The notes under the pieces are model-generated. The model was not told where the DNA came from. It was given only the letters and a program-made list of their open reading frames with translations, and ran no database searches. Shown here piece by piece: positions 1-51,047 of a stretch of DNA of 51,047 bases. The position numbers were made by a program, and so were the translations under genes. The stretch is from Nitrospirota bacterium (GTDB lineage: Bacteria > Nitrospirota > Thermodesulfovibrionia > Thermodesulfovibrionales > UBA6898), in contig SCQH01000079.1 of the NCBI GenBank assembly GCA_004321925.1, positions 1-51,047 of the forward strand. The letters run 5' to 3'. Each line of letters opens with the position of its first letter. Position 1 is the first letter of the stretch.

Positions 1-13
1 GCTCTTCCGATCT
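1..13. other. Illumina adapter remnant at contig end
   Basis: The first 13 bases, GCTCTTCCGATCT, are identical to the 3' end of the standard Illumina TruSeq adapter. They are almost certainly untrimmed adapter and not genomic sequence. This marks base 1 as the physical end of an assembled contig, so nothing should be inferred from these bases. Confidence 0.9.
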
Positions 14-67
14 GGGGCAATGAAGCAGTTCCCCGGCTTTGGCTCTCTTCTGTTTTGAATTTACTGA

Positions 68-367
68 TTATTTTTTGAATACACTGAACAGCTTGTCCAG
101 TCCGCCCTTTTCAAGCTTTGCAACAGCCTCAAGCTCTCCTGCGTCAAGCCAGATCCCGTCACACTCAGAGCACTTGTCCACCTTTATCGCCTTGTAATCG
201 ATCTCAATCAGCTCCATCCCGCACTTGGGACATCTCATGTTATGAAGATCCCGAAGCTTTTTCTTTTCCTCCGCCTGCAGTCTCTTATGTTTTTCCTCCT
301 CGATCTGCTTCTTTTTTGCAAACTCTGTCCTCGCAATATACTCTGCTTCTTTCTCACTCGGTTTCAT
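68..367 (-). CDS. Small zinc-ribbon (zf-TFIIB) protein with coiled-coil N-terminus
   Basis: A 99-residue protein. Residues 15-42 are Lys/Glu-rich and likely helical or coiled-coil. Residues 44-82 form a TFIIB-type zinc ribbon with CPKC at 46-49 and CSEC at 66-69, followed by the family's DGIWLDAGELE motif. The start is set by AAGGAGG eight bases upstream of this ATG; a longer in-frame reading up to 451 has no such signal. It lies 87 bp after the TerC gene on the same strand and may be the last gene of the manganese operon. Small proteins of this family are common in bacteria and their function is generally unknown; metal or nucleic-acid binding is an inference. A relative of the same family is encoded at 50050-50433. 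Confidence 0.85.
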   Translation of the reverse strand: MKPSEKEAEYIARTEFAKKKQIEEEKHKRLQAEEKKKLRDLHNMRCPKCGMELIEIDYKAIKVDKCSECDGIWLDAGELEAVAKLEKGGLDKLFSVFKK

Positions 368-454
368 CAGTTCTTCCTCCTTTATTTGATTTTCTTTCCG
401 AATATCATGCCCGTAGTGCCGGCTGTGCAGAAGGGCCAAAACCCTGAACACCGG

Positions 455-1177
455 TCACGCAGGGTGCGCTTCTTTTTTCCTGTTGCCGGCAAGGAGATTC
501 AGCGTCTCGACCAGGCCGGAAAAGGCCATCCCGAAATAAATATACCCTTTTGGTATATGGAACTCAAGCCCCTCGGCGATGAGCGTGACCCCGACCATCA
601 GCAGAAAGCTCAGCGCCAGCATCTTCAGCGACGGATGGCGGTGGATGAACTCACTGATGGTGCCTGAAGCAACCAGCATCAGGATCAGGGCCAGCACAAC
701 CGCAGCGATCATAACGCCGATCTTCTGCGCCATGCCGATCGCCGTTATGACCGAATCGAGGGAAAAGACGATATCGAGGGCAACGATCTGAAGTATAATT
801 GCCGCAAACGACACTTTCGGCCTCACCTGGATCGTCTCCTCCGTCTTCTCAAATACATTATGGATCTCGTGGGTGCCTTTGACAAGCAGGAAAAGCCCGC
901 CGCCAAGCATGATGAGGTCCCTGACGGATATCTGGTTGCCCAGCACCGAAAAGAGCGGTGCTACCAGACTTGCCAGCCAAACCAGGCTCAGCAGAAAAAG
1001 GATGCGCGTCACCAGGGCAAGGCTGATCCCGATCGACCGCGCCTTCTGCTGCTGTTCGGCAGGCAGCTTCTGGGAAAGGATCGATATGACAACGATGTTA
1101 TCTATCCCGAGGATGATCTCCAGGGCCGTCAGTGTCGCGAGGCTAATCCATATATTCGGATCGGTCAGCCATTCCAT
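455..1177 (-). CDS. TerC family integral membrane protein
   Basis: A 240-residue polytopic membrane protein of the TerC family (YgdQ/YkoY-like). The family signature acidic residues in membrane segments are visible: EIILGIDNIVV near residues 20-30 and LDIVFSLDSVITAIG near 134-148. About seven hydrophobic segments span the protein, which matches the family. TerC proteins export Mn2+ or help metallate secreted proteins, and they are among the commonest genes behind yybP-ykoY riboswitches. The start has a GGAGGAG ribosome binding site and lies 21 bp after the UPF0016 gene, so the two are cotranscribed. Together with the aptamer at 4811-4902 this supports a manganese role. Confidence 0.92.
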   Translation of the reverse strand: MEWLTDPNIWISLATLTALEIILGIDNIVVISILSQKLPAEQQQKARSIGISLALVTRILFLLSLVWLASLVAPLFSVLGNQISVRDLIMLGGGLFLLVKGTHEIHNVFEKTEETIQVRPKVSFAAIILQIVALDIVFSLDSVITAIGMAQKIGVMIAAVVLALILMLVASGTISEFIHRHPSLKMLALSFLLMVGVTLIAEGLEFHIPKGYIYFGMAFSGLVETLNLLAGNRKKEAHPA

Positions 1178-1198
1178 AATAACTCCTCCCGGTCTTCT

Positions 1199-1903
1199 CT
1201 AAATGTCCCTGCCGGATGCAGGGACCTCTGTTGTTTCACAGACAGGCAGCGCGCTCGCTCTTTTTGCTCCTATGCGTGCCATGATATACATGGCCGCAGC
1301 AAGCGCTGCCGCACTTGCGCCGACTACCGCAGGGCTCCAGATCTGACCCGGCAGGTTCTCAAAAAGCCCGTAGATGCCGAAGGCGATGAACAAAAGCGCG
1401 GCCCCCCATTTGATCGCCCTTTCAGGGATATGCCTGCCCATGACATTGCCGACGATGATGCCGAACCCGTTGGATATGACCATGCCGACGGTCGTCCCCA
1501 TCCAGACAGGGATGATCGTATTGTACTTAACCGCAAGGGCAACCGTAGCAAGCTGGGTCTTGTCCCCCATCTCGGCCATGAAGAAGGCCATGGTCACTGT
1601 CCAGAAAGGACTGTAATGGTACTTTTTGTCTTCACCCTCAAGGGTGTCCCCCCGGATGGTCCAGAGGCCGAATATGATGAACGAGGCCGCGGCCGCTATC
1701 TTTATCGTGGCCAGCGGCACAAGGGTCGTCAGGTAGCTCCCTGCCGCTGCCGCAAGCAGATGATTTGCGGCCGTTGCCACGAAGACGGCCCACATGACCG
1801 TCTGCCATCTGAACTTGCAGGCAAAGGCCATGGCAAGAAGCTGGGTCTTGTCCCCCATCTCCGCGAGCACGACAAATATGAGTGATGCGATAAAGGCCGT
1901 CAT
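1199..1903 (-). CDS. UPF0016/GDT1 family Mn2+ exporter-like membrane protein
   Basis: A 234-residue protein with two copies of the family hallmark EMGDKTQ, at about residues 15-21 and 111-117, each at the start of a three-helix half. This inverted-repeat, six-helix form is typical of bacterial UPF0016 (TMEM165/Gdt1) proteins, several of which (MneA, Mnx) export Mn2+; some homologues handle Ca2+. The ribosome binding site AGGAGGAG lies just before the ATG. It sits 41 bp after UPF0182 and 21 bp before TerC, inside an operon led by a yybP-ykoY riboswitch, so Mn2+ efflux is the best-supported substrate assignment. Specific transport has not been shown here. Confidence 0.92.
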   Translation of the reverse strand: MTAFIASLIFVVLAEMGDKTQLLAMAFACKFRWQTVMWAVFVATAANHLLAAAAGSYLTTLVPLATIKIAAAASFIIFGLWTIRGDTLEGEDKKYHYSPFWTVTMAFFMAEMGDKTQLATVALAVKYNTIIPVWMGTTVGMVISNGFGIIVGNVMGRHIPERAIKWGAALLFIAFGIYGLFENLPGQIWSPAVVGASAAALAAAMYIMARIGAKRASALPVCETTEVPASGRDI

Positions 1904-1944
1904 GATCTCCTCCTACCGGTAATTGCCACAGCAGGTAATTCTTT

Positions 1945-4629
1945 TTACTTCGCCATTTTCTTCAGAAGCTGCTCCAGGCGTTTAAGCTCTTCTCCATAGG
2001 CTGCCCAGTTGCCCTGTTTCTGCATCTCGACCGCCTTTTCGAAGGCCCGCATGGCCTGTTTCGAAAGGTCGCTGACAGAGACCGTTGCGTCGGCAGCTGT
2101 TTTTTCAGCAGGCCTGCCTGATGCCTTCTTGGCGCCGAACAGCCGCTGAAGCGCAAGCTCCAGGTTTTCCTCCATTACCACGTCATTTTCGTAGGCCACA
2201 ATGACCCTGCGCAATTCAGGAAGCCCGACCTTGTCGGAGGCCGCCAGATAGAGCGGCTGGACGTAGAGGAGCGAGCGTTCTATGGGGATGACGAGCAGGC
2301 TTCCCCGAATGACCTGGGAGCCGCGCTGGTCCCAGAGCGTCAGTTGCTGCGATATGTAGGAATCCTGATTTATCCGTGCGTCCACCTGCTTGGGACCGAA
2401 GATGAGCCTGTCCCTCGGGAAGGTATAGGCCAGGAGCTTGCCGTAATTCGGGCCGTCGCACCGCGCCGCAAGCCAGGCAGCAAGGTTGTCCCTCTTTGCA
2501 GGGACATACGGCAGAAGCAGAATGTACTCCTCTTTCGACCCGCCGGGGAGCTTCATGATCGTGTAATACGGGTCCATCGGTTTTTCGCCAAAGACAGGCA
2601 CCTCCCAGAGGTTCTCCTTGTTATAAAAGACCTTCGGGTCGGTCATGTGATATGAGGCGAACATGGTGGCCTGTGCCTGGAGAAGCGTCTGCGGATACCG
2701 GATATGCTGCCTCAGATCCTCAGGCATATCTGCAAGCGGGCTGAACATGCCGGGGAACAGCCGGGCATACACCCTGATAATGACATCCGACGGATCACTG
2801 ACATAAAACCCCATCGAGCCGTTGTAGGCATCGACCACGACCTTTACCGGGTTCCTGAGGTAATTGATCTGCCGGTTCAGCGGCCGTGCATAGGGCATCC
2901 GGTTTGAGGACGTGTAGGCGTCGATGATCCAGGAGAGCTTGCCTTCCTTGGTGACGACGAGATAGGGGTCCTTGTCGAACATCAGGAAGGGCGCGATCTT
3001 CCTGACCCTTTCCGTGATGTTCCTGTTGTAGAGTATCCTGCTTTCATTGCCGATGTCCGTGGACAGAAGGATCTTCTCTGTTTTGAACTTTGCGGCAAAG
3101 ACCGCCCTTTTGAACAGGGAATCGAGCCTGACACCGCCGCTGCCGCTATAGGTGGTATAGATATTTTCTCCGGACGTGGGATAGCTGAACTCAGGGACCT
3201 TTGTCCTGACGATGACATAATCGTTCGAAAGCTCACCGTAGTATATCTCGGGCCGGGTCACCTTGAAATCAACCGGGCTGACTGAGGGGATGTCCTTCAC
3301 GATGAACTCGGGAAGCCCTTCTTTGCTGATCCTGCTGACCGGTCCCATGGTTATGCCGTTGCCGTGGGTGAATATCAGCCTTTCGTTTATCCATGACCTG
3401 CTCGGAAGATCGTTGTAGGAGAGCTCCCTCGGGGAGAGCATGACCTGCCTATACTCCCCGTTTATCGAATAGCGGTCATTGTCGACATCCGTAAATTTAT
3501 AGTAGGTCCTGATCTGCTGGAGCTGGCTGAAGGTCCTCAGAAGCGGGCCGTGGTCCCAGAGCCGGATGTTCTTTATGGTGGCGTCATTTCTCTCAATGTC
3601 TTTCGCGGTCAGCTTGTAGTCTACGTCAAAGGGCGTCACCTCTATCTTTTCCAGGTCATAGCCCATGCGGGTGAACTTTATACTATGCTCTATGAAGGGC
3701 GTTTCAAGCGCAAGCTCATTCGGCGCTACCTTGAACTTCTGCAAAAAAGACGGATAGGCAACGACACCGATGAGATAGACGGCAAGCACAACAACAGGCG
3801 GGAGGACCGTCAGGCGGACCGACCCCCTGACCATGCCTATGATGAACAGGATCCCCGCTGCCGGGGTGAGGAATATCAGGATCCGGTAAAAAAAGAGCTT
3901 TGCATGGATGTCCGTGTACCCGGCGCCGGAGACGACTCCGTGAGAGGAGAATAAAAGGCTGAACGTGTCGAGATAGAACCCGAAGCCGGTACTCAGGATA
4001 AAGAGGCCGGCCAGGATACCGATATGCTTTTTTGCGTTCCGGTCAATGGAGAAGGTCCCCTCCGCCAAAGAGATGCCGCCCCGCAGAAAGTAATTTGCCG
4101 CCACCAGCAGCATGACGGCTATAAGGGTAAAACCCGCAAACCCCCAGCAGGTCTCGATCAAGGGGAGCCTGAAGAGATAAAATCCGATGTCCCTGCCGAA
4201 TATCGGGTCGCTCACGCCCATATCCAGGCTGTTCGTAAAGAGCAGGACCTCTTCCCACTTCAGCATACCCCACTGCCCTGCAAAGACGGCCAGGAGCAAA
4301 GCCGCGATGAGGGTCAGGGGCCTGATGATCCTGTCAATGTTCCCTCTGCTGAGCGGATGGATGATACCCTGTATCTCAAGAAATTCCCTCCGGGGGAAAT
4401 TGACCCTGTTCGCAATGATACTGTTAACCAGGGCAAAGGCGAGGAAGACCCCTCCAAAAAATATCCCGGTGCCTGCCTTTGCAGAGAGCGTGGTTAAAAA
4501 TACGGCCGCAAACCCTGTTTCTGCAAAGAAGAGCCAGTCACTGTAAAGGTCCTGTAAAGAAAAGCTCAGAGGCAGGGCCACAAAGAGAAGCACTGCGATG
4601 ATCAGGTACTTCTTCCTGGTCAATGCCAC
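1945..4629 (-). CDS. UPF0182 (COG1615) large membrane protein
   Basis: An 894-residue protein of the UPF0182 family, whose function is not established. The first third holds about seven hydrophobic segments (the first near residues 8-26, the last near 255-300); the remainder is a large hydrophilic domain expected outside the membrane, with a Lys/Glu/Gln-rich helical tail. Length matches the family. The frame opens with GTG at 4629; a TTG at 4623 overlaps the stop of the upstream small ORF as TTGA and is an equally good start by translational coupling. It is the first large gene downstream of an Mn2+ riboswitch and is followed at short spacing by UPF0016 and TerC, so a link to Mn homeostasis or metallation at the cell envelope is inferred from position only. 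Confidence 0.88.
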   Translation of the reverse strand: MALTRKKYLIIAVLLFVALPLSFSLQDLYSDWLFFAETGFAAVFLTTLSAKAGTGIFFGGVFLAFALVNSIIANRVNFPRREFLEIQGIIHPLSRGNIDRIIRPLTLIAALLLAVFAGQWGMLKWEEVLLFTNSLDMGVSDPIFGRDIGFYLFRLPLIETCWGFAGFTLIAVMLLVAANYFLRGGISLAEGTFSIDRNAKKHIGILAGLFILSTGFGFYLDTFSLLFSSHGVVSGAGYTDIHAKLFFYRILIFLTPAAGILFIIGMVRGSVRLTVLPPVVVLAVYLIGVVAYPSFLQKFKVAPNELALETPFIEHSIKFTRMGYDLEKIEVTPFDVDYKLTAKDIERNDATIKNIRLWDHGPLLRTFSQLQQIRTYYKFTDVDNDRYSINGEYRQVMLSPRELSYNDLPSRSWINERLIFTHGNGITMGPVSRISKEGLPEFIVKDIPSVSPVDFKVTRPEIYYGELSNDYVIVRTKVPEFSYPTSGENIYTTYSGSGGVRLDSLFKRAVFAAKFKTEKILLSTDIGNESRILYNRNITERVRKIAPFLMFDKDPYLVVTKEGKLSWIIDAYTSSNRMPYARPLNRQINYLRNPVKVVVDAYNGSMGFYVSDPSDVIIRVYARLFPGMFSPLADMPEDLRQHIRYPQTLLQAQATMFASYHMTDPKVFYNKENLWEVPVFGEKPMDPYYTIMKLPGGSKEEYILLLPYVPAKRDNLAAWLAARCDGPNYGKLLAYTFPRDRLIFGPKQVDARINQDSYISQQLTLWDQRGSQVIRGSLLVIPIERSLLYVQPLYLAASDKVGLPELRRVIVAYENDVVMEENLELALQRLFGAKKASGRPAEKTAADATVSVSDLSKQAMRAFEKAVEMQKQGNWAAYGEELKRLEQLLKKMAK

Positions 4630-4733
4630 AGCCCCGCCTTAGGACTGCCCGGCAGCCCTCCGCTTATTACCGGCATCTGCACCGGCATACCCGTCATCAT
4701 CACCGAAGGCAGCTTTGTCATAGATCCGTCCAT
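4620..4733 (-). CDS. Putative 37-aa Met-rich small protein leading the Mn operon
   Basis: A short open frame of 37 codons plus TGA, not long enough for usual gene calling. It starts with ATG behind a purine-rich site (GGGAGAGG) and encodes six methionines in the first 20 residues (positions 1, 5, 12, 13, 16, 20) with the pattern MMTGMPVQMPV, then a Gly/Pro-rich end. Its TGA overlaps a TTG that can start UPF0182 (TTGA), a typical coupling arrangement. It lies between the riboswitch terminator and UPF0182, so it would be made only when the riboswitch is on. It could be a leader peptide for coupling or a real metal-related microprotein. No homologue is known to me. Confidence 0.45.
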   Translation of the reverse strand: MDGSMTKLPSVMMTGMPVQMPVISGGLPGSPKAGLWH

Positions 4734-4757
4734 GTCCTCTCCCTTTTCCTGCAGGAT

Positions 4758-4820
4758 AAAAAAAAGACCTTTATCCCGGATCGCGAACTGGTCTGTTGCA
4801 CGAGCCTGGATAAAGGTCTT
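4758..4820 (-). terminator. Rho-independent terminator forming the riboswitch expression platform
   Basis: On the minus strand AAGACCTTTATCC (4820-4808) can pair with GGATAAAGGTCTT (about 4774-4762) and is followed at once by a run of eight T (4765-4758). The 5' arm of this hairpin is the 3' strand of the aptamer's closing stem, so ligand-bound aptamer and terminator are mutually exclusive. Mn2+ binding should therefore prevent termination and turn the downstream genes on. Confidence 0.88.
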
Positions 4821-4902
4821 GCCTGTTAGTTTTATCTAACCAGTGGTACCGGGCCTGTTCAGACCGTGTTGACGATAACCACTGACTCAGCTACTCCCCT
4901 TT
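4811..4902 (-). promoter_or_regulatory. yybP-ykoY manganese riboswitch aptamer
   Basis: The minus strand carries the class hallmarks in order: AAAGGGGAGTAGC at the 5' end (4902-4890), CGTCAACACGG in the middle, a variable hairpin, and GCAAGACCTTTA at the 3' end. TAAAGG and CCTTTA close the P1 stem. These elements match the yybP-ykoY class, which senses Mn2+. It precedes UPF0182-UPF0016-TerC; the last two are typical genes for this class. The overlapping terminator defines a transcriptional on-switch. Confidence 0.92.
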
Positions 4903-4913
4903 ACGTCGCTTAC

Positions 4914-4941
4914 CTTATCAAAAGAAAGGGTCTGTTGTCAA
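4914..4941 (-). promoter_or_regulatory. Sigma70-like promoter for the Mn riboswitch operon
   Basis: On the minus strand a perfect -35 TTGACA (4941-4936) is followed after 16 bases by GATAAG (4919-4914) as a -10 with four of six consensus bases. Transcription would begin about ten bases before the aptamer's AAAGGGGAG, which is the usual arrangement. Confidence 0.65.
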
Positions 4942-5008
4942 TACGCGGATCGTCTCAAAATACCTTATAACAGAAGATTACGTGGCAATAATTCCGGCAC
5001 GCAGCTCT

Positions 5009-5632
5009 TCATTCCACCTTCTCGAACTTGTCTTTGCCGGGACTGTAAGCCCTTATACTGCCGGTCCTGATGTCATAAAACCATCCATGGAGATATAGGC
5101 TGCCTTCCTGCAAGGCCTGAACAACGAATGGATATGTCTGGATGTTTCTGAGCTGCATAAGAATATTTTCCTCTTCAAGGATCATCTCACAGGACTCGAT
5201 CGATGTCTGAGGATAGAACTTTTCGACAATCCGCCTGACCGGCATTGCCAATTGCAGCCATTCCCACAGATGGGGCATTTGTGAGAATTCCTTTTCATCG
5301 CTCAGCAAGGCTTTCATTGCGCCGCAGTTGGAATGTCCGCAGATGATGATGTCCTTTACCTTCAGACTCAGGACCGCAAATTCGATCGCTGCTGCGACAC
5401 TGTTCTTATCCTTGATTGCCTCATAGGGTGGAACAATATTTCCCACGTTCCTCACAATAAAGAGTTCACCCGGCCTGCTTTGCGTGACGAGATTGGGATC
5501 GACCCGTGAGTCTGAACAGGTGATAAAAAGCACCTCCGGCTCCTGACCTTCGGAAAGGCGCTTAAAGAAGTCCTCTTCCTTCTTGAAATAAGCCTCCCCG
5601 AATGTATGGATACCCTTATACAATTTTTCCAT
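5009..5632 (-). CDS. Beta-class carbonic anhydrase
   Basis: A 207-residue beta-carbonic anhydrase, interconverting CO2 and HCO3-. Zinc ligands and catalytic dyad are visible: C39, D41 and R43 in CSDSRVDP, and H100 and C103 in CGHSNCGAMKAL. No signal peptide is seen, so it is cytoplasmic. Length is normal. AGGAG lies directly after the T-run of the upstream terminator and just before the ATG. The gene is downstream of pycA-pycB on the same strand, separated by a complete Mn2+ riboswitch, which is unusual for this enzyme. A supply of bicarbonate to pyruvate carboxylase is the obvious linking role, but is inferred. Confidence 0.95.
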   Translation of the reverse strand: MEKLYKGIHTFGEAYFKKEEDFFKRLSEGQEPEVLFITCSDSRVDPNLVTQSRPGELFIVRNVGNIVPPYEAIKDKNSVAAAIEFAVLSLKVKDIIICGHSNCGAMKALLSDEKEFSQMPHLWEWLQLAMPVRRIVEKFYPQTSIESCEMILEEENILMQLRNIQTYPFVVQALQEGSLYLHGWFYDIRTGSIRAYSPGKDKFEKVE

Positions 5633-5642
5633 GTATCTCCTG

Positions 5643-5700
5643 AAAAAAGACCCTTACCGCAATCTGTGCGCATGAATGCCTATCAGCTGCGATAAAGGTC
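5643..5700 (-). terminator. Terminator of the carbonic anhydrase riboswitch
   Basis: On the minus strand GACCTTTATCGCA (5700-5688) pairs over 13 bp, with two G-U pairs, with TGCGGTAAGGGTC, followed by six T (5648-5643). The 5' arm is also the 3' closing strand of the aptamer at 5692-5764, the same mutually exclusive layout as at 4758-4820. The carbonic anhydrase ribosome binding site follows immediately. Confidence 0.88.
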
Positions 5701-5764
5701 GTGCCTGCTGAACAGCCGGTCGAGAACGTGTTGACGACATCCTCGCATACTGCTGCTCCCCTTT
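5692..5764 (-). promoter_or_regulatory. Second yybP-ykoY manganese riboswitch, before carbonic anhydrase
   Basis: The minus strand reads AAAGGGGAGCAGC (5764-5752), then GTCGTCAACACG in the middle and GCACGACCTTTAT at the 3' end. ATAAAGG and CCTTTAT form a 7-bp P1. The elements match those of the first riboswitch in order and sequence, with a shorter variable arm. The aptamer begins about 22 bases after the pycB stop codon. Only a weak promoter (AAGACA, 18 bases, TATCAT at 5770-5765) is visible, so the switch may act on read-through from pycA-pycB, on its own start site, or both. Confidence 0.85.
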
Positions 5765-5785
5765 ATGATATGAGTACCTCACGGG

Positions 5786-7825
5786 CTATGTCTTTTCTAT
5801 AACAAAAAGCAGCTGTCCCTCCTGGACCGTATCGTTCAGCTTTACGCAGACTTCCGAGATCTGCCCCTCAAATGACGCGATGATCGCGTTTTCCATCTTC
5901 ATTGCCTCGAGGTTGGCGATCTCTTCTCCCTTATGCACGATGTCGCCCGCCCTGATCGCGCCACGCTCCGGATTGCCGATCCTCCAGATATTGCCGTTGA
6001 TCGGCGCCCCGATATCCTGCGGCCCTTTTGCCATGCGTATCTCGACCTTCTTCGCGCGCGGCGTGTCGACCGAATAGACCCTTGTCTTGTTATTGACGCG
6101 CATGACGACATGGATGATGCCTTCATACTCGGCCCCGACAGACACCAGCTCGATGGTATAGGGCTTGCCCCGCAGTTCGAAGTCAACCCTGTCTCCGGCC
6201 TTTCTGAGCCCGTTCCTCCAGACATCTGTGGGCAGGACCAGCGGGGCTTCGCCGAACTTGTCCCTGAACTCGATCATGCTGAGCGCATCCTTGGGATGCA
6301 TGAGATAGAGGATAAACTCCTCCCCTGTCGGTACCCTCCCAATATGCTCAGTAAGCTCCTGCCTCGGGCCCCCGATATCTTCATTACCGAGCGAATCAAG
6401 AGGAGACAGTTCTTTCCGTTCAGACATCTTCTTTTCCCACTCATCGCCGAAGGTGCTCCGGTAGACCCATTCGTCAGGCCATCCCATAGGCAGCCTGCCG
6501 TAATTGCCGAGGAGCATGTTCTTGAAATCTCCGGGTGCGTTTCTCAGGAGCGTGAGCAGCTCCTGCTGCTCGGCTTCGGTCATGGCCCTGAGGTCCTGCG
6601 CCTTTTCCTCCACGAAACGTTCGATCAGATCGATGATATGCCTGACACCTGCGTCACCTCTCTCCTTTGCGTAGCGGTTCACAATACCGCTGCAGGTGAC
6701 CCAGGTGATCTGCGATCCGGGAGTAACATCAAAATATTTGACGATCCGGTTATATAACGACATGACCTTCAGGATCGAAGGCATGAGATGAAGGAACTCA
6801 CCCTTCTCCGCCTGCTCAAAGGAACTCGGGAACGCCCCTCCGGGCATCTTGTGGCGGGTGACTGTATGATCAAAGCCCTTGAACGGCGACTCGGCCCATT
6901 CATAATGACCTATCCATTCGCGCACTTTCTGTACGGCCTTTTCAGCTTCGCTCCTTACCAGATGGACCGGAATGCCGGATTCTTCAAAATAGGCCTGCAC
7001 GCTCAGGATCGGTGAATGTCCGTAGAAGCGGACAAGGGAGTCTTCCTGTACATCGAATATTTTTGCTCCTGCCTGAGCTGCAGCAAGGAGGGCCGGCATG
7101 GCAAGGCCGTCAGTAATATGACGGTGATACTGCAGGACAAGGTCCGGATATTTCTGCTTGATGGCATCAACAAGGCTGGCTATCCGCCTGATGTCACCGA
7201 CACCCGCCATATCCTTGATACAGAGAACTATCTCGTCGGTCCCGGAGCAGAGATCTACAATGTCACGGACAACTGAAAGATAGTATTCGTTTGTTGTCCA
7301 GTCTGCAGAGGTGAACGATATGGTCGGTTCGAACAGTCTTCCCCTTTTCAGCACAACCTCGGCGACTGAGCGCATGTTCCTGACATCGTTCAGGAATGAA
7401 AAGCATCTCCAGACATCTATATCCACATTCGCAACGACATACTCAATAATGTTCCTGGGATATGGCCTGTATCCAAAGAGGTTCGTTTCCCGGATGAGGG
7501 TCTGCAGGAGAACATTCGGCATGAGTTCCCTGAGTATGGCAACCTCTTCAAAGGGGGTCTCGCGCCGGTTCATGATGCCGACGTGCCAGCGGGCCCCTCC
7601 GTGGCATTCCGCACTGAAAAGTCCCATATTATTATAATAGGGAGCGAGGGTCTTGAGGTCGTATATCCGGTGACGGTTCTTGAAATCCGACTGCCCGGCA
7701 TCCCTCATACCCACGTTCGTAAAACATACTCCCTGCAGGGACCGCACTGCAGCAACGATCTCCTTTGGGGTCATGCCAGGCCTGACAAAATCTGTAGGCG
7801 CTGTTCCTCTTTTCATGGTGTCCAT
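5786..7825 (-). CDS. pycB: Pyruvate carboxylase subunit B (carboxyltransferase plus biotin carrier)
   Basis: A protein of about 679 residues like PycB or oxaloacetate decarboxylase alpha. The N-terminal two thirds is the metal-dependent carboxyltransferase barrel with the associated PYC_OADA-type helical domain; the C-terminus is a biotinyl domain with EAMKMEN, whose lysine carries biotin. With the adjacent biotin carboxylase subunit it would carboxylate pyruvate to oxaloacetate using HCO3-. The ATG at 7825 has GAGG seven bases upstream; a GTG at 7843 overlapping the pycA stop is an alternative. No sodium-pump beta or gamma subunits follow, which favours carboxylase over decarboxylase. The barrel metal in this family is usually Zn2+, Mn2+ or Co2+. 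Confidence 0.9.
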   Translation of the reverse strand: MDTMKRGTAPTDFVRPGMTPKEIVAAVRSLQGVCFTNVGMRDAGQSDFKNRHRIYDLKTLAPYYNNMGLFSAECHGGARWHVGIMNRRETPFEEVAILRELMPNVLLQTLIRETNLFGYRPYPRNIIEYVVANVDIDVWRCFSFLNDVRNMRSVAEVVLKRGRLFEPTISFTSADWTTNEYYLSVVRDIVDLCSGTDEIVLCIKDMAGVGDIRRIASLVDAIKQKYPDLVLQYHRHITDGLAMPALLAAAQAGAKIFDVQEDSLVRFYGHSPILSVQAYFEESGIPVHLVRSEAEKAVQKVREWIGHYEWAESPFKGFDHTVTRHKMPGGAFPSSFEQAEKGEFLHLMPSILKVMSLYNRIVKYFDVTPGSQITWVTCSGIVNRYAKERGDAGVRHIIDLIERFVEEKAQDLRAMTEAEQQELLTLLRNAPGDFKNMLLGNYGRLPMGWPDEWVYRSTFGDEWEKKMSERKELSPLDSLGNEDIGGPRQELTEHIGRVPTGEEFILYLMHPKDALSMIEFRDKFGEAPLVLPTDVWRNGLRKAGDRVDFELRGKPYTIELVSVGAEYEGIIHVVMRVNNKTRVYSVDTPRAKKVEIRMAKGPQDIGAPINGNIWRIGNPERGAIRAGDIVHKGEEIANLEAMKMENAIIASFEGQISEVCVKLNDTVQEGQLLFVIEKT

Positions 7826-7833
7826 TTTCGGCC

Positions 7834-9291
7834 TCACATCCACGTCTGGGGGCCGAGGGCGGATATCTCCGCAACGTACCGCGCGACCTTCAGGGCCTCG
7901 TCTTCGCTGCTTTCGTCCCTGAACATGGATATCAGCTCGTCCATATGCTCCTCGATAAACCGGGTCGAAAATTCTCCTGAAATAAAGGAAGGGTGCCTGA
8001 TAATGCTCAGCAGCAACGGCGCCAGGGTCTTTACCCCTTCGATCCTGAGGTTCCTCGAAAGCGAGCGGTCCATAGCCCGTATGGCATCTTCCCTGTCTGC
8101 CCCTGCTGTTATAAGCAGCATGAACAGAGAATCATAATACGGCGGTATATCAGCCCCTTCGTATACTCCTGATGCGACCCTCACTCCCGGACCCATCGGC
8201 ACCTGCAGGCGGGTGATCTTGCCGAAGGAGGGACTGAAATTCTTGGGATCTTCAGCGTTCAGCCTCACCTCGAGCGCCCACCGGTTAGGATGGATATCGG
8301 ATTGTTTGAACGGCAGAGGCCTGCCCATGGCAACATCGAGCATGATGCCGACAATGTCAAGGCCGGTGATAAGTTCGGTGATGCCGTGCTCGACCTGAAG
8401 TCTGGTATTGACCTCAAGGAAGTAAAACTTCTTCGTGGGCGCGTCAAAAATGAACTCGACCGTTCCTGCGGTCGTGTAGCCTATCTCGCGCATGAGACGA
8501 GTCGCCGTATAACAGATCTCCTGCCTCAGGCCCTCATCCAGCGACGGGGATGGGGCCTCCTCAATGATCTTCTGGTTGCGCCTCTGGAGGGTGCATTCCC
8601 TTTCATAGAGATGAACCACATTGCCCTGCGAATCAGCAACGATCTGCACCTCTATATGCCTTCCGCGCTCTATATATTTTTCGACAAGCACCGTCTCGTC
8701 GCCGAAAGACTTCTTTGACTCTGACCTCACCTGACTCAGCGCCTGGCCGAGCTGGTCGTCGCGCTCCACCTTCAGCATACCTTTTCCTCCGCCGCCGGCA
8801 GATGCCTTGATCATGACCGGGAAGCTCACCTGCTCCTGCTCCATCCATGTCCTGATCTGGTCGATGTTCGTCACGTTGCTGATGCCGGGTATCGTCGGCA
8901 CATGGGCCTTTATGGCAAGGGCCTTGGCCTCTATCTTGTCGCCCATCATGCTTATGACCTCAGGCGAGGGACCTATCCAGACAAGACCGGCATCGATCAC
9001 CTTCCGGGCAAAGACATGGTTTTCGGCCAGGAAGCCCCAGCCCGGATGCACTGCATCCGAACCGCTGCTGCGTGCCGCGTCAATGATCCTGTCCATGTTG
9101 AGATAGGACTCGACCGGCGGCGCCTCGCCGATATGGACCGCAGTATCCGCCATGAACACGTGATGCGCCAGCCTGTCTGGCGTGCTGTAGACAGCCGTGG
9201 TCCCGATCTTCCTGTCACGGCAGGTATGCATGATCCGGACAGCGGGCACGCCCCTGTTTGCTATGAGAACTTTATGAATATCCCTGGTCAT
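7834..9291 (-). CDS. pycA: Pyruvate carboxylase subunit A (biotin carboxylase)
   Basis: A 485-residue ATP-grasp biotin carboxylase. It starts with HKVLIANRG, typical of the pre-ATP-grasp domain, contains the glycine-rich ATP loop KASAGGGGKGM, and ends with the biotin carboxylase C-terminal domain. It carboxylates biotin on PycB using ATP and HCO3-. The ATG at 9291 fits family start points; a TTG at 9327 would add 12 residues and has no better signal. The stop overlaps the pycB start region, so the subunits are translationally linked. AccC of acetyl-CoA carboxylase is a close alternative, excluded mainly by the pycB neighbour. Confidence 0.9.
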   Translation of the reverse strand: MTRDIHKVLIANRGVPAVRIMHTCRDRKIGTTAVYSTPDRLAHHVFMADTAVHIGEAPPVESYLNMDRIIDAARSSGSDAVHPGWGFLAENHVFARKVIDAGLVWIGPSPEVISMMGDKIEAKALAIKAHVPTIPGISNVTNIDQIRTWMEQEQVSFPVMIKASAGGGGKGMLKVERDDQLGQALSQVRSESKKSFGDETVLVEKYIERGRHIEVQIVADSQGNVVHLYERECTLQRRNQKIIEEAPSPSLDEGLRQEICYTATRLMREIGYTTAGTVEFIFDAPTKKFYFLEVNTRLQVEHGITELITGLDIVGIMLDVAMGRPLPFKQSDIHPNRWALEVRLNAEDPKNFSPSFGKITRLQVPMGPGVRVASGVYEGADIPPYYDSLFMLLITAGADREDAIRAMDRSLSRNLRIEGVKTLAPLLLSIIRHPSFISGEFSTRFIEEHMDELISMFRDESSEDEALKVARYVAEISALGPQTWM

Positions 9292-9457
9292 TTGGCTTGC
9301 CCCTGTATTGGCCCATATTTTACACAATTGACATTTTCAAAACAAATCAATTCTCTACTATAACGACTCAGGGCAACGCGATGCCGGTCACCTGCTCCAT
9401 GACTTCGCAGGGGGTTGGAAAACGATGTTGACATATTCTCCCACATGCGGCAATATT

Positions 9458-9476
9458 GATATTAATTATCATTATC
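9458..9476. promoter_or_regulatory. Fur-box-like operator upstream of fur
   Basis: GATATTAATTATCATTATC matches 16 of 19 positions of the classic Fur box GATAATGATAATCATTATC and ends three bases before the ATG of the Fur-family gene. A TTGACA (9429-9434) lies just upstream as a possible -35. The site would let Fur repress its own gene. Confidence 0.65.
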
Positions 9477-9479
9477 GCT

Positions 9480-9920
9480 ATGAACCACATGATCACTCAT
9501 AAGGCAAAAGATATTTTCAAGGACTATCTGTTTGAAAAGGGACTGCGTAATACCAGGCAGAGAGAGGAGATCCTCAATGTATTCTTTTCTGCGGATAAAC
9601 ATATTACCGTCGAGGAATTGTTCAACATGCTGAAAAAGACGGTCCCGGGGATAGGGTATGCAACGGTCCACCGTAATTTGATTCTGTTGTGTGAGTGCGG
9701 CCTGGCCGAGGAAATAAAGATCGGAAAACAAAAATCCCGGTATGAACCTAAATTCGGGCATGAGCATCACGACCATCTTATCTGCATGAAATGCGGACGG
9801 TTTATCGAGGTAAATGACGATAAAATAGAAAAACTTCAGGATAAGCTTGCGGAGGCGAATGATTTCAGTCCGGTCAGGCACAAACTGGAGATATACGGCT
9901 ACTGCAAGGAATGCAGGTAG
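9480..9920 (+). CDS. fur: Fur family metal-responsive transcriptional regulator
   Basis: A 146-residue Fur-family repressor. The N-terminal winged helix includes RNTRQREEILNVF and the recognition region GIGYATVHRNL; the C-terminal dimerization domain has the His-rich metal site EHHDHLICMKCG (first CxxC) and a terminal CKEC (second CxxC) for structural zinc. Length and motifs fit Fur more than Zur or PerR, but the effector metal cannot be settled from sequence. The start ATG has no Shine-Dalgarno; an ATG at 9489 is possible. Fur-box-like sites lie in front of this gene and of the next, suggesting autoregulation and control of the cytochrome that follows. Confidence 0.92.
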   Translation: MNHMITHKAKDIFKDYLFEKGLRNTRQREEILNVFFSADKHITVEELFNMLKKTVPGIGYATVHRNLILLCECGLAEEIKIGKQKSRYEPKFGHEHHDHLICMKCGRFIEVNDDKIEKLQDKLAEANDFSPVRHKLEIYGYCKECR

Positions 9921-9930
9921 GCTTTTTTTT
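9902..9930 (+). terminator. Weak hairpin and T-run at the end of fur
   Basis: CTGCA and TGCAG flank a five-base loop at 9902-9916 overlapping the end of fur, and nine T follow at 9922-9930 after a short gap. The stem is short and detached from the T-run, so termination would be partial. Confidence 0.3.
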
Positions 9931-9942
9931 TGGGACCATGAT

Positions 9943-9961
9943 GATAATGATTATCATGAAC
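9943..9961. promoter_or_regulatory. Second Fur-box-like operator, before the small cytochrome
   Basis: GATAATGATTATCATGAAC contains the palindrome ATGATAATGATTATCAT and matches about 16 of 19 Fur-box positions. It lies 25 bases before the start codon at 9986, where it would block transcription initiation or elongation into the cytochrome gene. Confidence 0.6.
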
Positions 9962-9985
9962 ATTAACCATTTTCAGGAGGATGTT

Positions 9986-10441
9986 ATGAAAAGCATCACT
10001 TTATTTTTGCTGTTGCAGGGACTGGCACTGGTTCAGCCCTCCGGCGCTGAGGCCGATGAAGTGACGTATACAACCCGCATCAAGCAGATAGTCGATGCAC
10101 AATGCATTGGATGTCATGGAGCCGACTCCCCCGAATATCATGAGTTTAAAGCAAATATGAGAAAGTATGAGCAAAGCTCAAAAGGGCCGAGGATGGACAG
10201 CTATACCTATCTGATCTATTTCATCGGATGGCCCGACAGCGGGGCAATCATGAGAAGGCTCGACGACGGGAAGAACACCAAGGAAGGCAGGCCGGGCAAT
10301 ATGTTCAAATATCTCGGTTCGACCGAAGAAGAGAGGCAAAAGAATCTCTCACTGTTCAGAGAGTGGGTCGGCAACTGGACGCTCAAGCGGTGGGCCGATA
10401 TTACCAAAGAAGAAATGACGGGTATAAAAGTCGCCTATTAG
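9986..10441 (+). CDS. Exported small c-type cytochrome
   Basis: A 151-residue protein with a Sec signal peptide (cleavage likely after PSGAEA near residue 23) and one heme c motif CIGCH, followed by a Trp- and Tyr-rich region with PGNMFKYLG. AGGAGG lies five bases before the ATG, which decides the start over upstream in-frame codons. It would be a periplasmic monoheme cytochrome. A distal Met ligand is plausible at NMFKYLG but not certain. It follows fur closely and has its own Fur-box-like site, so iron-dependent expression is likely. The exact family is not recognised. Confidence 0.85.
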   Translation: MKSITLFLLLQGLALVQPSGAEADEVTYTTRIKQIVDAQCIGCHGADSPEYHEFKANMRKYEQSSKGPRMDSYTYLIYFIGWPDSGAIMRRLDDGKNTKEGRPGNMFKYLGSTEEERQKNLSLFREWVGNWTLKRWADITKEEMTGIKVAY

Positions 10442-10516
10442 CGGAGCTGAAGCGGCGGGATAGTCCGCCCCTTATTTTGATCTCATAATGATCACGATTC
10501 ATTTGTATGAAGAAGG

Positions 10517-10663
10517 ATGCTTTATAAGCATCCGGAGACATGGACAGGCTTGAAAGGACTTTATATCAATGAAGCTGAAAAGCTCGGGATTAACCCTAGA
10601 GGTCTCTACAAAACCGGAATTGGAAATAACATCAACAAAAGGGAGAAAACCAAAGATGCTTGA
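10517..10663 (+). pseudogene. Possible relic of a Fis-type helix-turn-helix C-terminus
   Basis: A 48-codon open frame encodes NEAEKLGINPRGLYK, which resembles the helix-turn-helix end of NtrC-type activators (pattern AAxLLGIxxRTLYxK). No remaining activator gene lies upstream, the preceding residues do not fit the domain, and the downstream residues diverge at once. It may be a decayed fragment or a chance similarity. The rest of 10442-10893 contains only the hairpin and promoter element listed separately. Confidence 0.25.
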
Positions 10664-10727
10664 TATGGAAGAAAAAGGGCCATTGCTCAGGCTGCAGCTC
10701 AGAAACATGCGGCCTCAAAAATCCAAA

Positions 10728-10754
10728 GGGGGGAGGGTGTTGACCCTGCCCCCC
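10728..10754. terminator. Strong GC hairpin, possible terminator
   Basis: GGGGGG at 10728-10733 pairs with CCCCCC at 10749-10754, with GGGT/ACCC continuing the stem to a GTTG loop and one small bulge. There is no long T-run after it, so it may be a transcript-end stabiliser and not a complete intrinsic terminator. Confidence 0.4.
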
Positions 10755-10839
10755 TTCAGCAGCGTACGGGCCTCAGGCCGCCGTCTGCTCAGAGCAGCTC
10801 AACCCGAACTCTGACTATCACCGGAAAAAGTGTCTGTGT

Positions 10840-10845
10840 TATACT
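10840..10845 (+). promoter_or_regulatory. Candidate -10 element for the outer-membrane protein gene
   Basis: TATACT lies 70 bases before the start codon at 10915 in a non-coding stretch. No convincing -35 sits at 16-18 bases upstream, so the assignment rests on the -10 alone. Confidence 0.35.
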
Positions 10846-10914
10846 CGTTTGCTGCATCATTGATGGCGAACATCATACGCGTGCATATGAACAGTGACAC
10901 AGGAGGAATCAGGA

Positions 10915-11673
10915 ATGTTTAAACAGATCATGCTGGTTCTGACAATAATAGTGACAATTGCCGGGACTGCATTTGCCGCCCACCCGCTCATTACGGATGA
11001 CACGGGAACGCAGGGGAAGGGGAAATTTCAGGTCGAGCTCAACGGAGGCTACGGGCACAACCGGGATGACGGGAAAACAACCCGAACGACCCAGATCTCC
11101 ACGACCCTCACGTACGGGTTCTCCGACATCATCGATGTCATCGTCAGCCTGCCCTATCAGCAGACTCGGGTAGAGGATGCGGGACAAGCAATAAAAGGAG
11201 CCGGGATCTCGGACATGACCATTGAGTCCAAATGGCGGTTTTACGAAAAAGAGGGGCTCAGTTTTGACCTGAAACCCGGCGTCACCCTGCCGACCGGAAA
11301 CGAGAAGAAAGGATTAGGCTCAGGGCGGGCAACGTACCATCTTTTTTTTATAGCCAGCAATGAATTAAAACCCTGGGCGTTCCATGTCAATCTCGGGTAC
11401 GTCAGGAACGAAAACAACATCGGCGAGACAAAGAACCTCTGGCATGCATCCTTTGCTACAACGATCGATATTGCGGAAAACCTTAAAGTCGTCGGAAATA
11501 TCGGCGCTGAGAGAGATACGGACAGGAACCTGAACATCCCCGACTCGTTTGTGCTGGGAGGCTTGATATACTCTGTATCGAAAAACTTCGACATTGATCT
11601 CGGCATCAAGGGTGGAATTACCAAACCCGAGACCGATTACACGGTCCTTACCGGCATCACCTGGAAATTCTGA
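10915..11673 (+). CDS. Outer-membrane beta-barrel protein (PF13557-like)
   Basis: A 252-residue protein with a Sec signal peptide ending at TAFAA (about residue 22), many alternating amphipathic strands, and a terminal phenylalanine (TWKF), the usual signal for outer-membrane barrel insertion. HPLITDDTGTQGKGKFQVE and GVTLPTGNE match the transporter or MetA-pathway phenol-degradation family (PF13557), which is a fold name more than a function. GGAGGAATCAG precedes this ATG; a GTG at 10894 is less likely. The gene precedes a CDF-like membrane protein by 19 bp, a pairing that hints at metal or solute export, though this is inference. Confidence 0.8.
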   Translation: MFKQIMLVLTIIVTIAGTAFAAHPLITDDTGTQGKGKFQVELNGGYGHNRDDGKTTRTTQISTTLTYGFSDIIDVIVSLPYQQTRVEDAGQAIKGAGISDMTIESKWRFYEKEGLSFDLKPGVTLPTGNEKKGLGSGRATYHLFFIASNELKPWAFHVNLGYVRNENNIGETKNLWHASFATTIDIAENLKVVGNIGAERDTDRNLNIPDSFVLGGLIYSVSKNFDIDLGIKGGITKPETDYTVLTGITWKF

Positions 11674-11692
11674 CTTTACCGGGAGGAGAAAA

Positions 11693-12367
11693 ATAGAGAC
11701 GCTCCTGCTCACTCCGCGCAAAGACAGCTCAACCTTTTACCGATGGGCGAATGCGCTCGCCCTGATCACCATTTTCTACAATCTCCTTGAAGGCGCTGTT
11801 TCCGTGCTCTTCGGATATGAGGACGGCACGGTTGCGCTCTTCGGCTTCGGGGTCGATTCCTTTGTCGAGGTCATCTCCGGCATCGGTATCTGGCACATGA
11901 TCAGACGCATGAAGCAGAGCAATAATGCAAGCCCTGACGACTTTGAAAGGACCGCGCTGAGGGTCACCGGCACTGCCTTCTATCTCCTCACGGGCGGTCT
12001 CGTCATAACGGCAGCGGTCAGTCTTTACAGGGGCGGCAGACCGGTGACGACCCTGTGGGGTATCATCGTCTCCGTGATCTCGATCCTCACCATGTGGCTG
12101 CTCATCCATTACAAGCTGAAGGTCGGCAGGCAGTTCAATTCGCAGGCCCTTATTGCCGATGCCCACTGCACCCGGGCCTGTATGTACCTTTCTGTGGTCC
12201 TCCTTGTTTCGAGTATCGGCTACGAGCTCACCGGGCTGGGGATGCTTGATTCCCTCGGAGCGCTTGTAATTGCCGGGCTTTCCTTTAAGGAAGGCAGAGA
12301 GGCCTTTGAGAAGGCATCGGGCAATGGCACCTGTTCCTGCCAGGGAAACTGCCCTGACCAGCGGTAA
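11693..12367 (+). CDS. Cation-efflux-like integral membrane protein with non-standard start
   Basis: About 224 residues with five to six hydrophobic segments (YRWANALALITIFYNLLEGAVSVLFG near the N-terminus) resembling the membrane part of cation diffusion facilitators, without the C-terminal cytoplasmic domain. GFGVDSFVEVISG and ALIADAHCTRACMY correspond to the paired metal-site helices (the usual D and HxxxD positions). A Cys-rich tail TCSCQGNCPDQR may bind metal. The frame has no ATG near its expected start: GGGAGGAG is followed by an in-frame ATA at 11693. The only earlier start-like codon, TTG 11594, lies inside the preceding gene. Initiation at ATA, at a nearby CTG, or a base error must be considered. 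Confidence 0.7.
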   Translation: METLLLTPRKDSSTFYRWANALALITIFYNLLEGAVSVLFGYEDGTVALFGFGVDSFVEVISGIGIWHMIRRMKQSNNASPDDFERTALRVTGTAFYLLTGGLVITAAVSLYRGGRPVTTLWGIIVSVISILTMWLLIHYKLKVGRQFNSQALIADAHCTRACMYLSVVLLVSSIGYELTGLGMLDSLGALVIAGLSFKEGREAFEKASGNGTCSCQGNCPDQR

Positions 12368-12561
12368 GCCTGAGGCATAATTAATCGCATAGCTCACTCC
12401 CGGACTAAGGAAAAAACTCTTTTCCCTTGATTCTGACCCGTCACGTGGCTCCGGCATTCCAGTGCGTAACGAATCTATCAGTAAGTTCTATACTGACCGG
12501 CAAGTTTACCTGGCACCCTACAGCTCCTGTACCGAGTCCTTTTTTATAGCTGCCCGTCAGC

Positions 12562-13167
12562 CTATAAAATCTGCTTCTCGTTCAGAAACACCTCATACGT
12601 GTCTATTCCATTCATAAAGGTCGGTATCCGGGCAGGTATATTCTTTGTTCTATAGATAGGCCTGAATTCCAGGGTGCTCATTTCTCCCTCCTTCAGAGAC
12701 ATCTCCACCTCAGTAGAATACGCATCTTCCGGCAAACCGAAGAACACCCGGTGTGATCCTTCTTTCAGTCTTATCTTTTTTTCAAGTACATATTTACAGC
12801 CTTCCCCTGCTTCCGGATCACGGCTTGTCTTGCCGTCGGCATCATAAGCAGGCTTGCTGTCCTTGATACCATCGACCTCCCATCGTGCGGCCTCACCGCT
12901 GATATTCACCAGGAAGGGGTACTTCTGTTTGCCGTGCTGAGATTCTTTTGATTCGAGGATATAGTAACCTTCGGTATGCGTCTTTACATTCGTCTTTATT
13001 GTCAGTTCGGCAAAACCCTTGGGAATTGTACCCGCCTCCTTGACTTCAGTGAAAATGGCTTTTGTGCTGCTATGCGCTCTTGTCTTCATTTCTTTTGCAG
13101 TGGTCCTGCATCCAAACAATAAAAAACCTGTGAGCAGAGCCACAAGAAACATAGGCCGTTGATTCAT
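12562..13167 (-). CDS. Lipoprotein of unknown function at the end of the RND operon
   Basis: A 201-residue predicted lipoprotein: hydrophobic segment MFLVALLTGFLLFGC with lipobox LFGC near residue 20. The mature part is beta-rich with no recognised domain. AAGGAG lies eight bases before this ATG; a longer frame to 13236 would overlap the PII gene and bury the signal peptide. It lies 43 bp after the PII-like gene in the same orientation as the efflux operon. A periplasmic or outer-membrane accessory role in metal export is only a positional guess. The 194 bp beyond its stop, towards 12368, show nothing clear. Confidence 0.75.
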   Translation of the reverse strand: MNQRPMFLVALLTGFLLFGCRTTAKEMKTRAHSSTKAIFTEVKEAGTIPKGFAELTIKTNVKTHTEGYYILESKESQHGKQKYPFLVNISGEAARWEVDGIKDSKPAYDADGKTSRDPEAGEGCKYVLEKKIRLKEGSHRVFFGLPEDAYSTEVEMSLKEGEMSTLEFRPIYRTKNIPARIPTFMNGIDTYEVFLNEKQIL

Positions 13168-13210
13168 ACTATATGCTCCTTTTCCCTCCCACGCATTAAT
13201 GAACATTTTG

Positions 13211-13552
13211 CTAAATCGCATCGTTCCCCCTTTCATTGGTCCGTATCTTTATTACTTCTTCAACATTGACCACAAATATTTTCCCGTCGCCGGTATTGCC
13301 GGTATGAGAGAACTTCTGAATCACGTTGATGACTTCCTCGACCATTTCATCATTTACAACAACCTCCAGTTGAATGCGTGGAATAAATTCCACCATTTCA
13401 TAAACAATTTTGTCTTTAGCGTTCTTCGCCCTGCTTTTTCCGAACCCCTTGATCTCTGATACGGTCACCCCCGGCAGTCCATCTATTCTATGGAGTTCTT
13501 CAGTCACTTCCAGCAACCGGGACGGTCTTATTATCGCTTTTATCTCTTTCAT
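13211..13552 (-). CDS. PII-like signalling protein linked to the metal RND pump
   Basis: A 113-residue PII-fold protein: N-terminal KEIKAIIRPSRLLEVTEEL strand-helix, VSEIKGFGKSRAK as the base of the T-loop, VVVNDEMVEEVINVI and the C-terminal GDGKIFVVNVEEVIKIRT B/C-loop pattern. The T-loop is different from GlnB/GlnK and lacks the uridylylated Tyr51 context. GAGGAGG precedes the ATG. It lies 42 bp after the heavy-metal RND pump gene. PII homologues encoded with HME-type RND pumps are a known recurrent association, and a role in sensing nucleotides or metal to tune efflux is inferred. Confidence 0.88.
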   Translation of the reverse strand: MKEIKAIIRPSRLLEVTEELHRIDGLPGVTVSEIKGFGKSRAKNAKDKIVYEMVEFIPRIQLEVVVNDEMVEEVINVIQKFSHTGNTGDGKIFVVNVEEVIKIRTNERGNDAI

Positions 13553-13594
13553 ATAATTCCTCCTCTGAACTTCACGTGATTTGCGGCATGCGCA

Positions 13595-16500
13595 CTACAT
13601 TTCTGCTTCATCTATTCTCTTTTCAAACCAGCTGTATACTGACGGAATGATCAGCAGCGTGAGCAAGGTTGAAGTAAGCAAGCCGCCCACAACAACCGTA
13701 GCCAGCGGTTTTTGTATTTCAGAGCCGGCGCCTCCTGCAAGCAGCATCGGTATCAAACTGAAAATTGCAATAGATGCGGTCATTAAGACAGGGCGTAATC
13801 TGTCAAGACTCCCCTTCCTGACCGCTTCCTGCAGACCAAGTCCTTCATCCCGCAGTTGCGAGATGCGCGACACCAGCACCAGCCCGTTAAGCACGGCAAC
13901 GCCGAACAGGACGACAAAACCCACTGACGCCGGAACGGATAGATACTGTTTTGATATATATAACGCGAAGACCCCACCGATCAAGGCAAACGGCAGGTTC
14001 GAAATAACCAGCAGCGCCAGGCGGATCGATCTGAACGTAACGTACAAAAGAAGCATTATTAATCCGATGGCAACAGGTCCTATGATCATCAGCTTCTTCA
14101 TCGCACGCTGCTGGTTCTCAAATTGCCCGCCCCAGGTAAGATAATAACCGGCAGGCAGCTTGACCTTCTCTTTTATCTTCTGTTTTGCTTCCGCGACAAA
14201 ACTGCCTATGTCCCTGCCGGTAATGTTCATCTCGATCCCGATCCTTCTGCCCCCGTCCTGGCGGCTTATCTGGACCGGGCCTTCGATAAGTTTCACCTCC
14301 GCCAGCTGTTCGAGCGGAACATTGCTGCCGGTTTTCGTGGTGATCATCAGATTCTTGATCGCCTCAAGCGAATTCCTTTTTTCTTCAGGCAGGCGGACAG
14401 ATATATCGAAGCTGCGGTTTTCTTCGTAAAATTTGGTGGCTGATTTCCCGGCAACAGCTATTTCGATCACTTTCTGAACGTCGCTGATATTCAGGCCATA
14501 CCGTGCGATTCTGGATCGGTCTATATTTACGGTCAGATAGGGCTGTCCGGAAACCTTTTCCGCAGCTAAATCGGTCCCGCCTTTGATGGTTGAAAGCACC
14601 TTTGCAATTTCAGCCGATTTAGCGCTCAGTACGTCAATATCTTCTCCAAAGAGCTTGAGAATCAGTTGCGCGCGGGTCCCGGCGACGAGTTCGTCAATCC
14701 GGCACTGGATCGGCTGGCTGAAGCCAAAGGTGATTCCCGGTATAGATTCCAGGGACTGCCGCATCTCATTGGTCAATGCTTCCTTTGAAATGTCCCTTTT
14801 CCATTCTTTCTTTGGCTTGAATATTCCTACATAAGCGGTTTTGTCAGTCCCCCTGGTATCCAGGGCAATGCCGGTCTGTCCAGTGCGCGCTACCACTATA
14901 TCCAGTTCATCAAATGCCTTCAGCTTTTCCGCTGCACGCTGATTCGCTTCCACCGAGGTCGCAAGGGAAACACCTGGAAGCATGGACACATCCATATCAA
15001 AGGAGCCTTCATCCATGGTCGGAATAAACTCAGTCCCTAATCTTGTTGCTAAAAACAGAGACGCTATCAAAAAGACACCAGCTATGCCCAGTATTACTTT
15101 TTTGTTGCTCATTGCATATTCAAGCAGCGGCAGATAAAGCCTGCTTGCACGCTTCATGATAAAGCTCTCTTTTTCCGCCTGGGGTTTCAAAAACAGTATG
15201 CAGAGGACCGGAATAACGAAGACGGAGAGAAACAGGGAGGCAAGGAGCGCAATCGCAACTGTCAAGGCCAACGGTCCGAACATCTTCCCTTCGATCCCTT
15301 CAAGGGAGAGGATCGGGATGAAGGTAAGCGCTATGATAAGCTCTCCGAAAATGCTCGGCTTTCTGACTTCCATAACGGCTTTAAGCACCGTAAATAATTT
15401 GGGATGTTTACCGCCCTCTTCACTTAAATGTCGCTGCACGTTTTCAACCTGAATTATGGTTGTGTCTATTATCATGCCGATCGAAATTGCAAGGCCGCCG
15501 AGGGACATCAGGTTTGCGCTGATCCCCGCAAGCTTCATCACGATGAACGTGCCTAGGAGTGACAGCGGTAACGCGATGAGAACAACTATACTCCCCCGTA
15601 TGCTGTTGAGCAACAGATAAAGCACGATCAGCACAAGAATGGAGCCCTCGATCAGCGCCTTGTTTACCGTGCTGACGCTGGCGCCCACAATGTCACTTCT
15701 GTCGTAATAAGGAGCTATCTTGAGGCCTTCCGGAAGGATATTATTTTCATTGATCTCTTTGACTTTCTCCGCCACCCGGCGTACAACATCCCGGCTGTTT
15801 TCACCGCGCAGCATCATGACGATGCCGCCGACACATTCATCCTTGCCGTTTTTCATGGCAGCGCCCATGCGCACAGCTTCGCCGATCTTCACCTGGGCGA
15901 CATCACGGACGTAGGTCGGCGTCCCGTGTTCAGATTTCAACACAATGTTTTCTATGTCGCTGACATCTTTTATCAATCCTACCCCGCGGACAATGTATTG
16001 ATCGGTGCCCCGTTCCAGAATATTGCCGCCGACGTTTTCATTGTTGCTGCCGATGGCTGAGTAGACATCGTCCACGGTTATGGCATATTTCAGCAGTTTT
16101 TCCGGGGCCACGATCACCTGGTACTGTTTGAAGTATCCTCCGAAAGAATTGATTTCGTTCACTCCTGCAACACTCTTCAACTGCGGCGTTATGATCCACT
16201 CCTGAATTGTTCGCAGGTTTGTCAGGTACGCTATTTTCTGAAGCGGGTCCTCCGGCATTTTTCCTTCAAGGGTATATTGATAGATCTCACCCATTGCCGT
16301 GCCGATCGGGCCCATGGCAATTTCAACGCCTTTGGGGACCTTCTCTCTCGCCTCTGCGAGGCGCTCGAATACCAACTGCCGGGCGAAATAAATATCAACA
16401 TTATCCTTGAAAACGATCGTTACGATCGAGAGGCCGAACTTGGTGACCGAACGCATCTGCTCTATATCAGGCAAGCCGCGCATTGCCATCTCAATCGGGT

Positions 16501-16699
16501 AGGTCACATTTCTCTCGATCTCTACGGCAGACAGTCCGTCCGCGTGGCTTACTACTTCAACCTGAATGTTTGTTACATCAGGAAAGGCGTCAATCGGCAA
16601 TTTTATATATGAATAAAATCCGATTATTATAATCAGAAGCGAAAGAAATATAACCATTCCTTTCTGCTTTAACGTATATTCAATCAACTTTTCTAACAT
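13595..16699 (-). CDS. Heavy-metal efflux RND permease (CusA/CzcA family)
   Basis: A 1034-residue inner-membrane RND proton antiporter with 12 predicted helices and two large periplasmic loops. Family motifs include GFYSYIKLPIDAFPDVTNIQVEV at the N-terminus (split as GFYSYIKLP and DAFPDVTNIQVEV) and the helix-4 acidic motif GMIIDTTIIQVENVQRHL, whose Asp is in the proton relay. That motif is neither the CzcA (DGA) nor CusA (DAA) form, so the substrate metal is not assignable by it. Length matches the family. It forms a tripartite pump with the adaptor and TolC-like genes just upstream. Confidence 0.95.
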   Translation of the reverse strand: MLEKLIEYTLKQKGMVIFLSLLIIIIGFYSYIKLPIDAFPDVTNIQVEVVSHADGLSAVEIERNVTYPIEMAMRGLPDIEQMRSVTKFGLSIVTIVFKDNVDIYFARQLVFERLAEAREKVPKGVEIAMGPIGTAMGEIYQYTLEGKMPEDPLQKIAYLTNLRTIQEWIITPQLKSVAGVNEINSFGGYFKQYQVIVAPEKLLKYAITVDDVYSAIGSNNENVGGNILERGTDQYIVRGVGLIKDVSDIENIVLKSEHGTPTYVRDVAQVKIGEAVRMGAAMKNGKDECVGGIVMMLRGENSRDVVRRVAEKVKEINENNILPEGLKIAPYYDRSDIVGASVSTVNKALIEGSILVLIVLYLLLNSIRGSIVVLIALPLSLLGTFIVMKLAGISANLMSLGGLAISIGMIIDTTIIQVENVQRHLSEEGGKHPKLFTVLKAVMEVRKPSIFGELIIALTFIPILSLEGIEGKMFGPLALTVAIALLASLFLSVFVIPVLCILFLKPQAEKESFIMKRASRLYLPLLEYAMSNKKVILGIAGVFLIASLFLATRLGTEFIPTMDEGSFDMDVSMLPGVSLATSVEANQRAAEKLKAFDELDIVVARTGQTGIALDTRGTDKTAYVGIFKPKKEWKRDISKEALTNEMRQSLESIPGITFGFSQPIQCRIDELVAGTRAQLILKLFGEDIDVLSAKSAEIAKVLSTIKGGTDLAAEKVSGQPYLTVNIDRSRIARYGLNISDVQKVIEIAVAGKSATKFYEENRSFDISVRLPEEKRNSLEAIKNLMITTKTGSNVPLEQLAEVKLIEGPVQISRQDGGRRIGIEMNITGRDIGSFVAEAKQKIKEKVKLPAGYYLTWGGQFENQQRAMKKLMIIGPVAIGLIMLLLYVTFRSIRLALLVISNLPFALIGGVFALYISKQYLSVPASVGFVVLFGVAVLNGLVLVSRISQLRDEGLGLQEAVRKGSLDRLRPVLMTASIAIFSLIPMLLAGGAGSEIQKPLATVVVGGLLTSTLLTLLIIPSVYSWFEKRIDEAEM

Positions 16700-16730
16700 G
16701 ATCGATTATCTCCCGTTCATTAAGCGCAAT

Positions 16731-18161
16731 TTACTTGCCATGGCCATGTTCGTCGACGATTTCGCCTTTCTTCAACTCTGATTTGAGGATGAAGGCCCCC
16801 TTGACGGCAACCGGCTCCCCCACCTTTAGGCCGCTCTTGACTTCCAACCTGTTCCCAAGCGATCTGCCGGTTTCTATCTCTCTCCTTTGGAATTTCTCAG
16901 GTGCGGTTTGAATAAAGGTATATCTTTTCGCGCCATCAATAATGACCGCCTCTTCAGGAATAACGATAAGCCGCTCGGTCCCGCCGCTTGTAGCCTCGGT
17001 CAGCACGGTCGCAAACATGCCGGGCTTAAGCAGTCCGCTTGAGTTGTCTATCGTCACCCTCGCCTTTTCGGTCCTCGTCTTTTCATCGACCACATCACTG
17101 ATATAGGAAATCTTCCCTTTGAAGGTCTTCTCAGGAAATGCGGTAACCGACACCTTTACTCCGGTGCCGCGCTTAAGTCGGGAAATATCTTTTTCATAGA
17201 CATCGATCACTACCCATAGAGTCGAAAGGTCGGCAACAGCAAAAAGTGTCTTTTCGGAATTGACCATCTCTCCCTGAGTGACTGTTTTTTCAAGCACCAC
17301 ACCACTTACCGGAGTTGTAACAGGAATAAGAGGGTGGTTCCCATTGCCCTTTGAAGAACTAAACTGTGAAACATTGACCCCAAGCAGCCTGAAGCGTTCC
17401 TTTGCAAGGTTAAGGTCAGCCTCGGCCTCTCCCAGTTCCTGCCGGGCCCTCAGGACATCCTTTTCAGGCGCTACCTTCTTCTCAAACAGGGTTTCCTCCC
17501 GCTGGAGGTTTTTTCGCACAAGCTCGACCTTTCCCTGCGCCTTGATGTAATCAGCCCATGTCTGGTCAAGCTCCATGCTGTCGAGATAGGCAAGCACCTG
17601 CCCTGCCTTCACCCTGTCACCCTGTGATGCAGTGATCCTGACCGCCTTTCCCGGTACCCTTGGGCTGATCTTCGCTGACCGGTCCATGTTCATCTCTATA
17701 ACAGCTGTTGCAGACAGGGGCACAGCAGAATCCTCAAGGGCAACTTTCCTGACCTCTATTCCAGCGGACTTCTGCTTTTCAGGCGACAGAGTAACAACAT
17801 CGGGCTCTTCACCTTCATGTTCATCTTTGTGCTCACCTTCATGCTTATCTTTGTGCTCACCTTTGTGTTCACCTTCGTGCGTCTTCCCGGCCGCTGAATG
17901 CTCTTCTTCTTTCGCAGTCTCCTTTTTCCCGCATCCGGTCATCAATAGCGGGATACCAAGAACAATAAAGAGGATCACCAGCAGACCGAATCTATGCATA
18001 ATTGCGTCAGTCCAACAGGGTTTGTCATTCCAGCTTGTCCGGAATCTTTCCGAAAAAGAAGGATTCCCGATACCCAAACATAGGGCACAAGCGCGCTTCG
18101 CTTGCGGGAATAACACGTGTTTAATATCGTCATGTATATCTCTATCTTTCTGTTTAATCAT
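16731..18161 (-). CDS. RND periplasmic adaptor (CusB/CzcB family), 5' end altered by a repeat
   Basis: The conserved protein begins at MHRFGLLVILF (ATG at 17999), a lipoprotein signal with lipobox LMTGC, followed by a His/Glu/Lys-rich stretch with EHKGEHKDKHEG-type repeats likely to bind metal, then the barrel-sandwich, coiled-coil hairpin and beta-barrel domains of membrane fusion proteins. However, the strong ribosome binding site (GGAGGTG) and ATGA overlap with the TolC-like gene are at 18161. Between them 54 in-frame codons are supplied largely by a dispersed repeat (18022-18113). Translation from 18161 would bury the signal peptide. Either the 17999 ATG is used without a clear site, or the fused protein is made and mis-sorted. 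The pump adaptor role itself is secure. Confidence 0.88.
   Translation of the reverse strand: MIKQKDRDIHDDIKHVLFPQAKRACALCLGIGNPSFSERFRTSWNDKPCWTDAIMHRFGLLVILFIVLGIPLLMTGCGKKETAKEEEHSAAGKTHEGEHKGEHKDKHEGEHKDEHEGEEPDVVTLSPEKQKSAGIEVRKVALEDSAVPLSATAVIEMNMDRSAKISPRVPGKAVRITASQGDRVKAGQVLAYLDSMELDQTWADYIKAQGKVELVRKNLQREETLFEKKVAPEKDVLRARQELGEAEADLNLAKERFRLLGVNVSQFSSSKGNGNHPLIPVTTPVSGVVLEKTVTQGEMVNSEKTLFAVADLSTLWVVIDVYEKDISRLKRGTGVKVSVTAFPEKTFKGKISYISDVVDEKTRTEKARVTIDNSSGLLKPGMFATVLTEATSGGTERLIVIPEEAVIIDGAKRYTFIQTAPEKFQRREIETGRSLGNRLEVKSGLKVGEPVAVKGAFILKSELKKGEIVDEHGHGK
18022..18113. repeat. Dispersed palindromic repeat, copy 1 (inside adaptor gene)
   Basis: About 92 bp bounded by TTGTCATTCCAGCTTGTCC and a partly inverted GCTTGCGGGAATAAC. 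It aligns with 47349-47440; the core at 18069-18092 and 47401-47424 agrees at 22 of 24 bases. TCATTCC...GGAATGAC-type palindromes are common small non-autonomous repeats in bacterial genomes. This copy lies in frame in the 5' part of the RND adaptor gene. Confidence 0.7.
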
Positions 18162-19411
18162 TTCACTGCACCTCCTGTGGTCTTTTCAATCGCATTAAGC
18201 GCAAGTTGCGCCCTTGTTTGCGCCTCAATATAGGCTAACTGCGCTTCGATGGTGTCCTTCTGCGCGAGCCGCACTTCAAAAAAACCGATCTTTCCTTCTT
18301 TGAAAGCAAGATTCAGAAGCTTCAGGTTTTCAGCGGCCTTTGCCAGTATCTCTTTTTTGAAGAGCGAAAGCTCCTCAATGGCCGAGGTGATGTCGTTAAA
18401 CGCCTGATCGATCTCCCGGTCTATGGTTTTCTTGTGACCTTCCGCCTTTATCTTTGCCCCTTCTGCCTTGGCAAAGGCCTCTTTCTTTTCGGCCTGCTTC
18501 CTGTCAAAAAATGGCAGCGGGACAGATATCGCCAGGCCCACCGCATTGCGACGCTCATCTCTATCGTAAAAACCCGCAAGTGTTATATTGGGGACGGCCT
18601 CCTTATTTACCAGTTTCAGCGCAGCCTCTGTCCTTTCCATCTCAAATACGCTCGCCTTTGAATCTGGACGCTGGGATAGTGCCGATGTCTTCAGGGCTCC
18701 CCTGTCCGGCAGCGACGGCACTTCTGCTGGCAGCTCGCCTTCTATGGCAAATGACATATCAGGAGCCAAGCCAAGGAGGCCCTGCAACGCAATAAGCGAT
18801 TCTTTATATTGCCGTTCAGCCAGAAGAAGCTCTTTCTTTGCCTTGCTCAGTTCAACCTCTGAAAGATTGACATCGAGCCCTGAAATATCACCGGCCTCAA
18901 ACTTGATCTTTGTGTAGCCGAGCAATTCTTCATTCAATCTGACAATCTCCTGCGCAAGGCCGCTCTTCTTCTTAAGCGCGAGTGTATTAGTGAAGGCGTC
19001 TTTTACATCTGAAATCAAAATCCGCTCTTTGTCTCTTATTTCCAACTTCACTCTTGCAAGTTCTTTTTCAGCAACACTGATCCTTACGCTACGCTGGCCT
19101 GCGATCTCGAATTCCTGGGAGAGTTTGACGCCGCAGTTCGTGAACTTCCCGCCCCCTTCCTCGTCTGGCCTGTCCTTCTTTGAAATATTTCCTTCGATCG
19201 TCGGGTTATTGATGAGCAGAAGCCGGGCCTTTTCATTCCGGCTCTTTGCTGTTTCTTCTTCAAGTCTGAGCGCCTGCAGGTCAGGGTTTTTCTCAAGGGC
19301 AAGAGTGACCGCCTGCTCACGCGTCAACCCCTTCGTTTCAAACGCTGCGGCAGGCGACGTATTTAAGATTAATGCGGACATAACTATAATGAGAGCGAAA
19401 ATAAGATTCAT
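18158..19411 (-). CDS. TolC-family outer-membrane efflux channel (CusC/CzcC-like)
   Basis: A 417-residue outer-membrane factor with a Sec signal peptide (cleavage near TSPAAAFE) and two long helical OEP repeats, including LTREQAVTLALEKNPDLQALRLEEE (seen as LTREQAVTLALEKNPDL) and IGFFEVRLAQKDTIEAQ. It forms the exit duct of the tripartite metal pump. AAGGAGG is seven bases before the ATG. Its stop codon overlaps the ATG at 18161 (ATGA). Length is typical of CzcC-type channels. Confidence 0.93.
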   Translation of the reverse strand: MNLIFALIIVMSALILNTSPAAAFETKGLTREQAVTLALEKNPDLQALRLEEETAKSRNEKARLLLINNPTIEGNISKKDRPDEEGGGKFTNCGVKLSQEFEIAGQRSVRISVAEKELARVKLEIRDKERILISDVKDAFTNTLALKKKSGLAQEIVRLNEELLGYTKIKFEAGDISGLDVNLSEVELSKAKKELLLAERQYKESLIALQGLLGLAPDMSFAIEGELPAEVPSLPDRGALKTSALSQRPDSKASVFEMERTEAALKLVNKEAVPNITLAGFYDRDERRNAVGLAISVPLPFFDRKQAEKKEAFAKAEGAKIKAEGHKKTIDREIDQAFNDITSAIEELSLFKKEILAKAAENLKLLNLAFKEGKIGFFEVRLAQKDTIEAQLAYIEAQTRAQLALNAIEKTTGGAVK

Positions 19412-19491
19412 AAAAAAACCTCCTTAGTTAACTGAACGAATAAAGACAAGAGTCCCTATCCAAATACCATAGAACAGGGAAAGGAGGCGTA

Positions 19492-19893
19492 TCAGATCAG
19501 GAGAACTACTGATTGCAGACTGGCGAGAGTCTTGTGGTGTGAAAATACTGGCAGAATTAAAGGGTTATTGCAATACTCTTCCTGTGGCAATGATGACAAC
19601 ACAGGAGATGAATAAATCAGCGAGAGTGTTTGCGTATTATGTGAAGTATTGCTTGTGTAAGCCGGACTGCCGAGAAACTGGACATCCTTGCAAGGACCGC
19701 ATGCATCGCTTTCCTGCCCCGCTAACTGTGATCCAAGTCCAGCTCCATTGCAGGCATCGACAAGCTCTATCGCCACATGTCCGTCTTTGCCGAAACAAAG
19801 GAGCGTGCCCTCAGAACTGATACAGGAAACGATAAGGAACAACCCCAGCATCACTGCCGCCGACAATCTTTTTATCCGGGGTTCTCTGTTCAT
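19492..19893 (-). CDS. Small exported Cys-containing protein heading the RND operon
   Basis: A 133-residue protein with an N-terminal hydrophobic segment (AAVMLGLFLIVSC, a possible lipobox ending at C24) and a short conserved-looking block LLCFGKDGHVAIEL followed by four more cysteines, then a His-containing C-terminus. Small proteins with a CFGxDGHxxIE block occur beside metal RND operons, so a metal-sensing or chaperone role is plausible but unproven. A good promoter (19900-19928) places the transcription start about at the ATG, implying a leaderless message; no Shine-Dalgarno is visible. It lies 80 bp before the TolC-like gene. Confidence 0.72.
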   Translation of the reverse strand: MNREPRIKRLSAAVMLGLFLIVSCISSEGTLLCFGKDGHVAIELVDACNGAGLGSQLAGQESDACGPCKDVQFLGSPAYTSNTSHNTQTLSLIYSSPVLSSLPQEEYCNNPLILPVFSHHKTLASLQSVVLLI

Positions 19894-19899
19894 TTTTTA

Positions 19900-19928
19900 A
19901 TTTAACGCACTGCTGAGTACCCAGTCAA
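19900..19928 (-). promoter_or_regulatory. Promoter of the heavy-metal RND operon
   Basis: On the minus strand TTGACT (19928-19923) and TTAAAT (19905-19900) are separated by exactly 17 bases. The predicted start point falls about at the ATG of the 19492-19893 gene, so its mRNA may be leaderless. It overlaps the region of the divergent plus-strand promoter. Confidence 0.65.
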
Positions 19929-19941
19929 TACCAGTATCCTG

Positions 19942-19947
19942 TATAAT
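19942..19947 (+). promoter_or_regulatory. -10 element for the flavin oxidoreductase cluster
   Basis: A perfect TATAAT lies 18 bases before the GTG start at 19965. The -35 region at the right distance (CCCAGT) is poor, so an activator may be needed. It is divergent from the RND operon promoter. Confidence 0.5.
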
Positions 19948-19964
19948 GAAAATCAGGAGATACG

Positions 19965-21836
19965 GTGACTATTCATATGACCCGCAGGGACTTTCTCAAC
20001 GGCATGCTTCTTGGAGCAGGGGCTCTCCTGCTTGAGTTGCCGGCCCCGCGGAGTCTGTTCGCGCAATCTCACCCGCTCCCCGGCTTCGGGGGCACAGGCG
20101 ATTATGCGTCTTCGAACGGGAATACAGCTGCTGTTATTAATGCTTTCAAAAAAATAGAAAGTGGGGATTATGCATCTCTTATCGGGGATGCTGTCGATAC
20201 CGGTGAAACATACGATCTCGTCATCGTGGGCGGCGGTCTGAGCGGATTGGGAGCAGCATATGAGTTTAACACGTCCTCTGCAAAGCAGGCGAAATGCCTT
20301 ATCCTCGAAAACCATCCGATCTTCGGCGGTGCTGCAAAAAGAAATGAATTCCTGGTCCAGGGGGAACGACTTATCGGGCCTCAGGCCTCGAACGCCTTTG
20401 GCGTCATAGACCGCCCCGGCATTCCCGGATACGATATATACAGCGAACTGGGCATACCAACAGAGTTTGAATATGGTGATCTGCCTTCAGGCCTGAAACC
20501 TTTGGAATTTGATTCCACAAACTTCGGGTACCGGCTCTGGTTCGATTCAAAGAGCATTGGCCACTACTATGCTGGTCAGGAAAAGGACAGCCCCGGCAAA
20601 TGGGTGTCAGGTTTCTGGGAAAATAAGCTTGCAGGGACCCCTTACCCTGAAAAGGTCCGCAAGGCCTTCCTCACGTGGAAGAATATCTCAGACCGGCAGT
20701 ATGACGGAAGCGATTATAGCCGCTGGCTAGACTCCATGACCTACAAGGATTATCTGGAAAAGATCCTGAAGCTCGACCCTGAAATAACAAAATACGCTGA
20801 CCCGGTGCTTGCCAGTGTGGTGGGGCTCGGCTGCGATGTCATCAGTGCCTATGCAGCCCGCCAGGTCTCGATGCCGGGGTTCCCTGAGTTTCAGGGTCAT
20901 CGTTCATTGCGCAACAGCCACTGGCATTCCTTCCCCGGCGGCAACGACGCCTTCGCCCGCTGTCTCATGAAGGCCCTCATCCCCGATGCCATTGAAGGCA
21001 GCAAGAGCTTTGAAGATATTCATAACGGGCGGGTACGCTTTCCCGTTCTGGATCGGGGAACAAACAAGGTCCGGTTGAGGCTTGGCTCCTCTGTTGTCCG
21101 GGTTGAGCAGGGAAACAGCTCAGTCCTGGGAAAGAACGTTACGGTTACCTATCTCCAGGAGGGAAGGCTTTACCGCCTCAAGGCCCGAACTGTTGTCATG
21201 GCATGCGGCGGCCGCCTGTCACGGAAGGTTGTTTCAGGACTGCCCGTCAGCCATGCAGAGGCCTATGCCCAGTTCCATGTCTCTCCCATACTGGTAGCAA
21301 ATGTAGCCCTTACCAACTGGCGCTTTCTTTACCAATTGGGCCTTACCGCCTGTAAGTGGTCCGGCGGTTTCGGTTTCGGCTGTAATATCAGGAAACCGAT
21401 GCATATAGGAGATTACCGCCCGCCCCTGCATCCTGACAAGCCCACGCTGCTAACGTTTTATATCTCCTTTCATCAGCCGGGCCTGCCTATTGAGGAGCAG
21501 GGGGAAAGTGGAAGAAAAAGACTTCTGAGTACAAGCTATGCTGAATTTGAGGCGCTGATCATCGGGCAGATGAAGCAGCTCTTCTCCGGTGGCGGATTTC
21601 AGGAAGATAGTGATATCGCCGGCATTGTCCTGAACCGCTGGACCTATGCCTATGTGAACCCGCAGCCCGGTTTTTACTTCAGCAAGGACAGCACCCCTGC
21701 ACCCCGGGACATTATCCGCAAACCATTCGGACGTATTGCCTTTGCCCATGCCGAACTTAACGGACATCAGCACTGGGTCGCAGCCGTGGATGAAGGCAGA
21801 AGGGCTGCAAAACAGGCTATCGAACTGCTGCAATAA
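19965..21836 (+). CDS. Tat-exported FAD-dependent oxidoreductase, spermidine-dehydrogenase-like
   Basis: A 623-residue flavoprotein. The N-terminus carries a twin-arginine signal (TRRDFLNG) and hydrophobic stretch, then a Rossmann FAD site DLVIVGGGLSGLGAAYEF near residue 85 and a further typical block ENHPIFGGAAKRNEF. Length and N-terminal pattern resemble bacterial spermidine dehydrogenase SpdH, but substrate residues cannot be checked here. The start is GTG, chosen because AGGAG lies five bases upstream; the ATG at 19977 is too far from it. It heads a plus-strand set with a His-rich protein and two spermidine-synthase-like halves, which supports a polyamine connection by context. Confidence 0.82.
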   Translation: MTIHMTRRDFLNGMLLGAGALLLELPAPRSLFAQSHPLPGFGGTGDYASSNGNTAAVINAFKKIESGDYASLIGDAVDTGETYDLVIVGGGLSGLGAAYEFNTSSAKQAKCLILENHPIFGGAAKRNEFLVQGERLIGPQASNAFGVIDRPGIPGYDIYSELGIPTEFEYGDLPSGLKPLEFDSTNFGYRLWFDSKSIGHYYAGQEKDSPGKWVSGFWENKLAGTPYPEKVRKAFLTWKNISDRQYDGSDYSRWLDSMTYKDYLEKILKLDPEITKYADPVLASVVGLGCDVISAYAARQVSMPGFPEFQGHRSLRNSHWHSFPGGNDAFARCLMKALIPDAIEGSKSFEDIHNGRVRFPVLDRGTNKVRLRLGSSVVRVEQGNSSVLGKNVTVTYLQEGRLYRLKARTVVMACGGRLSRKVVSGLPVSHAEAYAQFHVSPILVANVALTNWRFLYQLGLTACKWSGGFGFGCNIRKPMHIGDYRPPLHPDKPTLLTFYISFHQPGLPIEEQGESGRKRLLSTSYAEFEALIIGQMKQLFSGGGFQEDSDIAGIVLNRWTYAYVNPQPGFYFSKDSTPAPRDIIRKPFGRIAFAHAELNGHQHWVAAVDEGRRAAKQAIELLQ

Positions 21837-21878
21837 AAAATGTTTCTTAACGATGAACGATTTTTGTAAACTAGAAAC

Positions 21879-22289
21879 ATGACCCTTAAGAGTCCTCGTG
21901 AATCAGGATCACCTTTAACGATTTGCCTGATCATTATGCTTGGCATTGCGTTTCTGCTTCCGCTTTATCACAGCCACAACCACGACGCTGACCACTATGG
22001 GGAATACAGCGATTATCATGCTGTGCTTCATGATGGTCCATCACCGGAAGGACTGTTTTCCGGGCAAGCAGGCAACGATTCTCACCTGCATTTTATAAAG
22101 GACATCGGCAGGACAGACACACCCCTTCGTTACAAAGTCAGATCGCTGAGGCCAGATCTCTGCATGGCAGCTGAACCGCTTATTCTTAATGAACAGATCT
22201 CATGCAGGATTTCGAAGCACACACGGAATTCTGCTTTCCGTCGTAATTCTTGCCATTATCTATCCGGTCTTTCTCCTCCAACTGCCTGA
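21879..22289 (+). CDS. His-rich small membrane-anchored or exported protein
   Basis: A 136-residue protein with one hydrophobic N-terminal segment (ICLIIMLGIAFLLPLY) followed at once by HSHNHDADHYGEYSDYH and later SHLHF, a cluster of metal-binding-type histidines, and a C-terminal SGLSPPTA. It resembles short unnamed proteins found near metal transport genes. No strong Shine-Dalgarno precedes the ATG. It lies 42 bp after the oxidoreductase. Function unknown; periplasmic metal binding is suggested by composition only. Confidence 0.6.
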   Translation: MTLKSPRESGSPLTICLIIMLGIAFLLPLYHSHNHDADHYGEYSDYHAVLHDGPSPEGLFSGQAGNDSHLHFIKDIGRTDTPLRYKVRSLRPDLCMAAEPLILNEQISCRISKHTRNSAFRRNSCHYLSGLSPPTA

Positions 22290-22354
22290 ACATCAGAAAG
22301 CAGCTGCAATCTTGTTGTGAAACTGTCTGGCATAATTGAATTCGAGGAGTCATC

Positions 22355-23275
22355 ATGGTAAGAATATTTTGTTTATTGGTTTTATGTTCTGTTCTGTCCC
22401 CCCTGCAGGGGGCCGCTCTCGAACTGTCAGAGAAACAGATCTTCGAGAAGAACTCCCTTTACCAATATATCTCGGTAGTCGAGGACTCTGTCAAAAAAGA
22501 GCGCTACGTGCGCAACCAGAAAAGGGAATATGCCCAGGGCGGGATCTATCTGAATGCGCCTGACAAACTCCTCTTTGAGTTCACCCAGATGGGGTTTGTA
22601 TCCCTCGCCTTCCTGGATAGAGACCCCAAAGATGTGCTTTTTGTCGGTCTTGGCGCCGGGGCCATGCCCAGATATTTTGCATGGCATTATCCTGAAGCCG
22701 TTATAGACATTGCCGAGATAGACCCGGACATGCTGGCAGTTGCTCAAAAGTATTTCTATTTTAAAGATAATGAAAGGATGAAAACCCATATTGAGGACGG
22801 GCGGCTTTTTGTCAAAAGAGCCAAAAAAAAGTACGACTGGATAGTCCTCGATGCCTATCAGAATGATTACATCCCATTTCATCTCACTACCCTTGAGTTC
22901 CTGAAGGAAGTGAAAAGCAGGCTAAAGGACGACGGCGTGGTGGTATCAAACATAACCTCGACATTCCGGAACAAGTTCTTCGATTCCATGGTCATGACCT
23001 ACAAAAAGGCCTTTCCTCATTTCTATATTCTCAAAGGAAGGAAGTCCGGTAACTTTATCTTCATTGCGCTGGCAGGCAGTAAAATAAAGGACAGGGACAG
23101 TGTGGAGGCACGGGCCCGCAAAGTTCAGTCGGCCAGGAAATTCGACATTGACCTTGAAGATTTTGCATCACGGTACGAACCCGCTGAAGCATACGAGTGG
23201 GGACGGGCCAAGATCCTTACCGACGACTTCGCGCCGGTCAATCTCTATCAACACCAAAGGTCAGCGGCACCATGA
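22355..23275 (+). CDS. Exported spermidine-synthase-like Rossmann protein
   Basis: A 306-residue protein with an N-terminal Sec signal (LLVLCSVLSPLQGAA) followed by a spermidine-synthase-type fold: nucleotide-pocket motif VLFVGLGAGAMPRYFAWHYPEA, acidic ribose-binding IAEIDPDMLAVAQKYF, and YDWIVLDAYQNDYIPFHL. The classic GGGDG is GLGAG and the catalytic Asp pair is changed, as in fused MFS/spermidine-synthase proteins, so aminopropyl transfer is doubtful. GAGGAG precedes the ATG. It ends ten bases before the gene for the matching membrane half. An exported form of this domain is the notable point. Confidence 0.82.
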   Translation: MVRIFCLLVLCSVLSPLQGAALELSEKQIFEKNSLYQYISVVEDSVKKERYVRNQKREYAQGGIYLNAPDKLLFEFTQMGFVSLAFLDRDPKDVLFVGLGAGAMPRYFAWHYPEAVIDIAEIDPDMLAVAQKYFYFKDNERMKTHIEDGRLFVKRAKKKYDWIVLDAYQNDYIPFHLTTLEFLKEVKSRLKDDGVVVSNITSTFRNKFFDSMVMTYKKAFPHFYILKGRKSGNFIFIALAGSKIKDRDSVEARARKVQSARKFDIDLEDFASRYEPAEAYEWGRAKILTDDFAPVNLYQHQRSAAP

Positions 23276-23285
23276 GGAGGCACCT

Positions 23286-23876
23286 ATGATTAAATTTGTC
23301 GTTTTCATCTGCGGGGCAATAGTCATGTCATTTGAGATTCTGGGCAGCCGGGTGCTCGCCCCGAACTTCGGCAGTTCTGTTTTTGTATGGGGAAGTCTGA
23401 TAAGTGTTTTTTTGGCAGGGCTGTCTGCAGGCTACTACCTTGGGGGATGGCTTGCGGACAAAAAACCCTCATCCCGCAAATTGAGCCTGATGATCATTAT
23501 TCCGGGAATATTTTTTCTGACATTCCCGCTCTACAGCGCACCTATTGCAGACTGGATCTTCACGAAAGACCTGGGAGTCAGGCTGAGCCCGTTTCTGGCA
23601 TCAATCGCTTTATTTCTGATCCCTTCTCTCTTCCTCGGCATTGTCAGCCCTTACACGGCAAAACTGATGATCTGCAGCCTGCATACGTCCGGTAAGACCA
23701 TCGGGACCCTCTACGCACTTTCGACGTTCGGGAGCATTATCGGAACACTGATCACCTCATTTTACCTCATCACGATAGCCGGGACCAATACTCTGATCAT
23801 GGGACAGGGGATTTTACTGGTTGCAGTGGCGATCCCTCTTTACTTCATGGATCTGGTATGTGCAGTTGAAAAATAA
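23286..23876 (+). CDS. Membrane half of a split MFS/spermidine-synthase-type protein
   Basis: A 196-residue protein with about six membrane helices and the signature of the N-terminal half of fused MFS/spermidine-synthase proteins: MSFEILGSRVLAPNFGSSVFVWGSLI and FLAGLSAGYYLGGWLADK, then LGIVSPYTAKL and GTLYALSTFGSIIGT. AGGAGG lies six bases before the ATG. It directly follows the soluble spermidine-synthase-like gene, so the fused protein appears here as two genes in reversed order. Transport or membrane-anchoring function is not established. Confidence 0.85.
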   Translation: MIKFVVFICGAIVMSFEILGSRVLAPNFGSSVFVWGSLISVFLAGLSAGYYLGGWLADKKPSSRKLSLMIIIPGIFFLTFPLYSAPIADWIFTKDLGVRLSPFLASIALFLIPSLFLGIVSPYTAKLMICSLHTSGKTIGTLYALSTFGSIIGTLITSFYLITIAGTNTLIMGQGILLVAVAIPLYFMDLVCAVEK

Positions 23877-23956
23877 TTGTCTGCCCGATGGTCTTAGAGA
23901 GGGGTCGGATGGAAAGCTGCTTGCCGGAACAGCCGGCCGGCAGCGCTTATCCGGGG

Positions 23957-24271
23957 TTAATGTTTTTCGAGCTTCTGAAGGAGGAGCATGGTCGGGGTCA
24001 TCTTATCCCCCTCCTCTGCCTTCACGGTGGCATAGAACTCACATTGTCCGCAGATCTTGAACTTTTCGGCGAAACTGCCGAGAACCTCTCCCCCGCACAT
24101 GGTGCCGGTTATTATCCAGCAGGTCCTGCCGCCGTTCTTTCCGCCATGACAGCCGTCGAACCATATATAGGTCGAAGCAGGGCATACCCCAAGTTTAAAG
24201 GCCTTTTCTCCCCCGAGCTCGCGCCCGCACTTACGGAACTCCCAGCAATTTATTTTCTCTTTAGCCACCAT
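23957..24271 (-). CDS. Two-CW domain protein
   Basis: A 104-residue protein carrying two CW-type halves: INCWEFRKCGRE...CPAST and CWIITGTMCGG...CGQCEFY, with about eight conserved cysteines that could bind a metal or cluster. The architecture matches the two-CW domain found alone or beside signalling domains in delta-type and Nitrospirota-like bacteria. It lies four bases after the PilZ gene and so shares its c-di-GMP riboswitch. It is probably a small cytoplasmic sensor or adaptor; function unknown. Confidence 0.82.
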   Translation of the reverse strand: MVAKEKINCWEFRKCGRELGGEKAFKLGVCPASTYIWFDGCHGGKNGGRTCWIITGTMCGGEVLGSFAEKFKICGQCEFYATVKAEEGDKMTPTMLLLQKLEKH

Positions 24272-24275
24272 GCAC

Positions 24276-24560
24276 CTAGATGAACATCAGTCCGGCTCTA
24301 AAGCCGCCGCCAAGTTCCCTGGCCCATTTCACGAGCGCGATGTGGAGCTTGCCCTGCTCATGCTTGTCGTCCCACGTCAGCACATGCCCAGGTTCGAGCG
24401 AAATTGTGGTCATAATGCCTATGCCGGATTTGCTCGTATCAATGATTCGGCCCTGGGCTTCAATGCGTGGATTGCGGGATTCATCAACAGGCAGAACAGT
24501 GAATTGCAACGGTGCGGAGTAGGGAAGTCTTTCGTCTTTGCGTTTTTCTTTTTTATCCAT
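24276..24560 (-). CDS. PilZ domain c-di-GMP-binding protein
   Basis: A 94-residue single PilZ domain. The binding motifs are visible: KRKDERLPYS at the N-terminus (RxxxR-type) and DTSKSGIGIMT (D/NxSxxG), with the C-terminal GFRAGLMFI strand. It would bind cyclic di-GMP and act on a partner. Its ATG is only six bases after a GEMM-I aptamer, leaving the aptamer's GCGGGG as the only purine-rich site upstream. Expression and activity may thus both depend on c-di-GMP. Confidence 0.88.
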   Translation of the reverse strand: MDKKEKRKDERLPYSAPLQFTVLPVDESRNPRIEAQGRIIDTSKSGIGIMTTISLEPGHVLTWDDKHEQGKLHIALVKWARELGGGFRAGLMFI

Positions 24561-24565
24561 AATTA

Positions 24566-24640
24566 GTTCGGTAACCCCGCTGTCCTTTGTAAAGGACCGG
24601 TAGTTTTGCGCCCTAGCCTCTCGGATAGTTTGCCTTTGTC
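24566..24640 (-). promoter_or_regulatory. GEMM-I (cyclic di-GMP) riboswitch
   Basis: The minus strand reads AAAGGCAAAC (about 24637-24628), then a GAGA-capped hairpin, GGGCGCAAAACTACCGG, a second hairpin TCCTT-TACA-AAGGA, and AGCGGGGTTACCGAAC at the 3' end. These match the conserved blocks of GEMM-I aptamers. By alignment to Vc2 the base equivalent to G20 is G, favouring c-di-GMP over cGAMP, with moderate certainty. It abuts the PilZ ATG, so translational control by burying GGGG is likely. No terminator is visible. Confidence 0.88.
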
Positions 24641-24711
24641 GTTAATTACTTTAATTACTATAGGCGGGATCAGGGGAAAAAGTCAAGCCCCCCTCGCTGT
24701 GCGAAGTGATC

Positions 24712-25926
24712 TCAAACCTTTTCCAGGGTGGTTTTCCCTGCCATTGCCATGAAGATCACAAACAATACCGAGGCCAGGCCGGCAGTGAACGCCCCGAAAT
24801 AAAATGTTGCTGCCGGTGAGACATGGTCCCAGAGCCATCCGCCGATGAGGCTTGCCGGGAACATCGCCAGGCCGATGACCATGTTGTAGATCCCGAAGGC
24901 GGTCGCCTTGAAATCAGCGGGTATGATCGTCGCCAGAAAGGCCTTCTGTATTCCCTCGGTCAGCCCCATGAAGAGACCGTATGATCCGAACAACACCCAG
25001 ATCGTCATTGCACTGCCCGCAACCGCAAACCCGTAATAGAGAAAGGCAAAGAGGAGAAACCCTGAAAGGATGACCCGTTTTCGGCCGAACCTGTCCGCTG
25101 CCATGCCTGCAGGGATGGACGAAAGGGAATAGACGAGATTAAAGAACAGGTAGACGATCGGGATCATCGTTGTCGGGATGCCTGTTTGTTCGGCCCTCAG
25201 GATCAGGAAGACGTCGCTTGAATTGCCGAGGGCAAATAATGCGGCGATAGCGACAAAGAACCTGAACCTCCAGTCAAAATGTTTGCGGGTCAGCTTCGGC
25301 CTGGCCGGATCTGCAGGGGTTTGATCTATCAAACCCTCTGTGGCCTTTACGTTTTTCTTTTCGCTGATAAAGAAGATGATCAGGACCACCGCGATAATTC
25401 CGGGTACCATGGAGAGCCAGAAGATCGCGCGGTAATCGTTCGAAAATATTCCGAGAAAGAAAAAGGCGAGAGCGGGGCCTACGGCTGCCCCCAGGGTATC
25501 CATAGCGCGGTGAAAGCCGAATGCCCGGCCAAGATATGCCCTGTCAGCCGATTCTGCGATAATGGCGTCCCGCGGTGCTGTACGCACGCCTTTGCCGAAG
25601 CGGTCGATGAACCTCGAGCCGAGCACCTGCTGCCAGCCTGTTGCAAGGGCCACGAAAGGCCTGCTCAGGGTGGATATCCCGTATCCCAGGGCCATGAGCC
25701 ACTTCCGGCTCCCTATCCTGTCGGAAAGCCAGCCGGAGAAGACCTTCAGGATGCTTGCCGTTGATTCGGCAATCCCCTCGATGAGACCGATCGCCGACTT
25801 GCTGACCCCGAGGCTGTTCGCCAGGAAGAGAGGGACAAGCGGATAGATCATCTCCGAGCTTATGTCCATGAAGAAGCTCACAAACCCGGCGACCGTAATA
25901 TTTCTGTTAAAGCCGAATAGTTTCAT
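24712..25926 (-). CDS. MFS transporter
   Basis: A 404-residue major facilitator with 12 predicted helices. The loop 2-3 signature appears as GWLSDRIGSRKWLMALGY and its second-half copy as GMAADRFGRKRVILSGF. FIDRFGKGVRTAPRDAIIAES resembles a subfamily of uncharacterised MFS proteins common in environmental bacteria. It is an inner-membrane secondary transporter; the substrate is unknown. It is monocistronic as far as can be seen, with a weak ribosome binding site, and sits beside arsenic and metal genes. Confidence 0.9.
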   Translation of the reverse strand: MKLFGFNRNITVAGFVSFFMDISSEMIYPLVPLFLANSLGVSKSAIGLIEGIAESTASILKVFSGWLSDRIGSRKWLMALGYGISTLSRPFVALATGWQQVLGSRFIDRFGKGVRTAPRDAIIAESADRAYLGRAFGFHRAMDTLGAAVGPALAFFFLGIFSNDYRAIFWLSMVPGIIAVVLIIFFISEKKNVKATEGLIDQTPADPARPKLTRKHFDWRFRFFVAIAALFALGNSSDVFLILRAEQTGIPTTMIPIVYLFFNLVYSLSSIPAGMAADRFGRKRVILSGFLLFAFLYYGFAVAGSAMTIWVLFGSYGLFMGLTEGIQKAFLATIIPADFKATAFGIYNMVIGLAMFPASLIGGWLWDHVSPAATFYFGAFTAGLASVLFVIFMAMAGKTTLEKV

Positions 25927-25959
25927 GTTGTCACCATATGCAGAGGACAGCAGCGAGCT

Positions 25960-26085
25960 TTACGAGTACAATTCGATCCTGATAAATTTCCTGATACTCC
26001 TGAAATGCTCATCCAGGGTGAACATCGCACAGTTATGTTCAGCTGCTAAAACAGCGAGATAACAATCGACCAAGTTTATGGTCAA
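25960..26085 (-). pseudogene. C-terminal fragment of a PIN-domain (VapC-type) toxin
   Basis: The minus strand encodes NLVDCYLAVLAAEHNCAMF then TLDEHF and a basic tail ending in TAA at 25960. This is the C-terminal third of a PIN nuclease, including the conserved D of VDCYLA and the D of TLDEHF. An in-frame TGA stops the frame just upstream (26086-26088), and no N-terminal half or antitoxin is present, so the locus is a relic. Confidence 0.65.
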
Positions 26086-26158
26086 TCACCACTATTTACT
26101 ATTAAACTATCCCTTGTCGCGATCAGGGCCCTGCCTGCAACCTTCATTTAACCTGCAG

Positions 26159-26971
26159 TCATTTCAGCTTCGGCAGACGCAGGACCATTTTCTCTCCAAG
26201 GGTAATATCATCGATATGTCCTGCTGCCTTGCTTGTCCGGGAGACAAGATGGATATGGATCGCATTCTGCATCCCGGAGTCTTTCCTGATCGCGGGAGCG
26301 TACTGGGAGAGGAATATGCCTGAATGATGCTCTGAATAGAAGCCTATGATATCCACGGGCTCGTTCCTGGCAACAAAGGGCTCTTTCGATTTTACAAATA
26401 ATTCATTGGTGATAGGCTTGCCCCCGGTGCGGTCAACGTTTATGTGCCATTTGATCTCGACCGGCGTCCCGGCCAGGAGGAACGGAAACGGCTTTGTCAC
26501 ATCAAGGCCCGCTGCCGCTGCCTCGGTCCTGACGAATTTCTGCAGGTCCAGGTAGCCTTTCACGGCCGCCGGGACAGGAACATCCTTCCAGTTCGACTGT
26601 TCAGTCCAGACAAGGAAAAAGGCGCCGTGTTTATAGGTAGTATCCAGAATATAATCCGAACCGCGCACCTTGGTGATGTAAGGCTTTGAATCGAAGATAG
26701 TGATCTCCCCGTCAAGCCCTTCGATCGGGCCCATGGCGTAGAGGCCTTTCCGGCCGGCCAGGTCCTCAAGGGTCACAACGCTGAGGGCCTTACCGCTCGT
26801 GAATATATCCTTCTGAGCCCCGATGTATTCGACCAGGCCCTCTTTCGTTGAGTTAAGGGCAACGGCTATGCCTGCAGCCCCCGCAACGCAGAGCACGATC
26901 AGTAACAACTTTTTTAAGGCGAGACCGTTCTTTATCCGGCTGATGACTGCTTTTGTCATGTTGTCCACCAT
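26159..26971 (-). CDS. Membrane-anchored acetolactate-decarboxylase-like protein
   Basis: A 270-residue protein with an N-terminal membrane anchor or signal (KLLLIVLCVAGAAGIAVAL, about 21-39) and an alpha-acetolactate decarboxylase fold (PF03306): GPIEGLDGEITIFDSKPY early, AFFLVWTE in the middle, and the metal-site region HIHLVSRTSKAAGHIDDITLGE at the end. Canonical enzymes use zinc-binding histidines near these positions to make acetoin and are cytoplasmic or lack this anchor. No acetolactate synthase is nearby. Start may be ATG 26971 or ATG 26959, which is better spaced from GGTGG. True activity is uncertain. Confidence 0.75.
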   Translation of the reverse strand: MVDNMTKAVISRIKNGLALKKLLLIVLCVAGAAGIAVALNSTKEGLVEYIGAQKDIFTSGKALSVVTLEDLAGRKGLYAMGPIEGLDGEITIFDSKPYITKVRGSDYILDTTYKHGAFFLVWTEQSNWKDVPVPAAVKGYLDLQKFVRTEAAAAGLDVTKPFPFLLAGTPVEIKWHINVDRTGGKPITNELFVKSKEPFVARNEPVDIIGFYSEHHSGIFLSQYAPAIRKDSGMQNAIHIHLVSRTSKAAGHIDDITLGEKMVLRLPKLK

Positions 26972-27027
26972 GCACCTCCAGAATTTTAATTAATTATACA
27001 CCGCACACAGCCCTGTTGCATTTCATT

Positions 27028-27933
27028 TTAATGGTGATGCCCCAGGTGGCTGTTTTCGGCATTCAGGTTGCAGTAGATCTCGTTGCTGCAGCAGTCTGCG
27101 CACTCCATCTGGATAACGGCATGCTTTATACCCTGTCCGGCAAGCAGCTGTTCGATCTGCTTTCTGAGGGTGTCGGCCTCGCTGATCTTCTGGTCATGGA
27201 CCTGGACATGCCCTGAAAAGGCCGGTATCCCGTGCCCGATGGACCATATATGCACATCATGGACGGCCCGCACTCCCGGTATCGCCCCGATCATCCCTGA
27301 GAGCTCCTCAGCATGAAAGCCCAGGGGACTGAGGTCGAGGAGGACCCAGAGGGCCTCCTTGATGACACGGGTCCCGCCGAAGATGATCATACAGCCGACA
27401 AGGGCGCTCGCTATGGTATCGGCAAGCACCCAGCCGGTAAATCTGATTATCAGGCCGGCGATGATGACCCCCGCTGAAGAGACCGTGTCCCCAAGCACAT
27501 GGAGCCAGGCGCTTTTCATGTTCAGGTCATGATGTTTATGCCCCAGTATCCAGGCCATGACGAGGTTGCCCGCAAGCCCGAGCGCAGCTATCGAAAGCAT
27601 GACGGACGAATTAATGTCCGGCGGCGCATGAAAACGTTTATAGGCCTCGACAAAGATGAAGACGGCTATCACGACGAGGCTGATCCCGTTGATAAGGGCT
27701 GCCAGCAGACCGATCCTCTGATAGCCGTAGGTCGCCTTGTAGTCGGAAGGCCGTTTCATGATCAGAAGGGCGATGAGGCTCAGGCCAAGGGCAAAGGCAT
27801 CGGTCAGGACATGTCCGGCGTCGCTCAGGAGCGCCAGACTGCGGCTCAGGATGCCTCCCGCCACCTCGCCCACAAAGAGGAGCAGGGTGACCGCCAGGCT
27901 CCAGCCGAGCCGTCTTATCGACGTCGCATCCAT
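27028..27933 (-). CDS. Cation diffusion facilitator (CzcD/ZitB-like)
   Basis: A 301-residue CDF transporter with six helices: metal-site pairs DAGHVLTD in helix 2 and HVLGDTVSSAG in helix 5, a His-containing GHKHHDLN loop, and a C-terminal cytoplasmic ferredoxin-like domain (VRAVHDVHIWSIGHG). The tail adds ECADCC and a terminal HHH. The HxxxD pattern suggests Zn2+/Cd2+/Co2+ export. GAGGGG precedes the ATG and the gene begins ten bases after acr3, so it belongs to the arsenic/metal resistance unit. Confidence 0.93.
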   Translation of the reverse strand: MDATSIRRLGWSLAVTLLLFVGEVAGGILSRSLALLSDAGHVLTDAFALGLSLIALLIMKRPSDYKATYGYQRIGLLAALINGISLVVIAVFIFVEAYKRFHAPPDINSSVMLSIAALGLAGNLVMAWILGHKHHDLNMKSAWLHVLGDTVSSAGVIIAGLIIRFTGWVLADTIASALVGCMIIFGGTRVIKEALWVLLDLSPLGFHAEELSGMIGAIPGVRAVHDVHIWSIGHGIPAFSGHVQVHDQKISEADTLRKQIEQLLAGQGIKHAVIQMECADCCSNEIYCNLNAENSHLGHHH

Positions 27934-27943
27934 GGTTGTCCCC

Positions 27944-29026
27944 TCACAGATCGACAGCTTTCACGCTGCAGCTTTGGGCAGAAAAATAGCGCCTCTGAAA
28001 ATAGAGCGCCACATTGACCAGGCCGATAAGGACCGGCACCTCGACCAGAGGTCCTATGACCGCGGCAAAGGCAGCGCCGGAGTTGATGCCGAAGACCGCG
28101 ACTGCAACCGCTATGGCGAGTTCAAAGTTATTGCTGGCCGCGGTAAAGGAGAGGGTCGCCGTCTTCGGATAATCCGCCCCGATCTTCTTCCCGAGGTAGA
28201 ACGAGACCAGGAACATCACAACAAAATATATGAGCAGCGGGACCGCGATGCGTACAACATCTAACGGGAGCCTGACAATGTAGCTGCCCTTCAGGGAGAA
28301 CATGACGAGGATCGTAAAGAGCAGAAAGACGAGGGTGACCGGGCTTATCTTCGGTATGAAGCTCTTCTCGTACCACTCCCGCCCTTTTATCCTGAGCAGG
28401 ACGAAGCGGGTGAGCATGCCCGCAAGAAACGGTATGCCGAGATAGATGAAGACGCTCTCGGCTATCTGCCCCATGGTGATATTGACGACAACACCCTTCA
28501 GGCCGAGCCAGGCCGGGAGCACGGTGATGAAGATATAGGCATAGAGGGAGAAAAAGAGCACCTGGAAGATGGAATTAAAGGCGACAAGCCCTGCCGCGTA
28601 CTCGGCATCGCCGCAGGCGAGGTCGTTCCAGACAATGACCATGGCTATGCAGCGCGCAAGACCGATCATGATAAGACCGACCATATATTCCGGATACCCG
28701 GAGAGGAAGACGATCGCAAGCAGAAACATCAGTATCGGACCTATGACCCAGTTCTGCACGAGAGATAGCAGAAGGACCTTTTTATTCCTGAAGACCTCAC
28801 CCAGTTCCTCATATTTCACCTTTGCCAACGGGGGATACATCATGAGAACAAGCCCGATGGCGATCGGGATATTAGTGGTGCTGGCCTGGAACTGATTGAT
28901 GAAACCCTCGGTGCCGGGTACGAAATACCCCAGACCGACACCAACTGCCATTGCGCCGAATATCCAGAGCGTAAGATAGCGGTCGAGGAAAGAGAGTTCT
29001 TTCCCCGCTCTTTCCGGCATGGTCAT
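27944..29026 (-). CDS. acr3: Arsenite efflux permease Acr3
   Basis: A 360-residue ten-helix arsenite exporter of the ACR3/BASS superfamily. The essential cysteine lies in GLARCIAMV (C126), followed by [21 protein letters not shown] typical of the family. It extrudes arsenite using the proton gradient. Its ATG overlaps the arsC stop (ATGA), a tight operon. No arsR regulator is visible nearby, so regulation is unknown. Confidence 0.95.
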
Positions 29027-29460
29027 GCCTCTTTCTCCATTGAATTTATCAGCCCGGTTATCTTCCTCTTTATCTCATCCCGGGCCTTCCTGAATTTGTT
29101 CAGATCTTCCTTTTCTGTCCCCATGGCCGTCTCAATGGAATTGACCGGATCGTCGATGGGCCAGTGCAGCCGGGTTATCTCAGGCGGCGTGACGGGACAG
29201 GACTCCTCCGCATTGCCGCACAGGGTTACGATGATGTCCATCTGTTGAAGAAGGGCCGGATCAATTCCTTTTGAACTCTGGCCTGAAATATCTATACCTT
29301 CCTCACTCATAACGGCAATGGCCGCCGGATGGACCAGACCGGCAGGCACGAGCCCTGCGCTGTACGGCTCTATCAGGCCCAGGCCCAATTCCCGTGCAAA
29401 CCCTTCTGCCATCTGGGAGCGGCAGGTATTACCTGTGCAGAGAAACATCACTTTCATCAT
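29023..29460 (-). CDS. arsC: Arsenate reductase, thioredoxin-coupled (LMW-PTP fold)
   Basis: A 145-residue arsenate reductase. The phosphatase-like P-loop CTGNTCR (8-14) is intact and the redox cysteines C81 and C88 are present in [10 protein letters not shown], giving the three-cysteine relay of thioredoxin-coupled ArsC; WPIDDP provides the acidic residue. It reduces arsenate to arsenite for export by the next gene, acr3. GAGGTG precedes the ATG. It begins 70 bp after ctaB on the same strand and may have its own promoter. Confidence 0.93.
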
Positions 29461-29530
29461 TGTTCACCTCGCTCAGCCCTTACAGGCATCTATCGTAATG
29501 ACCCGGCTATTCCCCGTCTCTCTTTAAATA

Positions 29531-30394
29531 TCATGACAGAAGGCGATCGGCAAAAAAAAGGGCCAGGACCACAAGCAGGTAGACATTAAGCGCCTTCAGC
29601 GTATGGCCGCAGGCAAGGATGCTCTCCCTGCGGGTGATGATGCTGCCGCCCTGGAGAAGAAGCAGACCGGAGAGGATAAGGAGGGCGTACCCCGCCGGTG
29701 CATGGAGCGTCAGGCCAACGGGGACAAAGAGCAGGGAGCTTACGGCAACTGCGGCGATCCAGACGAAAACGATCCGGGATAACTGTCGTTTCGAAAAGAC
29801 CGAGGCAGGAGTGGGAAGACCGGCGGATGAGTATTGGTCAGCGTATCGCACCGCGGTGAGCCAAAAATGCGGGACCTGCCAGAGGAAGAAGAAGAGACAG
29901 AGGACCAGGAGTGCAGGATCAGTAAGATTGCCTCCTGCAGCACTCCAGCCGATCAGCGGAGGAAGCGCCCCGATGAGCGCACCCGGCAGTGCTGCAAAGG
30001 CGGTTATCCTCTTGAGGTTCGTGTAAAGGCCGTTATACCAGACAACGGCAAAGACCCCGATGCCTGCCGCGCCATTTCCCCCGGCAAAAAAGATCAGCAG
30101 CAGACCGGCCGGCATGCATATGCCGCAGAGGAGCAACACGCCCCTGGCGGTCATGGCACCCGAGGGGAGCGGCCGGGCACGGGTACGCTCCATGAGGGCA
30201 TCGGTATGCCGCTCCTGGTACTGGTTGAGTCCCGAAGCGCCGGCGGCAAGAAGGAAGACGCCTGTGCCGAGGAGAAAGACCATTGGTCCGGCGCTATAGG
30301 CTGCAAGGACATATCCTGCCATTGCCGAAAGTCCTGCCGCAAGCGAGATCCGTACCCTCCCGAGCCCGGCAAGGGTCCTGACCGGCGCTCTCAT
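29531..30394 (-). CDS. ctaB: Protoheme IX farnesyltransferase (heme O synthase)
   Basis: A 287-residue UbiA-family membrane prenyltransferase. The first Asp-rich motif is seen as NQYQERHTDALMERTRARPLPSG, diagnostic of CtaB/CyoE. It adds a farnesyl group to heme b for oxidase heme O/A. About nine helices. It overlaps the end of the subunit II gene by four bases, and is the last gene of the oxidase operon. No heme A synthase (CtaA) is seen in this window. Confidence 0.93.
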   Translation of the reverse strand: MRAPVRTLAGLGRVRISLAAGLSAMAGYVLAAYSAGPMVFLLGTGVFLLAAGASGLNQYQERHTDALMERTRARPLPSGAMTARGVLLLCGICMPAGLLLIFFAGGNGAAGIGVFAVVWYNGLYTNLKRITAFAALPGALIGALPPLIGWSAAGGNLTDPALLVLCLFFFLWQVPHFWLTAVRYADQYSSAGLPTPASVFSKRQLSRIVFVWIAAVAVSSLLFVPVGLTLHAPAGYALLILSGLLLLQGGSIITRRESILACGHTLKALNVYLLVVLALFFADRLLS

Positions 30395-31299
30395 TTCAGT
30401 CCCTTCAGGTACTCGACGATGGCGGCAAGTTCCTCCGCTGAAAGGCTATCCTTCTGTTGAGGCATGACCGGCGGGAAGCCCTTGACCAGGTCGGCCTGAG
30501 GGTCAACGACAGACCTCCTCAGATATTCTTCGTCGGCATTGATCTCACGCTCCTGCCCGGCAGTCGTTACCAGGACCTTGCTCCCGAAAAGGGCCTTGAA
30601 GGTCGGTCCGATCTTTTTGGACCCGTCAACCGAATGACAGGCGAGGCAGCCCTTTTTCTGAAGCAGCGCTGCACCGTCCAGGCCGGCCGCCGGTTGTTTA
30701 TCCTCCCTGCGGTACCAGACAGCAAACTCTGCCGCCGGGACGGCCCGCACCCTGGTGATCATCGAGGAGTGCCCCTGACCGCAGTACTCCGAGCAGAAGA
30801 GGTCGTAGACGCCCGGCGAGTCCGGCAGGAACCAGAGATAGGTCTGCCGGCCGGGGACAGCGTCTTCCTTGATCCTGAAGGCCGGGATAAAGAGACTGTG
30901 CAGGACGTCGCGCGAGGTGATGAGGAGCTGCACCGGCCGACCGACAGGCACGACCAGTTCATCGCTCGTCCGGCCGTTCTCATAGACAAAGTCCCAGCGC
31001 CACATCTGGCCGATGGCCTTTACCGGCATGGCATTGGCCGGCACGGTCCGCATGAACCTGAATCCCTTCCAGCCGGAATAGAACATGGCAAGGACTATCA
31101 GAAGAGGGATGACGACCCAGACGATCTCAAGCAGGTGATTATCCGGGACATTCTCGGCCTCAGGGTTGCGGGAGCGGCTATAGCGCAGGACAAAATAGAT
31201 CATCGTAATGGTAATACCGGCCAGGAGCGCAACCGATATCGCCACGATAAAAAGAAAGACGCTGTCGACTGTCTGAGTAGAATTCTGCATAGGGGTCAC
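30391..31299 (-). CDS. coxB: Cytochrome c oxidase subunit II with fused cytochrome c (caa3 type)
   Basis: A 302-residue subunit II: two N-terminal helices, a cupredoxin domain with the CuA ligands in YDLFCSEYCGQGHSSM, and a C-terminal cytochrome c domain with CLACHS (heme c) and a Met ligand region near FPPVMPQQKDSL. The fusion defines a caa3-type enzyme in which electrons enter through the attached heme c. It overlaps ctaB and subunit IV by four bases each. Confidence 0.95.
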   Translation of the reverse strand: MTPMQNSTQTVDSVFLFIVAISVALLAGITITMIYFVLRYSRSRNPEAENVPDNHLLEIVWVVIPLLIVLAMFYSGWKGFRFMRTVPANAMPVKAIGQMWRWDFVYENGRTSDELVVPVGRPVQLLITSRDVLHSLFIPAFRIKEDAVPGRQTYLWFLPDSPGVYDLFCSEYCGQGHSSMITRVRAVPAAEFAVWYRREDKQPAAGLDGAALLQKKGCLACHSVDGSKKIGPTFKALFGSKVLVTTAGQEREINADEEYLRRSVVDPQADLVKGFPPVMPQQKDSLSAEELAAIVEYLKGLK

Positions 31300-31586
31300 C
31301 GGTACCAGACGTCCAGATAGGTGCCGCCGATGAGCAGGCCGATCAGGAGCACCGGGATAAGGAATATCCCTATCAGGAACCTGCCCTCCTGCCTCAGATG
31401 CATGAATATCAGAAGGATCAGGCCGGCCTTGACCGAGGCGATGAACAGGGCAATGGCTGCCCCGGCGCTGCCGAGGTCAAGATAGTAGACACTCACCGTG
31501 ACCACCGTAAGGCCGAGCAGGAGCATCCAGGTCAGGATATAGGGCCTGAAACTGCTTTTGGTCTGTATCGTTTGTTCGTTCATCAA
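31296..31586 (-). CDS. Cytochrome c oxidase subunit IV
   Basis: A 96-residue, three-helix protein of the prokaryotic subunit IV family: ILTWMLLLGLTVVTVSVYYL, then AGAAIALFIASVKAGLILLIFMHL with the family's KAxLIxxxFMHL pattern, and a final helix. It stabilises the oxidase. It overlaps the coxB start by four bases and follows subunit III at six bases. Confidence 0.88.
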   Translation of the reverse strand: MMNEQTIQTKSSFRPYILTWMLLLGLTVVTVSVYYLDLGSAGAAIALFIASVKAGLILLIFMHLRQEGRFLIGIFLIPVLLIGLLIGGTYLDVWYR

Positions 31587-31592
31587 TGTTCC

Positions 31593-32189
31593 TCAGGTTA
31601 TCAGATAGAACAGCGGGAAAAGATAGACCCATATCGTGTCCACACAATGCCAGTAGAGCCCGCTGTTTTCGAGCCGGACGAAATTAGCGCTGCTGATCGT
31701 TCCCTTTTGGGTCGCCCGGAGCATGAAGGCCAGCGCACCCAGGCCGATCAGGACATGCAGACCATGCAGTCCGGTCATCACAAAATAGAGACCGTAGAAC
31801 AGGTTCTGGCCCTTCCCGAGTTCCAGGAGCACTTTCGAATCCGGGTATATGCCATGCCCGATCTTCGCGCTCCACTCAAAATACTTGACGATGAGAAACA
31901 GAGTCCCCAGCAGGATCGTCAGGCCCTGGAACATAACAGACCTGGCCTTGTCGTTGTTCCTGATCGCAACAAGCGACAGCGCCATCGTCAGACTGCTGGT
32001 GAGCAGGACCACGGTATTGACGGTCCCGGCGATCCTGTCGAGATCCTCTGCTGCCCGGTGGAATTCGCCGGCATGCTGCAGCCGGAATACGGAATAGAGG
32101 ATGAACATGCCGCCGAAGAGAAGTATCTCGGTGAAGAGAAAGAGCCACATCCCGAAGCGGGAACCCTGATCGTCCTTCTCCGGGGTCAT
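31593..32189 (-). CDS. coxC: Cytochrome c oxidase subunit III
   Basis: A 198-residue five-helix subunit III (bacterial short form): GMWLFLFTEILLFGGMF at the N-terminus, and GLYFVMTGLHGLHVLIG and SGLYWHCVDTIWVYLFPLFYL at the end, all characteristic. It overlaps the end of coxA by four bases. It supports proton delivery and enzyme stability in aa3 oxidases. Confidence 0.94.
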   Translation of the reverse strand: MTPEKDDQGSRFGMWLFLFTEILLFGGMFILYSVFRLQHAGEFHRAAEDLDRIAGTVNTVVLLTSSLTMALSLVAIRNNDKARSVMFQGLTILLGTLFLIVKYFEWSAKIGHGIYPDSKVLLELGKGQNLFYGLYFVMTGLHGLHVLIGLGALAFMLRATQKGTISSANFVRLENSGLYWHCVDTIWVYLFPLFYLIT

Positions 32190-33799
32190 GTAGCCCGCTC
32201 TCCTTTTTTATGATACTGGTATGGCCCCTCGGTGACAACGGGCAGCTCTTCAAAATTATGCACGGGGGGCGGAGATGAGACCTGCCATTCGAGGGTCGTG
32301 GCGCCCCACGGGTTAGCGGTTGAGGGAGCGCCTTTGCGGGCCGATTTCAGCAGGTTCACAAAAAGGATTATCAGGCCCACGGCAAGTATCCAGGACCCGA
32401 CCGTGGAGACGACATTCAGTCCCTGGAAGTGAGGCAGGTAGTCGTAATATCTCCGCGGCATGCCCTGCCAGCCAAGAATGAACATCGGGAAGTAGAGGAT
32501 ATTGAACCCGACAAAGAGAAAACCCCAGGCAACCCGCGCCAGCTTTTCGCTGTACATCTTTCCGCTCATCTTCGGGAACCAGTAGTGCAGGCCGGCAAAG
32601 AAGGCAAAGACAGCGCCGCCGAACATCACATAATGAAAATGGGCGACGATAAAGAAGGTCCCGTGGATATGGATGTTCGTTGCAAGGGCACCCATGACCA
32701 GGCCGGTCAGCCCGCCGATCGAAAAGAGAAAGATAAAGGCAAGCGTGAAGAGCAGCGGGGCCTCGACACTGATCGACCCCTTATAGAGCGAGGCGGTCCA
32801 GTTGAAGATCTTCACCCCGCTCGGCACCGCGACAATGAACGTGATCAGCGAAAAGACCGTCCGGGCGGTGTCGCTCATGCCGCTGGTGAACATATGATGC
32901 CCCCAGACAAAATAGCCGACAGAGGCGATAGCCAGGCTCGAAAAGGCGATCGCCTTATATCCGAAGATCGTCCGTCTGCTGAAGGCAGGGATGATCTCGG
33001 TCACCACCCCCATGGCCGGCAGGATCATGATATAGACGGCAGGATGCGAGTAGATCCAGAAGAGGTGCTGATAGAGGATCGGGTCGCCCCCCTTTGCCGG
33101 GTCGAAGAACCCGACGCTGAAGAGCCGCTCGATCACCACCAGCAGCAGGGTGATCGCCAGCACCGGCGTTGCCAGGATCTGGACCCAGGCGGTCGCGTAG
33201 AGCGACCAGACGAACAGGGGCATCCGGAACCAGGTCATGCCGGGGGCCCTCAGCCGGTGGATCGTGGTGATGAAGTTCAGCCCGGTCAGGATGGAGGAGA
33301 AGCCCAGGACGAATGCCGCAGAGACGGCGAGCGTCACATTCGTGCCGGTCCTGATACTGTAGGGTGCATAGAACGTCCAGCCGGTGTCGGGGGGACCCTC
33401 GCCGGTGAAAAGCGACATCAGGGCCATCAGGCCGCCAAGGATATAGAGCCACCAGGAAAGAAGGTTGATGCGGGGGAAGGCAAGGTCGCGCGCACCGATC
33501 TGCAGCGGCAGCAGAAAGTTCCCGAGAGAGACCGGGATACCGGGGATGATGAAGAGAAAGATCATGATCACGCCATGCAGCGTAAAGAACGAATTATAGG
33601 TCGAGGCCTCGACGATCGTCTTTCCCGGGGCGATCAGTTCGAGCCGCATCAGCAGCCCGAAGGTCGCGCCTATGCAGAAGAAGAAAAGAAGAGAAAAGAG
33701 ATAGAGCAGCCCGATGCGCTTGTGATCGGTCGAAAAGATCCAGGCCCGTATCCCGCTCCTGCCGTCTCCCGGTGTATAGAAATCAGTCGCCCCGCTCAC
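32186..33799 (-). CDS. coxA: Cytochrome c oxidase subunit I, type A2 heme-copper oxidase
   Basis: About 537 residues with 12 helices. The heme a, a3 and CuB ligands are in typical contexts (WIFSTDHKRIG start, GHHMFTSGM, HFHYVMFGG). The helix VI motif is YSHPAVY and not GHPEVY, so the D-channel glutamate is replaced by the Tyr-Ser pair that defines type A2 oxidases, as in Thermus and Rhodothermus caa3. Start GTG 33799 overlaps the SCO stop (GTGA) and fits the family; the frame extends to 33853 but that would run deep into the SCO gene. It is the catalytic oxygen-reducing subunit. Confidence 0.93.
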   Translation of the reverse strand: MSGATDFYTPGDGRSGIRAWIFSTDHKRIGLLYLFSLLFFFCIGATFGLLMRLELIAPGKTIVEASTYNSFFTLHGVIMIFLFIIPGIPVSLGNFLLPLQIGARDLAFPRINLLSWWLYILGGLMALMSLFTGEGPPDTGWTFYAPYSIRTGTNVTLAVSAAFVLGFSSILTGLNFITTIHRLRAPGMTWFRMPLFVWSLYATAWVQILATPVLAITLLLVVIERLFSVGFFDPAKGGDPILYQHLFWIYSHPAVYIMILPAMGVVTEIIPAFSRRTIFGYKAIAFSSLAIASVGYFVWGHHMFTSGMSDTARTVFSLITFIVAVPSGVKIFNWTASLYKGSISVEAPLLFTLAFIFLFSIGGLTGLVMGALATNIHIHGTFFIVAHFHYVMFGGAVFAFFAGLHYWFPKMSGKMYSEKLARVAWGFLFVGFNILYFPMFILGWQGMPRRYYDYLPHFQGLNVVSTVGSWILAVGLIILFVNLLKSARKGAPSTANPWGATTLEWQVSSPPPVHNFEELPVVTEGPYQYHKKGERAT

Positions 33800-34587
33800 G
33801 GCTGCGCACCCGGCCCCCTGCGGCCCCTGCGTCTGCCGGAAAGGGTCAGCCATCCGATGAAAAGGCCGATAAAAAGGAGTGTCGCAATGCCGGTTATCCT
33901 GAGTATATTGAAGACATACCGCCTGCCCTCAGGATCATAGCTGTAACAGTACAGGAGAAGTTTCCTGACGGTCGGCACAGCAAGGCCTCTTGAGGCCTCG
34001 GTGAGCGCCAGGGTCAGGTCCATCGGCAGGAATTTGACGCCATAGAGATAGCGAGTTATCTTGCCCTGCGGGGAGAGCAGGATCAGGCTGACGGGATGAG
34101 CAAAACCGTTCGGCGCGCGCTTGAACCCAAAGCCGGCTGCAGCGGTGAGCCGGCTGATCGAGACATCATCGCCGGTCAGGAAATTCCATGATCCCTCCGG
34201 AAAATCACGGGCCGCAGCCTTGACGTAGTCCTTCTTCTTCTGCGCGGCAAGGGCCGGGGTATCGGTCTCGTCAAAGCTGACCGTAAGGATAGAGAAATCG
34301 CGGCCGGGGACCGGTTCTATCTGCGACAGGACCTCAGAAAGCCCTGCCAGCAGGGTGGGGCAGGTATGGCTGCAGCTGTGGTAGACAAAAACGAGGATCG
34401 TCGGTTTTGTGACGAGGTCGTGCAGGACCACCTCTTTCCCCAGCTCATTTTTGAAGGTAAGGTCAAGCGGTATGACCTGCCCGAGTTTTTCGGCAATGCC
34501 GACCTCCTGGCCCGCGTATGCCGGGAGCCCGGTCGTAAGAAAAAGAACGAAGACGATCAGGACTCCTGTCGACTGCCGCAAAGGCAT
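33796..34587 (-). CDS. SCO1/SenC-type copper chaperone with C-terminal anchor
   Basis: A 263-residue thioredoxin-fold protein with an N-terminal signal, the copper-binding CSHTC (CxxxC) after LVFVYH, and the distal histidine in GFAHPVSLILL. Unusually for SCO proteins the C-terminus adds a membrane helix (ITGIATLLFIGLFIGWLTL) and a basic tail. It would deliver copper to the CuA site of subunit II. It is followed by coxA with a four-base overlap and preceded by the P460 gene by 35 bp. Confidence 0.88.
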   Translation of the reverse strand: MPLRQSTGVLIVFVLFLTTGLPAYAGQEVGIAEKLGQVIPLDLTFKNELGKEVVLHDLVTKPTILVFVYHSCSHTCPTLLAGLSEVLSQIEPVPGRDFSILTVSFDETDTPALAAQKKKDYVKAAARDFPEGSWNFLTGDDVSISRLTAAAGFGFKRAPNGFAHPVSLILLSPQGKITRYLYGVKFLPMDLTLALTEASRGLAVPTVRKLLLYCYSYDPEGRRYVFNILRITGIATLLFIGLFIGWLTLSGRRRGRRGPGAQP

Positions 34588-34622
34588 CCGCTATATACAG
34601 AACAGGCGCAGCCCGGTCATCA

Positions 34623-35162
34623 TTACCTAACGGGATATCCCGTAAAGACAAAGTCCCTGTCCTTGACGAGCTTGTGACACTGAAAGCATTCCCGGTCGAA
34701 GTCGGCCGTTTTTCCGTAGGGCTTGAAGGTCCCGGTCGCTGCATCATGGACAAAACGGGCATATCCCCAGCCTCCGGTCTCGCCGAACTTCTTTGCGTCC
34801 TTGATCATGTATTCAACCCTCCGGAGGACATCCGGCTCGATGGCTGCAGTAAACGCCTTGTTCTTGCGCTCGGAATAGCCGATCTTGACGAGGATCGATC
34901 CATCCGGGAAGGCCTTGCCGTTTGCCGGGACTCCGGCGCGGTAGGCCTCCATGATCGTCTGGTTCCCAAGGATGATCCTGATTTCGTTATTGTCGGTACG
35001 GTAGCTCGGGGCCACCACCGGCCAGTTCTCATAGCCCTTTATCAGGCCGAAGGAAAGGCCGTTTGGCGACGTCAGGGAAAACCGGTCGTCGGCAAAGGCC
35101 ACCATGCCCGTCACGATCAGACCAAGGATGACCACGGTGCTCAAAAGCTCTATTCTTTTCAT
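34623..35162 (-). CDS. Cytochrome P460 family protein
   Basis: A 179-residue exported protein: signal peptide ending near VAFADD, a P460-type domain (GYENWPVVAPSYRTDNNEIRIILGN early; WGYARFVHD late) and a C-terminal heme c motif CFQCHK. Family members bind a Lys-crosslinked heme and oxidise hydroxylamine or NO, or act as cytochrome c'-beta. GGAGG precedes the ATG. It heads the oxidase operon, so it may protect or feed the oxidase; that is inferred. The cross-linking Lys cannot be assigned with certainty. Confidence 0.88.
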   Translation of the reverse strand: MKRIELLSTVVILGLIVTGMVAFADDRFSLTSPNGLSFGLIKGYENWPVVAPSYRTDNNEIRIILGNQTIMEAYRAGVPANGKAFPDGSILVKIGYSERKNKAFTAAIEPDVLRRVEYMIKDAKKFGETGGWGYARFVHDAATGTFKPYGKTADFDRECFQCHKLVKDRDFVFTGYPVR

Positions 35163-35192
35163 ATATCCTCCCTACCTATGATATGTAATAAA

Positions 35193-35221
35193 TATATATC
35201 AGATATGGGGGATAATTACAA
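35193..35221 (-). promoter_or_regulatory. Promoter of the P460-oxidase operon
   Basis: On the minus strand TTGTAA (35221-35216) and TATATA (35198-35193) are separated by 17 bases, about 30 bases before the ATG at 35162. It is the only convincing promoter before the ten-gene minus-strand run. Confidence 0.6.
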
Positions 35222-35249
35222 GAAGCCCCGGACCATCCATATAACGAGT

Positions 35250-35277
35250 TTGCAATGGGCATTGTTAGCGGTACAAT
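35250..35277 (+). promoter_or_regulatory. Promoter of the collagen-like gene
   Basis: TTGCAA (35250-35255) and TACAAT (35272-35277) are separated by 16 bases. The transcript would have a leader of about 98 bases that contains small hairpins (GACCG/CGGTC near 35306-35321 and GGCAGC/GCTTGCC near 35342-35361). No known riboswitch class is recognised in it. Confidence 0.6.
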
Positions 35278-35381
35278 GTGGATATGAACAGAGGTGAATG
35301 AAAAAAGACCGTATATCCGGTCAGATATAGTAACCGAAAGAGGCAGCAATTAAAGCTTGCCAAATTAAAAAGGGGGACAGC

Positions 35382-36368
35382 ATGAAAAAGCAAAAGAAGG
35401 GGTACCTCGGTTCAGTTGTTATGGTAGTTCTGCTGGTTTTGACTGCAATGGGCAGTGCCTGGGGGGATGCGACCTTTTCGTCCGACGGGAACCTGCATCT
35501 GTATATGGTGGATGTTCCGGGCTCAGGTATGTATGATGCCTACCTGAAGGCAACGGATGGTACAGGAATGGAGTTTCAACTCAACAGTGCACAGGAGGTT
35601 GCCCCCGGGTTGGGCGTCGTGGCTACCTTTAACTCAGAGACAGGCATATTGAGCATCCCGAAGCTTGCCATGAACGGGGTGAGCAACAGCACTAAGTATG
35701 TGGATGTTGATCTTGAGCTCATCCCCGGATCAGAACCGATGAGGTTTAAGGTAAAGGGTGTTTACGGGCTGCAGGTTGGCGTTGACGACCGGGGGCCGAT
35801 GGGGCCACGCGGCCCGAAAGGGGACACCGGGGCTGCGGGGGCTGCAGGACCGATGGGTCCACAGGGTATCATTGGTCCAATCGGCCCGATGGGTCCGGCT
35901 GGTCCTCAGGGGCCAATTGGCTTAGCCGGGGCCACAGGAGCTACTGGCCCGATGGGGCCGCAGGGCGTGGTAGGGCCGATGGGTCCTCAGGGTCCAGCGG
36001 GGGCTGCCGGTTCACAGGGGCCGATAGGACTTACTGGGCCGGCAGGGGCAACCGGGCCACAGGGGCCGGCTGGCATCGTGAATAAGGCCGCCAGGGTCGA
36101 TGTGGTCTGCAATAACAATCGTTTTTGTACTTGTCCGGTTAATATGAATGTCCTAACCTATGGTGTAAAATGTCCGGCGACTCAGTATGCCGGCCTTGGA
36201 AATTGCTGGATGCAAATGTTCTTTTTGAGTTGGGCATCTCAGGGAACAATCGCTGGGGGAGGTGATAATCAAGTGGTCGCTGATTGTGGGTCTGTTATAC
36301 GTGACTGTTTAAATTGGGTGACCTTTGGCGGCTCAGCCCCTGAAACAATTTGGGTTCAGTGTTACTGA
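35382..36368 (+). CDS. Secreted collagen-like protein with Cys-rich C-terminal domain
   Basis: A 328-residue exported protein. Residues 1-28 are a Sec signal (cleavage near SAWGDA). Residues 30-136 form a beta-rich domain. Residues 138-231 are 31 uninterrupted Gly-X-Y triplets, many GPM, GPQ and GPA, predicting a collagen triple helix and thus trimers. The last 98 residues hold eight cysteines ([10 protein letters not shown] first, VQCY last) and could be a disulfide-bonded trimerisation or recognition knob. GGGGG precedes the ATG. Similar proteins act as surface fibres or adhesins in other bacteria. No neighbouring gene clarifies its role. Confidence 0.9.
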
Positions 36369-36377
36369 TAATCTATC

Positions 36378-36403
36378 AGAGGGGAGCCGTAAGGCTCCTC
36401 TCT
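36378..36403 (+). terminator. Hairpin after the collagen-like gene
   Basis: AGAGGGGAGCC and GGCTCCTCTCT form an 11-bp stem with one G-U pair and a GTAA loop, ten bases after the stop codon. There is no T-run, so it may act as a 3' stabiliser or a weak terminator. The following 36404-36583 holds only the reverse-transcriptase relic. Confidence 0.5.
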
Positions 36404-36424
36404 CCTGCTCATAAAGCCGGACTG

Positions 36425-36517
36425 CATGTGAAGCAAAATTCTCAATAGTCTTTTCTGCAAAGAAAACCCCTCAGGACTGAAGTGATAGCCGAGGAAATCA
36501 AACCCCTTGTAATCCAT
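36425..36517 (-). pseudogene. Fragment of a group II intron-type reverse transcriptase
   Basis: The minus strand encodes KGFDFLGYHFSPEGFSLQKR, very close to the KGFDFLGYxFSPxGLxVAKK block found after the catalytic core in group II intron and related reverse transcriptases. Only about 30 residues remain; the polymerase core and intron RNA are absent. It is a relic of a retroelement. Confidence 0.6.
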
Positions 36518-36583
36518 TCTGTCGCTCCATGATAATTGTTAGGGACACTCATCCCAATTTACTATTATTTTGTCTGGTTGAGA

Positions 36584-36979
36584 TTAATGTTTACAGGTCC
36601 CCTGATGATAATTCAGGCTCGGACGAACGCCCAGTATGGCTGCAGCCTTGGCGCAGAGGATGCAGTCGACGATATCAAGGCGCTGCTCTGAAAACAGGGT
36701 CAGTGCGCTGATAAGCTCCGGCCGGTCGTCATTGACGATCCCTTTGTAGTGCAGGAGATCTATAAGACTCTTTGCTGCGCGGTCTCTTGGGACCTTATAG
36801 ATTTTCGTGAGGACATAGATACATTCGGCGATCACGCTTTCGAGGATCACGGCCCTGGCTCCGCCGTTTTTAACCTTGTCGAAAAATTCCCGCGCCTTTG
36901 CGTGCAGGGTGGGGTCATCGGCGACAAGATACCGGACGATCGTGTTCGTGTCAGGAATACTTCTTGATGTTTTTTTCAC
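36584..36979 (-). CDS. vapC: PIN-domain toxin VapC
   Basis: A 131-residue PIN nuclease. The first acidic residue is in IPDTNTIVRYL, the second is the E of ESVIAECIYVL, and the third is in DIVDCILCAKAA. The C-terminus (GVRPSLNYHQGTCKH) does not look like the usual FDxDL ending, so a late frameshift may have replaced the last strand and activity is uncertain. GTG at 36979 has GGGAGG nine bases upstream. It overlaps vapB by 29 bases, the usual toxin-antitoxin layout. Such toxins cleave tRNA or rRNA. Confidence 0.85.
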   Translation of the reverse strand: MKKTSRSIPDTNTIVRYLVADDPTLHAKAREFFDKVKNGGARAVILESVIAECIYVLTKIYKVPRDRAAKSLIDLLHYKGIVNDDRPELISALTLFSEQRLDIVDCILCAKAAAILGVRPSLNYHQGTCKH

Positions 36980-37205
36980 GGACAGCAACCTCCCAAGCCC
37001 TGTCTTTCATCTCTTTCATGGATGTACCAGGCTTGACGTTGCCGGCAAATTCGCTCAGCGAACCCGCAACGTCCAGTACCGGCTTGACCATGACGGCATC
37101 ACCCTCCATTTCGAAATAAACAGTGTTGGCCTTGAGCCTGTCCCGGATTTCCTTGGGAATTGTTACCTGTCCCTTCCTCGTGATCTTTACCGCCGCAGTC
37201 GTCAT
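36951..37205 (-). CDS. vapB: AbrB/SpoVT-type antitoxin VapB
   Basis: An 84-residue antitoxin. Residues 5-45 are a SpoVT-AbrB swapped-hairpin DNA-binding domain (VKITRKGQVTIPKEIRDRL), and the C-terminal part (SMKEMKDRAWEVAVREKNIKKYS) would wrap the toxin. It neutralises VapC and should repress its own promoter. AAGGT lies upstream of the ATG at a usable distance. Confidence 0.9.
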   Translation of the reverse strand: MTTAAVKITRKGQVTIPKEIRDRLKANTVYFEMEGDAVMVKPVLDVAGSLSEFAGNVKPGTSMKEMKDRAWEVAVREKNIKKYS

Positions 37206-37245
37206 ATCATTAACCTTACCTTTTTGGAAAGCATTACTTAATTAA

Positions 37246-37274
37246 ATAGTATTACCAATAAAATTATTTGTCAA
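37246..37274 (-). promoter_or_regulatory. vapBC promoter with imperfect dyad
   Basis: On the minus strand a perfect TTGACA (37274-37269) and TACTAT (37251-37246) are 17 bases apart. An imperfect inverted repeat (ATTACT at 37233-37238 and AGTATT at 37248-37253 on the plus strand) overlaps the -10, a plausible VapB operator. Confidence 0.65.
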
Positions 37275-37402
37275 CTATTTCCCTTATCTCTTTTGAGGTT
37301 GACCGGGGTTTGGGGCAGCGCTGCGTCCTATGATGAAGTCGATTAAATCTGTTAAATTAGGGTGCGGACTTTTAGGTTCTTATTTTATCCGGTAAAGGAG
37401 AG

Positions 37403-38074
37403 ATGGTGAAGGAAAAGGTGCTTTTTGCGTGGTCGAGCGGGAAGGACAGCGGCCGGGCGCTGCATGAGATGAGACAGGCAGACGAGTATGATGTGGTAAG
37501 CCTGCTGACCACTGTTACTGCCGGATATGAGAGGGTCAGCATGCATGGCGTGAGGATCGCGCTTGTTGAGCAGCAGGCAGAGGCTATCGGTCTGCCCCTT
37601 GAGAAGGTCTATATTCCGATCGAATCGTCGAACGAAAACTATGAGACAGCCATGAGAGAGGCCCTTCTCAGGCATAAGACGGAAGGGGTGACCGGCGTTG
37701 CATTTGGAGACCTCTTTCTCGAAGACCTGAAGATCTACCGTGAAAAGAAACTTCAAGAGGTCGATATGACAGTGGTTTTCCCTCTCTGGAAACGTGATAC
37801 CGGGGAACTGGCCCGAACATTTATTGCCCAGGGCTTCAGGGCTATTGTCACCTGTGTCGACTCTCAGGTGCTCGGTGGAGAATTTTCAGGCAGGCTCTAT
37901 GATGAGCAGTTCCTCTCAGCCCTCCCGCCCCACGTCGACCCCTGCGGCGAAAACGGCGAGTTCCACTCCTTCGTCTTCGACGGCCCCCTCTTCAAAAAAC
38001 CTGTACGTTTCACACAGGGCGAAGTAGTAGTCAGAGAATCCCGCTTCCACTTCTGCGACCTCATCCCTCACTAA
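37403..38074 (+). CDS. PP-loop ATP pyrophosphatase, diphthine-ammonia-ligase-like
   Basis: A 223-residue protein of the Dph6-related family. The PP-loop is WSSGKDS (10-16), and later family blocks GVAFGDLFLEDLKIYREKK, PLWKRDT and GENGEFHSFVFDGPLF are present. Bacteria do not make diphthamide, so the true substrate in bacteria is not established; the protein probably adenylates a carboxyl or amide substrate. AAGGAGAG precedes the ATG. It is monocistronic, with no promoter clear enough to list. Confidence 0.9.
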   Translation: MVKEKVLFAWSSGKDSGRALHEMRQADEYDVVSLLTTVTAGYERVSMHGVRIALVEQQAEAIGLPLEKVYIPIESSNENYETAMREALLRHKTEGVTGVAFGDLFLEDLKIYREKKLQEVDMTVVFPLWKRDTGELARTFIAQGFRAIVTCVDSQVLGGEFSGRLYDEQFLSALPPHVDPCGENGEFHSFVFDGPLFKKPVRFTQGEVVVRESRFHFCDLIPH

Positions 38075-38139
38075 TTGATCTCTTTCTTGTCTTTTTCAGT
38101 TTGTTGCTTGTTTTTTCTTGAATTTAGGGTTTCCCCATA

Positions 38140-38281
38140 CGAAAATTTAGGTCCGGACGGCTGCCCGGAGGGAAAGAATTTTAGACTGTCTGAAGTCCCG
38201 CATATGGAATAAGTTTTTTCCGAACGGGGCAAGTTTCTAAAATTCTCCGAGGACTGCCGGTCGGGCCGTTAAGAATTTTCG
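38140..38281. repeat. Imperfect long inverted repeat element
   Basis: Arms of about 46 bp at 38140-38185 and 38236-38281 are imperfect reverse complements: both begin CGAAAATT and end GAATTTTAGA when read inward, with GC-rich centres. About 50 bp lie between. This small structured element is non-coding and resembles a miniature inverted-repeat element. The gap 38075-38367 holds only this and the adjacent hairpin. Confidence 0.5.
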
Positions 38282-38300
38282 TCGGGGCGGCCTTCTTGGG

Positions 38301-38331
38301 GTCACGTTTCTTGGCCGTCAAGAAAGGTGAC
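38301..38331. repeat. Short near-perfect hairpin beside the inverted repeat
   Basis: GTCACGTTTCTTG (38301-38313) and CAAGAAAGGTGAC (38319-38331) form a 13-bp stem with a single mismatch and a five-base loop. The bases that follow, GGGGTTTGGGGCA (38333-38345), recur at 37305-37317, so the unit is probably repeated elsewhere in the genome. Confidence 0.5.
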
Positions 38332-38367
38332 TGGGGTTTGGGGCAACGCCCCATCCGGGAAGCCGTT

Positions 38368-38571
38368 TTATTTTCCTTCTCTTCTCCTCTGCGTCACCGT
38401 CTCCCCCCCAATTCCCCAATTATCCGTCTCGACCTCGTCGATAATAACAACCGTCGTCTGAGGGTTCTTCCCGAGAACATCGCGAAGCAGTTCGGTCACC
38501 CCGCTGATGACCCTGGCCTTCTGTTCCGCGGTTGCGCCATCCTTCGTGATCCTGATGTTGACATAGGGCAT
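38368..38571 (-). CDS. 4-oxalocrotonate tautomerase family protein
   Basis: A 67-residue tautomerase subunit. The catalytic Pro follows the initiator Met (MPYVNIRITKDG), and the remaining family pattern EQKARVISGVTELLRDVLGK and VVIIDEVETDNWGIGG is present. AAGGAGG lies nine bases before the ATG; the longer frame to 38676 lies within the upstream gene. It follows the NAD-binding protein gene on the same strand, likely cotranscribed. The natural substrate is unknown. Confidence 0.92.
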   Translation of the reverse strand: MPYVNIRITKDGATAEQKARVISGVTELLRDVLGKNPQTTVVIIDEVETDNWGIGGETVTQRRREGK

Positions 38572-38596
38572 AGTGAGGTCTCCTCCTTGGCAGGTG

Positions 38597-39535
38597 CTAC
38601 AGTTTTTCGTATGAGGTCCGCCGGTCTTTTCTGCGGGCGAGCTCGCTGCTGTAGCGGACGCCGAGGCCAATCGCATGACGCTTGAGCCATTCAGAGAGCT
38701 TGATCGTCCCGAGCGGTTCGGACGACGTGGCGAGCAGGTTGGCCATCAGTCCGTCGATCTCGTCGCGGGTGATCACGACATCCCCCAGGAGCGTCCCGAG
38801 AACGGACCCGATCATAGCGCCGACGGCAGGAGGGATGGAAACGATCTTTCTGTTTACGCCGAGGGTCTTCTGGATCTCATTGACCAGTTCCCGGTAGGTA
38901 AAGGTCTCGGGGCCGATTGCATCGATCGTGAAGTTCCCGGTCTTCTGTCCGAACTCGATGGCGAGCCGTGCGAGGTCGTCCACATGGATTGGCTGCAGTT
39001 TGTACGAACCGTCCCCGAAGATGCCGAATACGGGGAATTTCCTCAGGAACCAGGCTATGTTATTGATCATCACATCCTCGACCCCGAAGATGAGCGCTGG
39101 CCTGAGTATCGCATAGGGTATGCCGGAGTCGGCCAGGAGCCGTTCGATCTTTGCCTTGCCGCGGAAATATTCAAGCTCGGACTGAAGGGAGGGGTTCGTT
39201 ATGCTGATCTGGACGATGCGTTTGACGCCGGCCTTCTGGGCGGCGTTGAAGAGGATGCGGTTGCTTTCGACCGCCCGGGCAAAGGTAAAATCCCGGTGGT
39301 TGAACCTGACCCAGTAGTTGTTATAGAGGACCGTGGCCCCGCGCAGGGACGCGGCGAGCTTTTCGGGTTCCTTGAAATTGTAGGGGAAGACCTTGACCTT
39401 GTCCTTGAACGGGTTGGCGCGCTCATAAGAATTAGTGATCGTCCTTACGCGCAGGCCTGCATCGACCAGATGCCGGGCAATGTACTTTCCGGTAAAGCCG
39501 AAGGCGCCGGTGACGACGTGGAGTTCGTCCGCCAT
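38597..39535 (-). CDS. NAD(P)-binding atypical short-chain dehydrogenase
   Basis: A 312-residue Rossmann protein. The dinucleotide site is VTGAFGFTGKYIARHL at the N-terminus, and the body shows YNNYWVRFNHRDFTFARAVE and LRPALIFGVEDVMINNIAW, as in atypical or complex-I-NDUFA9-like SDR proteins. It has no classical YxxxK motif in a convincing place, so it may bind nucleotide without being a typical dehydrogenase. It begins near 39535 and precedes the tautomerase gene by 25 bp. Confidence 0.85.
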   Translation of the reverse strand: MADELHVVTGAFGFTGKYIARHLVDAGLRVRTITNSYERANPFKDKVKVFPYNFKEPEKLAASLRGATVLYNNYWVRFNHRDFTFARAVESNRILFNAAQKAGVKRIVQISITNPSLQSELEYFRGKAKIERLLADSGIPYAILRPALIFGVEDVMINNIAWFLRKFPVFGIFGDGSYKLQPIHVDDLARLAIEFGQKTGNFTIDAIGPETFTYRELVNEIQKTLGVNRKIVSIPPAVGAMIGSVLGTLLGDVVITRDEIDGLMANLLATSSEPLGTIKLSEWLKRHAIGLGVRYSSELARRKDRRTSYEKL

Positions 39536-39691
39536 TATCCTCTCCCGGTGCTGCTCACAATTATATCGGACCCCTTTGCAGAACGGCTGTATTCAGATAA
39601 TTAGAATAGTTCTATGTTATAGTAAAAACCATGCAGAAACAAGATAATTTCCTGAAAAAACCGGCTGCACCGAACTAAAACCCTATCGTTT

Positions 39692-41287
39692 ATGTATCAT
39701 TCCAGGGCGTATTACCTTCCGGCCTTAGTGGTCATTATCCTGACCCTCTCCTTCTTCAGGCTTGGCTCTTTCAGGCTCTTTGATGTGGATGAGGCTGTCT
39801 TTTCAGAGGCGACAAAGGAGATGGTCCAGTCCGGCGACTGGCTGACACCGACCTACAACGGGGTGAACCGGTATGACAAGCCGATCCTTTTTTACTGGCT
39901 GATGGCCCTGTCGTATAAGGCCTTCGGCGTCAATGAGTTCGGCGCGCGCTTCCCCTCTGCCCTGGCCGGCTGCCTGCTCAGCATCATGCTCGGTCTCTTT
40001 ATGAAGAAGGCCGGAGATTCTGAAAGGGCCCTGTACGCCTCCCTGACCTTTGTTCTCTCAATTTATTTTGTAGCCTATACCCATGCCGCGGTCACGGATA
40101 TGACCCTATCGCTCTTTATCAGCCTTTCGCTCTTTTCGTTCTACCATGCCGTGGCCGGTGGTCAGCGGCGGGACCTTTATCTGTACGGGTTCTACCTGTT
40201 TTCGGCCCTTGCCTTTCTGACAAAGGGTCTCATCGGCATTGTCTTTCCCTTCGGTATCGCCATGGCCTATATGTTGCTGACCGAGAGGCTGGCCGGGCTG
40301 AAGAAGGTCTTCAGCTTTGGCGCCGCCGCGCTTTTTATCGCTGTCGCTGCGCCCTGGTATCTCGCACAGTATTCGGTCAACGGGCAGGAATTCATCGACC
40401 AGTTCTTTATCAAGCATCATTTCAGGAGATACACCGGGATAATCTCGGGTCATAAAGGCCCGGTCTATTTTTATATCCCGGCCCTGCTCATCGGGCTTAT
40501 GCCCTGGATCGTCTTCCTGCCGGCAGGCGTCATCAGCAGCATCAGGGCCTTCAGGAAGCATGGGCCGTCAGCCGACAGCGGGCCGGTTTCGGCGAGACAC
40601 TCGCCTGAGCTGCTTGCGCTGATATGGCTCGGGGGCATTTTCATCTTCTTTTCCCTGGCAACGACAAAATTGCCGAACTACATACTGCCTGCCGTGCCTG
40701 CCGCCTCGATCCTGATCGCCTCGGGCATGAGCGGCCTTGGCCGGGCCGGCCTGCGCTATACCAGTGGCCTGATCTCTGCGGTCTCCCTCCTTCTCGGGGT
40801 CGCCTTTCTCATTGCACCGAAGTATCTCGCCGGGCTCGGCATTGCAGGCGGCTGGTGGACTTTCGTCGCCTCGGGTATCATGTTTTGCGGGGCTCTGCTC
40901 AACGGCTATACCGCGGTCAGGGGCAGACGGCTGCATGAATACGGGGCGCTGCTGATGCTGGCCTTTCTTCTGCTGGTCTCCCTGCGGCTGCTTCCGGTTG
41001 CCAATGACTATCTGCAGGGCACCTTATACAGATTCAGCATCTACGCAAAAGAGAACCTCGGCAGCGACAGGGACCTTGTCCTGTACAAGGTCAATAAACC
41101 GAGCGTCGTCTTTTACTCGGACCACCGGATCACTCCCCTGGACAGGATAGAGCAGGTGCGCGAGGCCATGACGGCCCGGTCAGGGATGCTTGTCATAACG
41201 AGGCAGTCTGAGGCCGGCGCCTTGCAGCAGGAAGGGCTGACTTTGATCGAGAAGGACAGGGACTATGCATTACTTGAGAGAAAATAA
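39692..41287 (+). CDS. ArnT-like glycosyltransferase family 39 membrane protein
   Basis: A 531-residue GT-C fold transferase with about 12 helices. The first loop has the catalytic acidic motif LFDVDEAVFSEATKEM and the substrate-binding block DKPILFYWLMAL, characteristic of ArnT and related PMT-type enzymes that move sugars from undecaprenyl-phosphate donors. The C-terminal periplasmic part is shorter than in ArnT, so the acceptor is unknown. The ATG lacks a clear Shine-Dalgarno. It overlaps the PAP2 phosphatase gene by 23 bases, which fits recycling of the lipid carrier. Confidence 0.9.
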   Translation: MYHSRAYYLPALVVIILTLSFFRLGSFRLFDVDEAVFSEATKEMVQSGDWLTPTYNGVNRYDKPILFYWLMALSYKAFGVNEFGARFPSALAGCLLSIMLGLFMKKAGDSERALYASLTFVLSIYFVAYTHAAVTDMTLSLFISLSLFSFYHAVAGGQRRDLYLYGFYLFSALAFLTKGLIGIVFPFGIAMAYMLLTERLAGLKKVFSFGAAALFIAVAAPWYLAQYSVNGQEFIDQFFIKHHFRRYTGIISGHKGPVYFYIPALLIGLMPWIVFLPAGVISSIRAFRKHGPSADSGPVSARHSPELLALIWLGGIFIFFSLATTKLPNYILPAVPAASILIASGMSGLGRAGLRYTSGLISAVSLLLGVAFLIAPKYLAGLGIAGGWWTFVASGIMFCGALLNGYTAVRGRRLHEYGALLMLAFLLLVSLRLLPVANDYLQGTLYRFSIYAKENLGSDRDLVLYKVNKPSVVFYSDHRITPLDRIEQVREAMTARSGMLVITRQSEAGALQQEGLTLIEKDRDYALLERK

Positions 41288-41894
41288 GGCGCTGGTTCTC
41301 CTGGCGCTCCTCATCATACCCGCTTTCTTTTTCGACAATACCCTGATGACCTGGGTAAAGGAGAACAGGGCCTTCCGTTCAGACGCCCTGTACGGGCCGA
41401 TCGATGACGTTGTGAAATTCCTGACCCACGGCGCGACCCTGATCATATCTTCCCTGCTCCTCTTCCTCGTTGCACGGTCCTATAACAGGAGACTGGCGGA
41501 GGCGGGGAAGACCCTCTTTTTCGGCCTGATAACCGCAGGAGTGGTCGTGCAGGGGTTCAAGCATTTGATCGGCAGGGCCCGCCCCCGGGTGACCTTCAAC
41601 ACGGTCTTTATCGGTCCGTCAATAGACTTTAATTATGATTCATTCCCGTCCGGCCATACGACGCTCACTTTCTGCCTGGCGTATATCCTCTCCCAATTCT
41701 ATCCGAGATACCGCGTGGTCTTCTATCTCTTTGCCGTGATGACAGGGGCTGACCGGATGCTGGGACTGTCCCATTTCCCGTCGGACGTCCTTGCCGGAGC
41801 GCTGCTGGGTATGGTCGTCGGCAGGATCGTATACTCAAGGGCGGTCTGCCCTGCTGCACCTGCATTCAAATCAGAGGTAAATTCCCCGGTATAG
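41265..41894 (+). CDS. PAP2-superfamily lipid phosphatase
   Basis: A 209-residue membrane phosphatase with five to six helices. The three PAP2 motifs are KHLIGRARP, PSGHTT and GLSHFPSDVLAG, including the two catalytic histidines. It would dephosphorylate a lipid phosphate such as undecaprenyl pyrophosphate or lipid A. It overlaps the ArnT-like gene, suggesting coupled translation and a joint cell-envelope role. Confidence 0.93.
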   Translation: MHYLRENKALVLLALLIIPAFFFDNTLMTWVKENRAFRSDALYGPIDDVVKFLTHGATLIISSLLLFLVARSYNRRLAEAGKTLFFGLITAGVVVQGFKHLIGRARPRVTFNTVFIGPSIDFNYDSFPSGHTTLTFCLAYILSQFYPRYRVVFYLFAVMTGADRMLGLSHFPSDVLAGALLGMVVGRIVYSRAVCPAAPAFKSEVNSPV

Positions 41895-41914
41895 ATGCAG
41901 CAGACCCGCAGGGG

Positions 41915-42439
41915 TCATGTCTGATTGCTGGTGCTGATAATGATCTCCCCGGCTATAGGGGTCGGCCTGGTGAGGCTGTCAACGACAGGGCAATGGGCTA
42001 TGACCTTTTCGGCCAGTGCCCTGAGCGCAGTTTCATCATCGGGAGAAAGGATATGCAAGCGGTACTTCAGGCCGCTGAAGCCTGCCGGCACACTGTCGTC
42101 GATCATGAAAAGGCCCCTGAGGTCGAGCGTACCTTCGATCTCCACGGACAGGCTGTCTACCTGCAATCCTTCATGCAGGGCGAATTCATAATAGGCGGCC
42201 TCAATGCAGGCAGCGAAGGCGGACAAAAGGAGCTCGATAGGATTGGGGGCCTTGTTCGTGCCTCCTGCTGCCTCTCCGTAGTCCGATTTTACAATATGTT
42301 CCCTGACCGCAGTCTCTGTATACAACCCCTCTATATGGCGCGAGGACACCTTCGGCGTATAGAGGGCAGCCTCCGGCTTGCGTCTGAAAAAGTCTATCCT
42401 TCTGGCCACGATCTCTTTGAGGTCTCTCTCTTTTGACAT
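41915..42439 (-). CDS. OsmC family protein
   Basis: A 174-residue OsmC/Ohr-fold protein. The two reactive cysteines are in SAFAACIEAAYYEFAL and AHCPVVDSLTRPTPI. It may reduce organic peroxides using dithiols. It begins 45 bp after gspB on the same strand and is probably the last gene of the YajQ-GspAB run. GGAGG-like bases lie before the ATG (GGAGGATACC). Confidence 0.9.
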   Translation of the reverse strand: MSKERDLKEIVARRIDFFRRKPEAALYTPKVSSRHIEGLYTETAVREHIVKSDYGEAAGGTNKAPNPIELLLSAFAACIEAAYYEFALHEGLQVDSLSVEIEGTLDLRGLFMIDDSVPAGFSGLKYRLHILSPDDETALRALAEKVIAHCPVVDSLTRPTPIAGEIIISTSNQT

Positions 42440-42484
42440 GGTATCCTCCGGTTCAGTTTTGTTCTTTAATTATTGAGTGCAGCG

Positions 42485-43291
42485 CTAGCGGGCGGCCTGG
42501 TCCGGCTTCATCAGGACAGAGATTCTGAACCCCTGATAGCTGAAGATGACGCCATCCGGGGTGATCTCCTGCAGCCGCAGTCCGGGGGAGAGGTCCTGGC
42601 CTTCATGCAGCATCTGGTCATTGACCCTGACCATCCGGCCGGCAGGGTCGGATGCATACATAAAGGCTGACAGCGAAAGAGGCGGAAGGCCTTTCCTGAC
42701 CGATGCAGGAAGGTCCCTGAGAGCATAAAGCCGGTCAGGTGACGGCGGCGCTTCGGTGGCTACAGGCTTTGGAGAGGCTGTAGGACCTTCATTGCGGGCC
42801 AGGGCAGCCGGCCGCGCCACTGGCTGGGTTGACCTCTCTGGCGGAAGATCGGCCTTCGGCACGGGTCGCTGGACCGGCCGGGGAGTCTCAGGCAGGTTTC
42901 TGCCGATATCGGCATGCGTCACGACCGGTCGGTCGACAGATATCTCTTTGATGACCGTTGTCTCTTTATTCGTCTCTGGTATGGGCCGGGGAGCTGCCTG
43001 GACCGGGCCGGCCGGGGGACTGCCCTGGCTGACAGCAGAGGTCTCTCTCAATGCTGGTTCAGCCTGTTGCCCGACGGGTGGCTGGCCCGTTTTGCTGCCA
43101 GAGGAGGACTGCGAGAACCACCACACAGTCGTCGCTGCGGCGATGACCAGCAGAAGGGCAATGACAGGACCGGCCCTCAGTTTTCTCCTTGGCTTTGGGA
43201 TGATGTCATCCTGCAGCGTTTGCAGGTCAGGGACCGAACCCCTCTGCCTCTCCTGCTCGGCCTTCTTCAGGGCATCAAGTATATACGACAT
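42485..43291 (-). CDS. gspB: General secretion pathway protein GspB
   Basis: A 268-residue bitopic protein: short cytoplasmic MSYILDALKKAEQERQRG, a membrane helix at about 41-59, a long Pro/Ala-rich periplasmic linker, and the C-terminal GspB domain (MVRVNDQMLHEGQDLSPGLRL, ending FSYQGFRISVL). With GspA it helps assemble the type II secretin in the outer membrane. The ATG at 43291 fits the family start; the frame extends to 43393 within gspA. It lies two bases after the gspA stop. Confidence 0.9.
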   Translation of the reverse strand: MSYILDALKKAEQERQRGSVPDLQTLQDDIIPKPRRKLRAGPVIALLLVIAAATTVWWFSQSSSGSKTGQPPVGQQAEPALRETSAVSQGSPPAGPVQAAPRPIPETNKETTVIKEISVDRPVVTHADIGRNLPETPRPVQRPVPKADLPPERSTQPVARPAALARNEGPTASPKPVATEAPPSPDRLYALRDLPASVRKGLPPLSLSAFMYASDPAGRMVRVNDQMLHEGQDLSPGLRLQEITPDGVIFSYQGFRISVLMKPDQAAR

Positions 43292-43293
43292 GG

Positions 43294-44580
43294 CTACTGC
43301 TTCTCCCGGGCCGCGGCAGCCTGAGGGATTTCCTCGCCCGCAGGTGCAGGGGCTGCGGGGAGTCCCTGTCTCCTGCCTGTTGCCAGGCGCCATCCCTGAC
43401 TGCTCTGGTCAGGGGCTGCGTACAGGGCATTGCCCGCGGATCCTTTTGGCGGTCTTCTGCCCCCCTGATTTGGTGCAGAGGAATTTCCCGTGCCTTCCCA
43501 CTTCAGGTCAGCCAGGCGGGCCTTCTCGTCAGCCCTCTGCTGAGGCCCCGGCCGGACCATCGCGGGAAGCGTCTCTCCTCCAAACCACCAGAGGGTGTCG
43601 AGTCCGGGCCGGGTATCCTGCCCTGACCTCAGGGAAGAGGATGTCAGGGGAACTACTGAGGAGGACCGGTTCCGGGCTGCGTAGAACCATGATGCCAGGA
43701 GCAGCATCAGCACGATGCCGGCGGCGGCGAATATCTTCATCCTGTTGCCTGAAAGGTACGAGGGGATCTCCTTCTTCCCCAGAACCTCTCCGGCTGCCTT
43801 GTTGAGCGTCTCCGTGTCGATCAGTTCCCTGCCCTGCGCATAGGCCCCGAGGAGCGCCCTGTCGCAGAGGACATTGATCAGCCTCGGGATCCCGTTGGTC
43901 AGCCTGCAGATCCTTCCTATGGTCGCATCAGGGAAGAGAGAACTCCGCACCCCGGCCACGGCCAGGCGGTGCGCGATATAGGCGGCAACGTCCTCAGGGG
44001 CAAGCGGGCCGAGGTGGTACCGGGCAGTGATCCGCTGAGAGAGCTGACGGAGGTCATCGCGGCCGAGCATGTCCCTCAGCTCGGGCTGGCCGAGCATGAT
44101 GATCTGGAGGAGCTTCCGCTGGTTCGTCTCGAGGTTGGTCAGGAGGCGGACCTGTTCGAGGACCTCAGGGTCGAGGTTCTGGGCCTCTTCGAGGATGAGT
44201 ACGGTCCTGCGTCCCCGGCTGTGGGCGTCGAGGAGATAGGCATTGATACGGTCGACAAAGACCTTGATGCTGCTGTTCCCTTCAGGATAGGCTATGCGGA
44301 GCTCGTCGCAGAGGGTGGCCAGGAGCTCGCCGGCCGTGACCTTCGGGTTCAGGATAAAGGCGATGTCGCAGTCCTTCGGGACCTGCTCCAGGAGGCACCT
44401 GCAGACGGTCGTCTTGCCGGTGCCGACCTCGCCTGTCAGAAGGATGAAACCGCCGTCGCTGCTGATGCCGAATACCAGGTGCGCCAGGGCCTCGCGGTGC
44501 TGGCCGCTCATGAAGAGATACCGCGGGTCAGGCGCTATCGAAAAGGGCAGCTCTCTGAGGCCGAAATATTCCTTATACAT
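43294..44580 (-). CDS. gspA: GspA/ExeA-type AAA ATPase
   Basis: A 428-residue protein: N-terminal AAA domain (MYKEYFGLRELPF start, Walker A GEVGTGKTT at 50-58, Walker B TVLILEEAQNL near 126-135), sensor and lid regions, one membrane helix near 280-300, and a Pro-rich periplasmic part that ends without the peptidoglycan-binding domain of some ExeA proteins. It works with GspB in remodelling the wall for the type II secretin. It starts ten bases after yajQ. Confidence 0.93.
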   Translation of the reverse strand: MYKEYFGLRELPFSIAPDPRYLFMSGQHREALAHLVFGISSDGGFILLTGEVGTGKTTVCRCLLEQVPKDCDIAFILNPKVTAGELLATLCDELRIAYPEGNSSIKVFVDRINAYLLDAHSRGRRTVLILEEAQNLDPEVLEQVRLLTNLETNQRKLLQIIMLGQPELRDMLGRDDLRQLSQRITARYHLGPLAPEDVAAYIAHRLAVAGVRSSLFPDATIGRICRLTNGIPRLINVLCDRALLGAYAQGRELIDTETLNKAAGEVLGKKEIPSYLSGNRMKIFAAAGIVLMLLLASWFYAARNRSSSVVPLTSSSLRSGQDTRPGLDTLWWFGGETLPAMVRPGPQQRADEKARLADLKWEGTGNSSAPNQGGRRPPKGSAGNALYAAPDQSSQGWRLATGRRQGLPAAPAPAGEEIPQAAAAREKQ

Positions 44581-44590
44581 GCATCACAGA

Positions 44591-45088
44591 TTACCGGTAG
44601 TTTATGAACTCGATATGGATGTCCAGGTCCTTCGACTTTATAAGCTGCATGAGCGCCTGGAGGTCGTCGATCTTCTTGGCCTTGACCCTGACCTGGTCCT
44701 TCTGGATCTCTGCCTGGACCTTCATCTTGGTCTCTTTGATGAGCTTGACGATCTCTTTCGATTTTTCGATCGGGATGCCCTGCTGGAGCGTGATGAGCTG
44801 CTTTGCCGTCCCGCCCGCGGCAGCTTCGATGTTCCCGTAATTCAGGGCCTTCAGGGAAATGCCCCTCTTGACGAGCTTTGTCTGGAGGATATCGATGACG
44901 CTTGCCATCTTGCCTTCATCGTCGGAGATGACGGTTATCTCATGTTTGTCCTTGTTGAGGTCGATACTGCTTTTGCTGTTCCTGAAATCGAACCTCTGGC
45001 TGATCTCCTTCATCGACTGCTGGACCGCATTGAGCACCTCCTGCAGGTCGACCTTGCTCACGACATCAAATGAATGTTCATCCGCCAT
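44591..45088 (-). CDS. yajQ: YajQ family nucleotide-binding protein
   Basis: A 165-residue YajQ/UPF0234 protein: [20 protein letters not shown] at the N-terminus and [20 protein letters not shown] then [15 protein letters not shown] at the end match the family closely. Homologues bind cyclic di-GMP and act as transcriptional co-regulators in Xanthomonas. AAGGAGG precedes the ATG. The upstream UGA-interrupted ORF overlaps its start by 11 bases. It is the third c-di-GMP-related element in this window. Confidence 0.93.
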
Positions 45089-45254
45089 GTACTGTTCCCT
45101 CCTTGTTATTCGTGTCTGCTGGTATAATTATCCGCGGCTCGGGCTTGCATACCGGGCAGAAGAGCTCCCCCTCGTCCAGGGGGCAGACATGCCCTCACTC
45201 GGGACAGCAGACACAGCTCTCCGCAGGATAGTCGCAGACAGGACACTTATCCAT
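45078..45254 (-). CDS. Cys-rich mini-protein with an in-frame UGA (selenoprotein or pseudogene)
   Basis: The 197 bp between the DUF3786 and yajQ genes encode, if a UGA at 45197-45195 is read through, a 58-residue protein: [22 protein letters not shown], then [19 protein letters not shown]. Cysteine spacing (C4/C7, C17/UGA20, C33/C36) looks like a zinc ribbon or rubredoxin-like fold, and the UGA sits exactly at an expected CxxC cysteine. After the UGA a stem CCCCCT/AGGGGG with loop GGACG begins 11 bases downstream, its loop 17 bases from the UGA, within the range for bacterial SECIS elements. No Shine-Dalgarno is seen at the ATG. Alternatives are a Cys-to-stop pseudogene or a base error. Confidence 0.45.
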
Positions 45255-45285
45255 GATGGATTATAAAACGATTCAGAGTCACAGT

Positions 45286-46053
45286 TCAATGCTGCATCAT
45301 TTCGAGGTTCCTGACGAGGCCCTCGCCGAGAAAGATAAGGGCTTCGGCATCCAGGAAGCGGTCGGCCGTCGCATCGAACAGGACCTGTGCCTTAGCAGGA
45401 AAGTCGTCTTCCTCAGGCCAGTAAAGGATCAGGACCGGGACCCTCGGGAGAAGAAGGATAGCCCAGGCATGAGGCGTCGGAAACCCGGCCTTCTGTGCCG
45501 CACCCATACTCATCAGTGCTGCAACCGTTTTGTCATAAGCCCTGGTCAGGAGCTGAAGCAGTGGCTCCTCGCAGTCCCTCAAAAAGGACGAGGCCTTCAC
45601 CATCCCGGCCCGCAGTTCGCTGTACGAGACCCATCTGCCTGCCAGCGGTTCCCTGCCGGCGGTCCTTATATAATGGAGCAGAAGTATCTTTATCCAGGGG
45701 GATGTCCTGCCCGGTGTCTTTATTGTCCCGTCAGGCGAGACCGTGAAGTCCCGGCCCAGGCATTTGAGCGCCAGGCTGCCGTCGTCCATGAGCTCTGCCC
45801 CGATGCCCCCTGCCAGCGCCCTGAAGTCCAGGCCCTGCACCTCTTTGCTCAGTTTCAGGATCAGCTCCTCGCGCCAGTCCCCCTGGACGAGGGAGGGCCC
45901 TAGCGCGGAGACCGTCTCTGCCGGCAGGGCAGGACATTCGGCAAGGTCACTGTCGCCTTTGACGACCGCAACCGCAAAGGGCATGCAGGCCTTCTGGCTG
46001 CATCTGCCGCAGTTGGTCTTCGGCAGTTTTTTGTAGAGCTCAAGGACATTCAT
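45286..46053 (-). CDS. DUF3786 iron-sulfur protein
   Basis: A 255-residue protein. The N-terminus has a four-cysteine cluster motif (C15, C18, C23 and C40, in TNCGRCSQKACMPFA and LAECPAL) like the 4Fe-4S domain of corrinoid-protein subunits, and the rest is a DUF3786 domain. It is soluble and of unknown function; a role with corrinoid or C1 enzymes in anaerobes is possible. It overlaps the YkgJ gene by four bases (ATGA). Confidence 0.88.
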   Translation of the reverse strand: MNVLELYKKLPKTNCGRCSQKACMPFAVAVVKGDSDLAECPALPAETVSALGPSLVQGDWREELILKLSKEVQGLDFRALAGGIGAELMDDGSLALKCLGRDFTVSPDGTIKTPGRTSPWIKILLLHYIRTAGREPLAGRWVSYSELRAGMVKASSFLRDCEEPLLQLLTRAYDKTVAALMSMGAAQKAGFPTPHAWAILLLPRVPVLILYWPEEDDFPAKAQVLFDATADRFLDAEALIFLGEGLVRNLEMMQH

Positions 46054-46595
46054 TCTTCCGGCCCTGCCGGTTGGAGACCCTGCTGCAGGATATAAAATTT
46101 CAGCAGCATCTCCTCCCGTTTCAGGGTAATGAGCTGCAGGATCTCCATGAGTCTCCGGTATTCAGGGGCAGGCCGCTGCTGCATGGCCTCGAGGAAAGGG
46201 CTGCAGAAATAGGCATTGCAGCGATGAGGCCTCAAAGTGCGGTTGATGGTACAGCCCTCTGCCGAGAGGAACTGGCAGGCCGCCGTGTCCTCTATCCCCT
46301 GCTGATATTCCGGAAGGTCGTAGCCGAGGGCATAAAGATAGATGATATCTTCATGCTCATGGTGGGCATGCCGGTTGATGCAGCAGACCTTCCCGCATCC
46401 GGGGCAGACAGCCTCGGCAGCCTGCTCCTGATAATCATCAAGACCGTCTATCATGAGCGCTATCTCCTGCGCAGCTTCCCGCACCCTGTCGATCCCTTCG
46501 ACGCCTGAAGCAAAGACCCGACTGACAGCGGTGCGGACCGCTTCAGCATTGCCGCCGGGCCGATGGTCTACTTTTATAAAAGTATAGCTGGTCAC
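46050..46595 (-). CDS. YkgJ-type cysteine cluster protein
   Basis: A 181-residue protein with a zinc- or iron-chelating cluster: CPGCGKVCC, ACQFLSAEGCTI, and RPHRCNAYFC, the YkgJ/CxxCxxCC pattern with some variation. It is probably a cytoplasmic metal-cluster protein of unknown role. It overlaps the MBL gene upstream and the DUF3786 gene downstream by four bases each, so all three are one transcription unit. Confidence 0.85.
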   Translation of the reverse strand: MTSYTFIKVDHRPGGNAEAVRTAVSRVFASGVEGIDRVREAAQEIALMIDGLDDYQEQAAEAVCPGCGKVCCINRHAHHEHEDIIYLYALGYDLPEYQQGIEDTAACQFLSAEGCTINRTLRPHRCNAYFCSPFLEAMQQRPAPEYRRLMEILQLITLKREEMLLKFYILQQGLQPAGPEE

Positions 46596-47323
46596 GGGTA
46601 GAGCCTGATCTTCGACCTGCTGTTCAGAAAGGGGTTCTGTTTTGCCTCGCGCTCCAGGGTCGTGTCCTCTCCATGCCCGCAGAGCACCCGGGTGTCCGGA
46701 GGGAAGGCGAGCAGTTTTTTGAGGGACTCCATGAGCTTCTCCGTATTGCCCCCGGCCAGGTCTGTCCGTCCGACAGAACCCTTAAAGAGGGTGTCCCCGG
46801 TGAAAAGGGTCTTGTTGCCGTACAGGCAGATCGAGCCCGGGGTATGCCCCGGCGTATGGACGACCTCAAAGGAAAGGTTGCCGGCGGATATCCTGTCCCC
46901 CTGTTTCAATGTCTTAATGTCAGAGGGGAAGTCCCCGGCCGGAAGGCCCCACGAGACACAGCGCTCTTTTGAACTCTGGTAGGTCGGCCGGTCGTCCTCA
47001 TGCATCATAACAGTTGCCTGGTACCGGTCCTTTAACTCTCTCATCGCACAGATGTGGTCGTAGTGGGCATGGGTAAAGACGATCGCCTTCGGTTTGAGCC
47101 CGAGCTTGTCGATGACCGCCGCTATCTTCTCAGGCTCATCCCCGGGATCGATGACGATCGCCTCAGGGCTCCTGCCGTCGGATACGATATAGCAGTTGAC
47201 GCCGAGCTGTCCGACAACGACGGTATGGATGTTCATGGTTCTCCCTGTCGCATTAGCCGGCCTGCAGCCGGCCAGTCCGGCAATGATCAGTACAGCAAGA
47301 CCAAAGGCCCTTAGCATATTCAT
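46592..47323 (-). CDS. MBL-fold metallohydrolase, possibly a lipoprotein
   Basis: A 243-residue metallo-beta-lactamase-fold hydrolase of the glyoxalase II-like group. The binuclear metal site is THAHYDHI plus HTPGHTPGSICLY and FTGDTLF. From 47323 the frame begins with a lipoprotein signal (LAVLIIAGLAGC, lipobox LAGC). A later ATG at 47236 gives MNIHTVVVG, the usual start of cytoplasmic relatives, and has GGGAG four bases upstream, while 47323 has no clear site. Both forms are possible. It heads the minus-strand operon. Confidence 0.85.
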   Translation of the reverse strand: MNMLRAFGLAVLIIAGLAGCRPANATGRTMNIHTVVVGQLGVNCYIVSDGRSPEAIVIDPGDEPEKIAAVIDKLGLKPKAIVFTHAHYDHICAMRELKDRYQATVMMHEDDRPTYQSSKERCVSWGLPAGDFPSDIKTLKQGDRISAGNLSFEVVHTPGHTPGSICLYGNKTLFTGDTLFKGSVGRTDLAGGNTEKLMESLKKLLAFPPDTRVLCGHGEDTTLEREAKQNPFLNSRSKIRLYP

Positions 47324-47348
47324 TAGTATACCGTAACGGAATATCCCA

Positions 47349-47440
47349 TTCCGTCATCCCCGCTTGTCGGGGATCTTTCTTTGTTTTCGGAGAGATTCCG
47401 GATACCCATACATCGGGCACAAGCAAGCCGGAATGACAAA
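47349..47440. repeat. Dispersed palindromic repeat, copy 2
   Basis: About 92 bp between GTCATCCCCGCTTGTCGG and the inverted AAGCCGGAATGACAAA. It matches the repeat at 18022-18113 over most of its length. It lies between the MBL gene and the cassette region. Repeats of this kind are usually present in many copies per genome. Confidence 0.7.
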
Positions 47441-47588
47441 GTTAAACTATTTGATTGCCGGTTTAATAGTATACCGCAATGCAGCTGCTCATAGCCCCTA
47501 TTGTGCAAGACGTTTTCTATTCAAAAAACATTGAATATGATATTATCATGCATGCAACGGGGAAAAGACCTGCAGGGGATAGTATGTT

Positions 47589-47595
47589 GTTAGAC
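47589..47595 (+). other. Left boundary core site (R'-like) of the cassette region
   Basis: GTTAGAC fits the integron core consensus GTTRRRY perfectly and lies ten bases before the first cassette gene, with GGAGG immediately after it. It may be the recombination junction of the first cassette. A full attI or attC upstream of it is not evident, and no intI gene is seen. Confidence 0.4.
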
Positions 47596-47604
47596 GGAGG
47601 AAAT

Positions 47605-48045
47605 ATGAAGAAAATATTATTCTGCACCATTATCTTAATTATCCATTCAATATGTTACGCAAGAGACCCTGTGACAGGAAACGGCACGTTAATCGCAATA
47701 GAACTTAAAGCAAATGATAAGTTGACTGCCGTGGGTTCATTAGAATATACGGGCGAAACTTTAGAAATTGTAAGTTTCTCGAAAGGCGTTGCGGGAATCG
47801 GTATAGTTCCCGTACCACAGATATACAATATTGTAGATAAGACAATCAGATCACAAGGCATCCACCACATTAAAGGCCAAAATCAAAATGGCGTAATCGC
47901 CTCAGGAACTATCGACTTTCGCAATCAAATCAAACCTAAGATTACGCTTATAACAGATGGAGGAACAGTCATTACAAATATTTCGATGGAGGGACTGAAG
48001 TGGAAAAAGAAATACATACCAGACATTATTTTAGGACAAGAATAA
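47605..48045 (+). CDS. Cassette gene 1: exported protein of unknown function
   Basis: A 146-residue protein with an N-terminal Sec signal (ILFCTIILIIHSICYA) and a beta-rich mature part (GTLIAIELKANDKLTAVGS and GIVPVPQIYNIVDKTIR). No domain is recognised. GGAGG lies four bases before the ATG, which decides it over upstream in-frame codons. The gene is A+T-rich compared with the neighbouring operon and is followed by an attC-like site five bases after its stop. Confidence 0.7.
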   Translation: MKKILFCTIILIIHSICYARDPVTGNGTLIAIELKANDKLTAVGSLEYTGETLEIVSFSKGVAGIGIVPVPQIYNIVDKTIRSQGIHHIKGQNQNGVIASGTIDFRNQIKPKITLITDGGTVITNISMEGLKWKKKYIPDIILGQE

Positions 48046-48049
48046 ATGA

Positions 48050-48142
48050 GTTTAACTCTTTGCTCTGCGCGACTTGGGCATAACCGCTTTTCTTTTCAGT
48101 CTTGGCCGTTATCAGCCGCGCCCCTGCGCATGGTCGTTACTC
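48050..48142 (+). repeat. attC-like site A
   Basis: R'' GTTTAAC (48050-48056) fits RYYYAAC; L' CCTGCGCA (48123-48130) is followed after five bases by R' GTTACTC (48136-48142). Length is 93 bp. Pairing between L'' and L' is best as TGCGCGA with TGCGCA (one extra base), slightly out of register, so this copy is somewhat degenerate. Its 3' end is identical at 22 of 23 bases to that of site C. Confidence 0.55.
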
Positions 48143-48170
48143 ATAAAATGAAAATGAAGAGGTGAAAGCA

Positions 48171-48941
48171 ATGCCATATTATCAAATTCAGGCAATTCTC
48201 TCTGGTAACCGTACGAAAACAATAACTAATAAAACTGAAAATGCAACTCTCACTGATTTTGTCCTTCCATTTATTTCCAATGGAGCTATAGAACTGAATT
48301 GGGGAAATAATAAAAATACATATCAAGTGCTCGAACTACGCATCTATAAAACAAAGAATGCCTGGGATAAGAAGGGCGGAATTAAATTCGAGGTGCTTAC
48401 ACAAAAAAGTCGCAATATCTATTCGTTCTTTGAAAAGAAAGCTATGTCCATTCTAAAGGCTAAGACATATCCAGTATTTATAATTATGCCAATTCAGGGT
48501 GATAAATTTGGCACACAAAACGATCAGAGAATATTTAAAGAGTTTGAATTACGATTCCAGCAAATTGAGGCGCTCTTGCAAGATTTCGATTGCACCGCAA
48601 TCAGAATTGATAAGGAATACGCGCTTGAAGAGTTAGTCAAAAGGATTAAACAGGAGATAGAGAGATCACTATTTGTGATTGCTGACTTAACAGAGGAACG
48701 GCCTTCGTGCTATTTTGAGGCCGGATATGGAGAGGCCAAGGGTAAGCCGATAATATACATCGCAAGCAAGGAAAGCGCTATTGCTCCCGGCAGTAAAACA
48801 AATATTCACTTTGATATACATAGGAACGTAAATTATTTCAGTAATCACGAAGAGATGAACGACAAAATAAAGAATGTTATCGAAAAGAATAAAGAGAAGC
48901 TATTCACCCCTGCAGAAGAAAGGATATTGCAGACGGGATAA
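48171..48941 (+). CDS. Cassette gene 2: nucleoside-deoxyribosyltransferase/TIR-like protein
   Basis: A 256-residue soluble protein. The second half has the FIIMPIQGD strand-loop, FKEFELRFQQIEALL helix, and FVIADLTEERPSCYFEAGYGEAKGKPIIYIAS, the pattern of nucleoside 2-deoxyribosyltransferase-like and TIR-like domains, with a conserved Glu in YFEAGYG as the candidate catalytic residue. Such domains occur as nucleotide-cleaving effectors in bacterial immunity. The N-terminal 90 residues are not recognised and may be a sensor. AGAGGTGA precedes the ATG; a GTG three codons earlier is possible. An A+T-rich cassette gene. Confidence 0.72.
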   Translation: MPYYQIQAILSGNRTKTITNKTENATLTDFVLPFISNGAIELNWGNNKNTYQVLELRIYKTKNAWDKKGGIKFEVLTQKSRNIYSFFEKKAMSILKAKTYPVFIIMPIQGDKFGTQNDQRIFKEFELRFQQIEALLQDFDCTAIRIDKEYALEELVKRIKQEIERSLFVIADLTEERPSCYFEAGYGEAKGKPIIYIASKESAIAPGSKTNIHFDIHRNVNYFSNHEEMNDKIKNVIEKNKEKLFTPAEERILQTG

Positions 48942-48969
48942 AAATAACAAAAGGGGTCAGCCCTTGACA
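48942..48969 (+). repeat. 28-bp direct repeat, copy 1
   Basis: AAATAACAAAAGGGGTCAGC continues with CCTTGACA and includes a small hairpin AAGGG/CCCTT. An identical copy lies at 50936-50963. Both begin within a few bases of a stop codon. It takes the place of an attC site after cassette 2 and probably belongs to a mobile element end. Confidence 0.75.
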
Positions 48970-49059
48970 TGTGACACCGGTGATGTTCCGTTAAGGCAAT
49001 CGTTATGGTGTCAATAAATAATAAGCATAATTCACAATGACTGTGCCCTTTCAATCAAT

Positions 49060-49320
49060 ATGAAAATGGAAACAGAAAATAGATTTTTTAAATTAACCAA
49101 GGCGGGAATAGAAGACTATAAGAGATCAGATCCACTGAAAACAGCTCGTGCCCCTCGTCAGAGATTTGCACAGTGGGATATCAATTGGGCAATCGGCAAC
49201 TGGATCATTACTGTAATTTTCTTGATCGGCTCACTTGCAATAGATCTGATTCAATTGCCCTTCCAAGTGCTCGGGAAACTATTCAAATCGAATGATAAAG
49301 CCAGAATCAAGACAAAATAA
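49060..49320 (+). CDS. Cassette gene 3: small membrane protein of unknown function
   Basis: An 86-residue protein with a basic N-terminal half and one or two hydrophobic segments (WAIGNWIITVIFLIGSLAIDLI). No domain is recognised. No Shine-Dalgarno precedes the ATG, which is common in cassettes. It is followed by a clear attC-like site five bases after its stop. The 118 bp upstream carry the 28-bp repeat and no clear attC. Confidence 0.55.
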   Translation: MKMETENRFFKLTKAGIEDYKRSDPLKTARAPRQRFAQWDINWAIGNWIITVIFLIGSLAIDLIQLPFQVLGKLFKSNDKARIKTK

Positions 49321-49325
49321 AGCGA

Positions 49326-49416
49326 CCATAACACCAGCGTCGAGGGGCCATGGATTAATCCCTGTTTGGTTTACATCCCATGCCATTGCCCGCGCGCCTC
49401 ACGCATCTCGTTAGAG
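49326..49416 (+). repeat. attC-like site B (best example)
   Basis: Order and spacing follow attC sites: R'' CCATAAC (49326-49332), four bases, L'' GCGTCGAGG (49337-49345), a central region, L' CCTCACGC (49397-49404), five bases, and R' GTTAGAG (49410-49416). L'' and L' pair perfectly (GCGT-C-GAGG) with one extrahelical base, the known orientation signal of attC; R'' and R' pair at five of seven bases. Length is 91 bp. Confidence 0.72.
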
Positions 49417-49420
49417 TGAA

Positions 49421-49927
49421 ATGAAGATTAATAAAAAGAAAATAGGTCTAATCGCTTTAGCTCTTCTTCTGCCACTAGAATTGTCTGCTCAAGACTTCTC
49501 TGACTGGCGAAAACCGGATAATAAAGAATTAGGAAGTGATTATAGCTGGCGAAAAGAAGATCTCAATTTATATTTAACTGCCAAGGCCGACTTTGATGGC
49601 GACGGCAAAACAGATACAGCAGCACTATTGATCAACGAAAATAAAATGGGGCTATTCGTCACATTTGCATCCAGGAAGAATATACCTGCATTATTACTTG
49701 AGGCGACGGATAAAAAAGAAATTAGAAGCATGGGCATCAAAGCCGCCAAGCCGGATCGATACAAAACGGCATGCGGCAAAGGATATTGGGACTGCAAGAA
49801 AGAGGAACCAGAAATTTTAAACCTTAAACAGCCGGCAATTGACTTCTTTACATATGAAAGCGCCAACTCATATTTTGTCTGGGATAAGAATACTGAGACG
49901 TTCAAAAGAGTATGGATGAGCGACTAA
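49421..49927 (+). CDS. Cassette gene 4: exported protein with one Ca-binding-like motif
   Basis: A 168-residue protein with a Sec signal (IALALLLPLELSAQ) and a mature region carrying KADFDGDGKTDTAALL, a DxDxDG-type calcium loop of the kind found in FG-GAP and dockerin-like proteins. Two cysteines (CGKGYWDC) could form a disulfide. It begins four bases after the R' core of site B, with GAGTGAA as a weak ribosome site. Function unknown. A+T-rich. Confidence 0.7.
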   Translation: MKINKKKIGLIALALLLPLELSAQDFSDWRKPDNKELGSDYSWRKEDLNLYLTAKADFDGDGKTDTAALLINENKMGLFVTFASRKNIPALLLEATDKKEIRSMGIKAAKPDRYKTACGKGYWDCKKEEPEILNLKQPAIDFFTYESANSYFVWDKNTETFKRVWMSD

Positions 49928-49933
49928 GGCAGT

Positions 49934-50027
49934 TCAGAACAATTTGCTCCAGGAAACGCGGTATTAACCGTATTTCGTTTTCAGTTTTGGCCTTTCTGGC
50001 CCGCGCCCCTGAGCATGGTCGTTCTAC
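49934..50027 (+). repeat. attC-like site C
   Basis: R'' TCAGAAC (49934-49940), four bases, L'' TGCTCCAGG (49945-49953), L' CCTGAGCA (50008-50015), five bases, R' GTTCTAC (50021-50027). L'' and L' pair over eight positions with one extra C in L'', again the attC hallmark; R''/R' pair at five of seven. Length is 94 bp. Its 3' end nearly repeats that of site A. Confidence 0.7.
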
Positions 50028-50049
50028 ATAGAAAGATGATAAACAAAAA

Positions 50050-50433
50050 ATGAAATGTCCACGCGATAATAATAACCTTCAACCGCGGGGAATATGGGAA
50101 ATAGAATGCAATGACTGCCCCAAGTGTCATGGAATATGGCTTTCATATCCTGAAATTAAGACATTATACGAAAGAGGGGCGCTGGCGGTTCCGGCACAGG
50201 TATATTCAAGAAACGAAGCAATATACAAATACAAGAAAAGAGAATCACATATCCATTGTCCGGTTGACGACAGCCAAATGGAAACATACGACCTTGAAAG
50301 CCTGCAGATAGACATATGTCCCGAATGTAAAGGTCTGTGGCTTGATGATGGCGAAGTTGAGAAGCTATGGGTGGGTATGACGACAAAACAGTCCTTGTTT
50401 GGGTGGCTACTGGAATTCATAACTCATGCATAA
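50050..50433 (+). CDS. Cassette gene 5: double zinc-ribbon (zf-TFIIB) protein
   Basis: A 127-residue protein with two TFIIB-type zinc ribbons, one near residues 1-40 (CPRDNN and CNDCPKCHGIWLSYPEIKTL) and one near 71-110 (HCPVDDSQM and CPECKGLWLDDGEVEKLW). The same family occurs at 68-367 with a single ribbon. No Shine-Dalgarno precedes the ATG. Function unknown; nucleic acid or protein contacts are possible. It lies between attC-like sites C and D. Confidence 0.82.
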   Translation: MKCPRDNNNLQPRGIWEIECNDCPKCHGIWLSYPEIKTLYERGALAVPAQVYSRNEAIYKYKKRESHIHCPVDDSQMETYDLESLQIDICPECKGLWLDDGEVEKLWVGMTTKQSLFGWLLEFITHA

Positions 50434-50445
50434 CAATGGAAGAAT

Positions 50446-50536
50446 GCAGAACACCGGCATCGAGCCGAACGGGAACGGCCCGTGGTGTTATTCATTTCAA
50501 CGTCTGTGGCCGGTCAGTTCATGCATTTCGATAGGA
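50446..50536 (+). repeat. attC-like site D (weaker)
   Basis: GCAGAAC (50446-50452), four bases, GCATCGAGC (50457-50465), then GTTCATGC (50517-50524), five bases and GATAGGA (50530-50536). The spacing equals the other sites, the length is 91 bp as in site B, and L''/L' pair with one extra base and one mismatch. The outer boxes do not pair well, so this site may be decayed. Confidence 0.45.
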
Positions 50537-50543
50537 GCGAAAA

Positions 50544-50930
50544 TTGAATAAAAGACATCTATTCCTGCTTTTACTCATAGTAGTATATTTGACTGGCTGC
50601 TGTACGCTTATGCCGTGCCATCCGGGCACATGGGCTCTTGGTTCTGTATCAGACACAATGGGCGAACCAATAAAAAATGCTACGGTCTCACTTTATGGGT
50701 CGAAACAAATTACTAATTCAGAGGGATGTTTTAAGTTTAGCCTAGCAGACGGATTGCCTTTCACCTTTACTGCTGCAGCAATAGGCTATAAGTCAATAGA
50801 AGTTCCCAGTAAAGCGGGTCACTTCTATATCACCGTTAAATTGGCTGCGCTGAATTCAAATAATTCCAGTGAAGTAATTTGGAAAGAGATAAACAGTGAG
50901 GAATATAATAAAGCTAAACCATGCTCCTAG
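50544..50930 (+). CDS. Cassette gene 6: lipoprotein with carboxypeptidase-regulatory-like fold
   Basis: A 128-residue lipoprotein (LLLLIVVYLTGC, lipobox LTGC) whose mature part resembles a CarboxypepD_reg-type beta sandwich: GSVSDTMGEPIKNATVSLYG and TNSEGCFKFSL. It starts with TTG behind AGGAGCGAAAA, where the ribosome site overlaps the end of attC-like site D. It is likely anchored in the envelope with unknown function. It is followed by the 28-bp repeat. Confidence 0.72.
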   Translation: MNKRHLFLLLLIVVYLTGCCTLMPCHPGTWALGSVSDTMGEPIKNATVSLYGSKQITNSEGCFKFSLADGLPFTFTAAAIGYKSIEVPSKAGHFYITVKLAALNSNNSSEVIWKEINSEEYNKAKPCS

Positions 50931-50935
50931 CAATG

Positions 50936-50963
50936 AAATAACAAAAGGGGTCAGCCCTTGACA
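50936..50963 (+). repeat. 28-bp direct repeat, copy 2
   Basis: Identical to 48942-48969. It lies six bases after the last cassette gene's stop codon and runs directly into the IS-like end of the window. Together the copies bracket cassettes 3-6, an interval of about 2 kb that may have moved or been duplicated as a unit. Confidence 0.75.
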
Positions 50964-51047
50964 GGCTGTTGAAAAACTCTCCTTAAACTTAGGCGCAGGA
51001 ATTGCAATGCAAATGTCAGCCAGATTATTAAGGAGGACACATTGTTA
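50964..51047 (+). mobile_element. Probable left end of an insertion sequence, cut by contig end
   Basis: GGCTGTTGAAAAACTC resembles the terminal repeat of several IS families, and AAGGAGG followed by ATTGTTA at the very end looks like a ribosome site and TTG start of a transposase. The contig stops here, as assemblies often do at multi-copy elements. No transposase coding is visible, so this is tentative. Confidence 0.35.

Follow-up and report, generated by a model that had tools for sequence, protein, structure and literature searches.

A beta-carbonic anhydrase gene behind a diverged homologue of the yybP-ykoY manganese riboswitch in Thermodesulfovibrionales

Introduction

The locus described here raises the question of whether a zinc enzyme can be a target of a manganese riboswitch. 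Riboswitches of the yybP-ykoY class are mostly found before Mn exporters and TerC proteins. In B. subtilis yybP/ykoY, P1 overlaps an intrinsic terminator, and expression is ON with Mn2+. The Mn2+ riboswitches of L. lactis and X. oryzae also control transcription and are ON with Mn2+ (PMC6754395, PMC9190785), and in the solved structures an adenosine of L3 reads Mn2+ (PMC6754395). In E. coli, where the alx Mn riboswitch has been experimentally established, the Mn riboswitches answer to Mn2+ plus alkaline pH (PMC9603457). The E. coli cytoplasm becomes alkaline upon Mn shock, and the mntP riboswitch binds Mn2+ 17- to 22-fold more tightly at alkaline pH (PMC9603457).

We analyzed a stretch of 51,047 nucleotides (the window), which makes up all of contig C95 in a Nitrospirota genome of 3.2 Mb and 120 contigs and which named homologues and kinship assign to the order Thermodesulfovibrionales. 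The initial annotation had placed a second yybP-ykoY aptamer directly before a beta-carbonic anhydrase (CA) gene and had suggested a Mn-dependent control of bicarbonate supply that it regarded as not described before. The latter agrees with our literature search, in which no paper linking a yybP-ykoY or Mn riboswitch to carbonic anhydrase was found, although a supplement outside this search could list CA.

Results

Organization of the locus

The genes of interest are all located on the minus strand in the order pycA-pycB, element 2, CA, element 1, UPF0182, GDT1/UPF0016, TerC, and zinc ribbon. Their features, from pycA to CA, are as follows:

7834-9327, minus strand: PycA-type biotin carboxylase subunit (PF02786, PF00289, PF02785)
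5786-7843, minus strand: PycB-type carboxylase/biotin subunit (PF02436, PF00364)
5765-5690, minus strand: element 2, diverged yybP-ykoY (Mn2+) aptamer homologue (cmsearch with model R1, column comparison)
5765-5760 with 5698-5693, minus strand: P1 of element 2
5759-5754, minus strand: L1 5' strand of element 2
5734-5728, minus strand: L3 of element 2, UCAACAC, with the invariant A at 5732
5700-5643, minus strand: intrinsic terminator of element 2 (5' arm 5700-5688, 3' arm 5661-5649, T-run 5648-5643; sequence and fold)
5641-5637, minus strand: ribosome-binding site AGGAG of CA (sequence)
5632-5009, minus strand: beta-carbonic anhydrase, 207 aa, complete (Pfam PF00484, Pro_CA, 1.1e-49; PDB 5swc, 4.9e-57)

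Element 2 starts 20 nt past the stop codon of pycB, the probable source of the transcript through it, and a gap of 57 nt separates it from CA, the start codon of which is at 5632. The ribosome site lies directly 3' of the T-run, as initially annotated, and the gene immediately downstream is indeed a beta-CA. The motifs CxDxR and HxxC (ITCSDSRVDP and GHSNCGAM) align with those of 5swc, the nearest solved structure. The metal-ligand residues are present, and zinc is the predicted active-site metal. The protein thus shares family and catalytic motifs with the beta-CAs of PF00484 but differs from them in its place in a Mn-riboswitch operon, a regulation not found for this family in the papers searched.

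The second part of the locus contains the following features:

4941-4913, minus strand: promoter of element 1 (TTGACA 4941-4936, -10-like GATAAG; sequence; relatives as a rule have TTGAC 36-43 nt upstream)
4903-4808, minus strand: element 1, intact yybP-ykoY aptamer (105.5 bits with R1; its minimum free energy fold is the aptamer fold)
4818-4758, minus strand: terminator of element 1 (stem 4818-4766, T-run 4765-4758; sequence; fold of -28.0 kcal/mol)
1945-4629, minus strand: UPF0182 membrane protein, encoded by the first long gene downstream of element 1 (PF03699, 3.2e-287)
1199-1903, minus strand: GDT1/UPF0016 divalent cation/proton antiporter family, Mn exporter type (PF01169, 6e-43)
455-1177, minus strand: TerC family, Alx/MeeY-like (PF03741, 2.2e-47)
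68-451, minus strand: small zinc-ribbon protein, recurrent in the same riboswitch operons (PF13453, 2.4e-15)

A motif scan of the whole genome detected only these two aptamer copies, and the reversed pattern occurred 0 times. Between the terminator of element 1 and the GTG start of UPF0182 there is an ORF of 37 codons (4733-4623) with a good ribosome site, which overlaps this GTG start, so that translational coupling is possible. This ORF is not conserved, being absent from the other UPF0182 loci. Elsewhere in the window, at 24643-24566 (minus strand), a c-di-GMP-I-GGC riboswitch was detected with 66.7 bits.

Assignment of the elements to the yybP-ykoY class

A scan with RF00080 (Rfam 15), suggested in the initial annotation as the check on class membership, revealed no match to element 2 even at E<=1, and the gathering score was not reached. 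The same scan likewise missed E. coli alx, a proven Mn riboswitch; the negative result is therefore uninformative and cannot decide on element 2, and the Rfam score is not a valid criterion here. Two near relatives scored 22-26 bits with RF00080 (cut-off 45). The RF00080 model (177 positions) missed alx and nearly all Nitrospirota members tested, and it does not treat P1 as a helix in the alignments shown.

A covariance model, R1, was built from 16 relatives and the aptamer structure, with element 2 and alx left out. Element 2 scored 38.7 bits (E 1.6e-8, E-values being rough) and alx 34 bits (E 4e-6), both from outside the training set; element 1, which was part of it, scored 105.5 bits. Across 597 kb of other loci, sequences other than real aptamers scored 16 bits at best. 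A blastn search with an approximate alx-like query gave no match, and the real alx region was used instead. E. coli alx has in common with the Nitrospirota elements the L1 strand AAAGGGGAGUA, the core AUCG-UCANNAC-P3-CGGU, and the 3' strand GAGACCUU.

Two-sided changes were found in 14 of the 30 pairs of the seed and, over 82 distinct sequences, in 27 of the 30, with a covariation score of 0.388 vs. 0.181 after shuffling (0/500); this larger alignment was fitted to the model and leans towards its structure. The 16 CA-linked aptamers alone, without that of the window, also displayed compensatory changes (0.231 vs. 0.114 shuffled, 0/500). By homology, elements 1 and 2 are real members of the yybP-ykoY class, as judged from these comparisons; the claimed second aptamer is confirmed, though in a form degraded relative to its relatives.

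State of element 2

The 5' arm of the terminator of element 2 contains the 3' strand of P1, which forms a platform where the terminator and P1 are mutually exclusive. The overlap that had been claimed is thus present; the terminator is strong (-25.4 kcal/mol) but contains two G-U pairs and is not perfect. Also retained are L3 with the invariant Mn-sensing adenosine (UCA) and its UCG/CGG flanks.

Other parts of the core have changed. Element 2 has no P4, a helix that aligns in the 81 other copies, with no more than two of them incomplete there. At L1 position 5755 it carries C (T to C), where 79 of the 81 other aligned aptamers have U, and at position 5701 it carries C (A to C), where the others have 78 A, 3 G, and no C. 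The conserved L1 strands GGAGUA and AAGA, which occur in element 1 and nearly all relatives, are replaced by GGAGCA and ACGA in element 2, and we therefore treat this copy as a diverged homologue rather than a proven working member. Its best fold is not the aptamer: GAGCAGC pairs with GCUGUUC and L1 is buried (-22.7 kcal/mol for the free fold vs. -14.9 kcal/mol with L1 and L3 kept open). Its R1 score is the second-lowest among the CA-linked copies, and it alone of them misses a whole helix. The copy in the window is the most eroded of the CA-linked aptamers. Because of the loss of P4 and of two L1 core bases, its response to Mn is probably diminished or absent; the chances that a response to Mn2+ is still present are about even.

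No TTGAC or other -35 box was found upstream of element 2, while most relatives have TTGAC 36-43 nt upstream; in one relative (G070) the promoter stretch is likewise gone though the aptamer is intact. With no visible promoter of its own, element 2 would serve as an internal attenuator of the pyc operon. A sigma-70 scan yielded one weak site (5794-5765), which was rejected as no better than chance, and its transcription start would fall inside P1. When the family was searched at the DNA level for an orthologue of element 2, matches were confined to the conserved 5' 40 nt of other aptamers.

Recurrence of the aptamer-CA pairing

The pairing is not confined to the window. In 176 genomes of the order Thermodesulfovibrionales, we detected 79 aptamers in 59 genomes (~0.45 per genome). 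Half of the close CA orthologues in the order (13 of 26, sharing 60-76% identity) lie behind an aptamer: ten directly (G000, G007, G036, G049, G066, G069, G070, G071, G082, and G086) and three via htpX or its remnant (G141, G142, and G161). Additional cases, two of them named contigs, are G144 (partial CA), G386, L054, and L056, the last labelled Deltaproteobacteria. By our arithmetic, aptamers placed randomly before ~2,500 genes would precede ~0.005 of the 26 CA genes, which, as the genomes are related, are not independent trials. The aptamer-CA link is more than chance.

Several layouts were found: pycB-RS-CA, RS-htpX-CA, RS-htpX-purE-CA, RS-CA-zinc ribbon-P-type ATPase, and RS-CA-band 7-zinc ribbon, where RS is the riboswitch. 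The first occurs in eight genomes besides the window; in one of these, G144, RS and CA are separated by an htpX scar. CA often heads operons that also encode exporter-type P-type ATPases. Internal htpX sequence is deleted in G161 and G144 (L127, L150), where a scar ORF remains and CA has come up to the aptamer. These scar ORFs keep the htpX start and/or end codons. In G017 (L011/L135), the CA gene behind the aptamer and terminator breaks off ~24 codons from its start.

The overlap of P1 with the terminator was present in all CA-linked cases examined. In many genomes of the lineage, intact aptamers with compensatory changes, perfect terminators, and promoters are located directly upstream of CA orthologues. 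No aptamer precedes the other half of the orthologues, which includes the two from the genus of the window (G003 and G004), and no significant aptamer relics were found before aptamer-less CA genes. In a tree of the sampled CA orthologues, those linked to an aptamer are not monophyletic; the branch of the window is left open. At the family level, these comparisons argue strongly that CA belongs to the Mn-riboswitch regulon of the lineage.

The Nitrospirota regulon

The first recognised gene after 103 aptamers of the phylum encoded HtpX in 36 cases, a zinc ribbon in 13, a P-type ATPase in 12, CA in 11, GDT1 in nine, UPF0182 and UPF0114 in four each, and TerC and band 7 in three each (other or contig end, eight). 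With 11 of the 103, CA is a regular rather than an exotic member of the regulon. The membrane protease HtpX (M48) is the commonest product encoded behind Nitrospirota Mn riboswitches, htpX often being followed by purE (L139, L142, L143, L201, L202, L205, and others); the papers searched contained no description of htpX as a Mn-riboswitch target. Another type of aptamer, found before htpX (L012:370-481, L014:1497-1599, L185, and L192), has additional sequence between L1 and P3, which may form a P2 helix like that of a four-way junction.

Discussion

Comparison of these loci suggests a known riboswitch class with CA as a new conserved target. In B. subtilis yybP/ykoY and L. lactis yoaB, control is likewise transcriptional, with P1 overlapping an intrinsic terminator; the Nitrospirota systems differ from them in the target gene and, in most copies, in a three-way junction with no P2 between P1 and P3. 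E. coli alx precedes a TerC-family exporter, whereas in the window the target is a zinc enzyme, behind a copy without P4 and two L1 bases. With a probability of about 0.8, in our estimate, element 2 descends from a transcriptional Mn2+ ON-riboswitch that put beta-CA into the manganese-stress regulon of Thermodesulfovibrionales. Mn2+ binding, the ON direction, and the physiological use we infer by analogy with the characterized members. In the ancestral form, which relatives would still have, the P1 3' strand would join the terminator when Mn2+ is absent, and transcription would stop before CA. Mn2+ bound between L1 and L3 would dock L1 on L3, hold P1, and block the terminator, so that CA is made. 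In several relatives, the same operon would at the same time yield zinc-ribbon and band-7/UPF0114 proteins and an exporter-type P-type ATPase. In the genome studied here, element 2 could probably work only as an attenuator of pycAB read-through. The initially proposed Mn-riboswitch control of CA is well supported for the lineage by the intact aptamers, compensatory changes, terminators, and promoters 5' of CA; for the window copy, which has lost core features, it is uncertain, and the link to bicarbonate supply we infer.

What element 2 still does is a closer matter. It may be a remnant that no longer senses Mn2+, its terminator merely lowering CA relative to pycAB, or the alternative hairpin keeping P1 closed and CA constitutively on. 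We give this nearly the same weight as its opposite, since the missing P4, the two L1 core changes, the non-aptamer minimum free energy fold, the absent promoter, and the second-lowest score among CA-linked copies all point to it, while G003 and G004 keep CA without any aptamer and G017, with its aptamer kept and CA truncated, represents decay from the other side. Yet element 2 still has P1, L3 with its invariant A, and a strong overlapping terminator, and neutral decay would not be expected to spare so much for long. That the P4-less element 2 is a functional, re-tuned minimal riboswitch and CA a working part of Mn2+ detoxification appears doubtful. In such a case, Mn2+, together with an alkaline cytosol, would switch CA on; of the products of CO2 hydration, protons would go to Mn2+/H+ exchangers and bicarbonate to Mn2+ complexation and carboxylases.

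Because CA often leads operons with other regulon members, exporters among them, it may also merely lie between the riboswitch and the downstream exporter, zinc-ribbon, or htpX genes that it serves. A zinc-ribbon gene, and sometimes a P-type ATPase gene, is indeed located 3' of CA, and in G058, a genome without CA from the genus of G036, G049, and G066, the same aptamer precedes the zinc-ribbon gene. We consider this explanation unlikely, as CA leads several different operon layouts, was retained through the htpX deletions, and recurs behind the aptamer in the Deltaproteobacteria-labelled contig L056, and the exporter genes of the window have their own element 1. Only the lack of an RF00080 match even at E<=1 speaks for a chance motif or another RNA class; RF00080 misses alx too, and the R1 scores, covariation, and gene context (TerC, GDT1, P-type ATPase) agree with a Mn riboswitch, which makes such an origin highly improbable.

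Under the preferred reading, that of descent from a Mn2+ ON-riboswitch, the most likely use of CA would be to offset the disturbance of pH and bicarbonate that accompanies Mn2+ overload and Mn2+/H+ exchange. Hydration of CO2 to protons and bicarbonate could counter alkalization and feed cation/H+ antiporters and the neighbouring biotin carboxylase. As RF00080 misses a proven member, surveys relying on it may undercount the class. The internal deletions of htpX represent a visible route by which a riboswitch acquires a new first gene. Together with the more frequent HtpX and PurE, CA as a target hints, from the genomic side, that Mn2+ stress and the balance of pH and bicarbonate may be one response in these bacteria, an extension that matches the alkalization of E. 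coli by Mn shock and the pH effect on the mntP riboswitch (PMC9603457).
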